Numbered from the stretch's first letter, positions 1 to 47,956 are shown. The stretch is 47,956 nt of DNA from Phycisphaerae bacterium (GCA_018052735.1 JAGPMT010000023.1:1-47956); one strand, 5' to 3'. The notes: generated by a model from the sequence alone, not told the origin. Program-made: numbers and translations.

Positions 1-1413
1 CTTGCACGGCGTCTCCGAAGCCGCATCCGGGTAATGGTAGCACAGCAGCGCCTCAATCAGCCGCCGGCAGCGGGGGTCAATCACCAGACGGCTTTGCCCG
101 TCGCCGGCCCGCAGCGCCGAGCGAATCAAACCGATTCCTTCATAAATCCGGCTGGCCCGATACTTCAGCCGAAAGCCCAGCGCCTTGAGTTCCCTGACTG
201 CACTGGTGCCCGTCACATCATTGCAGCCCGATCCCGCCGGATCGCAAAAGGTCATCACCACCTGCGACTCCTCACAGGGCGTCCGCCGCCGGATGGCCTG
301 CGCATGCTCGCCAATCAATCGGCGGGACTGCACATACTCATCAATCACCCGCACAACGCCGCTGCCGTCGGTCTGAATCCACAAACACACAAACGGATTG
401 ACAAACCCGAAATCCAGCGACCGGTACAGCGGCAGGCCGGCATCGTAGCCCGCCGGCCGCACATGCACCGCCGGATTGAACTCGGCAAACACCGCTTTTT
501 CCAGATTCGGACGCAGACACAGCATTTCCGATTCAAAAACAGCCCGGCTGCTCCGCCGCATCTGGCTGATGACATCATCAATCTTCAAATACCCCCGCGC
601 CTGCCGGGCCTTGCCCCCGCAGTCGCTGTTCAGCGGACACCGGCTGCACGACCGCTCCGGCCGGCACTGCTCGATGACCTCCCACACACACCACCGAAAC
701 ACCGGAATCCGCCGCCCTGCCGCTGTATCAATCAGCGTCTGCATCGGCCCGTACGGCCGGTGCATCGTGCTCAACAGCTCCATCGCCGCCGTCAGCTGCC
801 GGCTGCTGTGTGTTACAAAGTTGGCGGCAGCCAAAACCTCCGGATCAAACAGCTCCACCTCATCGCAGCGGAGCTTATGCACATGCAGACCGCGCACCGA
901 CGCGGCCGACTGGGCCAGAACCTGAACCGTTGCGCCGTTGACAAACCGGCATCCGTCCGCCAGCATCCGCCCGTCCAGATAATCCGAAAAGCCCCGCTGC
1001 ACAAACTAGCACAGGTAGTCATACATCCGCCCCGACTGCTGGCGCGAACCGGCCAGAATCAGCGTCCGGCAGTGCGGCTTAAACAGCCCTTCCAGCAGCG
1101 TCGCCGCGGCCGCCAGCTGCGTCTTGCCGCCGCCCCGGTTGGCCCACACAATACAATCCCCGCTGCAGCCCTGCCCGCTGTCCGGCTGCCGGCGCCATCC
1201 ATCCGCACTGTAGGCATGCCACAGATAATCCATCGGGCTGCTGTGTCCGGCACATACCCGCACCGCCGGAACCCGGTAATTCAGATACCTGCCAAGATAC
1301 CACCGAAGCCAGCGGCGGCTCTGCGGAGCGCGATGCCTCAAAGAGGCCTTCAACGGCTGCCGGTCTGTTCCGCCTGCTCGGCTGCTTGTCACGTCTGCCC
1401 TGCGTATCGTCAT
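1..1413 (-). CDS. terL: Phage terminase large subunit, interrupted by in-frame TAG, 3' end outside window
   Basis: This is the ATPase and nuclease motor that packages DNA into a phage-type capsid. The start follows a strong AAGGAGGA ribosome site. The Walker A motif ANRGGGKT lies at about residues 91-98. A TAG at 1006-1008 stops the frame after residue 135, but the same frame then stays open for 335 codons to the window edge and reads as terminase: a Walker B-like LRCDE near residue 184, a Cys cluster at about 242-265 (C242, C250, C256, C259, C265), and a nuclease motif LDFGFVNP with its Asp at about 334, followed later by FCDPAG. Translation ending at the TAG would lack Walker B and the whole nuclease. 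The TAG could be a nonsense mutation, a read-through site or a sequence error (CAG to TAG is one change). The family identity is clear from the motif order. Confidence 0.85.
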
Positions 1414-1489
1414 CGCTATATTCCTCCTTGCTTATTCTGTCCCTTTCCGGTATCCTGCACCGGTTAAAAGGGAACTGGTGAACTAAACC

Positions 1490-2272
1490 TTGATGCAGAA
1501 ATCAACAATGAAAAACTTCTTGCACGATATGATTCTTCAGGCCGGAGCTGTCACGCTGGCGCATAAAGCCCGGCTGGCCGAGGTCGCTGTGCACCGCAAA
1601 AGCGACAAAGACCTCGTTACCGAAGCCGATATTGCTGTGGAACAGTTTCTTATCGAAAAGATTAAAAGCCGCTGGCCGCACCACGCCATTCTCGGCGAAG
1701 AAAGCGGCCACAGTGCCGGCAGCGAATACCGCTGGGTCATTGACCCCATCGACGGCACCACTTCTTTTTTCCACAACCTGCCGTTCTACAGCATCTCCAT
1801 CGCCCTGCAGCGGCAAAACCAGACCGTTCTGGCCGCCGTCTATGCCCCCGTGCTGGGAGAACTGTTCATCGCCGAAAAAGACAACGGCGCCTGCCTCAAC
1901 GATGCCCCCATCCGCGTGTCAGGCCGGACGGTCCTGTCCGACTGCGTCATGGCCACCGGCTTTGCCTGCCTGCGGGCCAATCTCAAAGACAATAACCTGC
2001 CGCTGATTAACCGCATTGCCCCCAAACTCCGGGGACTGCGGATTCTCGGCTCGGCTGCGCTGGACCTCTGCTATGTCGCCTGCGGACGCCTGGACGGCTC
2101 GTGGGAAATCAATCTCAATCTCTACGATATCGCCGCCGGAATGCTCATCGCACAGGAAGCCGGCGCAATCGTATCCGATTTCAGCGGAGGCAGCGATAAA
2201 ATCCCCTTCCAGATTGCCGCCGCCAGCCCCGCCATCTACCCCCAATTGCAGCCTCTGCTGCAGGGCCCCTGA
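1490..2272 (+). CDS. Inositol-monophosphatase family phosphatase
   Basis: A Mg-dependent sugar or inositol phosphate phosphatase of about 260 residues, the usual family length, acting in the cytoplasm. All three metal-site motifs are visible: GEES at about residue 70, the WVIDPIDGTTSF block at about 82-93, and the C-terminal LYDIAAG (usual form WDxAAG). The substrate (inositol-1-phosphate, a sugar phosphate, PAP or fructose-1,6-bisphosphate) cannot be chosen from sequence. The start is uncertain: TTG at 1490, ATG at 1493 or ATG at 1508, and the only purine-rich stretch (AAAGGGA near 1468) is rather far upstream. It is divergent from the terminase gene and convergent with the lipoprotein gene downstream. 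A housekeeping-type gene between phage-type genes. Confidence 0.85.
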   Translation: MMQKSTMKNFLHDMILQAGAVTLAHKARLAEVAVHRKSDKDLVTEADIAVEQFLIEKIKSRWPHHAILGEESGHSAGSEYRWVIDPIDGTTSFFHNLPFYSISIALQRQNQTVLAAVYAPVLGELFIAEKDNGACLNDAPIRVSGRTVLSDCVMATGFACLRANLKDNNLPLINRIAPKLRGLRILGSAALDLCYVACGRLDGSWEINLNLYDIAAGMLIAQEAGAIVSDFSGGSDKIPFQIAAASPAIYPQLQPLLQGP

Positions 2273-2313
2273 AACACTATCTGTCTGCCGCAAAAGACCC
2301 CTTCAAAACAGAC

Positions 2314-2346
2314 GGCGATGCTGCACACTGCCGGCACAGCATCGCC
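2314..2346. terminator. Bidirectional terminator-like hairpin between convergent genes
   Basis: Perfect 10-bp arms GGCGATGCTG and CAGCATCGCC enclose a 13-nt loop between the convergent phosphatase and lipoprotein genes. A T-run lies on the minus-strand side (GTCTGTTTTG); the plus-strand side has only a weak one. The position fits termination of both genes. Confidence 0.6.
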
Positions 2347-2373
2347 GCCTTATTCGTGCACTCCGTTGCGAAC

Positions 2374-2580
2374 TTACGGCTCAACCGCCATGTCCGCCTC
2401 AACTTCTTTTTCCATCTTATCCAGCTCGGCCGACAGGTTTTCTGCCGTAATTTCCTTCTGTGCCTCAGCCTTGAATTCCTCGGCTGTTTTCACCGTCGGC
2501 TCGGCGGGGGGCTGTTCTTTCCTGCCGCAGCCGGACGCCGCCAGCAGAAGAACCGCTGTCAGTAGCAGTACGCGCATCAT
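2374..2580 (-). CDS. Small secreted lipoprotein
   Basis: A 68-residue protein whose N-terminus is a lipoprotein signal: MMRVLLLTAVLLLAASGC, with Cys18 in a good lipobox. The mature part is a short, acidic, Lys/Glu-rich, probably helical segment with no recognised domain. The start at 2580 is chosen because GGGAG lies at the right distance upstream; the frame extends further upstream but without a ribosome site. It lies 60 bp downstream of another secreted, charged protein on the same strand, so the two may be co-transcribed. Function unknown. Confidence 0.7.
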   Translation of the reverse strand: MMRVLLLTAVLLLAASGCGRKEQPPAEPTVKTAEEFKAEAQKEITAENLSAELDKMEKEVEADMAVEP

Positions 2581-2640
2581 ATTTTTGTCTCCCAAATCCA
2601 ACCTGCATTCCGTTTCAAAGCACAACCGGCACCTGCCGCT

Positions 2641-3306
2641 TTATTCCTCAGCGGACGCTTCCTGACCGATGCGGGCGTCCTTTTCCATCATCCGGCCCAG
2701 CTTGCTGTCATAGCGGCTCTGCTCTTTGGCCATCAGCGATTCAATCCGCTCGATAGTCTTGGCATCGCCTTTTTCTTTGGCCAGTTCGAGCATCCGCTCC
2801 AGACGCGCCTGACGCTGCTGGTGCTTCTGCTGTTCATGCACAAACTGCTTGCCCAGCGCTTCGGCCTGCTGGCCCTTGCCTTTGCCTTGTCCGGCGGCTT
2901 CGGGCTTGCCTTTGCCCTTGCCGGAGCCGGCCGATTCGGCCTCTTGGCCGGCAGCCTGTTCGGCTTTTTCCTTCTTGGCTTTCTGGACAGCCTCGTCAGT
3001 TTCTGCCCGTGCCTGTTTTTCGGCTTTTGCCTCGTCGGACTTGGCGGCGCCTTTGGCCTCTGCGGCTTCCCGCCGGGCTTTGCGCTCGGCGTCCTGTCTG
3101 CGGGCTTCTTCGGCAGCCGCTTTTCGGGCCTTTTCTTCAGCGGCCTTGTTGGCCTGTTCCTGCGTATCTGCCCCCGGTGCGGGCTTTGGATTTGTCTGCA
3201 CCGCCCCGCCGCGGCGGCTGCGGCCCGGACCCTGTCCGGCCTGCACCGACACGCTGCACAAAACAAATGCAGCAGCAACAACGGCAATACATACCATACG
3301 GTTCAT
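2641..3306 (-). CDS. Secreted Ala/Lys/Glu-rich helical protein
   Basis: A 221-residue protein with a signal peptide (about residues 1-23, ending VQAGQG). A long low-complexity region of alternating Ala, Lys, Glu and Arg at about 45-140 should form a single extended helix or coiled coil. A GKGKGK stretch and a more ordered helical C-terminus (about 150-221) follow. An AAGGAG ribosome site precedes the ATG. No known domain is recognisable. Composition and signal suggest a periplasmic or cell-surface structural protein. It sits with the small lipoprotein downstream, between the terminase and the other phage-type genes, and nothing in the sequence marks it as phage-derived. Confidence 0.7.
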   Translation of the reverse strand: MNRMVCIAVVAAAFVLCSVSVQAGQGPGRSRRGGAVQTNPKPAPGADTQEQANKAAEEKARKAAAEEARRQDAERKARREAAEAKGAAKSDEAKAEKQARAETDEAVQKAKKEKAEQAAGQEAESAGSGKGKGKPEAAGQGKGKGQQAEALGKQFVHEQQKHQQRQARLERMLELAKEKGDAKTIERIESLMAKEQSRYDSKLGRMMEKDARIGQEASAEE

Positions 3307-3442
3307 AACAGAGTCTCCTTGTGAATGCGCTTTCCAATCTCTGCCGGCTTGCTGCTGCCTGCCGGCAGACTGCCCCTATTATACACTCCGGCGGCGCTGA
3401 ACCAACAAAAAAAATTTTTGCCGTGTTCAACCATCCTGCCGC

Positions 3443-4075
3443 TCAATGCTTTTCTGACGCCACAATCTGCCGTGTCGAAGCCGACTGATGCGCCTGCGCC
3501 TCTTTGAAGCGGCCGGCCTGATCCGGATACAGCCGCTTAAACAGCTCGTTGCCGGCAATAATTTCCTGAAGCGCCTGCGATTTAGCCCGCGCCGTCTTGA
3601 GAAAGCCCGCCGCCCGTGCCCCATAGACCCCACCGACCAGTCCGGCCAGTCCGATGGCCAGTTCCAGAAGCCCATCGGCAGCCGCCCACACATCCGGCCG
3701 CTTGGCGGCATCCGCCTGCGCTTGGGCGGCTGCGGCCTTTGCTTCGTCCAGCAGCGCTGCACTGTTGTCTTCCTCCGGCCGCCAAGCCGGCAGCCCGTAA
3801 TCCAGCACAAACGCCTCGCTTTGCGCTTCTGCCAGCGCCGTCAGCCCGCACAGCGGCGATGAGCTGTTTTCCTCGGCCGCCGTTTCTGCCGCCTGCCTGC
3901 AGACGCGCCAATGAAGCCACGCATTCTCTTTCTGCTGTTCCGTCGCCGCATACCGCAGTCCGCAGCCGGCCAACAGCAGCACCGCCGCCGAAAGTGCCAT
4001 TATGCCTTTTGTGCTGTCTTTTTTCTGCCCGCTGTCTGCGGTAATCTGTAAACAGATTGCTCCCGTTTGTCCCAT
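3443..4075 (-). CDS. Small membrane protein in the phage-type gene set, function unknown
   Basis: A 210-residue protein. The start at 4075 is chosen over an upstream ATG at 4117 because a strong CAGAAAGGAGC site stands seven bases before it. A hydrophobic segment at about residues 26-38 (MALSAAVLLLAGCG) carries a lipobox-like LAGC preceded by a 24-residue polar N-terminus. A second hydrophobic stretch (LLELAIGLAGLVGGVYGA) lies near residues 135-155, and a polar helical tail follows. The arrangement, a Gly-rich membrane helix then a charged tail, recalls small phage membrane proteins (holin or spanin type), but that is only a resemblance. Its 18-nt leader is identical to that of the ParB-like gene at 26693. 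Confidence 0.6.
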   Translation of the reverse strand: MGQTGAICLQITADSGQKKDSTKGIMALSAAVLLLAGCGLRYAATEQQKENAWLHWRVCRQAAETAAEENSSSPLCGLTALAEAQSEAFVLDYGLPAWRPEEDNSAALLDEAKAAAAQAQADAAKRPDVWAAADGLLELAIGLAGLVGGVYGARAAGFLKTARAKSQALQEIIAGNELFKRLYPDQAGRFKEAQAHQSASTRQIVASEKH

Positions 4076-4225
4076 ACCGTGCTCCTTTCTGAAAATGCCT
4101 GCTGCCAAATATCCCAATGACAGCCCTGCGCGGTTACCCCGCGGGGGCTGGTCCTATCCGCTCCGCTATGTCCGTTGTATCCGGCTGTCTTTTTGCCTGT
4201 CTTTACCGTTTGCCTTGCCGGCGTC

Positions 4226-4510
4226 TTACGGGCCCCCGCCTTGTACGAAGTGTTCGGAATCCCGCATTTTCCTCTCGACCGCCTGCAGCCGGTATTCGTG
4301 GGCGATGCTTCTTTCCTGCAGCTGCTCCAGCTTCCGGCCGACCTCGTCCTGCGCTGCCAGAAGCTGCTTGACATCGTGGCTGACCATATCCAGCTGCCGC
4401 TGCAGATTGACCCAGCTGCCTACAATCAGTCCGGCCAAGGTTATCAGCTCTATCAAAACCGACACACTCACCCGCCGTTCCAGACGCCACCGCTTTTGTC
4501 CACCGCTCAT
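4226..4510 (-). CDS. Single-pass coiled-coil membrane protein
   Basis: A 94-residue protein: a basic N-terminus, one membrane helix at about residues 17-35 (SVLIELITLAGLIVGSWV), then a heptad-rich coiled coil to about residue 85. The ATG at 4510 is chosen because GAAGGAG stands seven bases upstream; a TTG at 4516 would be too close to it. Small membrane proteins with a trailing coiled coil are common in phage late regions. Here it is 150 bp upstream of another small membrane protein on the same strand. Phage origin is inferred from position and shape only. Confidence 0.65.
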   Translation of the reverse strand: MSGGQKRWRLERRVSVSVLIELITLAGLIVGSWVNLQRQLDMVSHDVKQLLAAQDEVGRKLEQLQERSIAHEYRLQAVERKMRDSEHFVQGGGP

Positions 4511-4561
4511 AAACAATCTCCTTCTCTTTTACTTCCATCCCATTACTTCCAACCAATTGTC

Positions 4562-4589
4562 TTGACACCTTCGGACCTGCCGCTATAAT
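4562..4589 (+). promoter_or_regulatory. Sigma-70-type promoter
   Basis: A perfect TTGACA (4562-4567) and a perfect TATAAT (4584-4589) are separated by 16 bp, 27 bp before the ATG at 4616, with an AAAGGAGG ribosome site between. It starts within the divergent gene's upstream region and drives the membrane and pseudopilin-like gene. Confidence 0.85.
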
Positions 4590-4615
4590 GGCCCCATCAA
4601 AGGAGGCTGCTCTAT

Positions 4616-5422
4616 ATGGGAGAAAACATAAAATGCTTCATCAAAGGCCTGCCGCTGTGTGCGGTTATCGCTGCGGCCAGCGCTGCCGCCGCGTGGCTGT
4701 ATTATGCCGCATCCGACTATGACTCCTACTACACCGCCCTGAAAATCTACTGCATCGGCTGGTTTGCCTGCTGCATTCTGTCGTTTTACTGCGGCCTGCT
4801 GGTTGTGCCCCGCTCGCTGGCGATTGTCTTTTCCTTTGCCGGACTGGTGGGCTTTGCGCTGGTCTGTGCGATGGAGCCGGACTTTGCCCAAGAACACCCG
4901 CTGCTGTCCGGCACGATTGAAGCGATTCCGGCCTTTTTCTTCCTCTTTGCTTGGGCCGCCGCCGCAGCCGCAGCCTGCCGAAGCGAAGTCAGAAAAATCC
5001 GCCTCAGCAGCGGGCTGTGGCTGACCGTTTTTCTGCTGCTGACCTTCTGCTGGATAGCATTCCACCTTGCCCAAGCCGGCCTGAACCAGCAGCGCCGCAT
5101 GCATCTGGCAGATGCCTATGCCAAAGCCCAGCGCATCATCACCGCCCTGACGGCTTGGCAGACCCAGCACGGAAGCTACCCCGATTCGCTCGATCAGGCC
5201 GGAATCACCGACGACCAAACCGTCCTGCTCTATCGCGGCAAACGGCTCCATTATTTCCCCCGCCAGTCCATGTACATCCTGACCCTCGAAGATCCGCTGC
5301 TGGGGGCACAGAAAATCTACGCCTACGATACCTCCCGCGGCGGCTGGCATCCCGAAGACCCGCTCCGCTCCATCCAGCAGCAGCCGGCACATCTGTTTGT
5401 CGGCTTTCTTCGCCAGCGGTAA
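4616..5422 (+). CDS. Four-helix membrane protein with C-terminal pseudopilin (GspG-like) domain
   Basis: A 268-residue protein. Four hydrophobic helices fill the first half (about residues 10-30, 42-66, 68-85 with 97-120 following, and 132-152). The soluble C-terminal half begins ADAYAKAQRIITALTAWQ and continues QHGSYPDSLDQ, which matches the globular part of type II secretion G-type pseudopilins, without the N-terminal methylation motif. It is transcribed from a near-perfect promoter and has an AAAGGAGG ribosome site. A pseudopilin-like fold fused to unrelated membrane helices suggests a membrane-anchored surface or secretion-associated protein; the exact role is unknown. It is a host-type gene wedged between phage-type genes. 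Confidence 0.7.
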   Translation: MGENIKCFIKGLPLCAVIAAASAAAAWLYYAASDYDSYYTALKIYCIGWFACCILSFYCGLLVVPRSLAIVFSFAGLVGFALVCAMEPDFAQEHPLLSGTIEAIPAFFFLFAWAAAAAAACRSEVRKIRLSSGLWLTVFLLLTFCWIAFHLAQAGLNQQRRMHLADAYAKAQRIITALTAWQTQHGSYPDSLDQAGITDDQTVLLYRGKRLHYFPRQSMYILTLEDPLLGAQKIYAYDTSRGGWHPEDPLRSIQQQPAHLFVGFLRQR

Positions 5423-5430
5423 CTGCCCCG

Positions 5431-6063
5431 CTACTTCCGCGCCAGTTTGACAGCCCAAGGCCGAAGAACCGTATCCGTCTGTCCGTCCCCGTCGGCATCA
5501 ATCGGCACACACAGCCCCTCCACAGCCCGCTGGTAGCAGCACCGGTAATAGTCTTTCTTCTGCCGCACCGCCTCCTGCCCGTCTGCATCCAGCGCTTCAA
5601 ACACCAGCGCCAGTGTCCCAAACACCGACGGCCGGCGCAGCAGCCGGCTATCGGCGCCGGTCCAGTCCGTCCCTGTCAATCCCAGCCGCTGCTGCAGGTC
5701 GCATTGGACCTCATAGGCCTGCACATCATACGACACAATCCGCCACAGCAGCCCCGACGCCGCACCCGCCGGTATCGCCGGCTGCTGGGGATCAGCCCGC
5801 AGCACCGATACTGTCAGATGCCCGCTGTCCGGCACTTGGACAATCTCATACGCCCCCGCAATGCTTCCATCCGTGCTCTGCAGCCACAGGATATGTCCGG
5901 CTTTGACCTGTGCGGCCGTAAAATCCGCACCGCCGGCGGCAAACTGCGTGCCTGCAAGAAGTCCGTTGGTCCCTCTGCACAGGACCTGTCCGTTCAAAAT
6001 CCACCGGTCGAACACCCCCGGCTCGTACCGTGCCAAATCCGCATCGCTGGAAAATCCGCTCAT
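5431..6063 (-). CDS. Phage head-tail connector-like protein
   Basis: A 210-residue soluble protein with an AAAGGAGGT ribosome site. It opens with an acidic helix (DADLARYEPG), has a beta-rich middle (GHILWLQS..DGAYEI-type strands at about 57-100), and ends with a helical segment followed by a Ca-loop-like IDADGDGQTD near the C-terminus. The order 'capsid protein then this protein' on the same strand is the usual place for a head completion or head-tail adaptor protein. From memory, similar proteins sit beside SU10-type capsid genes in planctomycete phage-like loci; this was not checked. No catalytic motif is seen. Confidence 0.55.
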   Translation of the reverse strand: MSGFSSDADLARYEPGVFDRWILNGQVLCRGTNGLLAGTQFAAGGADFTAAQVKAGHILWLQSTDGSIAGAYEIVQVPDSGHLTVSVLRADPQQPAIPAGAASGLLWRIVSYDVQAYEVQCDLQQRLGLTGTDWTGADSRLLRRPSVFGTLALVFEALDADGQEAVRQKKDYYRCCYQRAVEGLCVPIDADGDGQTDTVLRPWAVKLARK

Positions 6064-6094
6064 TTCTAATACCTCCTTTCGGTCAATTCAAACC

Positions 6095-6123
6095 TTGCCT
6101 GTGCCGAAGCCATCCCGTACAAT
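6095..6123 (+). promoter_or_regulatory. Sigma-70-type promoter
   Basis: TTGCCT (6095-6100), a 17-bp spacer and TACAAT (6118-6123), 38 bp before the SGNH hydrolase start. It lies just outside the divergent connector gene, so the hydrolase is independently transcribed. Confidence 0.6.
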
Positions 6124-6161
6124 GCTTCCGCACGAAACCAAATGGGAAAGGAAAAAACGCT

Positions 6162-6893
6162 ATGCACTGTTTGTTCTGTATCCTGCTGACTGTCCGGCTG
6201 GGCTGTGCACTGCCGGCCGGCGCCGAGAAAACCGTTGACTATCCCGACCCCAACCGCTGGGCCGGAGAGATGAAAACCTTCGCCGACTGGGACGCCAAAA
6301 ACACCCCGCCGCAGAATGCCGTTGTCTTCGTCGGCAGTTCAAGCATTCGGCTGTGGAAAACCGCCGAGGCCTTCAGCGGCCTGCCCGTCATCAACCGCGG
6401 CTTCGGCGGCTCGTGGATGGCCGACAGCGTCTGTTTTGCCGACCGGCTCATCCTGCGCTACAAGCCGGCCGTTGTGGTCATTTATGCCGGCGACAACGAC
6501 ATAGCCGGCGGCCTGCCCCCCGAGCAAGTCCACCGCGATTTTGTCCGGCTGACGCAAATCATTCACGCTGAACTGCCCCGCACGCCGATTATCTGCCTGC
6601 CGGTCAAGCCCAGCCGCAGCCGCTGGACACTCTGGCCGAAGATGCAGCAGGTAAATCAGCTCAACCGGCAATACGCCCAAACTGCCGGCTACATCCTCTA
6701 TGTCGATACCGCCTCCGTGCTGCTGGGCGGGGACGGATTGCCCGATGAAACCCTCTTTGAGCCGGATGCCCTTCATCTCAACCAAAAGGGCTACGACCAA
6801 TGGAACCGGCTCCTGAGACCCGTCCTGAACCGATTATACCCCGCTGATGCACCACCCGCTGCCCAACTCCACGAAGCGCCGGCGCAGGAATAA
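6162..6893 (+). CDS. Secreted SGNH/GDSL-family hydrolase
   Basis: A 243-residue esterase or acetylhydrolase-type enzyme with a short signal peptide (MHCLFCILLTVRLGCALPAGA). SGNH blocks are visible: VFVGSSSIRLW (block I, nucleophile Ser), NRGFGGS (block II, Gly), YAGDND (block III, Asn) and EPDALHLNQKGY (block V, Asp and His of the triad). The start at 6162 is chosen because AAAGGA precedes it, although the frame extends upstream into the divergent gene. The likely substrate is an acylated glycan or lipid outside the cytoplasm; it cannot be specified. It is convergent with the capsid gene, with 76 bp between stops. Confidence 0.85.
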   Translation: MHCLFCILLTVRLGCALPAGAEKTVDYPDPNRWAGEMKTFADWDAKNTPPQNAVVFVGSSSIRLWKTAEAFSGLPVINRGFGGSWMADSVCFADRLILRYKPAVVVIYAGDNDIAGGLPPEQVHRDFVRLTQIIHAELPRTPIICLPVKPSRSRWTLWPKMQQVNQLNRQYAQTAGYILYVDTASVLLGGDGLPDETLFEPDALHLNQKGYDQWNRLLRPVLNRLYPADAPPAAQLHEAPAQE

Positions 6894-6929
6894 TCCCCCG
6901 CACAAACCAATCCCCCTATCCCTGCAAAC

Positions 6930-6960
6930 AAGGCAGCAGCGCCATCGGCGCTGCCGCCCC
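6930..6960. terminator. GC-rich hairpin between convergent SGNH and capsid genes
   Basis: The arms GGCAGCAGCGCC and GGCGCTGCC pair with a 2-nt bulge. On the minus strand the hairpin is followed by TTGTTTG, so it may end the capsid transcript. No T-run follows on the plus side. Confidence 0.4.
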
Positions 6961-6969
6961 CTGCACAGC

Positions 6970-8124
6970 TTAACTGACTGCCAATCCGCGAATCACCCCG
7001 TGGGCCGACTCGTTGCGCAGCTCCAGCGTATATTCGCCAATCAGCTGGCCGCATTCATAATCGCCCCCGCTGGCCAAGGGCTTGAAATGAAAGCTTCGGC
7101 CGGCCAGCGGCAGCACCTTCACCCGCGACGAATCCAGCAGCAGAACCGCATCGGCCGGCATCCACCGCGTCGTAATAATCCGGCACAGCCCGAAATCGCT
7201 TTCATAGGCGCTGACGCCGTCGCGATAGACCGTATCGCCGGATGCATAGCCCCGCAGCGCACTTAAAAAGCCGTTTATCCGCCGCTTCTGCAGACCCCCG
7301 ACGACAATCATATCCACCGTGCCGCTGCTGTCTTCCCAGATTTTCCGCAGGGCCCAGTTGAGCTTGTCTTCATCCAGCGTCGCACCCGACGGAAATCCGT
7401 TTACTCCCGGCATAAACACATGGCTGACCAGATGCGCCAAAATCCCCCGCATCGTCCGCCGCACCGAGGTGCTGCCCTGCGGGTCGGCCGTCGGGGCCCC
7501 GCCGTTGATGACGGTGTTTTCCAAATCCCGCAGCAGTTCGCGCAGCCGCTCCTGCTTCTGGTAATCCATCTCATCGGCCAGCCCCAGCTGCGAGGCCGCA
7601 AGGTCGGTGCCGCTGACTTCCACCGCGGCGGTGAAAATCTGGGTATAGTTGCCGCACCGCTGACGCGTGGTAAACCGCGCCGCCGGCTTGTCGCCGCCTT
7701 CCAGCGCCGCATTGCCCAGAATGCAGAGCGTCTGGCCGGGAGCAATCGCATCCGCCACCGTGCCGGCATAGCTCCGCATCACCGTCAGCGTGCTGCCCGA
7801 TACCGCCGTTACCAGCATCAGTTCTCCCGACCCCTGCGGCTGAATCTGGTCCCCGGGGCGAAACCGGTCCGGGTGGGCTACATCAAACTCCGTTTCCGTT
7901 TCCGGATCGCCGATGGTCGTATCGGCAATCACATCCTTGTTCGGCAGCAGCGCATCTTCCAGCCATTCGTGATGCGTGCTGGTCGCCGCCCGAACCGGAT
8001 CGCCGAGAGCATCCAGCAGCGGCGTCTCATACGGCGAAACAATGGAAATCACATCCGATACATCTTCGGCCAATTCCGGCAGATTAACGCCGGCACTGTA
8101 GGTTGCCTTTCCGCTGAAACTCAT
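6970..8124 (-). CDS. SU10-type HK97-fold major capsid protein
   Basis: A 384-residue protein, typical of the SU10/DUF5309 capsid family. N-terminal signature: VNLPELAEDVSDVISIVSPYETPLLDAL, then a beta-rich domain. The middle QEVRELLRD-type helix reads here as YQKQERLRELLRDLENTVINGG. A glycine-rich central region follows, and the C-terminal half carries IVVGGLQKRRINGF and a late beta strand region (GEYTLELRNESAHGVIRGL). All are expected for HK97-fold shells of this family. The ATG at 8124 follows AAGGAAGGAG at good spacing; the TTG at 8130 would not. The gene is intact. It lies immediately downstream of a small scaffold-like protein and upstream of the connector-like protein on the same strand. 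Confidence 0.88.
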   Translation of the reverse strand: MSFSGKATYSAGVNLPELAEDVSDVISIVSPYETPLLDALGDPVRAATSTHHEWLEDALLPNKDVIADTTIGDPETETEFDVAHPDRFRPGDQIQPQGSGELMLVTAVSGSTLTVMRSYAGTVADAIAPGQTLCILGNAALEGGDKPAARFTTRQRCGNYTQIFTAAVEVSGTDLAASQLGLADEMDYQKQERLRELLRDLENTVINGGAPTADPQGSTSVRRTMRGILAHLVSHVFMPGVNGFPSGATLDEDKLNWALRKIWEDSSGTVDMIVVGGLQKRRINGFLSALRGYASGDTVYRDGVSAYESDFGLCRIITTRWMPADAVLLLDSSRVKVLPLAGRSFHFKPLASGGDYECGQLIGEYTLELRNESAHGVIRGLAVS

Positions 8125-8203
8125 ATGCAAACTCCTTCCTTATCAATTGCTATAAACCTGCTGTGTGTGCCACGGCATCGTGCTGTTGGCCTGCGGCACA
8201 GTT

Positions 8204-8509
8204 CTACACAAAACTCCGTCGGATGCGCATATATTCCTGCACATCAATCCGGCTGCCGCTGCGGGCGGCCGCACGCGCTGCCCGTTCCAAAGCCGCACGC
8301 CGGCCTGCCCCGAGCGATTCCCGCACCCCCTGCGTCTTGGGCTGGATGCCGCCTGCGCCCGGGGCCTCGCCGCCGGCTGCGGCGGCCTGCAGCGCGCGGA
8401 GATCTGCCTTCAGCGACTCAATTTCCTCCCGCAGCCGGTTCAGCTGTCCGCTGTCCGGTGTGTCGGGCTGTTCGGGATTTACGGCCGTGGGCTGACTGGT
8501 GTCTGTCAT
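8204..8509 (-). CDS. Small scaffold-like coiled-coil protein
   Basis: A 101-residue soluble protein: a Pro/Thr-rich N-terminus, a coiled coil (QLNRLREEIESLKADLRAL at about 24-43), a Gly/Ala linker and a basic helical C-terminus. The ATG at 8509 is chosen because CAGAAAGGAGC stands upstream; longer upstream starts lack a ribosome site. A small, helical, charged protein directly before the major capsid gene is the classic position of a scaffold or capsid-assembly protein, so that role is inferred from position and shape, not homology. Confidence 0.6.
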   Translation of the reverse strand: MTDTSQPTAVNPEQPDTPDSGQLNRLREEIESLKADLRALQAAAAGGEAPGAGGIQPKTQGVRESLGAGRRAALERAARAAARSGSRIDVQEYMRIRRSFV

Positions 8510-8609
8510 AACTGCTCCTTTCTGCAAAAACATTTTTCTGTTTACATTTTCCGACAAACAATTATCCTTGCATGCAAAGGATGGCGAACACATTTAAGGA
8601 GACATTCCA

Positions 8610-8792
8610 ATGGAAAAGAAAGGTCAAGCCGATTTAATCGTCATGGCGGCGTTGTTTGTTTCCGGTCTTCTGGTCATCGGCAGCGCCGTCGATGCCTTCA
8701 GCAAAGATGCCGGCAGTGTGTTTGTCGGCAGCTCGGTGCTGTTTGCCGCCGCACTCCTGTGCCGTGCGATGCAGTGGGCTTCTAAATCCTGA
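8610..8792 (+). CDS. Two-helix small membrane protein
   Basis: A 60-residue protein with two predicted membrane helices (about residues 9-28 and 36-54) joined by a short loop, DAFSKDAGS. AAGGAG stands at good distance before the ATG. It is divergent from the scaffold-like gene (100 bp between starts). Function unknown; size and topology are all that can be read. Confidence 0.6.
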   Translation: MEKKGQADLIVMAALFVSGLLVIGSAVDAFSKDAGSVFVGSSVLFAAALLCRAMQWASKS

Positions 8793-8824
8793 CGCTGCCG
8801 CAGCGGCTCTGGCTGGGAAAAGAT

Positions 8825-8853
8825 TTGACAATCCTGCAAGGCGGGCTTACCAT
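8825..8853 (+). promoter_or_regulatory. Sigma-70-type promoter
   Basis: TTGACA (8825-8830), 17 bp, TACCAT (8848-8853), about 30 bp before the lipoprotein start at 8883. Confidence 0.6.
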
Positions 8854-8882
8854 ACAGACCGCAACCAACAATTTATAATGGA

Positions 8883-9347
8883 ATGCCTATGAGTGCAAAA
8901 TATCTTGTTGTTCTGGTCGCAGCGGCAGCCTGCTGGCTGTTGGCCGGCTGTCAGCCGTCGTATTCTGCCGAGATGTCTATCCCGCTGTCAGCAGCCGACA
9001 GGCAAACCCTGCCGATTCAGCCGCTGGATGTGCAGGCCGCTGTCGAGAAAATCGCCGCCGCGGCCGGCCTTGTGCCCTACACCGCCCGGGCGGAGGAAGA
9101 AGACCTGCTCAGCATCGCCGACAGCGAACAGCTCAATCCCGCTGCCCCGGCCGACTCTGCACGGTTATGGAAGCATCCCGAACAGCCTGTCTTTCTGTCG
9201 CTGACACGCCATCCCGGCGAGTTTGTGGTGCTTGCCAATTATGCCCGTGCCGGCAAAACCGACCCCAAAGCCGTCAAGGTTTATAAAGCCCTTGAAAAAC
9301 AGCTTTCTGCCCTGCCGGCTTCTTTAACCGCCGGACTGAAACTGTAA
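8883..9347 (+). CDS. Putative lipoprotein of unknown function
   Basis: A 154-residue protein with a lipoprotein signal ending WLLAGC (Cys at about 23). The mature part is about 130 residues, helical and acidic, with no recognised domain. There is no clear ribosome site, and an ATG two codons later (8889) is an equally good start. A sigma-70 promoter stands about 30 bp upstream. It is convergent with the LOV phosphatase gene; a hairpin lies between them. Confidence 0.6.
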   Translation: MPMSAKYLVVLVAAAACWLLAGCQPSYSAEMSIPLSAADRQTLPIQPLDVQAAVEKIAAAAGLVPYTARAEEEDLLSIADSEQLNPAAPADSARLWKHPEQPVFLSLTRHPGEFVVLANYARAGKTDPKAVKVYKALEKQLSALPASLTAGLKL

Positions 9348-9368
9348 CCTGCCGTCCGCCTTTTCCAG

Positions 9369-9420
9369 CCGCCTCGCAGAGGGCAATTGGGCTCCGCTGC
9401 ATTCGCTCTGCGGCGGACTT
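9369..9420. terminator. Hairpin terminator between convergent genes
   Basis: A long imperfect stem pairs CCGCCTCGCAGAG with CTCTGCGGCGG, followed on the plus strand by ACTTTGT. It lies between the lipoprotein and LOV phosphatase stops. Confidence 0.45.
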
Positions 9421-9422
9421 TG

Positions 9423-10652
9423 TCAAATCCTTTCCAGCCCTGCCAGCGAGACATCGTCGCGCAGATTGTTATGGCAGGCCCAATGCTCCAGCGCCGCCAT
9501 CACCGCATCCAGACACGCCTCAATTGGCTGGCCACTGGTTTTAACAAGCGCCCTTAAGAACCGTTCCCGCCCGAATGCGGCTTCGCGTGCGCTGAGCGCC
9601 TCGACAACACCGTCGGTATACAGTATCAGCTTGTCGCCGCTGCAAAGCTGCACTTTCTGCAGGCGATAATCGGCCTCCTCGACAACGCCGATTGGAAAGC
9701 CGTCTGCATCGAGTATTTCCGGCCGGCTTCCGGCACGCACCAGCACCGGCCCCGGATGCCCCGCACTGGCAAACGCAAACACGCCGGTCTGCGTATCCAG
9801 CAGCCCGTAAAGCATCGTAAAATAGATGCCCGTCTGCATATCCATCGGAAACGACCGGTTCAGACGCCGCAGCACCTCCTGCGGCGGACAAACCCGGTGC
9901 CGCCGGCCGGACTGCCGATACAAAAACGAATACTCCCTGCGCCGCCCCAAGGTCTGACTGAGCGAAAAGGATTGCAGGGCAGCGGCGGTGCCGTGGCCGC
10001 TGACATCCAGCACATACAGCCCGATATGCCGCTTGTCCAGCCGGGTGATGTTGAGCGTATCGCCGCCCAGCTGTCGGCAGGGACGATACCGCCACCCGAA
10101 GCGGTACCCTGCCGCTTCCGGCAGCTCGGCCGGCAGCAGTGTCTGCTGAATCGCCGCAGCGGCTTCCAAATCCCGATGCAGCAGGGCATTGGCCTGCTCC
10201 AGCTGTTCTTTGGCCGCCCGCAGCAAATCTTCCGCATTGCGCCGCACGGTAATATCTGTCTGGATGCCGATAAAATGCGTCACCCGTCCGGCGGCATCGC
10301 GCACTGGCGTAATCGACAGCCGATTCCAGAATGGCGTTCCATCTTTGCGGTAATTGAGAATCTCCACTGAACAGGGCTGCCGGCGAGCAATGGCCTGACG
10401 AATGGTTTCTTTGGCCTGCGGGTCGCTGTCGGCTCCCTGCAGGAACCGGCAGTTGCGCCCCAGAACATCCTGTGCCGCATATCCGGTCATTGCCGTAAAG
10501 CCGCTGTTGACATAGATAATCGGCATCCCTTCCTGCGTGCAGTCGGCAATCACAACCCCTTCGGCGGTGGCCTCCAGCGCCCGCTCTTTGAGTTCGGACG
10601 ATACAGCGGCTTGTTCAAGAACCGCTTCGATATGGTCTGCTGCCGTTTCCAT
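9423..10652 (-). CDS. LOV-domain PP2C (SpoIIE/RsbU-type) phosphatase
   Basis: A 409-residue soluble signalling protein. Residues about 25-135 are a PAS domain with the complete photoactive LOV signature GRNCRFLQG (Cys68 is the flavin-adduct cysteine) and the downstream NYRKDGTPFWN and FIGIQTDIT strands. A short coiled coil (about 140-165) leads to a SpoIIE-type PP2C domain with GGD, DVSGHG, ILYTDGV and RDDVSL metal-site motifs. The known role of this architecture is blue-light control of Ser/Thr dephosphorylation, usually in a partner-switching cascade acting on an anti-sigma antagonist. No antagonist or kinase gene is adjacent. It lies between the small-terminase-like and scaffold-like genes on the same strand. 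Confidence 0.88.
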   Translation of the reverse strand: METAADHIEAVLEQAAVSSELKERALEATAEGVVIADCTQEGMPIIYVNSGFTAMTGYAAQDVLGRNCRFLQGADSDPQAKETIRQAIARRQPCSVEILNYRKDGTPFWNRLSITPVRDAAGRVTHFIGIQTDITVRRNAEDLLRAAKEQLEQANALLHRDLEAAAAIQQTLLPAELPEAAGYRFGWRYRPCRQLGGDTLNITRLDKRHIGLYVLDVSGHGTAAALQSFSLSQTLGRRREYSFLYRQSGRRHRVCPPQEVLRRLNRSFPMDMQTGIYFTMLYGLLDTQTGVFAFASAGHPGPVLVRAGSRPEILDADGFPIGVVEEADYRLQKVQLCSGDKLILYTDGVVEALSAREAAFGRERFLRALVKTSGQPIEACLDAVMAALEHWACHNNLRDDVSLAGLERI

Positions 10653-10770
10653 CGTTTTGGCTTTGCCTCACTGCCGGCTCCGCTGCCGGTCTGCAATAAA
10701 CCGGACGGTTTATCTGCTTGTTTTCAATTGTACGCTGACCCCGCCGGCCGGTTCACAACAAAAGCCCTGC

Positions 10771-11304
10771 TCACAGAGGTTCTGTATCCCCTTTGGCCTG
10801 ATTGTACAGCGGCCCATTGTCTTGGCCGTCGCCATCGTCGGGATCATCTTCATCCTCCGTCAACGCCCGAATCAGCTTTTCGGCTTCTTCATCCGAAAGC
10901 AGCGGGGCTGTATCCGGCTTATCCTGACAGGCGATAGACTGCTCATAGGCATTGCCCAGCGACAGAATATCCAAACAGGTTTTGCGGATGGCCTCATCTC
11001 GGTTTTTGTCAGAACCGGCTGCCTGTGCCGAATCTTTGCAGAGCAGTTCAACCAGTTTGGCCGCTGCCATCGGCACGGCACGACCGATAATGCTTCGCCC
11101 TTCCATCAGTTTGATGCGAAACTGCAGCTGCAGTGCTGCATGCAGGCTGGAATCGTCCATCCAATCGGCAAAAGTCTTTGGCGATATGCCGCACTGGCTC
11201 ATTGCATCGGCCAGTGTTATATCCGTAGTGCGGTACAAGACCTCACAAAAGCGCTGCTGTCGGCTGTGCCGGCTGCTGGATTTCTGTTTTTTTGAGACAA
11301 ACAT
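10771..11304 (-). CDS. HTH protein, small-terminase-like
   Basis: A 177-residue protein with an Arg/Ser/Lys-rich N-terminus, then a DNA-binding helix-turn-helix: FCEVLYRTTDITLADAM and CGISPKTFADWMDDSS at about residues 20-60. A helical middle domain follows, then a very acidic tail (EDEDDPDDGDGQD). The ATG at 11304 follows GAAGGAG. N-terminal HTH, central oligomerisation helices and an acidic tail fit phage terminase small subunits of the type that open with a 'stepwise activation' HTH. The identity is inferred from shape and from standing with portal, capsid and large terminase on one strand. It could also be a simple transcription regulator. Confidence 0.5.
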   Translation of the reverse strand: MFVSKKQKSSSRHSRQQRFCEVLYRTTDITLADAMSQCGISPKTFADWMDDSSLHAALQLQFRIKLMEGRSIIGRAVPMAAAKLVELLCKDSAQAAGSDKNRDEAIRKTCLDILSLGNAYEQSIACQDKPDTAPLLSDEEAEKLIRALTEDEDDPDDGDGQDNGPLYNQAKGDTEPL

Positions 11305-11644
11305 TGCCTTCTCCTTCACAAATTCAAAAATTTTTTTCAGTTTTTTTCATCCCTGTTCGGCCTTCATCGCAGAGATATTTCCGAAATCAAAGGTCGTGTT
11401 TTTTGATGTTTTTCGAGGCTGTTATCTGTTTTTTTCTGCGAACTTTGCAATTCACGCACAGGGATTTCCAGATTGTTTCTGGATATCTGCGTGCGTAATA
11501 TGCAAAACGTTCAAAACTCTTTATAAAGCCCATTATCAGCCGGAAAAACGGCAATTTTTGCTAATGCATCCGCCCCCGAATGTACGACAATATACTCATC
11601 CAAAACAAGCTTCAGAAAAGAAACTGCCTTTGGGAACAATAACG
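11305..11644. other. 340-bp intergenic region between divergent genes
   Basis: The AT-rich left half (11310-11440) is T-tracted. At 11539-11552 stands CCGGAAAAACGGC, a poor relative of the CGGnAAAAATACCG motif found upstream of three other genes. A possible -10, TATACT, is at 11591-11596. No gene is seen in it. Confidence 0.4.
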
Positions 11645-11935
11645 ATGAATGCTGCAGAAAACACATTATGCGCTTATGCAAATCAGTGCTCGTTTTATCA
11701 GCAGAGCCGAACCTATATGCCTGCCGTCAGCCAGCCGCTGCGGACTGAATTCTGCCAAACCGACAATTCCCGCTGCGCCTGCCGGCAGATTCTGTCGCAG
11801 CTGGGGATCGAATGGCTTCCCCTGCATATGATGCCCTATCAGTACGAATGGGCTCAGCAGATTCTGGACGACATCGCCAACAGCAATGTCCCGCTGGAGG
11901 CGGCATTGAATCCCGATACGCTCCAGACGTTCTGA
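11645..11935 (+). CDS. Small Cys-rich protein, paralog of 24086-24385
   Basis: A 96-residue soluble protein with four spaced cysteines in the pattern C-x4-C, then C and CxC (CAYANQC near residue 9, EFC, RCACR). A conserved tail follows: LHMMPYQYEWAQQIL. The same pattern, CPFMEQC..MP..YC..CAR..LPNQYDWARQI, occurs in the minus-strand gene at 24086-24385. The two are members of one family, though only weakly alike. Four conserved Cys suggest a zinc or Fe-S site; this is inference. The ribosome site is weak (TTTGGGAA). Confidence 0.6.
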   Translation: MNAAENTLCAYANQCSFYQQSRTYMPAVSQPLRTEFCQTDNSRCACRQILSQLGIEWLPLHMMPYQYEWAQQILDDIANSNVPLEAALNPDTLQTF

Positions 11936-12033
11936 CTGCTGCCGGTTGCGCCGTCCAGTTAAAAAAAAATGGACTCTATTCACTTGTCAAAGAAGCACTG
12001 CCCGTAATCTGCCGGCGGCAGACCGACGGCTTT

Positions 12034-13443
12034 CTATCGGTTTATCTGCTCGTCCAGCGGGCTGCTGAATACCACCTCGACCTGCCGTTCGGCCGGACGG
12101 GTGGGAAATACAGCCGCTTTGTCCAGCACTTCCAGAACCAGCCGGCAGATGTCGCTGATACCCTGACCATAGGTCAGCTGCTTGCGGCAGGTCTTGCTGA
12201 GCATTCCCATAAAGGTCATCTTCAATGCCACCGCACTGGACAGGTTGCCCAGCTTGTTTTTGAGCACCCCGGCCACCACAGGCGTTACGCCGCTGACTTT
12301 ATCCATTGCCTCGCGCACTTCCTGAATATGCTGGTTCTCGCTGGGATTTCCGCCATCGCCGCCGAACTCTTCGATGGCCGCATCCATATTGTCTGTGCAC
12401 CACATCCGCCCCGGGGCGATAGGCCGCTCGGCGATTCCGTCCAGCCCTTTGGCCAGATACATCTTGAAAGCCTGCATGGTAATCCGGCTGGCGCGGTCGC
12501 TTAAACGGGTGTTCAGCTCATCCTGCAGGGGGCAAAGCTGCTGAACATCGCTTAAGCCCTCGTAGCATCCCGGCTGGGGGAGATTCTGAATATGCACCAC
12601 CGGAATCCGCCCCAGCGGATGGACACCCTGCGCCGTCAGGATTCCGTCTTCATACCGCTGCCACGCCGACGGCCCGAGAATCTCGGTAACGGCCGCACAG
12701 CGGCGCTGGCCGAGGGCGCCTGTGCCCAGAAGCCGGCTCAGAAACGATGACTCCCCGGCGGCCGCATTTTTCCACTGGACAAAATGCTGCACATAATAGC
12801 GAATCCGCTTGTAATCCGTTTCTTCCAGGACGGGCAGCGCTCGGGCCGCATCAATCAGCTCCAGCGACACATCGCCGGCCAGACGCAACACGCTGTCGTA
12901 GGATGAAGGAGGGACGCAAAGGAGGCGATTGGAGGTGCTGTCGGCAAGACGTCCAGCCAGCTGGCCGCCCCAGCGGACGATGCAGTCCACAAAACCGTAG
13001 ACGCTGCCCAGCGTGCCCAATTCCTGAAAGAAAACCGTTCCGCCGCTGCCATCGAACACAGCTTTAAGAACTCCCTCTATGTCTCTGCGGCGATGCGCTG
13101 CGGCGGCTTTGCTCTTGATGGAAACCGGCCGGCCGAACAGAAAATCTACCATCGCATTGATGCGCCAGCCGATATCGTTTTCAATGACGACTTCTTTTCG
13201 CTGAATCTGACCGCCTTCCCGTGCCGGCTGGCCCGTGATGCGCAGCGGAAGCCCCGTTTCCTGCGCCTGCATATACCCCCGGCTGCTTTCGCTGCTGCGG
13301 TCTGTTTCGGTCAGCGGGTTGGTGTAATAATCCCACAGCCGCCCGAAGTATTGGGCTGCCTGCGGCCATCGCTGCTCAACAAGCCATTCCACATACGACG
13401 GCTCCAGCGAGGCATCATTGAAAATCTTCAGGTCAAATCCCAT
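12034..13443 (-). CDS. Phage portal protein, SPP1 gp6-like family
   Basis: A 469-residue portal of gp6 type, the dodecameric ring at the capsid vertex through which DNA enters. Typical features are the N-terminal WDYYTNPL region, the KEVVIENDIGWRINAMVDFLFGRP block (about 83-106), the mid-protein HPLGRIPVVHIQN (about 278-290), the DVQQLCPLQDELNTRLSD helix that forms the stem (about 301-318), and the SGVTPVVAGVLKNKLGNLSSAVAL loop near 400. Length and order match the family. AGAAGGA stands nine bases before the ATG. The gene is intact. It is 730 bp upstream of the HTH protein on the same strand, with a Cys-rich plus-strand gene between. Confidence 0.88.
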   Translation of the reverse strand: MGFDLKIFNDASLEPSYVEWLVEQRWPQAAQYFGRLWDYYTNPLTETDRSSESSRGYMQAQETGLPLRITGQPAREGGQIQRKEVVIENDIGWRINAMVDFLFGRPVSIKSKAAAAHRRRDIEGVLKAVFDGSGGTVFFQELGTLGSVYGFVDCIVRWGGQLAGRLADSTSNRLLCVPPSSYDSVLRLAGDVSLELIDAARALPVLEETDYKRIRYYVQHFVQWKNAAAGESSFLSRLLGTGALGQRRCAAVTEILGPSAWQRYEDGILTAQGVHPLGRIPVVHIQNLPQPGCYEGLSDVQQLCPLQDELNTRLSDRASRITMQAFKMYLAKGLDGIAERPIAPGRMWCTDNMDAAIEEFGGDGGNPSENQHIQEVREAMDKVSGVTPVVAGVLKNKLGNLSSAVALKMTFMGMLSKTCRKQLTYGQGISDICRLVLEVLDKAAVFPTRPAERQVEVVFSSPLDEQINR

Positions 13444-13760
13444 TTGTCTGCTTCCTTCTGTTTTTTAATTTTCAATTTTTCAACTGTCTCCGTATTACCC
13501 GGCATCCTGCAGATTTTGTCCGAAAATTGCGGCTCAAAATCGAGGCGATTTTTTCTAACTTTCGCAAATACAAGAAGATAAAATTTTTTCAATTTTTTGC
13601 AGATAGCAAAATAGTGCATGCAGAATTGGGACTATCTGGACAGTTGGCATCCGCTATGAAGGCATCTATTGGCTTGCATACCTGCCAAAACCTATCCGAA
13701 ATGCGCGGCTGCGGACATTCAGGTCAAAAAATCCCGCCCAGCAGGTAAAAAACATCTTAG

Positions 13761-13780
13761 TCCGGAAAAATACCGATTTT
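13761..13780 (+). promoter_or_regulatory. Shared motif copy 1 (CGGAAAAATACCGATT)
   Basis: TCCGGAAAAATACCGATTTT is identical over 20 bp with a copy at 15332-15351. A related palindromic copy stands at 24517-24534. It lies about 47 bp before the -10 box. Confidence 0.6.
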
Positions 13781-13802
13781 AAGCCAAAAACAGGGATTTT
13801 TC

Positions 13803-13830
13803 TTGCTTTTGCCTTCTGAGGCGGTATACT
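13803..13830 (+). promoter_or_regulatory. Promoter of dockerin-type propeller gene
   Basis: TTGCTT (13803-13808), 16 bp, TATACT (13825-13830). The same TTGCTTTTGC core recurs at 15374. Confidence 0.6.
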
Positions 13831-13993
13831 GCACCGTAATACGTGCGGTTTTCTTCATCTCTGTCAACCAGCCGGGCAGGACTGCAACAACCTGCCGCCT
13901 GTTGAATGTTGGCCTGTCTGTGTTGGGCTGGCAGTCAGCAGAAAGCCAAAACGCAACTCTTATCCATCACCACAAAAACAGGAGGCGATGACA

Positions 13994-15256
13994 ATGAAAA
14001 CAACACAACTTATCTGCCTGCTGGCCGTGCTGACGGCTTTGAGCAGTTCCGTATGCAAGGCAATGTATTTTGCCGAAGGCAGCATCGCAGAAATTACCGC
14101 AGCCCCAGACCATCAGGTTTACGGAAGGGAGCAGTCGTTTGCCGTTTGCGGCAGCACGGCGGTGTGGCTGGACTACCGCGACCCGATGTGGATTCCCAGA
14201 GTGTACGGCGTCCGGCTGGACGATCCGAACTTTCAGGAATTTGCAATTGACACCAACGCTGCCGATATCCAGACACTGGCCTTTTGCGGGCATCGGGCGG
14301 TGTATCCGGTTTGGCCGCTCGACAAGCAGTACCTGCGGGTGGCCGACATCAGCGATCCGGGCAGTCCGGTCTTGGCGGATATCGGGCTGCAGATTCCTTC
14401 CCTACTGTACTTCGACTATGCCGGCGGGCTGATTGCTTATGCCGGCGATGACCAGCTCAACAGCTGGAGGGATACCATCTATGCTGTGGATGCGTCTGAA
14501 CTGAACAATCCGCAAACCTATACCGTTTATGTGGAACCGGATGAGGTAACCGTCTATGGGCTGACTACCGAGGCCGGCAGCATCTTATGGTATATCACCA
14601 ATTACAACGAACTCACGCGGTCGGTCCGCATAGCCGATGTTTCCAATCCGCAGGAGCCCGTCATCCGCACGGCAGTACTGCCCGGCGATTACGACCGATA
14701 CTGGACGCACTTTGAGGTCTCCGGCTCGTGGCTGGTTGCCTCCGAAGGATGGCCCTATCGGATTTTGGGCGTTCACAACTATCAGGACACGGACAATTGG
14801 CAGATTCAGGTTCTCTGGCAGGAGGGTCAAGACGGCGAGCAGCTGGTCAGCGGCCCGAGGATTGACGGACCGATTGCCGTGTGGGTTACCACTACCCGGA
14901 TGCCCGCTTTAGCCCAGATGAATGGCACGGCCGGACTATACCAGTATCGGCTCAAGGCGGCTTACCTGATGGACAACGGGCACTTTACCGTCTGGACTCT
15001 GCTGGAAAGCGAAACGGATGAACTGTTGGCAGCGGATATTTCCGGCCGGCAGGTGGTCTGGTCGGTCTGGAACCGCCAAACCGAACTCATCGATTTATTC
15101 AAGGGCACACTTGAACTGCAATGCGGCGATTGGGGCTATAAAGCCGGCGACCTTGATAAAAACTGCTTCGTAAACCTGCTGGATTTGGTGCTGATGGCCC
15201 AAGACTGGCTTGCCTGCACCGATCCCCAGCAGCCGGAATGCGGTTTCGGTCTGTGA
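13994..15256 (+). CDS. Secreted beta-propeller-like protein with dockerin-like C-terminus
   Basis: A 420-residue exported protein. Signal peptide about residues 1-22 (SSSVCKA). Repeated units with VWLDYRD, VADISDPGSP, VVWSVWN and IADVSNPQEP motifs (about 30-360) indicate a TolB/WD-like propeller. The C-terminal 45 residues contain GDLDKNCFVNLLDLVLMAQDW, a Ca-loop and helix unit like type I dockerin as used in Phycisphaerae surface proteins. ATG at 13994 gives 8-bp spacing from GGAGG; ATG at 13988 would be too close. The same architecture recurs at 34165-35340. Ligand unknown. Confidence 0.8.
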   Translation: MKTTQLICLLAVLTALSSSVCKAMYFAEGSIAEITAAPDHQVYGREQSFAVCGSTAVWLDYRDPMWIPRVYGVRLDDPNFQEFAIDTNAADIQTLAFCGHRAVYPVWPLDKQYLRVADISDPGSPVLADIGLQIPSLLYFDYAGGLIAYAGDDQLNSWRDTIYAVDASELNNPQTYTVYVEPDEVTVYGLTTEAGSILWYITNYNELTRSVRIADVSNPQEPVIRTAVLPGDYDRYWTHFEVSGSWLVASEGWPYRILGVHNYQDTDNWQIQVLWQEGQDGEQLVSGPRIDGPIAVWVTTTRMPALAQMNGTAGLYQYRLKAAYLMDNGHFTVWTLLESETDELLAADISGRQVVWSVWNRQTELIDLFKGTLELQCGDWGYKAGDLDKNCFVNLLDLVLMAQDWLACTDPQQPECGFGL

Positions 15257-15331
15257 TGCAAACAAACCGCATGGCAGCGGTAAAAATGCCGGTTCGGCTA
15301 AAAAGACTGGATGGTCTGCAAAACCGCAGCG

Positions 15332-15351
15332 TCCGGAAAAATACCGATTTT
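15332..15351 (+). promoter_or_regulatory. Shared motif copy 2 (CGGAAAAATACCGATT)
   Basis: The same 20 bp as at 13761-13780, again about 48 bp before a -10 box and followed by CAAAAA and TTGCTTTTGC. Confidence 0.6.
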
Positions 15352-15373
15352 TGCAAAAATAACGATATTTTGC

Positions 15374-15401
15374 TTGCTTTTGCGCGGTTTGAAGATACGC
15401 T
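15374..15401 (+). promoter_or_regulatory. Promoter of PEP-CTERM gene
   Basis: TTGCTT (15374-15379), 16 bp, TACGCT (15396-15401); weaker than its counterpart at 13803. Confidence 0.45.
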
Positions 15402-15682
15402 ATGTACCGCTTGGCAGTTTTCTCTTGGACATTTAATTGTTTGTTTGACAAAACATTAAAGGACGAGAAAAGAAAGATCACCCATTTCCCGCAGCGAGTT
15501 GTTATTCATTTTCTTTTTTACGCCCATTTCTCGATTTTGCAGCACAGTCAGCATCGCAGAACATACGCGCTGCCGTTCTGTCAGCAAGGCCTTCGGACAG
15601 CCGGGAAGAACATCGGCGCCGCAGCAGGCCTTTTCAAAATAGTCGGAACAGCAACGAACGGTACTTTTTGGAGGGTTTGACA

Positions 15683-16369
15683 ATGAAAAAGACAGATGTG
15701 TTTGGAATAGCTATCGCAGTGCTGCTGACAGCGGTTGGAGCCGCACAGGTTCGTGAGGGGTATTTTCAGGTTGATCTGATTGGCCCCGATGAACTGGTTT
15801 GGGATCCGGCTTTGAACTCCGGCTTTGAGGGCCAGTGGTACCGCTACCCGCAGCCGGATGTGGCTCCGCAAGAAGACCCGCAGCCGGTTTTTCCGTGGTG
15901 GAACGAATGGTGGTGGAATGACCCGTTCATCAAAGGCGGCAAGTGGATTCGGGTCAGTTTTGATTACAAACTGCTCAATGAGAACCTGCCCGGGGATGTC
16001 CACATCACCATCAACTGGACCAACGGCCAGTGGGTAGGCCAAACCACGCCGCCGATTTGGTCGGACCCGCCGGCCTACAATCCGGAAATGTACATCGAGC
16101 GGCTCAGCGACCCGGAGTACAACCTCAATCTGGATAATTGGTATTTCCATCTCGAACCGGGCGATCCGGGCGGCCACTGGGACAGCGGCGTCTATTGGCT
16201 GCCGATTCCCTATAACCCGGAATGGGTCTCGGTCGATGTGCAGGGGGCCGGCAATGTCGGCATCTTCAACGGAGTGTTTTGGCATGAATGCATCGTGCCC
16301 GAACCGGCAACCCTGCTGCTCCTGGCGGTCGGAGGAGTGGGGATGATGGGTATCCGCAGAAAGCTCTAA
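15683..16369 (+). CDS. PEP-CTERM surface protein
   Basis: A 228-residue exported protein: signal peptide (about 1-22), an aromatic-rich beta domain (WWNEWWWNDPF at about 73-83, many Trp, Tyr and Pro), and a C-terminal sorting signal VPEPATLLLLAVGG ending in basic IRRKL. The VPEP motif, membrane helix and basic tail are the recognition signal for an exosortase, which would cleave it and anchor or release it at the surface. ATG at 15683 follows GGAGGG. A strong terminator follows. No exosortase gene is in the window. Confidence 0.88.
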   Translation: MKKTDVFGIAIAVLLTAVGAAQVREGYFQVDLIGPDELVWDPALNSGFEGQWYRYPQPDVAPQEDPQPVFPWWNEWWWNDPFIKGGKWIRVSFDYKLLNENLPGDVHITINWTNGQWVGQTTPPIWSDPPAYNPEMYIERLSDPEYNLNLDNWYFHLEPGDPGGHWDSGVYWLPIPYNPEWVSVDVQGAGNVGIFNGVFWHECIVPEPATLLLLAVGGVGMMGIRRKL

Positions 16370-16381
16370 CCCATCAGCAGT

Positions 16382-16428
16382 GCCCGACGGCATCGGCCGT
16401 GCGTATGCGGTGCCGTCAGGCTTTTATT
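16382..16428 (+). terminator. Rho-independent terminator
   Basis: GCCCGACGGCA (16382-16392) pairs with TGCCGTCAGGC (16411-16421), one mismatch, followed by TTTTATT. It follows the PEP-CTERM stop by about 12 bp. Confidence 0.8.
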
Positions 16429-16478
16429 AAAAAACTGCTGCTGTAAGGCCTTCGGCAGCAGCAGCCGATAAATTGTCC

Positions 16479-16507
16479 TTGACTTGGAACTGGTGAAAAA
16501 GTATAAT
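16479..16507 (+). promoter_or_regulatory. Strong sigma-70-type promoter
   Basis: TTGACT (16479-16484), 17 bp, TATAAT (16502-16507). It drives the short structured transcript at 16514-16597, not a recognisable gene. Confidence 0.75.
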
Positions 16508-16513
16508 AGTACC

Positions 16514-16597
16514 ATTATGTTGTGGAGAGGGTGATGAAAACCTCATCACCTCTATTCTATAGAGGCCGCGGGGCAACCCCTTGCGGCTTTTTTTATC
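16514..16597 (+). ncRNA. Candidate small RNA or attenuated leader
   Basis: A strong promoter is followed within 85 bp by three hairpins: AGAGGGTGATG with CATCACCTCT, CCTCTAT with ATAGAGG (mutually overlapping), and GCCGCGGGG with CCCCTTGCGGC followed by seven T, an intrinsic terminator. The result is a discrete transcript of about 85 nt ending about 130 bp before the ferritin-like gene. It could be a free sRNA or a transcription attenuator for that gene. No known RNA family is recognised. Confidence 0.5.
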
Positions 16598-16683
16598 GGC
16601 GGGGACAATCTGCAATAAACGCATCCGGTTTTGCGTTTTTTGCCGTTCGACGCTTTCTTGTTTACGGGCTGCCGGCCGGGGTG

Positions 16684-16689
16684 TATAAT
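16684..16689 (+). promoter_or_regulatory. -10 box before ferritin-like gene
   Basis: TATAAT at 16684-16689, 36 bp before the ATG. The -35 is unclear (TTGTTT or TTTACG upstream). It suggests the ferritin-like and Nudix pair has its own promoter downstream of the small RNA. Confidence 0.5.
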
Positions 16690-16724
16690 GCCGATGAGAA
16701 AAACCCAAAACATCGGAGGCCGTT

Positions 16725-17177
16725 ATGATAGAGTTTCGCACTTTTGAAGATATACTGGATTTTGCGATTTTGCAGGAAAAAGCCGCTCAGCAGTTTTACA
16801 CCCACTTGGCCGGACTGGTTCTCGACCCTGATGTGCAGCTGTTTTACCGCACGCTGGCCGAGGAAGAGCGGCTTCACGAAAAAAAACTGTTCGAGCTGAA
16901 ACGCTACGAATTTGACCTCAAAGAGCCGGACTTGGAATCGCTCCGCTCCAGCGGCTATCTGGATGCGATGCCCGCTCACCCCGAAATGACCATTGCCGAG
17001 GCGGTCCGTTATGCCCTCAAAAAGGAAAAGTCCGCCCGCATGCTCTATCACACCTTAGCCCGTATGACGCACCGGCCGGAGCTGGCCGGTCTGCTCGAGC
17101 AGCTGGCCCAGCAGGAGCAGCAGCACGCCGACTTCTTTCTGGAGCAGTCCGAACGGCACCCCCTCGACAGCAAATAG
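16725..17177 (+). CDS. Ferritin-like (rubrerythrin-type) diiron protein
   Basis: A 150-residue four-helix protein. Two helical pairs carry the ligand pattern: E18-x-A-x4-FY with EEERLHEKKL (about 46-55), and EKSARMLYHTLA with QEQQHADFF (about 98-137), the Glu and Glu-x2-His sets of a diiron site. There is no rubredoxin domain, unlike full rubrerythrin. The likely role is peroxide or oxygen handling or iron storage in an anaerobe or microaerophile. GGAGG stands before the ATG. The Nudix gene follows after 10 bp, so they form an operon. It ends with TAG, showing TAG is a real stop here. Confidence 0.8.
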   Translation: MIEFRTFEDILDFAILQEKAAQQFYTHLAGLVLDPDVQLFYRTLAEEERLHEKKLFELKRYEFDLKEPDLESLRSSGYLDAMPAHPEMTIAEAVRYALKKEKSARMLYHTLARMTHRPELAGLLEQLAQQEQQHADFFLEQSERHPLDSK

Positions 17178-17187
17178 GCCTCCCCCT

Positions 17188-17775
17188 ATGGCAGATTACA
17201 CGCTCAAGCAGCTGACTCAACAACCGTGGCTGAACCTGTACGAGGCCTCGTATGCCGCCCCGGACGGCCGCCGGCACCGCTGGCTGATGTGTTCGCGCAA
17301 GCAGCGGCCGATTGCTGATGCCGCCTGCCCCGATGCGGTGGTCATCGTGCCGGTTCTGCCGACGCAGCAGGGCCGGCGGCTGGTGCTGACAAGCGAATTC
17401 CGCATCGCCCTCAACGACTGGGAATACGGCTTTCCGGCCGGACTGATTGACCCCGGCGAATCCATCGAGCAGACAGTCCGGCGGGAACTGAAAGAAGAGA
17501 CCGGTCTCGATACGGCCTGCATTCATCACCTCTCCATGCCTGTTTACTCCTCGGCCGGATTAACCGATGAATCCTGCATTATGGCGCTGGTAACCGCCGC
17601 CGGCGTGCCTTCAACCGCCCTGAATGCACCGGGCGAACAGATACGGGTCCACCTGCTGGATGTGCCCGACATCCGGGCGCTGCTGGCTGCCAACAAGAAA
17701 ATCGCCGCCAAGGCATGGGGCCTGCTGTACCACTTTGCCGCCTGCGGACAAATCGCCTTTGCCGACGGCCTTTAA
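17188..17775 (+). CDS. Nudix hydrolase, ADP-ribose pyrophosphatase-like
   Basis: A 195-residue enzyme. The full Nudix box (Gx5Ex7REUXEEXGU) runs at about residues 91-113, from GLIDPGES to EETGL, and the metal-binding Glu residues of RELKEETG are present. The FPAGLIDPGE leader is typical of ADP-ribose or nucleoside-diphosphate-sugar pyrophosphatases. It lies 10 bp after the ferritin-like gene, so it is co-transcribed with it. This pairing suggests clean-up of damaged nucleotides under oxidative stress, which is inference. Confidence 0.87.
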   Translation: MADYTLKQLTQQPWLNLYEASYAAPDGRRHRWLMCSRKQRPIADAACPDAVVIVPVLPTQQGRRLVLTSEFRIALNDWEYGFPAGLIDPGESIEQTVRRELKEETGLDTACIHHLSMPVYSSAGLTDESCIMALVTAAGVPSTALNAPGEQIRVHLLDVPDIRALLAANKKIAAKAWGLLYHFAACGQIAFADGL

Positions 17776-17954
17776 GCGGCACTGTGAGCTTTTCAAGTAG
17801 TCGGCAAACACCCCCTCTTGAGACGTCCGATAAATTGCCTTTTCGCACCTTTTTCACAATATTTAGGAAAATTATGAAAAAATACCAAATCAATCATCAG
17901 TAAATATACCGATATAAGATACATATGTTCCATGATTTGCAGGCAGTAGAAACA

Positions 17955-18362
17955 ATGAAATCTATTGCATGGGACAATTCGTTTGAGACTGGGAACACTG
18001 TCATCGACCAGCACAACAAAGCCTACCTCTGCCGGCTAAACAGGTTAATCAAAGCCATCGAAGCACATCCACGCCAAGCTGCAGCCTTACTGGGGGATTT
18101 TCCTCCGTATGCCCGCCGGCATTTCCGGGCTCAAGAGAGTTCTTTGGCGCGGACAGTCGATGTAGCGGTATTTGAGGACCATCAGCAGCGGCATCGGTTT
18201 TTTGAGGATTTCCTGAGCCGGCCGCTTCTGGATGCTGACGGCGGGGCCGAGGAGATTTGCGCTTTTATGGCCGATCGGACGGCTTTCCACATTCAGCATC
18301 TGGATAAAGATGCCTTGTCGGGCTTGTCGGCCGGCAGCGAAGCCGCAGGCAGCAGGGTCTAA
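17955..18362 (+). CDS. Bacteriohemerythrin-like protein
   Basis: A 135-residue single-domain hemerythrin: IAWDNSFETG and VIDQHNK (His of site 1), HFRAQE (His, Glu), DHQQRHRFF (His, His) and HIQHLDKD (His, Asp) give a nearly complete diiron ligand set. The typical HFxxEE is HFRAQE here. Start at 17955 (MKSIAWDN) fits the family N-terminus; an ATG at 17925 is also in frame, and neither has a good ribosome site. Function: O2 sensing, storage or delivery. It is convergent with the multi-PAS kinase gene with 38 bp between stops. Confidence 0.8.
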   Translation: MKSIAWDNSFETGNTVIDQHNKAYLCRLNRLIKAIEAHPRQAAALLGDFPPYARRHFRAQESSLARTVDVAVFEDHQQRHRFFEDFLSRPLLDADGGAEEICAFMADRTAFHIQHLDKDALSGLSAGSEAAGSRV

Positions 18363-18399
18363 TGCCGCACAGACCTTGCGCACAGCGGCAGCAGCCGCC

Positions 18400-21339
18400 T
18401 TATTGCTCTTGGCCGGCAGCCGGAAGCTGTACATAGACGGTCGTGCCGACATCCGGCTGCGATTCCATCCGCACACTGCCGTCTTGGCGGTCCAGAATCC
18501 GCCGCACAATCGGCAGCCCCAGTCCCTGTCCGCCGTTGGAGCGGTCGGGACAGAGCTGGTGAAACAGCTCAAAGACCTTGTCGATGTGCTCCGGCGGAAT
18601 GCCGATGCCGTTGTCGCTGACGGCATACTCCACCCGGCCGTCGCCGCAGGAGCGGCCGGCAATGCGAATCCGGCACGGCCGATCCGGGTGGCGGTATTTG
18701 ACGGCGTTGTCCACCAGATTGGCAAACACCTGCCGAATCAGCACCGCATCGCCGCGGCAGGGCGGCAGGTTCGGCTCGATATCTACCTGTGCCCCGCAGG
18801 CGGTGATTTGAAAGTTCAGGTCGGCAACGGCTGACTGCATCAGGGCAGCCATATCCAGCTGCTGGGGATTGACCTGCAGCGTGCCGATGCGGCTCAGCCG
18901 CGACAGCCCATCCAGCAGGGCCTGCATCTTGCTGCAGCCGGCCTTGATAAACCGCAGCGATTCGGGCAGCTCCCGCCGCAGCAGTGTGTTCGCCTGCGGC
19001 GGCAGGGACCCCGCCGCCTCCTGCAGCACCGCCGTCAGCCGGGCAAGGTCCTTTTCCAGCTCGCCGGCAAAACCGGCAATGTTGACCAGCGGACTGCGCA
19101 GGTCGTGGGCGGCAATGAACACAATGCTCTGCAGCTCCTCGTTGCGCGTCTGAAGCTGCTGCAGCAGAAGCTGGCGGGTCTGCTCGGCACAGCGCCGCTC
19201 CGTGATGTCGCGCACAATCGCACAGTTGTATTCGGCGTCCTCATAGACCAGAAAATTGGCCGTTACCTCAACCGGAAAAACACTGCCGTTGCTGCGCCGG
19301 TGCTGCGATTCAAACCGCAGGGTCTGCTTTTCCTTCAGCTCCTGCCAGTGCTGCTGCCACCGCTGGGGCGTAAGCGACGGGGCAAAATCCCATACCGACA
19401 TCTCCAGCAGCCGGCTGCGGTCTAAACCCAGCGACCGGCAGGCCGCATCGTTGGCATAGACCACCCTGCCCTTGTGCGTCATCCAGAACATCGCCTCGCC
19501 GGCATGGTCCACTGAAAACTGCGTAAACATCAGCGCCTCTCTGATTTTCTGGCGCTCGGTAATGTCGGTAATAAATCCTTCGATGGCGGCAACTTCTCCG
19601 TCGGCATCGTACACGCCGCAGCCCTTCTCCCACATCCATTTTTCCTGCCCGTCTTTGGTGCGGATGCGATAGACAATCTGGTAATTGGTGCGGTTCTTCA
19701 GCGCCTGCCGGATTTCCTCCCAGACCCGCGCGCGGTCGGCCGGAACAATCAGCTTCCGCCAGACAACATGCTGGCAGATAAACTCCTGATCGGTATAGCC
19801 GGTCAGCTCCAGACAGCCCTTGCTGATAAACTGCATCGGCCAGTCCGGCTGGTCCAAGCAGCGAAACGCCGCCCCGGGCAGATTGCCCATCAGCGTCGTC
19901 TGCGCACGCCGGTTTTCTTCCAGCGCCTCCTCGATCTGGCGGCGCTGGGTGATATCCCGCACATGCTCGATGACGCCGGTTACAGCGCCGCTGGCATCCT
20001 GCATCGGAAAGGCGTTGATCTCCAGCCAGCCGGTCGGCCGGCCGGCCTCTGTCATCGGCACCACAGCCGACTGGGTCTGTCCGGTTTCCATTGCCTTCAG
20101 CGACGGACACCCCGCACACGGCGCCGACAGGCCGTGGTAGACCTCATAGCATTTGCGCCCTATCTGGCTGCCTTTCCGGCAGTGCCGCTTCTGCTGATAG
20201 ACATTGGCCCGCACGATATTGAACTGGGTATCCAGCACGCACAGCCCGTCCTGAATGCCGTCAAAAATCAAGCGCAGAAACGCCTCATTGTCCTTCAGCG
20301 CCTGACGGGCGGCCTTGGCGGCGGTAATATCATGCGCCATAATCACAAAGCCTTTCTCGGCATCCGGTGAATCCAGCGGGGCGATATGCATCTGGACATC
20401 GATAATCCGTCCGTCCTTGCGGCGCCAGCGGGTTTCTATCGCCGCAATCCCGCCGGACAGCGCCTCGGCATACAGCCGGCCGACCTCGGCGTAGTCTGCC
20501 TGCGACAGATACAGTTTCCGCGGGTCCTGCCCCAGCAGGTCCTCTGCGCTGTAGCCGGACAGATCAAAGAAGCGCTCATTGCCGTGTATCAGCCGGCGCT
20601 GGCGGACCAGCCCGATGCCGATGGGAGAGGCGCTGAAAATGCTGCTGATTTCGGCCTGATAAGTCTCCAGCATCTGCCGGATTCGTCTGCGTTCGGTGAT
20701 GTCCCGATCCGTCCCGCGGTAGCTGACAAGCCGGCCCTGCGGGTCAAACACCGGCACGCCGCTGGTCTCCAGATACACCTGCCGGCCGTCGCGGTGCAGA
20801 CAGATGTTTTCAAGCCCGCTGAAGGGTTTGGCTTCCGAAACACACCGCTCAAATACCGCCCGCACCCGTGCCGCTTCGTCGGGGATCATCACATCAAACG
20901 GCGTTTTGCCCAGCAGCTCCTGCGGCCGCCAGCCCAGCATCTGCTCAACCTGCGGACTGCAATAGGTGTAGCGGCCCTGCGTGTCCACCTCCCAGAACCA
21001 GTCGCTGGTGGTTTCGACCAGATTGCGGTAATGCCGGCGGCTGTCGGTCAGCTCCTGCTCGATGCGGTCCTTGATGAGGGCGTAAAACAGAAACGCCCAC
21101 ACAAAGGCCACCAGCACCCCGCCGAAGTTTTCAAAAAAGTTCCATTGAATCCGTCCGGCCAGACCCGACCATTCCAGAAACAAGCCGAAACCGTAAAAGG
21201 CCGTCAGCAGCAGCACCACCAGCAGCAGAATCGGCACCCCTGCCGATAAGTGCTTCCGCCGCCAGCCGAACAGCACAAAAAACGCCCCCGCCAAAGCGGC
21301 CGCTGCGCTGACCAAATCGACATAGGCAATCGGCTCCAT
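18400..21339 (-). CDS. Membrane multi-PAS sensor histidine kinase
   Basis: A 979-residue kinase. Three membrane helices (about 5-25, 35-57, 72-92) are followed by five PAS/PAC units, each ending in a DITER or DITQR-like motif. The third unit contains a cysteine cluster, CRKGSQIGRKCYE then PCAGCP. The kinase core has the H-box AAHDLRSPL (His at about 745), N-box NLVDNAVKY, G1 DNGIGIP and G2 GQGLGLPI. ATG at 21339 follows AGGAGGG and overlaps the TGA of the upstream membrane protein (TGATG), so translation is coupled. Its frame runs open further upstream, but only as a shadow. No response regulator is adjacent. The signal is unknown; the Cys cluster could hold a metal or sense redox state. Confidence 0.9.
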   Translation of the reverse strand: MEPIAYVDLVSAAAALAGAFFVLFGWRRKHLSAGVPILLLVVLLLTAFYGFGLFLEWSGLAGRIQWNFFENFGGVLVAFVWAFLFYALIKDRIEQELTDSRRHYRNLVETTSDWFWEVDTQGRYTYCSPQVEQMLGWRPQELLGKTPFDVMIPDEAARVRAVFERCVSEAKPFSGLENICLHRDGRQVYLETSGVPVFDPQGRLVSYRGTDRDITERRRIRQMLETYQAEISSIFSASPIGIGLVRQRRLIHGNERFFDLSGYSAEDLLGQDPRKLYLSQADYAEVGRLYAEALSGGIAAIETRWRRKDGRIIDVQMHIAPLDSPDAEKGFVIMAHDITAAKAARQALKDNEAFLRLIFDGIQDGLCVLDTQFNIVRANVYQQKRHCRKGSQIGRKCYEVYHGLSAPCAGCPSLKAMETGQTQSAVVPMTEAGRPTGWLEINAFPMQDASGAVTGVIEHVRDITQRRQIEEALEENRRAQTTLMGNLPGAAFRCLDQPDWPMQFISKGCLELTGYTDQEFICQHVVWRKLIVPADRARVWEEIRQALKNRTNYQIVYRIRTKDGQEKWMWEKGCGVYDADGEVAAIEGFITDITERQKIREALMFTQFSVDHAGEAMFWMTHKGRVVYANDAACRSLGLDRSRLLEMSVWDFAPSLTPQRWQQHWQELKEKQTLRFESQHRRSNGSVFPVEVTANFLVYEDAEYNCAIVRDITERRCAEQTRQLLLQQLQTRNEELQSIVFIAAHDLRSPLVNIAGFAGELEKDLARLTAVLQEAAGSLPPQANTLLRRELPESLRFIKAGCSKMQALLDGLSRLSRIGTLQVNPQQLDMAALMQSAVADLNFQITACGAQVDIEPNLPPCRGDAVLIRQVFANLVDNAVKYRHPDRPCRIRIAGRSCGDGRVEYAVSDNGIGIPPEHIDKVFELFHQLCPDRSNGGQGLGLPIVRRILDRQDGSVRMESQPDVGTTVYVQLPAAGQEQ

Positions 21340-21785
21340 CAGAAGCCCTCCTGCCGGCTGCCAAAGGCCATCCGCCCGCACCAGACAGCCAGCAGCACCG
21401 CGCTGCAGGCCAGCAGGAGATGCTCGCCCCAGTTCAGCGCCGCCCCAAAGACAAAGCCCTCCGCCACCGTCAGCACGGCCGAGCCGCTCATGCAGCCGAA
21501 ACTGGCCAGCAAAAGCCCCGTATCCGGCAGCTTCCGCAGATGGCGGAAGTTGACGGCGACGATGGGAATGATGCCCAGACAAATCAGCAGCATAATCGCT
21601 TCATCGTGGGGATTGTAGAAAATTTTCTCCCACGCCGGCGGCTGTTCGGTCTCGGGCGGTTCGGGAATGTTGTTTGCCATCAGCGCAGCGGCGCCCAAGA
21701 TCATCAGTACAAATATATAAATCTGGGCTCCCAGCAGCAGCGGATGCCGTCGGCTGATAGTTGTGTGATTCCTCGGTGCTGTCAC
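21339..21785 (-). CDS. Four-helix membrane protein coupled to sensor kinase
   Basis: A 148-residue protein with four predicted membrane helices (about 17-38, 63-78, 91-114, 120-138) and a periplasmic loop rich in Pro/Glu (NNIPEPPETEQPPAWE). A GTG start at 21785 is chosen because GGAGGA stands seven bases upstream; an in-frame ATG at 21854 lacks a ribosome site. The stop overlaps the kinase start, so the two are made together; it may form the sensor input unit of the kinase. No known family recognised. Confidence 0.65.
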   Translation of the reverse strand: MTAPRNHTTISRRHPLLLGAQIYIFVLMILGAAALMANNIPEPPETEQPPAWEKIFYNPHDEAIMLLICLGIIPIVAVNFRHLRKLPDTGLLLASFGCMSGSAVLTVAEGFVFGAALNWGEHLLLACSAVLLAVWCGRMAFGSRQEGF

Positions 21786-22131
21786 AGTCCTGTCCTCCGC
21801 TATCTCTGCGCCCCCGGCGCCGGCGTCCATCGCACGGCTCCAGAGCGGCTGCAAAATTGTTCTGCCGGCTCAAACCCTGCTGCCGGCAGGCAGCTGTCTG
21901 CGCCAACCGCAGGCAGTGTTGATTATACCCGATTCGGCCCAAATGCAAACAACAAAATGCCCCTGTGCTCCCAGCCATCCGCCCGGCAGGTCAACTCCCC
22001 TGCCGCACGGATGCTCCGTCTTTGGCAGACCTGCTGCTTATCTTTCACACACACGTCACCCCTTTGGGGGGACTATAGGGGGGTATATTATATATAATAT
22101 ATATATTATATATATTCTGTGGCTCATTGTC

Positions 22132-22320
22132 GTACCAGTTCAACGCTGGTATAGGCTCACTTTGTACCTATTTAACTATGGGTATAGGCTCACTTTGATA
22201 CCAGTAGAACGCATTAGAGGCACACCTGCGTACCAGTTCAACGCTGGTTGAGGCTCGCTGTGGTGCCAGTTGAATCCCATCGCGGCTCATTTTGTACCGG
22301 TACAACGCCGGTTTGGTTTC
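22132..22320. repeat. Degenerate 31-33-bp tandem repeat, six copies
   Basis: Units start at 22132, 22164, 22197, 22230, 22263 and 22294; a partial copy tail (GGCTCATTG) lies before the first. Unit form: GTACCAGTTCAACGCTGG, then TATAGGCTCACTTT. Copies 1, 4 and 6 hold a small inverted repeat; copy 6 changes both arms together (ACCAG/CTGGT becomes ACCGG/CCGGT). The other copies are more diverged. Confidence 0.75.
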
Positions 22321-22375
22321 AGGCCGGCATAAGCGGGGGCTTGGGACCAATGAATCCGACGGGAAAAATCAAAAA

Positions 22376-22440
22376 GCCAGACCTGCTTCGTGCAGAATCT
22401 GGCTTCGGAGGAGGGTGATGAAAAAGATTTCATCTCTTGG
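22376..22440 (+). other. Two adjacent stem-loops, possible structured RNA
   Basis: AGCCAGA with TCTGGCT encloses CTGC-TTCGT-GCAG. Directly after comes GGAGGAGGGTG and GATGAAA-AAGA-TTTCATC. The second element resembles the first hairpin of the small-RNA candidate at 16520 (GAGGGTGATGAAAA). An 11-codon frame, MKKISSLGRKL, begins at its ATG with a GGAGG before it. No promoter is seen. Confidence 0.4.
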
Positions 22441-22720
22441 CCGGAAATTATAATGCAACGACCGCCTATTTGTTCTATCGGTCAAATAAATTTTTCATAA
22501 AAAAAATTTCCCCATCCTGTGCTTCTGCCAAAGGGCATTTCGGATAAATTCATATGTATTTGAAAACAAAGCAGTTATAAAATTTCTGCCGGTTTGCTCC
22601 TGCTGCGGCTATAAAAAAAATCCGGCGGGCCGGACTGTTTTTAAGCCCTTTTTTATGCGTGATTTAGGAGACAGCAAACCGCACAATTTAACAATCTGTT
22701 CAAAAAAAATTTTTTTTCTC

Positions 22721-22762
22721 TTGACTGGCCGTTTTGATAGGTTAAACTAACATTTATGTTAG
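22721..22762 (+). promoter_or_regulatory. Promoter with palindromic operator for the HTH gene
   Basis: TTGACT (22721-22726), 16 bp, TAAACT (22743-22748). A perfect palindrome, CTAACATTTATGTTAG, at 22747-22762 overlaps the -10. A weaker relative, TAACATATTGTTGA, lies about 20 bp on. The layout fits repression, perhaps by the downstream HTH protein itself. Confidence 0.6.
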
Positions 22763-22821
22763 ATTTATATATAACATATTGTTGATATATTTAGACCGAA
22801 AAACGGCAGAAGGAGAAAACC

Positions 22822-23268
22822 ATGACCATGCATCCCGTTTTGATGTCCGGCCTGTGGCAGGACCGGCGCAGGGATTGCCGGCGGAAGGCAGAGGAGCTGG
22901 CGGCAGCCCTTCAGCAACAGGCGTGGCTGTTCAGTCCGGCCCAGAAAGCCCTGCTGGAAATGATTCTGGACAAAGGCAGCTCGCTGGAGCAGATTGCCCG
23001 CCTGACCGGCCAGAACGCCTCGACCTTAAGCCGGCAGTTCGACCGCCTGATGCGCCGATTGACAGACCCACTGATTCGCGATGTGCTGCGTCTGGGCGAT
23101 AAACTGTCGCCGCTGGAAGCGGCCATTCTGCGGGATTATTTCCTGTGCGGCATGAGCCAGAAGGCCGTCATCGGCAAACTCGGCTGCAGCCGCTATCGCC
23201 TCCGCAAGACGCTGGATCGCATCCGCCGGCCTGCCGCAGGCAAACCCAAAATCCTAAAAACCGCCTAA
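22822..23268 (+). CDS. Two-HTH DNA-binding protein, sigma region 4-like
   Basis: A 148-residue basic protein with two helix-turn-helix segments. The first reads SSLEQIARLTGQNASTLSRQ at about residues 54-73; the second reads LSPLEAAILRDY then MSQKAVIGKLGCSRYRLRK at about 96-132, like region 4 of sigma factors or phage late-gene regulators. AGGAG stands six bases before the ATG at 22822. It is the first gene after a 1-kb non-coding region and is 15 bp upstream of the ABC ATPase, so the two form an operon. A palindrome overlaps its promoter. It may regulate this locus or the dispersed phage-type genes; that is inference. Confidence 0.65.
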   Translation: MTMHPVLMSGLWQDRRRDCRRKAEELAAALQQQAWLFSPAQKALLEMILDKGSSLEQIARLTGQNASTLSRQFDRLMRRLTDPLIRDVLRLGDKLSPLEAAILRDYFLCGMSQKAVIGKLGCSRYRLRKTLDRIRRPAAGKPKILKTA

Positions 23269-23283
23269 TAAGGAGAAGCCGCT

Positions 23284-23949
23284 ATGTACGACATTACCAT
23301 CAACCAGCAGATAGACTGGCAAGAACCCCAAACCCCCAAGGCCCGGCAGCTGATGCATCTGTTCGGTCTGCGTCCGGTGCAGCTGGGCAAACGCCGTCTG
23401 CAGCACACCTGCCGCCTGTCGCTGCGGCCGGGCGACATCGTGTATATCACCGGCGCCAGCGGTGCCGGCAAAACAGTCCTGCTCAACGCCATCTACCAGC
23501 AGATTCCCGACAACCAGCGGATTCGTCTGGATGACATCCCCATCGAAACCGGCCGGCCTCTGATTGACTGCGTGGACGACCGCTCGCTGTTCGATGCGCT
23601 GGAAATACTCAGTCGCGCCGGCCTGAGCGATGTATTTTGTGCCCTTCAGCCGCCCGACCAGCTCAGCGAAGGCCAGAAGACCCGCTACCGCTTGGCACGG
23701 GCCCTGATGAGCAGCCGAACGGTGCTGTTTGCCGATGAGTTCACCAGTTCGCTGGATCGCATTACCGCCGCCGTCATTGCCAACCGCCTCCGCTGGGCCG
23801 CCGGCCAGACCCAGCGCATCTTCGTGCTGGCATCCTGCCACGAGGATATCCTGCCCGACCTGCTGCCCGATATCCTTATCGTCAAATACCTGACGGGAAA
23901 AACCGAGACCTTCTACCGGGACAAGCGGCGCGGAACGGGACTCAATTAA
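23284..23949 (+). CDS. Soluble ABC-type ATPase
   Basis: A 221-residue ATPase with all ABC motifs: Walker A GASGAGKT (about 60-67), signature LSEGQ (about 121), Walker B TVLFADEF and D-loop SSLD (about 140-155), and H-loop His in ASCHED (about 180). There is no membrane-spanning domain or partner permease nearby, so it is not an ordinary transporter. AAGGAG stands before the ATG, 15 bp after the HTH gene. From memory (not checked), ABC ATPases of this sort are found fused or adjacent to GNAT-fold proteins and ParB-like proteins in phage loci; here GNAT and ParB-like genes follow within 3.5 kb. Confidence 0.75.
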   Translation: MYDITINQQIDWQEPQTPKARQLMHLFGLRPVQLGKRRLQHTCRLSLRPGDIVYITGASGAGKTVLLNAIYQQIPDNQRIRLDDIPIETGRPLIDCVDDRSLFDALEILSRAGLSDVFCALQPPDQLSEGQKTRYRLARALMSSRTVLFADEFTSSLDRITAAVIANRLRWAAGQTQRIFVLASCHEDILPDLLPDILIVKYLTGKTETFYRDKRRGTGLN

Positions 23950-24085
23950 GCGCAGCAGGTTCTTTGACAAGTTCATAGAGTTTCGGCCGGCCTGCTTGGC
24001 AGCCGACAGGAAGGACCGGCGGACAGGTCCGCTGGATGTGTTTTAGGGATGTGTCTTGCAGCCAGCCGGCTGGAAACAGCACCTC

Positions 24086-24385
24086 TCAGGACTTTCTGCG
24101 TTCGGGCAGCACTGTACTGCTGTCCAAGGCATCTTCTACAATCTGACGCGCCCAGTCGTACTGATTGGGCAACATCAGTTCGGGAACGGCAGCCGCACCC
24201 AGCGATTCATAAAGCTCCAGCCGCGCACATCTTGCTTGGCTGTTGGTGCAGTAGTGCTCCACCGTCCGCTCCACCAGTTCCGGCATCGTTTCGTAATTGC
24301 TCAGAAGAAAATGACACTGCTCCATAAACGGGCAAACATACCCGCCTTGTTCTTTTGCACCCTTCATTTTCTTTAGCATATCCAT
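24086..24385 (-). CDS. Small Cys-rich protein, paralog of 11645-11935
   Basis: A 99-residue soluble protein with a four-Cys pattern: CPFMEQC (about 18-24), then HYC and RCAR, followed by VPELMLPNQYDWARQI. It shares the cysteine spacing and the tail with the plus-strand gene at 11645-11935. AAAAAGGTAG stands before the ATG. It lies between the ABC ATPase and GNAT genes on the opposite strand. The likely metal site is inferred from the Cys pattern; role unknown. Confidence 0.65.
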   Translation of the reverse strand: MDMLKKMKGAKEQGGYVCPFMEQCHFLLSNYETMPELVERTVEHYCTNSQARCARLELYESLGAAAVPELMLPNQYDWARQIVEDALDSSTVLPERRKS

Positions 24386-24516
24386 TTAAGCTACCTTTTT
24401 TCGAAATTATTCAATCCCCATCGAGCAAACCACGAACTTCGATCGCTCCATTTGTATGACAACTCTACCAAGGCAGCCTTAAAATCACAAAAAGCGATGC
24501 ATTCGTCTATATAAAT

Positions 24517-24534
24517 TATCGGTAAAAATACCGA
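24517..24534 (+). promoter_or_regulatory. Shared motif copy 3, palindromic form
   Basis: ATCGGTAAAAATACCGAT is a perfect inverted repeat (ATCGGTA, four-base centre, TACCGAT). It shares AAAAATACCGAT with the copies at 13761 and 15332 and stands about 47 bp before the TATAAT at 24582. Confidence 0.6.
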
Positions 24535-24581
24535 TTGGGTAAAGTAATTTCCCCCAATTTTTCACAATTTTTTTCTGGTCC

Positions 24582-24587
24582 TATAAT
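24582..24587 (+). promoter_or_regulatory. -10 box of the GNAT gene promoter
   Basis: TATAAT, 22 bp before the ATG at 24609; the -35 is weak (TTTTCA or TTCACA), consistent with activation from the upstream motif. Confidence 0.55.
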
Positions 24588-24608
24588 CCGTTAAAAAGGA
24601 AGGAGTAT

Positions 24609-25400
24609 ATGTCTATGCATCCATCGGATTGTGTCAGTATTTTGAAGTATCTGACGGTTGCCGCCGGCAGCCGCAGCGACTATGAGGAATTGGCCGTCTT
24701 TCACTACCGCAATCCAAGCCCGGGTCCGATTCGGTTTATCTACAAGCTGATTGACCAGCATCCGCAGCGGCGTCTGGCGGTGCCGGCTGCCGGAGTGATT
24801 GTCTATGGCCCGCCGGCGGCCAATCTGGCAATCCGCAATCAGGTGCTGGGGGGCTTTTTTGCCGGGCTGGACAGAGCCGACGGGCTGGCCCTGCTGAATG
24901 CCGGTATGCTGTGCATCCGGCGGGTCATCATCGAACCGCGCTACCGCGGGCTTGGGCTGGCAAGCCGGCTGGTAAAAGAAACATTGCCCCTGACCCAAGC
25001 GGCAATGGTGGAAGCCGTCAGCACCATGGGCTGCGTGCATCCGTTTTTTGTCCGGGCGCAAATGACCGAGTACATCTGCCCGCCCGATGTCAAGACAAGC
25101 CGGCTGCAAGCGGCCCTTGAAACCGTCGGCATTGACCGGTCGCTGTGGCTGGACGGACAGGCCGTGCAGGCGGCCATCGACGCCCTGCCCGACGGGCAGA
25201 AGGCCTTTGTGCAGCTGCAAATCGAGCGGTTTATCCAGAAGTTCCCCCGCCAGCGCCGGCTGACAGACACAGCCAAGCGGCTGGAGTTTGTTCTGTCGAA
25301 ACTGACCGGCTCCAGCCGGTATTACCTGTGGCTCAATCCCGAAAAATCGCTGCCGCAGCAAATTTTTGCTTTGCAATCAGCCGGCAGCGGCGTAGAGTGA
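24609..25400 (+). CDS. GNAT-fold acyltransferase, Mom-like candidate
   Basis: A 263-residue protein. The acetyl-CoA-binding motif A is clear at about residues 100-118: RRVIIEPRYRGLGLASRL. It is followed by a strand and helix region VEAVSTMGCVHPFFVRAQM (about 135-153) that in this group replaces the usual motif B. The C-terminal 100 residues are helical and basic. The upstream AAGGAAGGAG gives a good ribosome site. The association with a soluble ABC ATPase and a ParB-like protein recalls phage DNA-modification acyltransferases related to Mu Mom, but that is an inference from context and memory. An ordinary N-acetyltransferase is possible. Confidence 0.65.
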   Translation: MSMHPSDCVSILKYLTVAAGSRSDYEELAVFHYRNPSPGPIRFIYKLIDQHPQRRLAVPAAGVIVYGPPAANLAIRNQVLGGFFAGLDRADGLALLNAGMLCIRRVIIEPRYRGLGLASRLVKETLPLTQAAMVEAVSTMGCVHPFFVRAQMTEYICPPDVKTSRLQAALETVGIDRSLWLDGQAVQAAIDALPDGQKAFVQLQIERFIQKFPRQRRLTDTAKRLEFVLSKLTGSSRYYLWLNPEKSLPQQIFALQSAGSGVE

Positions 25401-25445
25401 TAGAATAGCCAATTACCCAAGACAGAAAAGAAAGGATAAGACTCT

Positions 25446-26498
25446 ATGCAGACCCGATACATCCTGTTTATACTGGTTCTCCTTGCAGTCCTGCTGCCCT
25501 TGCCGGCCTGCCGCAGAAAGGCGCCTGCCCCGCAGCCTGCCGACAGCAACACCCCTGCCAGCGTGCCGGCCGCACGCATCAGGCCCTCTGCCCCGGTCCA
25601 AAGACCCGACTCGCAGCCGGCCGCCGCCAAAGGCCAGATTGGCGCCGACGCTGCCCCGCTGGATGGGCTTGTCTGGCTGAAGGGACAGCCCGTCCGCTTC
25701 CAGCCGCAGAAGGTCTATGTAGTGGAGTTTTGGGCCACTTGGTGCGGACCTTGCCGCCAGAGCATTCCCCACCTGACCCAGCTTCAGAAGCAGTTCAAAG
25801 AGAAAGGCGTTACCGTCATCGGCATTTCCAATGAAAGCGCTGAAACCGTCCGGTCGTTTGTGGAAAAAATGGGCGACCAGATGGATTATACCGTCGCCGT
25901 GGACAAAGACGGCAAAGCCGGAAAGAATTATATGGAGGCCTACGGCCAGAACGGCATCCCCACGGCTTTCATTGTGGACGGGGCCGGCAAAATCGTCTGG
26001 CTGGGACATCCGCTCAACGGGATGGACGAAGTCCTTGCGCAGGTGGCCGCCGGCACCTTTGACCCCTCGGCATGGGCCAAAGCACGCGCCGAACGCGAGG
26101 AGCTGGAGCGTCAAATCGAGGAACTGTTCCGACAGTACTTCAGCGGGCTGAACAGCAATCAGCCGTCTGAGCAGATGCGCGCCATAGCCGGCCAGATTAT
26201 CGAGAAGGCCCCCGCCGACATCCTCAACGAATTTGCATGGGCGATTCTGACCGAAGTGGAACAGCCCCGGCGCGATTATGCCGTAGCCCTTCAGGCCGCT
26301 CAAAAAGCCAACACGCTGGCCGAAGGCAAAGACGCCAGCATTCTGGATACCTATGGGCTGGCGCTGTTTAAGAACGGCAGCATCGCCGAAGCAATCGCCG
26401 TCCAGACCAAAGCCGTTGAGCTGGCCGCCGGCAGCGAAGCCATGCTCAGCCAGTTCAAAGCCCGTCTGGAGGAGTTCCAAGCCGCCGCGGCACAATAG
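25446..26498 (+). CDS. TlpA-like thioredoxin lipoprotein with TPR-like tail
   Basis: A 350-residue lipoprotein: signal ending LPLPAC, a Pro/Ala-rich linker (about 25-65), then a thioredoxin-fold domain of the TlpA/ResA type with FWATWCGPCRQS (about 95-106) and the cis-Pro segment GIPTAF near 176. The C-terminal third has helical repeats (about 235-345, QAAQKANTLAEG and DTYGLALFKNG), TPR-like. It probably reduces disulfides in periplasmic proteins or cytochromes. It lies 45 bp after the GNAT gene; whether it is co-transcribed is unclear. Confidence 0.85.
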   Translation: MQTRYILFILVLLAVLLPLPACRRKAPAPQPADSNTPASVPAARIRPSAPVQRPDSQPAAAKGQIGADAAPLDGLVWLKGQPVRFQPQKVYVVEFWATWCGPCRQSIPHLTQLQKQFKEKGVTVIGISNESAETVRSFVEKMGDQMDYTVAVDKDGKAGKNYMEAYGQNGIPTAFIVDGAGKIVWLGHPLNGMDEVLAQVAAGTFDPSAWAKARAEREELERQIEELFRQYFSGLNSNQPSEQMRAIAGQIIEKAPADILNEFAWAILTEVEQPRRDYAVALQAAQKANTLAEGKDASILDTYGLALFKNGSIAEAIAVQTKAVELAAGSEAMLSQFKARLEEFQAAAAQ

Positions 26499-26565
26499 CC
26501 GCCCGTTTTCGATGCCTGTTTAGACGCCGTGCACACCCCGTGTGCACAGACCTGCCGAACCGAGC

Positions 26566-26618
26566 CGTTCAGCCGGCCGCGGGCGCTGTCCGCTGCGCCG
26601 ACTGAACGCACCCTTTTT
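26566..26618 (+). terminator. Rho-independent terminator after TlpA-like gene
   Basis: CGTTCAG (26566-26572) pairs with CTGAACG (26602-26608), with further pairing inside, followed by TTTTT at 26614-26618. An 8-bp perfect inverted repeat, GTGCACAC with GTGTGCAC (26529-26547), lies just upstream and lacks a T-run. Confidence 0.65.
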
Positions 26619-26670
26619 ATCCTTGTCCTGCCGTGAAGATACCCGCAGGGGATTTGCCTGCATTTTCCCT

Positions 26671-26688
26671 GCATTTTCAGAAAGGAGC
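26671..26688 (+). promoter_or_regulatory. Shared 18-bp leader with ribosome site
   Basis: GCATTTTCAGAAAGGAGC precedes the ParB-like start by five bases. The same 18 bases occur on the minus strand at 4081-4098, before the membrane protein at 3443-4075. CAGAAAGGAGC alone also precedes the scaffold-like gene (minus, 8514-8524). Confidence 0.6.
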
Positions 26689-26692
26689 CTTT

Positions 26693-27385
26693 ATGCAGAC
26701 ACAGCAGACGATTCTTTCGCTTCCCTTATCCAGCTTGCTGCCGCATCCGGCCAATCCGAACCGGTTAAGTGAGGCGGCCTTTGCCAAACTGCTGCGGCAT
26801 ATCGGGCGGACCGGGCAGTATGAACCGCTGGTCGTCCGCCGCCATCCGCAGACGCCCGGGGCGTATCAGATTCTCAACGGCCGCCACCGCGCCCGCGCCT
26901 TAAAGCAGCTGGGGTATTCCCACGCCGATTGCGTGGTGTTTGAGGCCGATGACAATGCGGCACTGGTGTATCTGATCAGTCTCAACCGGCTCAGCGGACG
27001 GGACAATCTCTACAAGAAAAGCAAACTCATTGAGATGCTCTGCCGGCGGTTCAGTTCCCGCCAGCTGGCTGGTCTGCTGCCCGACAGCCGCACGGCCATC
27101 GACAAACTGGCCGGCTTGTCGGCTTCCCAGCCGGCACCGAAGACCAGCACGCTGCTGATGCCGATGACCTTTTTTGTGGATCCGGACCAGCACGCCCTGC
27201 TGCTGCGGGCCTTTGAGAAAGCACGGGCTGATGTGCCGTCCGGCACGGCTACCCAGAAGCGTCTGCAGGCTCTGCTGCATATCGTCGGCCGGTTTGTCGA
27301 AACCAGTCCCACCCAGCCGGCGGCACAGCGCGCATCCGCCGCAGCCGGCGGCACAGAGGCACACAGCGCAGGGATAACGCCGTAA
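26693..27385 (+). CDS. ParB/Srx-fold N-terminal domain protein
   Basis: A 230-residue protein whose first 95 residues are a ParB-like N-terminal domain: LPHPANPNR (about 16-24), GQYEPLVVRRH (about 41-51) and the nucleotide-site motif LNGRHRARAL (about 62-71). There is no ParB C-terminal dimer or clear HTH; the second half is helical and ends in Ala/Pro low complexity. It is not the chromosomal ParB, because there is no ParA neighbour and no standard HTH. Single ParB-like domains occur in phage genomes as DNA-binding CTPases or nucleases. ATG at 26693 is supported by the shared leader and AAAGGAG. It is convergent with ftsH, 16 bp apart. Confidence 0.75.
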   Translation: MQTQQTILSLPLSSLLPHPANPNRLSEAAFAKLLRHIGRTGQYEPLVVRRHPQTPGAYQILNGRHRARALKQLGYSHADCVVFEADDNAALVYLISLNRLSGRDNLYKKSKLIEMLCRRFSSRQLAGLLPDSRTAIDKLAGLSASQPAPKTSTLLMPMTFFVDPDQHALLLRAFEKARADVPSGTATQKRLQALLHIVGRFVETSPTQPAAQRASAAAGGTEAHSAGITP

Positions 27386-27401
27386 TGCCGGCCGGCAGGA
27401 C

Positions 27402-29363
<1,962 letters not shown>

Positions 29364-29429
29364 TCTCTTTTTTTCTTTCTATATTCTCTTGCTGTTGGTT
29401 GGGCACAGGACATCCCGCGCCGTGCCGGC

Positions 29430-29485
29430 AAAAAAGCTCAGCACCGCAGCAGCAATCCGCGAAAAATCCCACTGCACGGCTGAGC
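29430..29485 (-). terminator. Rho-independent terminator of the BamD/LptE operon
   Basis: On the minus strand, GCTCAGC and further pairing (CCGTGCAG with CTGCTGCGG) close on GCTGAGC, followed by TTTTTT. It separates the LptE-like gene from ftsH. Confidence 0.8.
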
Positions 29486-29533
29486 CCTGTCGGGGTTCCT
29501 CAAACGCCCCGTCCTGTCTGGGGCTGGGGCATC

Positions 29534-30061
29534 TTACCACGGCGTTTCCATCAGTTCAACGACGCGCACGGCGGCTTTGTTCACAGCCCGGTCGATGGCA
29601 TACTCAAAAGTCTGCCCCATCTGCTCGGAAAAGCTGCTGGAGGCATAGACCTCCCGGCTGTCAATCAGCAGTTTTCCCGTGCGCAGGTCCTTCCATGTTA
29701 CGGTAACCGTTACCAGCGTTTCCTTTTCCAGCGCCCGGGCGGTATAGCGATCGGTGGCCAAGACGCCGGTGCGGATGCCCAGCCGTCCGCTGAGCACCGA
29801 ATCGGCGGTATCCCGATTGGAGACGATTTTATACGGCGTCTGGGACTCGATGCGCTTGCAGACGGCATCGGTCAGGGCGTATTCGTGCCCGCGGCGGAAA
29901 CTGGTGGTGTCGAACATTTCCACATAGACCGTCCGAATCGTCTGCGGATAAAGCCAGCTGTTCTGATAGCCCCCGCAGCCGCCTGCCGGCAGTGCGGCTG
30001 CAATGACGATGAAGACAAAGCGTATGATTTTCACCTGTTTGAATCCTTTACAGCCACGCAT
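29534..30061 (-). CDS. lptE: LptE-like lipopolysaccharide-assembly lipoprotein
   Basis: A 175-residue lipoprotein: a signal with lipobox LPAGGC, then WLYPQTIRTVYVEMFD near residue 40 and the beta-rich fold of LptE (plug of the LptD barrel), with the conserved YEFAIDRA-like FEYAIDRAVNKA at the C-terminal helix. ATG at 30061 overlaps the TGA of the BamD-like gene (TGATG); a GTG at 30034 with AAAGGA upstream is an alternative. Co-transcribed with the upstream gene and ended by the terminator at 29430-29485. It implies an outer membrane. Confidence 0.75.
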   Translation of the reverse strand: MRGCKGFKQVKIIRFVFIVIAAALPAGGCGGYQNSWLYPQTIRTVYVEMFDTTSFRRGHEYALTDAVCKRIESQTPYKIVSNRDTADSVLSGRLGIRTGVLATDRYTARALEKETLVTVTVTWKDLRTGKLLIDSREVYASSSFSEQMGQTFEYAIDRAVNKAAVRVVELMETPW

Positions 30062-31113
30062 CAATTTCCCTGTTTTTCCTCTGCGCCGAACAGCGGCGCC
30101 AAGCCGAACCAAGAGTCCAGAAAACGCTCGGTCAGACCCACCGCCCGCCGCCGCAGGGTTTTTCTGACTGCCGGCGGGGCATTGGGCGACAGACGCGCCT
30201 GTGCCATTTTGCCCGCCGCTGTGTCCGGATGTTTGGTCAGTACTTTGGTGTAATACTTCTGGGCGGCATCCGGCCTGCCGGTCCGCTCGTAATAGAAGCC
30301 GGTGGCATAGAGCTTGTAGGCCTGCTGCTGGGCAATCGTATCCAGCACGGCGGGGATGTCCAGCCCCGCGGCTTCTTGCGAATACCGGCTGCTGTACTGC
30401 TCATAATAGACCGCCGCACTGGGCAGCGTCGAGGCATCGTACTCTGTTCCTTTGTAGCAAGCATGCAGCGCGCGGGCCATTCGCAGGAGGGCATCGCGGC
30501 CTGTTTCGCCGGTCGGCCAGCGGTCTTTGATTTCCGACCATGTCTGATAGGCATCCATAAACTTTTCGCGCCGTTCCTGATTCTGTGCCAGCGTTGTCAA
30601 AGCCCGCAGGGCAAGGGGGGCCTGTCCGGCGCGGTCGGCCACATCGCGCATCAGGTCAGCGCCGGTATCGAAGGCCGGCAGTTTGAGAACCTTCAGGAAG
30701 GTGCGCTTCTGTCCCTGCAGATAGGCCGCTCCGATGGTATAGACCCGCTCCATTGCCGCCGGCTGGAGAATGCTGTCCGGCCAAGCGTCGATAAATTTCT
30801 TGTAAAGCGCTGCGGCCTTGTCCCATTTGCCTGCGGCATAGAGTTTCTCGGCGGCGATATAGCTGTCAATTTCTTTGCCGGCCAGATCGGGAAACTCGCT
30901 TTTAATCTTTTCCAGAGCCGCCGCAGCTTCTGACGGCTTGCCGGTCAGCAGCTGCTGTTTGAGTTTCGACATCGACAGCAGGTACTTTCCTTCCGGCGAA
31001 TCCGCTGTCTGCCAGCCGGACTCGCTGGACAGGTAATAGGTGTCTGCCGACACTGCCGGCAACAACAACGCCAGCAGCCAGAAGGCCCATATCTGTTTTC
31101 CTGCTTTTCTCAT
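30061..31113 (-). CDS. BamD-like TPR outer-membrane assembly protein
   Basis: A 350-residue exported protein: signal peptide (about 1-24, PAVSA), then tetratricopeptide helices, EKLYAAGKWDKAAALYKKFI (about 86-105), and others spaced to the C-terminus, FYYERTGRPDAAQKYY and KVLTKHPDTAAG (about 273-300). BamD/YfiO-type TPR proteins fold outer membrane barrels with BamA; pairing with LptE-like in one operon supports this. The signal lacks a Cys, so it is not a classical lipoprotein. GAAGGA stands before the ATG. Confidence 0.75.
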   Translation of the reverse strand: MRKAGKQIWAFWLLALLLPAVSADTYYLSSESGWQTADSPEGKYLLSMSKLKQQLLTGKPSEAAAALEKIKSEFPDLAGKEIDSYIAAEKLYAAGKWDKAAALYKKFIDAWPDSILQPAAMERVYTIGAAYLQGQKRTFLKVLKLPAFDTGADLMRDVADRAGQAPLALRALTTLAQNQERREKFMDAYQTWSEIKDRWPTGETGRDALLRMARALHACYKGTEYDASTLPSAAVYYEQYSSRYSQEAAGLDIPAVLDTIAQQQAYKLYATGFYYERTGRPDAAQKYYTKVLTKHPDTAAGKMAQARLSPNAPPAVRKTLRRRAVGLTERFLDSWFGLAPLFGAEEKQGN

Positions 31114-31270
31114 AAAGTCCTTCTTCTTTATCCAGTGAATAGAAAATCAAACGATTGTCTGACCCGCTGATTATGTGCCCTATTATACCGCAAAAAAACG
31201 GCCTGCAAACACCCTTTATCCCTTTTTTTCTTAACAGACTTCGGCAAATCGAGCAAAAATTATATGGAAA

Positions 31271-31301
31271 TATCGAAACCTTACGATATATTGTTTCGTA
31301 T
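31271..31301. promoter_or_regulatory. Inverted repeat, candidate ArsR operator
   Basis: TATCGAAAC (31271-31279) and GTTTCGTA (31293-31300) form an inverted repeat with a 13-bp centre, about 45 bp before the ArsR start. It is placed as a self-operator for the ArsR-family gene and its downstream partner. Confidence 0.55.
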
Positions 31302-31336
31302 AGTTTGTCAACAGCAAATTTTGAAAGGCGATATCA

Positions 31337-31657
31337 TTGGTCGAAAAGGAATACGAATTGTTATCGGACGAAGTGCTGGAAAAAGCCGCTGACTGCCTGA
31401 AAGTCATGGGGCATCCTGCCCGCCTGCGGATAGTGAATTTGTTGATGCAGGGGGAGTATTCGGTCAACCAGATAGCCCAACTTTGCCGCCTGCATCCCAA
31501 TCAGGCCTGTGAGCATCTGCGGCTGATGAAAAACTGCGGGTATCTGACCAGCCGGCGTGCAGGACGGACGGTGTATTATCAGATTGCCAGTCCGCAGCTG
31601 CCGGGGCTAATTGAATGCATTCGGCTCCATTGCCGGCCCGAACAGTCCGTCCAATAA
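31337..31657 (+). CDS. ArsR-family regulator, persulfide-sensing type suggested
   Basis: A 106-residue winged-helix repressor: ALL-type helix CLKVMGHPARLRIVNLL (about 20-36), recognition helix ACEHLRLMKNCGYL (about 57-70) and wing RRAGRTVYY (about 74-82). It starts with TTG; AAAGG stands upstream. Cysteines fall in a helix of the first part (QLC, about 49) and in the last helix (LHC, about 99), the spacing used by BigR/SqrR-type sensors of persulfide. The next gene is a sulfur-transfer enzyme, supporting such a role. Metal sensing is the alternative. Confidence 0.75.
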   Translation: MVEKEYELLSDEVLEKAADCLKVMGHPARLRIVNLLMQGEYSVNQIAQLCRLHPNQACEHLRLMKNCGYLTSRRAGRTVYYQIASPQLPGLIECIRLHCRPEQSVQ

Positions 31658-31696
31658 AGAATCCGATAAAGAAAAAGAACATCTTAAGGAGATTGT

Positions 31697-34144
31697 ATGT
31701 CAGAATCGAAACGCATTGTTATCATCGGCGGCGTGGCCGGCGGCGCATCGGCGGCGGCTCGTCTGCGTCGGCTGGACGAAACAGCCCACATTGTTCTGCT
31801 GGAGCGGGGGCCGTATATTTCCTTTGCCAACTGCGGTCTGCCGTATCATATCGGCAATGTCATTCCCGACCGCAACCGGCTGCTGGTTCAGACGCCCGAA
31901 GGCATGAGCAGCCGCTTTCGGATTGATGTCCGCACCAACAGTCAGGCCCTCCGGATTGACCGCGACAAGAAAGAAGTGCTGGTGGCCAATCTGACGGATG
32001 GCCGCCGCTATTTGTTGCCGTACGATTATCTGATTTTAAGCCCCGGCGCCGAACCGGTGCGGCCGCCGATACCGGGAGCGGATCTGCCGGAAGTCTTTGT
32101 GCTGCGGACGATGTCGGATATGGACGCCATCAAGAAGGCGGTGGACCAGCAGCAGGTAGAACAGGCCGTGGTGGTCGGCGGCGGCTATATCGGTCTGGAA
32201 ATGGCCGAAGCACTGACCGAACGGAAAGTGAACGTCGCACTGGTGGAACTGGAAGGACAGGTGATGGGCACGATTGACCCGGAAATGGCCGCCCCGCTGC
32301 ATCAGGAGCTGCAGATGCACGGCGTCAAGCTGTACCTCAATACCAGCGTTACGGAAATCTGCCGGCAGGCCGACGGTCTGGAAGCTGTCTTAAGCAGCGG
32401 CGACCGGCTGGCGGCGCAAATGGTGCTGCTGGCTGTGGGCGTGCGGCCGGAGAGCAAGCTGGCCAAAGACGCAGGCCTTGCTATCGGGCCGCGCGGGGGC
32501 ATTGCCGTCAATTCGCAGATGCAGACCAGCGATCCGTGCATTTACGCTGTCGGCGATGCGGTGGAAACGGCGGAGTTTGTTACCGGTGCAGAGGCCGTGA
32601 TACCGCTGGCCGGTCCTGCCAACCGGCAGGGACGGATTGCCGCCGACAATATCTGCGGGCGCAGCAGCGTCTATCGCCGCACGCAGGGCACGGCTATTTG
32701 CAAGGTTTTCAATCTGGCCGCAGCGGTTACCGGCCTGAACGAAAAAGCCCTGAAACGGGCCGGCCTGCCGTATGAGAAAGTCTATGTGCATCCGGCCAGC
32801 CACGCCGGCTATTATCCCGGTGCCATGCAGATGAGTTTGAAGCTTTTGTTCGACCCGGCTGATGGACGCATTCTGGGCGCACAGGCCGTCGGGGCAGACG
32901 GGGCAGACAAGCGGATTGATGTCATCGCCACAGCCATGCGTGCGGGATTGACGGTCCAGCAGCTGCAGGATTTGGAGCTGTGCTATGCCCCGCCGTACGG
33001 CTCGGCCAAAGATGCAGTCAATTATGCCGGCTTTGCCGCCGCCAATGTGCTCAACGGCGATGTGCGGCTGTTCCATTTCAGCGATGCGGTCAATCCGCCG
33101 GCCGATGCCCTGCTGCTGGATGTGCGGACTCTGCCGGAGGTGCAGGCCGGAACCATTCCCGGGGCGGCACACATTCCGCTGGATCAGCTCCGCAGCCGGC
33201 TGGGGGAACTGCCCAAAGACAAGGAAATCTGGGCGTTTTGTCAGGTGGGCTTGCGGGGGTATCTGGCCTGCCGGATTTTGTCGCAGCACGGCTTTCGCTG
33301 CCGGAATCTGTCCGGCGGGTACAAGACCTATGCGGCCGCACTGGGGATTCGTCAGCAATCCCGGCCGGTGCCGCAGGAAATCAAGAGCGATACCGGTCAG
33401 GAGGAGACCAAACCCAAAGCGGCCGAAAGCACGGTGCGGATTGATGCCTGCGGGCTGCAGTGTCCGGGACCGATCCTGCGGCTGAAGGAAACCATTGACC
33501 AGCTTGCCGCCGGTCAGACGGTTGAGATTGTCAGCACCGATGCCGGCTTTGCCGCCGACATCCGCGGCTGGTGCGCCAGCACCGGCAGCCGGCTGCTGGA
33601 ACTGAACGCCCGCAACGGCACTTACACCGCCCGCATTGAAAAACAGGCCGCCGCAGGGCTGCCCGGGGCCGACGCCAAGAACAAAACGCTGATTGTCTTC
33701 AGCGGCGATTTTGACAGGGCGATGGCGGCGTTTATTATTGCCAACGGCGCCGCGGCGATGGGCAGCCGGGTGACGATGTTTTTTACCTTCTGGGGCCTGA
33801 ACCTGCTGCGCCGGCCGCAGCCCGTTTCGGTATCCAAAACGCTGATTGAAAAAATGTTCGGCTGGATGATGCCGCGCGGGGCTGAAAAGACCGGGCTGTC
33901 CAGAATGCACATGCTGGGGGTCGGCACCCAGATGATAAAAACGGTGATGAAGCACAAGAAGGTAGCGTCCCTGTCGGAACTGATTGCCAAAGCGCAAGCC
34001 AACGGCGTGCGGCTGGTTGCCTGCACCATGACGATGGACCTGATGGGCATCAAAAAGCAGGAACTAATCGACGGGGTGGAAGAAGGCGGCGTGGCGATGT
34101 ATCTGTCGCAGGCCGAAGCAGCCGGGGTGAATCTGTTTATTTAA
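31697..34144 (+). CDS. CoA-disulfide reductase fused to rhodanese, TusA and DsrE-like domains
   Basis: An 815-residue fusion. Residues about 1-450 form an FAD/NAD pyridine-nucleotide disulfide oxidoreductase with the CoA-disulfide or persulfide-reductase motif FANCGLPYHIG (Cys46). A rhodanese domain follows (catalytic Cys at about 515 in AFCQVGLRGYL), then a TusA domain with CPGP (Cys at about 589), and a DsrE/DrsE2-like domain (about 660-815, Cys at about 775 in VACTMTM). Each step carries sulfur as a persulfide, so one chain can reduce persulfide or polysulfide and pass sulfane sulfur on. AAGGAG stands before the ATG. It is 39 bp after the ArsR gene, clearly its target operon. Confidence 0.92.
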   Translation: MSESKRIVIIGGVAGGASAAARLRRLDETAHIVLLERGPYISFANCGLPYHIGNVIPDRNRLLVQTPEGMSSRFRIDVRTNSQALRIDRDKKEVLVANLTDGRRYLLPYDYLILSPGAEPVRPPIPGADLPEVFVLRTMSDMDAIKKAVDQQQVEQAVVVGGGYIGLEMAEALTERKVNVALVELEGQVMGTIDPEMAAPLHQELQMHGVKLYLNTSVTEICRQADGLEAVLSSGDRLAAQMVLLAVGVRPESKLAKDAGLAIGPRGGIAVNSQMQTSDPCIYAVGDAVETAEFVTGAEAVIPLAGPANRQGRIAADNICGRSSVYRRTQGTAICKVFNLAAAVTGLNEKALKRAGLPYEKVYVHPASHAGYYPGAMQMSLKLLFDPADGRILGAQAVGADGADKRIDVIATAMRAGLTVQQLQDLELCYAPPYGSAKDAVNYAGFAAANVLNGDVRLFHFSDAVNPPADALLLDVRTLPEVQAGTIPGAAHIPLDQLRSRLGELPKDKEIWAFCQVGLRGYLACRILSQHGFRCRNLSGGYKTYAAALGIRQQSRPVPQEIKSDTGQEETKPKAAESTVRIDACGLQCPGPILRLKETIDQLAAGQTVEIVSTDAGFAADIRGWCASTGSRLLELNARNGTYTARIEKQAAAGLPGADAKNKTLIVFSGDFDRAMAAFIIANGAAAMGSRVTMFFTFWGLNLLRRPQPVSVSKTLIEKMFGWMMPRGAEKTGLSRMHMLGVGTQMIKTVMKHKKVASLSELIAKAQANGVRLVACTMTMDLMGIKKQELIDGVEEGGVAMYLSQAEAAGVNLFI

Positions 34145-34164
34145 ACCGCCTGCTCCGGCAGCCC

Positions 34165-35340
34165 TCACAGGTCGCAGGCCGAAGCCGGGACCCGTGCGCA
34201 GAGCATCCAGTTTTCCGCCAGCCGGACAAAGTCGGCCAGACTGATCCGGCAGTCGCCGTCCAAGTCGCCTTCCGGCGGCACGGGACAATCGGCGGCCGCC
34301 GGGCCTTCCAGCCAGACATAATAGATGTTGGACGGGCTGACCCGGTAATCTTCCCAGACTACCAGTGTGCCACTGACAGCCGGATGGATTTGGTCGGCAG
34401 GGTCATCGGTTATGGCAAACTCCTGCCGCGTTATCAGGTTATAGCCGTAGATATCCCAATTGCCGTTTCGGTTGTCCTGCCAGACGACCAGATGGCCTGA
34501 AATGTCCGGATTGATTTGCACCGACGGCAGATCGACCAGCGCATAGGACGGCTGATCGGGTTTGGAAAGGTCTGCGGCGTGGATGTCAAAATCGCCGCCG
34601 CCGTAATCGACGGCAAAGACCAGCCAGTTGTCCCAGACGGCTGGGGTCTGCTGATTCAGCTCGGGGTAGGCATAGAGGCGGTCCTGCGGATCGTTTTTGA
34701 GCCAGATATCTGCAATGCCGATATCCCATCTGCCCGCATCGTCATCCTGCCAGACAACCGTATTGCGCCAGACGGCCGGGGCCTGCTGGTTCTTCCAGAA
34801 GCTGGCCGGATAAAACACCGACGGGGCTGCGGGGTCGGTTACATCAGCCGCCCAGATATCCCAGTCGGCTTCCTGTGTGACGGGGTCGATATATTCGTGC
34901 TGCCAGACAACGGTATTGCCGTGAATGGCCGGGGCGATTTGATTGTTTTCATACTGTCCCGGCTGGGCATTGAGCAGATACCACACCGGTTCGTCCGGAT
35001 TGGACACATCGGTCAGATAAATATCCCAGTCATCGGGGGCGTAGGCGTGCTGCCAGACAATTGAGCGGTTCCAGACAGCCGGGGCCTGCTGGTCGTTTTC
35101 CAGCCAAGCGGCCTCAATCGGCACCGGCGCGGCGGCATCCAAAAGGTCTCTGGCGAAGATGTCCCAATCCCAGCTGCTGCCGAACTGAACATACTGCTGC
35201 CACACCACCAGACCGTTATCGACATCGGGGGACTGCTGCATCTGGCCGGAGGGGTAAACGGGCTGGGCTTCCCAGCCCAGTGCTGCGGCCGGCATCAGAG
35301 CGGCAGCTGCCGCAGCGCTGAGCCAGACTGCTGTTTTCAT
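34165..35340 (-). CDS. Secreted beta-propeller-like protein with dockerin-like C-terminus
   Basis: A 391-residue exported protein. Signal peptide about 1-23 (AAALGWEA). At least eight repeats of 'xVVWQxxxx..WDIYxxD' (for example NTVVWQDDDAGRWDI, HLVVWQDNRNGNWDI) make a TolB-like propeller. The C-terminus holds GDLDGDCRISLADFVRLAENW, a dockerin-like Ca unit, with four further Cys in all. The ATG at 35340 is chosen over the GTG at 35343 for better spacing from GGAGG. It shares architecture with the gene at 13994-15256, though the repeats differ. Surface-exposed or matrix protein; ligand unknown. Confidence 0.8.
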   Translation of the reverse strand: MKTAVWLSAAAAAALMPAAALGWEAQPVYPSGQMQQSPDVDNGLVVWQQYVQFGSSWDWDIFARDLLDAAAPVPIEAAWLENDQQAPAVWNRSIVWQHAYAPDDWDIYLTDVSNPDEPVWYLLNAQPGQYENNQIAPAIHGNTVVWQHEYIDPVTQEADWDIWAADVTDPAAPSVFYPASFWKNQQAPAVWRNTVVWQDDDAGRWDIGIADIWLKNDPQDRLYAYPELNQQTPAVWDNWLVFAVDYGGGDFDIHAADLSKPDQPSYALVDLPSVQINPDISGHLVVWQDNRNGNWDIYGYNLITRQEFAITDDPADQIHPAVSGTLVVWEDYRVSPSNIYYVWLEGPAAADCPVPPEGDLDGDCRISLADFVRLAENWMLCARVPASACDL

Positions 35341-35361
35341 CACGGCCTCCGTTTCCTGCGC

Positions 35362-37458
35362 TTACTGCTGGGCGTCTTCCTGTTCCAATTTCGCCGCCAG
35401 CTCCAGCAGTTTGGCTACGGCGGCTTCATTGGACGGGCTTTGAGCGGCGGCCGTCAGCGGCCCGCGGGCCTTATCCAAATCGCCCAGCCCCATATACTGA
35501 TAGCCCAGCAGGAGCTGATGATCGGCATTGAAGGGTTCCCGGGCGGCATCGGCCTGAAGCTTGTCTATCTGTGCGGTGAGAACCTTTTCATCGGTGTACA
35601 GGCCGCGCGGGTAATAAATCGTCAGCTGGTCATCGGCAATCTTGTCGAGGGCAGCCCGCAGCACACTGGCCGCCATGGCATAGTCGCCGGCAGCAAACAG
35701 GGCTTGGCTGTAGGTAAACGGCAGAATAATGTCTTCCGGCGACAGAATGACGGCCTCGCGGAATTGAGCGGCGGCATCCTCATACTTGCCTGCTCCAAAC
35801 AGCTCGACACCATGCTCAAAGCACAAATCGGCGGCCGTTTGGAACTGAGGCTCATCGGCGGGCTTTTCGGCCTCGGCCGGCTTGGGCTTGCCCAGCTCGT
35901 AATACGGTACAGAGGCGGGCGTTGTCTGTGCCGGAGCGGTGTTGTAGTAATAGTTGTAGGTGTTGTAGGTATTGCCGCTGCTGACGGGGTAATAGACGAT
36001 ATCCGGTCCGTACCAGTAATACGGATGGCAGCCGTACCAGTAGTAGCGGTGGTACCGATACCAGCTGGGCCAATAGCCGCCGATGCTGACGAAGATAAAC
36101 CGCCGGTGATAGGCCGGATAATAATACGACAGCCCAAAGCAGGTTCCCGCCGGATAATGGCACCAAGAGTGGCAGTAGGTGTAAGGCAGATAGATAACCC
36201 GGCCGCAGCTTGCCGTGGACCAGACGAAGGAGAAGTAAAACCGGCTGCCGCTGTCATGGTGTTTGTACCAATGGGGGTCTCGATGCACATAGCTGATGTC
36301 GCCGGCCAGATGGCGCGGAAGCAGCGGGCGCACATGCGTGCTGCTGACATTGTTTTCCACAATCACGGTATTGTTATTGTTGATGACAATCTTGGGCTGC
36401 GGCTGCCGGCTGGGGGCCGCCTCCGGCTCTGGTCGGCTGGTCAGGGTTTGGCGGGTGACAGCCGTGCGGGATTGGGCAGCATCGCCGGACAGCGATACTG
36501 TTCTGTCGGCTTCCCGCGGGCGGCTGTGGCCGGCCGGGGCTGTGCTGTCAGGAGCCGAACGGATGCTGTCGGAAGAAAGACTGGATGCAATCGGCCGTTC
36601 GGACTTGCTGTGTGCCGTGCGGCTTTGCCCAATCGGCGGGGCAATCTTTTCAGCGGCTGTCATACGGGGCGGCTCTATATCGGCGGTAATCAGCTTGTCG
36701 GTCCTGCTGTTCATCCGTGCGGTGCTGACCACCGGAATGGTTTTCTCTTTGGCATCCCGGATGGTATCGAGGCGGACCGATACAGAGTCCGGCGTTACGG
36801 TCCGGCCTGTTGTGGCCGCAGCCAATTCTTTGACCTGAACCGAGCGGGCGGGTGTTCGGGAAGAAGCCGCCGCAGCGGGTTCGATTTTCTCAGTTACGGC
36901 CGCTGGAGTAATTTCTTTCTTGGCAGCGGCTGTCCGTTCGGTGCGGCCGATGCTTGCGGCGCTGCCGGCAACAGCCGGCGTACGGGCCGAGGCAGCTTCT
37001 CTGTTCAGAGCAGCAGTGCCGGTTGTTTCGACTGTTCGGCTGACAGGCCGTGCCGGCCGTGCTGCGGGTGCGGCAGGTGCCGCGGAAGCCGCAGGAGCAG
37101 CTGCTCTGGCTGCCGACGCAGGCGATTCAATTGTGCGCGGCGGACTGACACGCACAGAAGGACTGGGCTGTGCAGCGGGTGCAGACGGAGTTATCTGCCG
37201 CCGGGCGGCAGAGGGCCTGTCCGCTGCCGGTGCACTGGGGGCACGCGATACGCTTGGCGCCGATTCACGAGGCGCTGAGGGTGCAGAAGGCCGGCTGGAA
37301 ACGGCCGGCTGGGACGCCCGCGGCGCCGAGTCGGAACGGGCTTCGGAACGGCCGGCAGGAACGGCTTTATCCCGAGCCGAAGCCGGAACAGCCAGCAGTC
37401 CGCCAATTGCCAGCAGTCCTGCAAATACTATCCATTTTTTGTATGCTTTTTCCCACAT
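35362..37458 (-). CDS. Large secreted low-complexity protein with C-terminal TPR
   Basis: A 698-residue exported protein: signal peptide (about 1-28), then about 300 residues of Ser/Ala/Pro/Arg-rich disordered sequence. An aromatic, Tyr/Trp/His-rich block follows (about 385-500, HYYWYGCHPYYWYGP), then a TPR-type C-terminus (about 540-690, FGAGKYEDAAAQFREAV, LFAAGDYAMAASVLRAAL). AAAGGAG stands before the ATG. The aromatic block resembles YXWY-rich surface proteins of planctomycetes. It lies just upstream of the dockerin gene. Function unknown. Confidence 0.75.
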   Translation of the reverse strand: MWEKAYKKWIVFAGLLAIGGLLAVPASARDKAVPAGRSEARSDSAPRASQPAVSSRPSAPSAPRESAPSVSRAPSAPAADRPSAARRQITPSAPAAQPSPSVRVSPPRTIESPASAARAAAPAASAAPAAPAARPARPVSRTVETTGTAALNREAASARTPAVAGSAASIGRTERTAAAKKEITPAAVTEKIEPAAAASSRTPARSVQVKELAAATTGRTVTPDSVSVRLDTIRDAKEKTIPVVSTARMNSRTDKLITADIEPPRMTAAEKIAPPIGQSRTAHSKSERPIASSLSSDSIRSAPDSTAPAGHSRPREADRTVSLSGDAAQSRTAVTRQTLTSRPEPEAAPSRQPQPKIVINNNNTVIVENNVSSTHVRPLLPRHLAGDISYVHRDPHWYKHHDSGSRFYFSFVWSTASCGRVIYLPYTYCHSWCHYPAGTCFGLSYYYPAYHRRFIFVSIGGYWPSWYRYHRYYWYGCHPYYWYGPDIVYYPVSSGNTYNTYNYYYNTAPAQTTPASVPYYELGKPKPAEAEKPADEPQFQTAADLCFEHGVELFGAGKYEDAAAQFREAVILSPEDIILPFTYSQALFAAGDYAMAASVLRAALDKIADDQLTIYYPRGLYTDEKVLTAQIDKLQADAAREPFNADHQLLLGYQYMGLGDLDKARGPLTAAAQSPSNEAAVAKLLELAAKLEQEDAQQ

Positions 37459-37607
37459 AGCAAGTCTCCTTTCCCCGGCTGGAAAATCTCCTTATTTTTT
37501 TGCCGGCGATGTGACGCAGCGCAAAATCTCCTGTCCTGTGTACGCGGTTGGGGCTAATCGTCGATGTGCCGTTTGTATGTCTGCTGCGTTGAGATACTAT
37601 GAACTTT

Positions 37608-38072
37608 TTATTTTCTGTCCGAGGTCATCTGCAAATACTGGTCTAAGACCTTGACGCCTCGCTGGCAGATGCGAATCAATACCTCGCGTTCCTGCGGACT
37701 CATCTGGAGCGATTCAAACAGCGCCTTGAATCGCTGACTTCGCTGCTGCAGGAAGGTTTCCAATTCCTTTTTGCCCTTGTCGGTCAGTGCCACCTGCGTA
37801 ACACGCTGGTTTTGAGGATCGATGGTTTTGGAAACCAGCCCGCGCTTTCGCCAGAGCTTTGTAATTGTCATAGAAATCGTGCTTTCACTGACATTCGGCC
37901 AAGCGGCGGCAATCTGGGTGACGGTCATCTGACCCTGTTCAGCCAGAAGCTGCAGAATCAGCCATTCCCGTTCCGTCAGCGCATCAGCCGGTGCAGCGTC
38001 TTCCTGAATCGCACGAAGCATTCGCATCCGCAAACTCAGCTCGTTTATTGCCTTTTCAAGTTCCGGGCCCAT
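37608..38072 (-). CDS. MarR-family transcription regulator
   Basis: A 154-residue winged-helix protein: N-terminal dimer helix, then the MarR core with LILQLLAEQGQMTVTQIA (about 39-56), recognition segment VSESTISMTITKLWRKRGLV (about 61-80) and wing DPQNQRVTQVALTDKG (about 85-100). It ends with helical dimerisation sequence. GGAG precedes the ATG, and a TATAAT lies about 45 bp before it. Ligand and targets unknown. Confidence 0.85.
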   Translation of the reverse strand: MGPELEKAINELSLRMRMLRAIQEDAAPADALTEREWLILQLLAEQGQMTVTQIAAAWPNVSESTISMTITKLWRKRGLVSKTIDPQNQRVTQVALTDKGKKELETFLQQRSQRFKALFESLQMSPQEREVLIRICQRGVKVLDQYLQMTSDRK

Positions 38073-38156
38073 TGTGTTTTCTCCAAGCTCGGCCGAACGT
38101 CCCTGTTCTACAATATTATACGCTCTGTTTTTAATTTTTATTTAAATATTTTAATA

Positions 38157-38183
38157 TGTCAACAGTTTAATTTTTGAACTGTT
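38157..38183. promoter_or_regulatory. Inverted repeat upstream of marR-type gene
   Basis: AACAGTT (38161-38167) and AACTGTT (38177-38183), nine bases apart, overlap a TTGACA-like hexamer (minus strand, 38162-38157). A candidate operator for self-control of the MarR gene. Confidence 0.45.
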
Positions 38184-38324
38184 CTCATATAAAACATTTA
38201 TATCGTCATAAATATTTATATATTAAGATTTTATATTAATGTGACCAGCGCTGCCAAGTGAGAAAAAAAATAAAAAATTTTTCCAGACAGGCAATTTTTT
38301 TTGTTATTTCATGCAGAAGAAAGA

Positions 38325-38546
38325 TTACTTTTCAAAACTCGGGCATGAGCCGGCACTGGGGCAGCTATGGCATTTTGCCGGCCTGCTGGAAGGGGTTTGC
38401 TTGACAACGGGGGTAAAACTGGAGAACTGCTTTTCGGTTTTTTTGTGTCCGCATTGGGGACAGGCCGGAGCCAGAGTGTCAGACGACTTGACCAGCACTT
38501 CATTGATAAACCCGCATTGGGGACATTTGTACTCGAATATCGGCAT
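38325..38546 (-). CDS. FmdB-family zinc-ribbon protein
   Basis: A 73-residue protein starting MPIFEYKCPQCG, then CPQCG near residue 34, so two Cys pairs make a zinc ribbon of FmdB type, with the tail carrying three more Cys (CHSCPSAGSC). These small proteins occur widely; the founding member is a putative regulator of amidase genes, but a general function is not known. It lies in an AT-rich stretch upstream of the MarR gene. Confidence 0.8.
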   Translation of the reverse strand: MPIFEYKCPQCGFINEVLVKSSDTLAPACPQCGHKKTEKQFSSFTPVVKQTPSSRPAKCHSCPSAGSCPSFEK

Positions 38547-38663
38547 AGTTTTATCCTAAATAATATTGCATCAACAGTTTTTTCAGCCCGATATCATAAC
38601 CGAAGCATCTGATTTGTCAAAGGTTCTCGGCGGTTCTTTGCCGGCTGATCTATCGGGGCAGGA

Positions 38664-39653
38664 TTATCCCTGCGGTTGGGATTCGGGCTGGGGCGGTGAT
38701 GGAGACAGGTTTGGCCGGCGGCTGCGGATGCGGTCGGCATAGAGAAAATACAAGCCCGGGCCGAACGCAAAAAACAGTACCGCCAGTCCTGCCGTAATGC
38801 CGGCAGCCGTCAGGCCGTGTGCACAGCAGACATCCCGGTGCCGCACAATGATATGACTTGGCACGGCAATCAGCAGTTCAAGAATGGAGCCGGCAATCAG
38901 CCGCTGCATCAGCCGGCGGATGAAACTTTGCGGGTCCAGCGACTTGCTGAACAGCCCGAACACCGCCAGCCATACAATCCAGTTGACCGGCACAATGGCC
39001 ACAATTATCCAGAACAGCGTCTCGGGCATATCATCGCCCCATACGGCGGCCATGATTGACAGCGCCGCAAAAAACAGCAGCATCGTATACAGCAGTGCAG
39101 CCATCGCCGCCGTCCACCAGATGCCCCGCTGCGGCTTGGGACGGCCGTGCGTCACCCGCACGGGGATAATCAGCAGCGACGCCTGAACAATCAGCAGCAC
39201 CACGATAATCAGCCAGATAATCCATACCTCCGGCTGCGAAAAGCCCAACAGTTCCCCGTAAAAATCGCTCCAATCGGATAAAGTGATATCGAAAAAAGTA
39301 TCAGACGGACGGCCGACCGAAAAAAATACCGCCCCCAGAACAGGCACCAACAGCACGACGAATAAAAATCCATACAGTAGAATCGCCGCAAACGGCCATT
39401 TGACCGGTGCCTTGCGAACAAGCCTGACCAGCAGTCCGCCAATCAGAATAACGGCTAAAATGGAAAGAATTTGAAGGGCAGCTGTCTGAACACTGGATTG
39501 GCCAATGGCCGCCTGAAGCAGCATATCCAGCAAAAGACAGACTGCAGCAGCCGCCAGCGCAACAGTCAGCCGTTGGATTGTCTTGCTGTATTTGGCCTGT
39601 TCCGGCCAAACAGGTTTGTAAAACTTCGCCACCACAAAAACCGCTATCGCCAT
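38664..39653 (-). CDS. Multi-pass membrane protein, C-terminal part of a frameshifted gene
   Basis: A 329-codon frame with six to seven membrane helices (for example MAIAVFVVAKFY, ILSILAVILIGGLLV, FAAILLYGFLFVVLLVPVLG, VWIIWLIIVVLLIVQASLLII). Its ATG at 39653 cuts into the first helix: translated upstream in the same frame, the sequence reads AVLLTVLCAAAGILLV, completing the helix. That continues the end of the signal-peptide protein encoded in another frame at 39301-40383. The two therefore look like one protein of about 560 residues broken by a one-base shift near 39690-39720. The C-terminus is Arg/Pro-rich. No known family recognised. Confidence 0.55.
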   Translation of the reverse strand: MAIAVFVVAKFYKPVWPEQAKYSKTIQRLTVALAAAAVCLLLDMLLQAAIGQSSVQTAALQILSILAVILIGGLLVRLVRKAPVKWPFAAILLYGFLFVVLLVPVLGAVFFSVGRPSDTFFDITLSDWSDFYGELLGFSQPEVWIIWLIIVVLLIVQASLLIIPVRVTHGRPKPQRGIWWTAAMAALLYTMLLFFAALSIMAAVWGDDMPETLFWIIVAIVPVNWIVWLAVFGLFSKSLDPQSFIRRLMQRLIAGSILELLIAVPSHIIVRHRDVCCAHGLTAAGITAGLAVLFFAFGPGLYFLYADRIRSRRPNLSPSPPQPESQPQG

Positions 39654-40383
39654 AACCAGCAGAATCCCAGCCGCCGCGCAAAGGACTGTCAGGAGAACTG
39701 CCCGATTGGCCTGCCTGCATCTTGGCTATGGTTTCCTCGGTTAATTCGTCTAAGGTTTTGGGCTGAAAGTCCAGCGTAAACGGGCCGGTTACCTTGACGT
39801 CAATCCAGAACGGTCCCTGCACGCCCTGCGGCGGCGTCCAATTCAATCGGTAATTGCCGCAGCACTGGGATTGAAAATCATAGGTCTGCAAGAAGCTGCG
39901 GTCGCTATTGTACAGCACAAAAGCCGGCTGCGGAAGATTATCGCGCTTGACGCCGGGGCCATCCACCCGCAGACGCTCGCCGTTAGGACCGTTCAGCGAC
40001 AGCTCAAAATTGACGGTTTGGCTTGTCATGACGACATTCAGTTTGCAGGCGATCGGCTCGGCTTGTATATCCAGCTGCACCGGCTCGGGGCCGATATCTA
40101 TCATCTTGGCTGTCGTCAGGTCTCCGGATAATTTCCAAACGCGCCCCTGCGGATCTGCCTTTTCCAGCGTCCAGCTTTCCAGACGGTAGGGTCCCTGCGG
40201 CAGCTCTGCCCTGCCGTCTTTGGCGCTGAGCATCAGTGTTCCGTTCTGGGATGAGTAAAGCTCCACGCTGATGCCTTCCGGCAGCAGCAGAATGCCCTTG
40301 GTTCCTTGGCCGGATACAAAAAGAAAACTGAATCCTGCAAGCAATGCAAAAGAGATGACGACCAGCCTGTTGGTCCTTTTCAT
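39301..40383 (-). CDS. Exported protein, N-terminal part of a frameshifted gene
   Basis: Signal peptide about residues 1-26 (SFLFVSGQG), then a beta-rich periplasmic domain (about 30-215, ISVELYSSQNGTLMLS and VNFELSLNGPNGERL), ending KTLDELTEETIAKMQAGQ near residue 228. After that the frame becomes unlike protein (Gly/Ser/Cys-rich, no stop to 39301), and the true continuation is a membrane helix in the +1 frame (see 38664-39653). AAAGGAG precedes the ATG. Evidence for one disrupted gene: helix and linker join cleanly across the shift. It could be a genuine frameshift, a programmed slip or a sequence error. Confidence 0.6.
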   Translation of the reverse strand: MKRTNRLVVISFALLAGFSFLFVSGQGTKGILLLPEGISVELYSSQNGTLMLSAKDGRAELPQGPYRLESWTLEKADPQGRVWKLSGDLTTAKMIDIGPEPVQLDIQAEPIACKLNVVMTSQTVNFELSLNGPNGERLRVDGPGVKRDNLPQPAFVLYNSDRSFLQTYDFQSQCCGNYRLNWTPPQGVQGPFWIDVKVTGPFTLDFQPKTLDELTEETIAKMQAGQSGSSPDSPLRGGWDSAGYGDSGFCGGEVLQTCLAGTGQIQQDNPTADCCAGGCCSLSFAGYAASGGHWPIQCSDSCPSNSFHFSRYSDWRTAGQACSQGTGQMAVCGDSTVWIFIRRAVGACSGGGIFFGRPSV

Positions 40384-40658
40384 AAGCGGTCTCCTTTTTT
40401 AAGCGGCAAAATGCACCCTGTGGATAATCAGAAGTGTATCGACTTTTCTGCCGAAAACAACCGTAAAAATTTTCGTTTTGCCGCAGCGATCGCCGGCTGA
40501 TGGGACTGCCGGCGGCTGGGAATCAGCTCTAAACCCTTGACCAGCAGAGGATGCGGCCGGTTTTTTTTATAGGAAATCGGCGGCCGGATCGGTATAATTT
40601 CCTTCTGTAAAATGGACTTGCGACAAAGAGAATCTATTACAAGCAGCGGAGGTTTATT

Positions 40659-41405
40659 ATGAAAAAGCACGTTTGGCAAACCGGTATTCTGATGTTCGCT
40701 CTGGCGGCCTATGCAGCGCAGCAGGCAACGCAGTGGGAAGTACACGACCGGAGGCGTCCGAATCCGCCGGTGATTGCGCCGGGGGCTGAAAACCATCTGC
40801 CGCCGTCGGATGCCGTGGTTTTGTTTGACGGCAAAGACCTGTCGGCATGGAAGAGCGCCAAAGACGGCAGTCCAGCCAAATGGAAGGTGGAAAACGGGTA
40901 TATGGAAGTAACCAAGACCGGCGACATCCAGACGCAGGAGGCTTTCGGGTCGTGCCAGCTTCATATCGAATGGGCCTGCCCGGAGGTTGTCTCCGGCAGC
41001 GATCAGGGGCGGGGCAACAGCGGGATCTTTCTGATGGACAAATACGAAGTGCAGGTGCTGGACTGCTTCGACAATGTAACCTATGCCGACGGCCAGACGG
41101 CCGCCATTTACGGGCAGAAGCCCCCGCTGGTCAATGCCTGCCGCAAACCGGGACAGTGGCAGACGTACGACATTATCTTTCATGCCCCGAAATTTGACGG
41201 TCAGGCCGTCGTGCGGCCGGCCACCATCACGGTTCTGCACAACGGCGTGCTGGTGCAGGACCACTGGGAAATCAAGGGCAGCACTTTTCATAAGATGCCG
41301 GCTGCCTACGAGCCGCATCCGGACAAGATGCCGCTGCGGCTGCAGGACCACGGCAATCCCGTGCGGTTCCGCAATATCTGGATTCGCCCGCTGGCGGATG
41401 AATAA
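40659..41405 (+). CDS. DUF1080 3-keto-disaccharide hydrolase-like protein
   Basis: A 248-residue exported enzyme: signal peptide (about 1-22), then the DUF1080 fold with VVLFDGKDLSAW (about 52-63), WKVENGYMEV (about 73-82), a conserved GRGNSGIFLMDKYEVQVLDC block (about 122-141) and RFRNIWIRPL at the end. Family members cleave 3-keto-glycosides or are carbohydrate-binding; planctomycetes carry many. GGAGG stands before the ATG. It is close to, but not clearly in, an operon with the helicase gene after it. Confidence 0.88.
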   Translation: MKKHVWQTGILMFALAAYAAQQATQWEVHDRRRPNPPVIAPGAENHLPPSDAVVLFDGKDLSAWKSAKDGSPAKWKVENGYMEVTKTGDIQTQEAFGSCQLHIEWACPEVVSGSDQGRGNSGIFLMDKYEVQVLDCFDNVTYADGQTAAIYGQKPPLVNACRKPGQWQTYDIIFHAPKFDGQAVVRPATITVLHNGVLVQDHWEIKGSTFHKMPAAYEPHPDKMPLRLQDHGNPVRFRNIWIRPLADE

Positions 41406-41435
41406 ACAACCCGCAGTTTGACAGGACGGACACCT

Positions 41436-42662
41436 GTGAAGTTCACGGAACTGAACCTCAAGCCGGAAATCCTCAAGGCGCTGGACAAAAAGGGGTATAC
41501 TGAGCTGACGCCGATTCAGGAGCAGACATTCCCGCATGTGCTGGCGGGCAAAGACCTCATTGCGCTGGCGCAGACGGGCTCGGGCAAGACGGCCGCCTGT
41601 GCCATTCCGGTGGTGCAGTCGATTGATCCGTCGCTCAACGAGGTGCAGGCGCTGATTCTGGTGCCAACGCGGGAGCTGGCGCTGCAGTATGTCGATGAGA
41701 TTTCGTGGATAGCGGCCGAGACGGGCGTCAGCGCGTTTGCGGTTTACGGCGGCTTTTCGATGGAGATTCAGAAGAGCAAGCTGGCCCACGGGGTTCAGGC
41801 GCTGGTGGCTACGCCGGGGCGGCTGATTGATTTGCTGTACAATTCGCCCCTGCGGCTGGCCAATGTGCGGTATTTCGTGCTCGACGAGGCCGATGAGATG
41901 CTCAATCAGGGATTTCTGTCGGATATTGAGTTTATCTTTTCCTGCATGGTGCACGACCACCATACGATGCTGTTCAGTGCGACCATGCCGCCGGAAATCA
42001 AGCAGCTGGCCAAACGCTATCTGAAAGATCCGGTTTTGATTGAGCTGAACCTTGACCAGAAAGCGCCGGAATCGCTGAGTCACTATTTTACGCTTGTCCA
42101 GCCGCATCAGCGGTTTGAGAAGCTGCTGGAATTGATCCAACATGAAAAGCCCGCACAGGCCATTATGTTCTGCTCCAGCCGCACAAGCTGCCAGAAGCTC
42201 TATGACCAGCTGAAGAAAAAAGTCAAATCGGTAGAACTGATTCACGGCGGGCTGGACCAAAACAAGCGCACCAGTCTGTTCCGGCGGTTCAAGAAGCTGG
42301 ATATTCAGTATCTGGCGGCGTCGGATATAGCAGCGCGGGGATTGGACTTTTCGCATACGACGCATATTTTCAACTATGACCTTCCGCACAATCCGGAAGA
42401 TTACACCCACCGCACCGGCCGGACTGCCAGAATGGGCCGGCAGGGCAAGGCCATTACGCTGGTCACGGCCAAAGACCTTCGCAAGCTGGCCCAAATCCTG
42501 CGGGCCAACCGCATTGAACCGCTCTGGATCGGGCCGGCGCCGGATTTAACAGCTGTCAGCCGAAAGAAAAAACAAGCCGGTTCAGGCCGCAGCCGTTGCC
42601 GCCAGCGGCCGGCAGGACACTTTCGAAGGCGGTCGGATTCGAAAAAAAAGAAAAGCGAGTGA
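41436..42662 (+). CDS. DEAD-box RNA helicase
   Basis: A 408-residue RNA helicase. Q-motif (ELTPIQ), motif I AQTGSGKT, Ia PTRELALQ, Ib TPGRLID, II DEAD, III SAT, and the C-terminal domain motifs (GLDQNKR, DIAARGLDF, HRTGRTARMG) are all present, and a basic tail rich in Arg and Lys ends the protein. GTG at 41436 (MKFTELNL) is chosen because it starts the conserved N-terminus; TTG at 41418 is a longer option. It unwinds RNA in ribosome assembly or decay. Followed after 4 bp by gmhA. Confidence 0.92.
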   Translation: MKFTELNLKPEILKALDKKGYTELTPIQEQTFPHVLAGKDLIALAQTGSGKTAACAIPVVQSIDPSLNEVQALILVPTRELALQYVDEISWIAAETGVSAFAVYGGFSMEIQKSKLAHGVQALVATPGRLIDLLYNSPLRLANVRYFVLDEADEMLNQGFLSDIEFIFSCMVHDHHTMLFSATMPPEIKQLAKRYLKDPVLIELNLDQKAPESLSHYFTLVQPHQRFEKLLELIQHEKPAQAIMFCSSRTSCQKLYDQLKKKVKSVELIHGGLDQNKRTSLFRRFKKLDIQYLAASDIAARGLDFSHTTHIFNYDLPHNPEDYTHRTGRTARMGRQGKAITLVTAKDLRKLAQILRANRIEPLWIGPAPDLTAVSRKKKQAGSGRSRCRQRPAGHFRRRSDSKKKKSE

Positions 42663-42666
42663 GTTT

Positions 42667-43239
42667 ATGGAATCTGTCAAACACTATATCCAACAGATGC
42701 TCACCCTGCACAAAACGCTGCTGACAGCGTTTGAGGCCGATTGTCTGGGGGCGGTTGAGTCGGCAGCCGGTCTGCTGACAGACTGTCTTCGGGGCGGGGG
42801 CTGCATTTATCTGTGCGGCAACGGCGGCTCTGCTGCCGATGCCCAGCATGCCGCTGCCGAACTGGTCGGGCGGTTTGCGCAGCAGCGCAAAGGGCTGCCG
42901 GCCGTGGCGCTGACGACCGACACATCGATTCTGACCTCTGTGGGCAATGATTACGGCTTTGAGCAGATATTCAGCCGGCAGGTTGAGGCGCTGGTCCATC
43001 CGGGGGATGTGCTGTGGGCGTTTTCAACCAGCGGCAGCAGTCCAAACATTCTTGCCGCCGCCGCACTGGCCCGGCAGAAAGGGGCCCGGGTGCTGGCGTT
43101 TACCGGCAGAAAGCATTCGCCGCTGGAGGCGCTGGCGGATGTGTGCATCTGTGTGGAAGGGCCGACAGCGGCCGTGCAGGAAATCCACCAGACCGCATAC
43201 CATATTCTCTGCGGTCTGGCGGAAAAGGCTCTTGCCTAA
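42667..43239 (+). CDS. gmhA: Sedoheptulose-7-phosphate isomerase
   Basis: A 190-residue SIS-domain enzyme, the usual size. The motifs CGNGGSAADAQHAAAEL (about 50-66), ALTTDTSILTSVGNDYG (about 80-96), FSTSGSSPN (about 118-126) and the C-terminal QEIHQTAYHILC (about 171-182) with the catalytic Glu and His fit GmhA. The reaction gives D-glycero-D-manno-heptose 7-phosphate, the first step to the LPS inner core or S-layer glycans. It follows the helicase with 4 bp, so co-transcribed. Confidence 0.92.
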   Translation: MESVKHYIQQMLTLHKTLLTAFEADCLGAVESAAGLLTDCLRGGGCIYLCGNGGSAADAQHAAAELVGRFAQQRKGLPAVALTTDTSILTSVGNDYGFEQIFSRQVEALVHPGDVLWAFSTSGSSPNILAAAALARQKGARVLAFTGRKHSPLEALADVCICVEGPTAAVQEIHQTAYHILCGLAEKALA

Positions 43240-43262
43240 AAAGGCGGAATGCAGCGGGCTTT

Positions 43263-44396
43263 TTAGCGGCGCAGTGCGTCGATCAAATCGGTAATCATCG
43301 CATGGAGAGCTGCCGCGGCGGTGCCTTCGACGAAGTCAGCAGGCGATTTGAGGCCGTCGCATTTGGCTGCAATCATACACAGCGCATCAAGGGCTTCGGC
43401 GGTCTGTCCGGCGCCGATCAAATCGGCTGCCAGCCCAATCATCTTTTCAAAGGTTTCTGCCTTGTTGGCGGCTGATTTGCCTTTGCCGACACCGTAAAGG
43501 GTTCCGTCGTCTATCGCCAGAGCGTAAAAGTCCGCGATGGCGGCTATCTGCTGCTGGGGCGTCAATTGCGCAGGGATTCCCTGACCGGTCAGCACAATAT
43601 CAACCACAGGATTGTCAGGGTCGCTGCTGGCGATATGCACAACCGCCTGTGCAGGCCCTTCGGCAACAGGGCCAAACAGAAACTCGATATCGATGGATTC
43701 ATTGGGCGCCAGTGTTACAGGCAGAACCTGCCAAGGCGTAATGCCGAACTGCATCAAACTATCCTGTGTCAGCGCTAGCGACAAAATGGTCAGCGCTGCA
43801 TTGCCCACGTTCGAGATAGTCGCCGTGCAGGCAGCCGCTGTGCCGATTTCAACCGAGCCGAAATCGCAGGCTGTCTGCGACAGGGCAATATCGGGCTGGC
43901 TGGCCAGCCAGCCGAGCTTGATGGTCTGATAATAAATGTTATTGGCATTGCCCGAAATCGCACAGTCCACCACGATTGCAAAAGGAGTTCCCGAGGCATA
44001 TACGCCGGAAAGAACCTGCCCCTGCAAAAACAGCTCTGTCGTCGCGGGGTCAACAGGCACGCCGTCCACTGCAAAATCCGTTCCGTAAATGGTGACAAGC
44101 CCCTCGGGCAGAGAAGGATCGGCGGTGGAAATCAGCAGCATATAGTCGATTTGTCCGCCGTAAATACCCAGAACCGCACCCGAGCTGGTTACCACAAAAC
44201 CCATAATATGGGCATTGTCCAACATATGGACTGTGGCATCATCAATAAACACCGAGCCGTTGATGGTGCTGTCGATTTCAGCAAAAATGCCGCCGTTGAG
44301 ATAGAGGTCATCGGCCAGAGCAAGTCCGCCAGACAGCATAAGTACCGATAATATCGCTCTGGTCAGGATATTCGAATGGATACTGTTAGTTTTCAT
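43263..44396 (-). CDS. Secreted ASH/HYDIN-domain protein
   Basis: A 377-residue exported protein: signal peptide (about 1-28), a beta-rich first half with VFIDDATVHMLDNAHIMGF repeats (about 48-66), then an Ig-like ASH/HYDIN-type domain (about 175-275, CDFGSVEIGTAAACTATISN and SSDPDNPVVDIVLTGQG). A helical C-terminus of about 95 residues carries DDGTLYGVGKGKSAANK and EALDALCMIAAKCDG. This last unit recurs in planctomycete secreted proteins as a trailing domain. GGGGGA stands before the ATG. Likely surface or matrix protein. Confidence 0.75.
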   Translation of the reverse strand: MKTNSIHSNILTRAILSVLMLSGGLALADDLYLNGGIFAEIDSTINGSVFIDDATVHMLDNAHIMGFVVTSSGAVLGIYGGQIDYMLLISTADPSLPEGLVTIYGTDFAVDGVPVDPATTELFLQGQVLSGVYASGTPFAIVVDCAISGNANNIYYQTIKLGWLASQPDIALSQTACDFGSVEIGTAAACTATISNVGNAALTILSLALTQDSLMQFGITPWQVLPVTLAPNESIDIEFLFGPVAEGPAQAVVHIASSDPDNPVVDIVLTGQGIPAQLTPQQQIAAIADFYALAIDDGTLYGVGKGKSAANKAETFEKMIGLAADLIGAGQTAEALDALCMIAAKCDGLKSPADFVEGTAAAALHAMITDLIDALRR

Positions 44397-44488
44397 AAAA
44401 TCCCCCGTTTATTAAAGATTGAAACATTTTTTTAAAGAGACTCGCATTGCTATATAAAATATAACCTGAAAAAAGGCAAGTGCAAATA

Positions 44489-44510
44489 TTTTCTTAATGT
44501 TTTCTTAATG
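44489..44510 (+). promoter_or_regulatory. 11-bp tandem direct repeat, response-regulator-type site
   Basis: TTTTCTTAATG (44489-44499) is followed at once by TTTTCTTAATG (44500-44510). Two 11-bp direct repeats, one helical turn each, are the layout of OmpR/PhoB-family binding sites. It lies between divergent genes and could act on either. Confidence 0.5.
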
Positions 44511-44656
44511 TTTTTGATGGGTTATTTATTTTGCCCGGCGGGATTTATTTATTATGTTTTCTATGTGGTCAGCAGAAGAAGGCCGTCGGTGAATGCAGTT
44601 CCGATAACTGTGTGTACCTTGGGCAAGTACGTCTATGGGCCAAACAGGCGGTCTGA

Positions 44657-45160
44657 ATGACAAAGAATGGGTTTACATTAATCGAATTGATGATTGTGGT
44701 TGCCATCCTCGGCATCCTTGCGGCGATTGTTCTGCCTCAGGTGGAAGGCCATACCGTGCAGGCCAAAGAGGCGGCTGTCAAGGACACTCTTTACACCGTC
44801 CGCACGCAGATTCAGCTCTACAAACTCCAGCACAACGGGCTGGCTCCCGGCTATATCAACACCACTCAGGCAACGCCTACGATTCTGGGCTATCAGCTGA
44901 CGGGCACATCGGCAATGAACGGATTGGCGGTGTCGTCCAAAGTGCCCAGCACAACCTATCCCTTCGGGCCTTATCTGTCGTCGCTGCCGGTCAATCCCTA
45001 CAACAACTTATCAACTATTAAAATGGTCTCCGCGGAGACAACCGATTTCTCAACCGCCGCCGACAACACCACCGGCTGGCTGTATCAGAAAGAAACGGCC
45101 ACTTTTAAAATCAACAAAACCGGCACGGATTCGCAAGGTGTGCCTTATGTGAATTACTGA
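44657..45160 (+). CDS. Type II secretion or pilus pseudopilin, GspG-like
   Basis: A 167-residue pseudopilin. The N-terminus has the prepilin peptidase site and hydrophobic helix GFTLIELMIVVAILGILAA (cleaved and N-methylated after Gly, with Glu5). After it comes the helix QAKEAAVKDTLYTVRTQIQLYKLQHNG and a beta-rich tail with the Pro-rich GspG loop (PYLSSLPVNPY). The length is slightly over typical. Upstream about 260 bp is AT-rich with the 11-bp direct repeat. No other secretion genes are in the window. Confidence 0.87.
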   Translation: MTKNGFTLIELMIVVAILGILAAIVLPQVEGHTVQAKEAAVKDTLYTVRTQIQLYKLQHNGLAPGYINTTQATPTILGYQLTGTSAMNGLAVSSKVPSTTYPFGPYLSSLPVNPYNNLSTIKMVSAETTDFSTAADNTTGWLYQKETATFKINKTGTDSQGVPYVNY

Positions 45161-45211
45161 CCGATCGGTCAGTTCGTCCAGCCATCCCCGCGGCCGGCTT
45201 GCCGGGCTGCT

Positions 45212-45538
45212 TCAGCGGGCAGCCGGCGAGACGCAGAAGATGTAAATCAGCGGCTCGCTGCCGGTATTGCAGATGTTGTGCTGCGTCTGCGGGGGAATAT
45301 AGCAGACCCTGCCTTGGCCGACCTCCAGTTTTTGGCCGGCGATAACTGCTGTGCCGCTTCCAGCAAGAAACACCAGCGTTTCTTCCTTGTCTTCGGTGCT
45401 GTGCAGGCCGCAATCGGCGCCGGGCTCCAGATAGACCCGCCCGACCTTCATTCCGCAGGTTGCCGGCGGGCCGGGAATGAGACGCTGATAGCCCTTTTGG
45501 CTGTTGAGTTCCACGACAAATGCTTTTTTTTCGCTCAT
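45212..45538 (-). CDS. Small cupin-fold protein
   Basis: A 108-residue single cupin: first motif GLHSTEDKEETLVFLAGSG (about 44-62), second motif PPQTQHNICN (about 82-91), with His and Glu ligands for one metal. No other domain. Substrate unknown. Confidence 0.75.
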   Translation of the reverse strand: MSEKKAFVVELNSQKGYQRLIPGPPATCGMKVGRVYLEPGADCGLHSTEDKEETLVFLAGSGTAVIAGQKLEVGQGRVCYIPPQTQHNICNTGSEPLIYIFCVSPAAR

Positions 45539-45558
45539 AATGCCTTTCTAAAAATATG

Positions 45559-46296
45559 TCAGTTGTCTGTCAGCGGCCGCTTCTTTATCTGACCGAATGC
45601 ACGGGGCAGCTTGGCCGGCGTGGAATGCATCTTGCGGCATACGACCAGCACCAACTCCGCCGGCGGCTCCTGCGGAATCTGCAGGCAATAGTCTGCCAGC
45701 TGCTCCACAGCGGCTCCCATCTGCCTAACAGCCGCCACACCCTGTGCCAGCTCGCCGGCGACAGCCCGTCCTTTCCAGAACAATCCGATGCCGCCTTGGC
45801 GCACAAGTCCCAGCGACAGCTCGGCCACTATCGGCAGCGGGGCCACAGCCCGTGCCGTTGCCGCATCGAACCGCTGCCGACCGTCGGGGCTGTGTGCCAC
45901 AATCTCTGCCCGCGCGGTCAGCAGCTGCACATTGGTCAGCTTCAGCGCCGCGCAGACGGCCTGCTGAAACTGCACCTTCTTTTCGGTGGCTTCCACGGAG
46001 ACAATCGCCCAGTCCGGCCGAGCAATCGCCAGCGCCAGCGCCGGCAGACCTGCACCGGAGCCGATGTCTGCAATCCGCAGGGGCCTGCCGGTTTGTCCGG
46101 CCAGCTGGTCAAGAATTGCCAGTGCTGCCAGCGAATCGAGAAAATGCCGCACCGGAATGTGCGACGGGTCCGTAATGCGCGTCAGATTGCGGGTTTGGTT
46201 GGCTTCGATAAGCATTTGGGCGAATTTATCGAACTGCGCCCGGTATGCTTCGAGAGCCTGACAGGCCGGTTTGAGGTCAAGGGGCGCTGTGTTCAT
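45559..46296 (-). CDS. rsmG: 16S rRNA (guanine527-N7)-methyltransferase RsmG
   Basis: A 245-residue SAM-dependent enzyme: N-terminal helical cap, RHFLDSLA motif (about 50-57), SAM-binding DIGSGAGLPALALAIARPD (about 76-94), SVEATEKKVQF (about 99-109) and FDAATARAVAPL (about 143-154). It methylates G527 of 16S rRNA. It overlaps trmB by four bases (ATGA), so co-translated; order trmB then rsmG on the minus strand. Confidence 0.93.
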   Translation of the reverse strand: MNTAPLDLKPACQALEAYRAQFDKFAQMLIEANQTRNLTRITDPSHIPVRHFLDSLAALAILDQLAGQTGRPLRIADIGSGAGLPALALAIARPDWAIVSVEATEKKVQFQQAVCAALKLTNVQLLTARAEIVAHSPDGRQRFDAATARAVAPLPIVAELSLGLVRQGGIGLFWKGRAVAGELAQGVAAVRQMGAAVEQLADYCLQIPQEPPAELVLVVCRKMHSTPAKLPRAFGQIKKRPLTDN

Positions 46297-46925
46297 CGCT
46301 TCCGCAGCGCAAGCGTGTAGGTCCTGCGCCCCTCTTTCCTATATTTGCGTTCATAATTGGTGCCGACGGTTTCGCCGTCCTGTGCGCCGGCCGGCCGGAT
46401 AAAGGGGATCTGCTCAAACAGCCCCTGTGCAACGGCCCGCTCGGCGACAATTGTCATCTGCTCAAAATAGTCGGCGTGGTCGGTGGCGGTGTTGATAATT
46501 CCATCCGGCTCGAGGATGCGGTAAAGCTGGCAGAGGTTTTCATCGCAGAAAAAACGCCGCTTGTGATGCCGCTTTTTGGGCCACGGGTCGGGAAAGTACA
46601 GATGCACCATCCGTATCGAGGCATCGGGGATATGCTGACGGATAAAGGCCGCCGCATCGGTGCGAATCAGGCGCACATTGTCCAGTCCCCGCCTGCCGAT
46701 GCGGTCGACGGCATAGCGCCAGAATTTGGCCGCCCATTCTATGCCCAGAAAATGCGTTTCGGCAAAGGCGGCCGCCTGACTGACCAGAAAGGTCCCCCTG
46801 CCGGAGCCGATTTCCAGCTCGACCGGTCCCGTATGTCCGAAAAAAACCGAAAAATCAATCATCCCGTTCAGCTCTTCGGGCATAACGGCAATATTCGGAT
46901 AGTTTTGTAAGTGTTTGGACCCCAT
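46293..46925 (-). CDS. trmB: tRNA (guanine46-N7)-methyltransferase TrmB
   Basis: A 210-residue enzyme with ELEIGSGRGTFLV (SAM site, about 36-48), FLGIEWAAK (about 59-67), the tRNA-binding motif YFPDPWPKKRHHKRR (about 109-123), and GTNYERKYRKEGR near the C-terminus, all diagnostic for TrmB. It modifies G46 of tRNA variable loops. Overlap with rsmG (ATGA) makes a two-gene RNA-methylation operon. Confidence 0.93.
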   Translation of the reverse strand: MGSKHLQNYPNIAVMPEELNGMIDFSVFFGHTGPVELEIGSGRGTFLVSQAAAFAETHFLGIEWAAKFWRYAVDRIGRRGLDNVRLIRTDAAAFIRQHIPDASIRMVHLYFPDPWPKKRHHKRRFFCDENLCQLYRILEPDGIINTATDHADYFEQMTIVAERAVAQGLFEQIPFIRPAGAQDGETVGTNYERKYRKEGRRTYTLALRKR

Positions 46926-47115
46926 AAGAAAAGATTTTGTAAGAATCCTGCAAAAACGACTTTACGAGCCAAGGTCTTGTCTTATTTTGTTCCCAAAAAC
47001 CGATAAAGTCAAGCCCTCATCTGTTCGATAGCTATAAATGAGAACCGCTCAGAAGGCCAAGACGTATAGGAGGGTATAGAACTCGGGAACAGGCCTTAAT
47101 TATAAAGGGTTCGGA

Positions 47116-47805
47116 ATGCAGATGATCAGACCGATCATTACATTGCGCAAAAAAAGGATTTTAATCGATGTCGATACGCAGCGCGATTTATTTGTGGCCG
47201 ACGGCAGAGCATGCGTCCGCAACCACCGGCGGATTTTAGCCAACATCCGCCGGGTGATGGCCTGGGCCCGCAAATACAAAATCCGCATCATCTCGACCGC
47301 GCAGATACGCAGTCCGGACAGACATTTGGGCAGCTACTGCGTTGCCGGGACCGACGGCGTTCATAAAATCCGCTATACGCTTCGCAGCCGGCATGTGATT
47401 TTTGAGCCCAGCGACAGCACCGATATGCCCCGTGAACTGATACGCGACTATGACCAAATCATTCTGTGCAAACGGACTGACGATCCCTTTGAAGAACCCC
47501 GTGCCGAGCGGGTGCTGACCGATGCGCGGGCGTCGGAATTCATCGTGATTGGAGGGCTGGTGGAAACATCGGTTCTTTATACTGTGCTGGGCCTGCTGGT
47601 TCGCAACAAGCCTGTTACCGTCATTATTGATGCCATCGGAGCACGGGAGAAAACTGCTGCCGATGTCGCCCTGCGGAAGATGCAGGCCAAAGGCGCCAAG
47701 CTGATCGACAGCAAATCCCTGCTGGGCTCAAGCCATTTGCGGCTGGTCAATGCCTGCACCTGCGACCGCTGCCGCTGCCGCCAGCAGGAAAAAACTGTCA
47801 ACTGA
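47116..47805 (+). CDS. Isochorismatase-fold protein lacking the catalytic Cys
   Basis: A 229-residue isochorismatase/cysteine-hydrolase fold. The Asp motif ILIDVDTQRDLF (about 15-26) and the Lys in LCKRTDDPFE (about 117-126) are present. At the nucleophile position, where active members have GVxTDxCV, it reads GGLVETSVLYT: Cys replaced by Ser. A Cys-rich tail (ACTCDRCRCRQQ, about 213-224) could bind metal. AAAGGG stands before the ATG. Activity is doubtful, so a scaffold or sensing role is possible. Confidence 0.8.
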   Translation: MQMIRPIITLRKKRILIDVDTQRDLFVADGRACVRNHRRILANIRRVMAWARKYKIRIISTAQIRSPDRHLGSYCVAGTDGVHKIRYTLRSRHVIFEPSDSTDMPRELIRDYDQIILCKRTDDPFEEPRAERVLTDARASEFIVIGGLVETSVLYTVLGLLVRNKPVTVIIDAIGAREKTAADVALRKMQAKGAKLIDSKSLLGSSHLRLVNACTCDRCRCRQQEKTVN

Positions 47806-47817
47806 CAGCTGCCTTGT

Positions 47818-47956
47818 TCAATCTGCCGCCAGTGCGGCTATGTCCTCTGCGCTGAGCGGCGCATCGTAAAGCCGCAGCTGGTCCATCTGCCCTTCAAAAA
47901 ACACCGTCCCCTGAATATTCGTCCCCACCTTCACATCCTGCGCCGACTCCGTATTC
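47818..47956 (-). CDS. C-terminal end of a LamG-type secreted protein (partial)
   Basis: The last 45 codons of a gene that enters from the right edge, ending in TGA at 47818-47820. GTVFFEGQMDQLRLYDAPL then SAEDIAALAAD is the usual ending of a LamG/concanavalin-like domain: a strand, the D-x-L-R-L-Y-D strand and a C-terminal helix. Such domains are very frequent in Phycisphaerae surface proteins. Nothing more can be said from the part in the window. Confidence 0.7.
   Translation of the reverse strand, partial: NTESAQDVKVGTNIQGTVFFEGQMDQLRLYDAPLSAEDIAALAAD

Follow-up and report, generated by a model that had tools for sequence, protein, structure and literature searches.

The two-HTH, ABC ATPase, GNAT and ParB-like genes of the stretch studied here are one conserved module, an operon that recurs across Planctomycetota, often close to terminase genes. 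A link between the ABC-GNAT-ParB module and DNA packaging is very probable. The system as a whole, with its portal, capsid and terminase genes, is best read as a packaging-linked, phage-derived system resembling gene transfer agents (GTAs), to which we give a probability of roughly 70%.

The window and its genes

The sequence analysed, referred to as the window, is a 47,956-nt contig stretch of a Phycisphaerae bacterium (GCA_018052735.1 JAGPMT010000023.1:1-47956), within which the feature of interest lies at 22822-27385. The genes considered are given in Table 1. A sequence-only reading had described HTH, ABC, GNAT, ParB, TlpA and Cys-rich genes in this region, and all are present, on the plus strand except for that of the Cys-containing protein. 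It had also tentatively assigned the module to a dispersed system, in agreement with the phage-derived portal, major capsid protein (MCP), TerS-like and TerL genes found in the window and in the order. In the window, these phage-type genes are interleaved with host genes, and the head genes are far from the ABC-GNAT module.

Table 1. Genes of the window considered in the analysis, by position.
Feature	Position	Strand	Evidence and remarks
TerL copy, truncated by contig start	1..1260	-	In-frame TAG at 1006-1008; ATPase domain
Conserved lipoprotein after TM protein	3443..4117	-	Orthologue cluster in 11 genomes
Small single-TM coiled-coil protein	4226..4516	-	Orthologue cluster in 11 genomes
Conserved gene after MCP, head-connector-like by position	5431..6063	-	Orthologue cluster
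Major capsid protein (MCP)	6970..8130	-	phrog_1328 6e-83
Scaffold protein	8204..8593	-	By orthologue clustering, lying between portal and MCP; Phage_scaffold match (4e-6) for the G117 member
TerS-like protein	10771..11319	-	Weak phrog_2538 0.0045; clusters with TerS-position genes of relatives
Portal protein	12034..13443	-	phrog_104 7e-16
Two-HTH protein	22822..23268	+	PF04545 8e-6, PF08281 4e-5; first gene of conserved operon
Soluble ABC ATPase, GNAT partner	23284..23949	+	PF00005 7e-17; phrog_293 5e-30; phrog_11143 5e-25
Small Cys-containing protein	24086..24385	-	Between ABC and GNAT; lineage-specific insertion
GNAT-fold acyltransferase, ABC-GNAT family	24609..25400	+	phrog_886 1e-7; weak PF13508/PF00583
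TlpA/ResA-like lipoprotein	25446..26498	+	PF00578 1e-20; lineage-specific insertion between GNAT and ParB
ParB/KorB-like protein	26693..27385	+	PF02195 2e-7; N-terminal CTPase-type domain plus HTH

The two HTHs of the first gene product (residues 38-79 and 93-132) resemble sigma-70 region 4, and the protein is likely a regulator. No permease gene adjoins the ABC ATPase gene in the window. Translation of the ParB-like protein likely starts at 26693 rather than 26633. The TerS-like protein has a 44% identical homologue that adjoins the portal gene in a relative (genome G071). The orthologue of the 5431..6063 gene in another relative, G117, has no family match in Pfam or PHROGs, while the small TM coiled-coil protein could be holin- or spanin-like, by appearance only.

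A conserved operon in Planctomycetota

A profile search of cellular genomes returned 229 relatives of the GNAT protein, the best 80 of which are all titled Planctomycetota, many of them Phycisphaerae or Sedimentisphaerales. Gene order and strand were counted at Planctomycetota loci with at least 3 kb of flank on each side. The arrangement HTH-ABC-GNAT-ParB is kept, in order and strand, at 41 of the 48 loci with enough flank and, because it recurs in this way, the grouping of the four genes is not due to chance. The sequence-only reading had proposed such a module; its own counter-case, that the four genes do not occur together elsewhere, is ruled out by the same count. Taken pairwise, the HTH gene is upstream of ABC at 54 of 60 loci with room, ABC is upstream of GNAT at 63 of 65, and ParB is downstream of GNAT at 59 of 64. 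The terminase genes are often nearby: TerS lies within 8 kb of the module at 31 of 45 loci, and TerL within 9 kb at 25 of 41. Two families of the window's class (f9 and f10) have a compact six-gene operon, HTH-ABC-GNAT-ParB-TerS-TerL.

ABC and GNAT are fused into one protein in seven genomes, including two of family f8 (open frames of 582 and 488 residues) and members of f32, f21 and f47; in f32, the fusion gene is followed directly by TerL. The pairing or fusion of this GNAT with an ABC ATPase is thus observed, as expected of the MK0520/COG2401-type ABC-GNAT group.

In the window, the TlpA and Cys-rich genes interrupt the operon, and TerS and TerL are placed elsewhere. Both interrupting genes had been described as interleaved with the module. 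They are indeed present, but are lineage-specific insertions outside the conserved operon: a TlpA-like gene occupies the equivalent position in two relatives (G030 and L161), most others lack it and have ParB directly 3' of GNAT, and a Cys-containing gene at the ABC/GNAT junction is confined to a subset of the loci related to the window's family.

The GNAT protein and its possible substrate

Nine residues of the GNAT protein (H32, Y33, R76, N97, R105, R113, G116, E135 and Y238) are invariant in both planctomycetes and phages. The window's FFVRAQM region, earlier regarded as unusual, corresponds to the family consensus FFExAGM, an ordinary GNAT motif. The predicted model (pLDDT 88.9) was compared with solved structures using VIA-align. 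The top match is Mom of phage Mu (8bv8, Z 12.8), which also gives the longest structural alignment, 168 residues versus about 120-153 for the others. Glyphosate N-acetyltransferase, RimI and Naa60 are less than one Z unit behind, and Foldseek ranked Mom fourth. Mom thus ranks first in VIA-align, at a Z on a par with that of ordinary GNATs. At the profile level, hhalign found no significant match between the GNAT and Mom (E values of 0.18 and 0.1, from small profiles that would be compatible with a very distant relation), and membership of the Mom family on this measure was rejected; the weak alignment does pair the HY motifs of the two proteins. Against PDB sequences, the profile gave weak GNAT matches only, the best with an E value of 0.013.

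A DNA-modifying role for the GNAT, as previously suggested, agrees with the published prediction for GNAT-ABC pairs: according to Iyer et al. (2013), in the summary passage of PMC7824862, a DNA base is the predicted acylation target of a GNAT that is coupled to an ABC ATPase. The Mom profile comparison lends it no significant match. By analogy with these systems, acylation of DNA is a reasonable hypothesis, to be held tentatively. It is a real possibility that the GNAT acetylates a protein instead, candidates being RNA polymerase, a nucleoid protein and the capsid, portal and TerL proteins. The ABC ATPase would then power the switch, and such an activity would still be linked to packaging. RimI, NatA, NatC and Naa60 match the model at Z 11.2-12.3, tied with Mom, and two GNAT families found in the polyvalent proteins of phages have been placed with RimI-like protein acetyltransferases (PMC5512222). 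Favouring DNA as the substrate, on the other hand, are the length of the Mom alignment, the ParB/KorB partner together with the adjacent terminase genes, and the published prediction itself, which in that passage of PMC7824862 is for a nucleobase.

Phage counterparts of the module

Among the phages examined were Pseudomonas phage nickie, Klebsiella phage pJN2-26, Rhizobium phage RHph_Y2_11 and Escherichia phage Cyrano. The first three share the gene order ParB-ABC-GNAT-DNA-binding protein-TerL-portal-capsid and, in SSU5-like, nickie-like and Rhizobium phages, the module genes are directly upstream of terminase and portal. The phage TerL, ABC, GNAT and ParB proteins also match the planctomycete profiles. 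In Cyrano, the GNAT is annotated as an MK0520-type ABC-ATPase/acetyltransferase protein, and 68 phage records match the fused ABC-GNAT protein. This gene order and the 68 records therefore verify the earlier statement that phages carry ABC and GNAT partners near ParB-like genes.

The phage parallels also bear on a rather unlikely alternative, in which the genes are a defence or anti-restriction module that sits on a phage-derived locus and shields DNA from nucleases, without a role in packaging. Mom-type marks protect phage DNA from restriction (PMC7824862), and nickie carries a DNA methyltransferase gene between ParB and ABC, both of which are in keeping with such a function. It is opposed by the constant placement with terminase genes and by the PADLOC results, which comprised generic ABC matches and a weak ParB/methyltransferase match, with no match to a specific defence family.

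Terminase, portal and tail-hub genes

TerL was detected with phrog_2, while PF03237 missed it or scored it weakly. The Walker A, Walker B-like and nuclease aspartate motifs are conserved: the sequences compared keep WANRGGGKT (one residue varies), KLRCDE and an aspartate motif of the type DFG(F/Y), as well as CDPAG and DH-x-x/I-DALRY. The window's genome contains a second TerL copy, on contig C14, that is 89.6% identical and cut at its 5' side; both copies are incomplete in the assembly.

The portal gene of one relative, G211, is interrupted. The gene is intact in other members of the family, so a 'split portal' was rejected as a shared trait.

A tail-hub-like gene, recognised from its position and a faint similarity, is present in 58 of the order's 118 genomes. 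The tail-like genes of G117, classed as such on the same grounds, have essentially no matches in Pfam or PHROGs, apart from a faint Dit-like match for the hub. The gene is absent from the window's genome, from its genus, and from several family members that are 99% complete. Since the tail-hub-like gene is absent, transfer of genes to recipient cells is doubtful in the window's lineage and, if delivery has been lost there, the system may do something else in these organisms.

Distribution, inheritance and selection

Of the order's 118 genomes, 88 carry GNAT, 80 carry MCP and 82 carry portal, nearly always as a single copy; all three occur together in 65. The MCP proteins are mostly 60-81% identical across the order. 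At the phylum level (294 genomes), 50 genomes contain GNAT and 43 contain MCP, and 34 have both (Fisher p 4e-24); 16 have GNAT without this MCP, and 9 have MCP without GNAT. The packaging system ranges over the class Phycisphaerae and some lineages beyond it. Trees of GNAT, MCP and portal each show the minimum number of family-label changes, a value reached by none of 200 shuffles, with the labels serving as a proxy for host trees. The head and packaging loci are about 63 kb (G151), 130 kb (G211) and 460 kb (G359) apart, and the module resembles neighbouring host genes in G+C content.

Portal, capsid and GNAT are under purifying selection. Values of dN/dS (NG86) are 0.06-0.17 for MCP, 0.15-0.18 for portal and 0.15-0.20 for TerL, and somewhat higher for the module genes (ParB 0.27, GNAT 0.31-0.35, ABC 0.29-0.35); the HTH gene is saturated and less clear.

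Such values make it improbable that the genes are a fossil prophage, broken up and without current function. Some features would suit that explanation, namely the interleaving with host genes, the in-frame stop in the window's TerL copy, the missing tail-hub gene in part of the family and the interrupted portal of G211. Most of the genes, however, have dN/dS well below 1, in most of the order's genomes they persist as single-copy orthologues whose reading frames are open, and the operon order is conserved over several families.

Still less probable is repeated infection of planctomycetes by an active lineage of temperate phages. Distant phages do carry the same module, and three viral contigs encode an MCP that is 63-70% identical, but the head-tail cluster on a 39-kb 'viral' contig is the one found on the chromosomes. 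In the viral collection, the GNAT profile found just 2 relatives (31-33% identity), compared to the 229 in cellular genomes. The family-congruent trees, the 60-460 kb separating the loci and the host-like G+C content also argue against recurrent infection.

The ParB-like protein

The sequence-only reading had recognised a ParB-like N-terminal domain, and both sequence and model bear this out. Against PDB sequences the protein matches ParB/Noc (about 3e-10), while its model matches Noc (Z 14.5) and, over 141 residues that take in both domains, KorB (Z 13.4). A ParB N-domain is followed by an HTH domain, as in the ParB/KorB family. By analogy with the ParB, Noc and KorB families, it may be a CTP-dependent DNA clamp. 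An identity with the chromosomal partition ParB was considered and rejected: the window's protein scores 45 bits against TIGR00180, below the cut-off of 58.45, while a separate gene on contig C41 of the same genome passes with 186 bits.

That the genes are ordinary, unrelated cellular ones, encoding a transporter ATPase, a small-molecule acetyltransferase and a chromosomal ParB, is suggested by generic ABC and GNAT domain matches but can be practically dismissed, being contradicted by the neighbourhood data (the conserved operon, the near-constant position of ABC upstream of GNAT, and the fusions) and by the separate chromosomal ParB.

Proposed role in packaging

In the packaging-linked, GTA-like reading, HTH-ABC-GNAT-ParB would form the accessory front of the packaging operon HTH-ABC-GNAT-ParB-TerS-TerL, most likely regulated by the HTH protein. 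The ABC ATPase and GNAT might together constitute one ATP-driven, acyl-CoA-using enzyme that acts on DNA, while the ParB/KorB-like clamp would load on DNA, the three preparing or marking it before packaging. TerS and TerL would then pump the prepared DNA through the portal into heads built of scaffold and major capsid protein. Judging from the genes, heads could be formed, and it is somewhat probable that particles containing host DNA are produced. The full scheme, a planctomycete GTA that acylates or marks packaged DNA by means of ABC-GNAT, guided by a ParB-type clamp and coupled to the terminase, is more speculative. A packaging operon with an ABC-GNAT-ParB front, passed down through an entire class, would offer a host-maintained and tractable counterpart of a module so far known through phage genomes and computational prediction, and would make testable both the function of ABC-GNAT enzymes and the means by which DNA is selected or made ready for packaging in such systems.

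Comparison with known systems

The GNAT protein shares with phage Mu Mom the GNAT fold and an HY motif at a similar place; unlike the planctomycete module, the Mu record has no ABC or ParB gene beside mom. With the ParB/Noc/KorB CTPases, the ParB-like protein has in common the N-domain plus HTH fold. It is distinct from the chromosomal ParB, and no ParA was noted beside it. The ABC-GNAT system of Iyer et al., as presented in the relevant passage of PMC7824862, likewise joins an ABC ATPase to a GNAT, either as a pair or as a fusion, and phage homologues are annotated as 'ABC-type ATPase fused to a predicted acetyltransferase domain' (MK0520-type). Compared with the system outlined there, the planctomycete module is vertically inherited, chromosomal, and tied to ParB, TerS and TerL.

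The SSU5-like, nickie-like and Rhizobium phages have homologous ParB, ABC and GNAT genes beside TerL and portal. Their order is ParB-ABC-GNAT-HTH-TerL rather than the HTH-ABC-GNAT-ParB-TerS-TerL of planctomycetes, and they are replicating phages whereas the planctomycete module is chromosomal.

The features by which GTAs and other viriforms are recognised include phage-derived proteins, endogenisation over several loci and vertical inheritance (PMC9662315). In the planctomycete system, portal, MCP, scaffold, TerS-like and TerL are tailed-phage homologues sufficient for a head and packaging motor, the genes are spread over several loci and interleaved with those of the host, and the GNAT, MCP and portal trees indicate vertical inheritance, with family labels as the host proxy. 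The literature searched yielded no report of a planctomycete GTA. With RcGTA, BaGTA and BhGTA the system shares its vertical inheritance, its phage head and packaging genes and their spread over several chromosomal loci. In contrast to these, the planctomycete system, a candidate GTA, lacks the tail-hub gene in the window's lineage; the text of the viriform paper (PMC9662315) has no mention of an ABC, GNAT, acetyltransferase or ParB gene. The planctomycete system brings a predicted ABC-GNAT modification module of phages together with capsid and packaging genes that are vertically inherited.

Divergence of the packaging module and its neighbours

The accessory module that precedes the terminase genes (HTH, ABC ATPase, GNAT and ParB-like) appears to be fast-evolving, since between orthologues of two close relatives (G021 and G034) the ABC and HTH proteins, at 64% and 67% identity, have diverged far faster than the major capsid protein (MCP, 97%) and the portal (94%). 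The large terminase gene (TerL) is present in two copies in the window's own genome, sharing 89.6% identity over 979 bases; both are truncated by contig ends, and the copy in the window carries a TAG within its ATPase domain. In the window and several relatives, a gene for a PAS-type sensor histidine kinase lies close to the packaging operon or to TerL, and its product could be a candidate regulator, though kinases of this type are common. In another planctomycete family (f34; L252–L255), a shorter GNAT gene adjoins the ABC gene, no matches to TerL, portal or MCP were found within about 10 kb of the pair, and the genome has no MCP match; this may be a use of the pair independent of packaging.

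Coordinates of the features discussed
Feature	Sequence	Position
TerL, first copy	window	1–1260
TAG in TerL ATPase domain	window	1006–1008
TerL, second copy	G000, contig C14	6387–7456
PAS-type sensor histidine kinase	window	18400–21582
Portal, one part (L307)	G211, contig 1	about 3226193
Portal, other part (L308)	G211, contig 1	about 3293822

Variation in the head and tail-like genes

Genomes of the order differ (e.g. L107/L108 of G117 against the window) in a set of tail-like genes, a block flanked by the head connector-like gene on one side and by the TM gene on the other. It occurs in families f7 and f2 and in some genomes of f1, the window's family; its hub gene was not found in the window's genome or in several near-complete f1 genomes. 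In the single genome G211 the portal gene is interrupted, with ∼67 kb between two parts that each retain an open frame; it is intact in other members of that family. The same portal-to-hub cluster as in the chromosomes is carried by a 39-kb contig from a viral collection (IMGVR_UViG_3300031673_016560; L279/L285), which is probably a chromosomal fragment labelled as viral.
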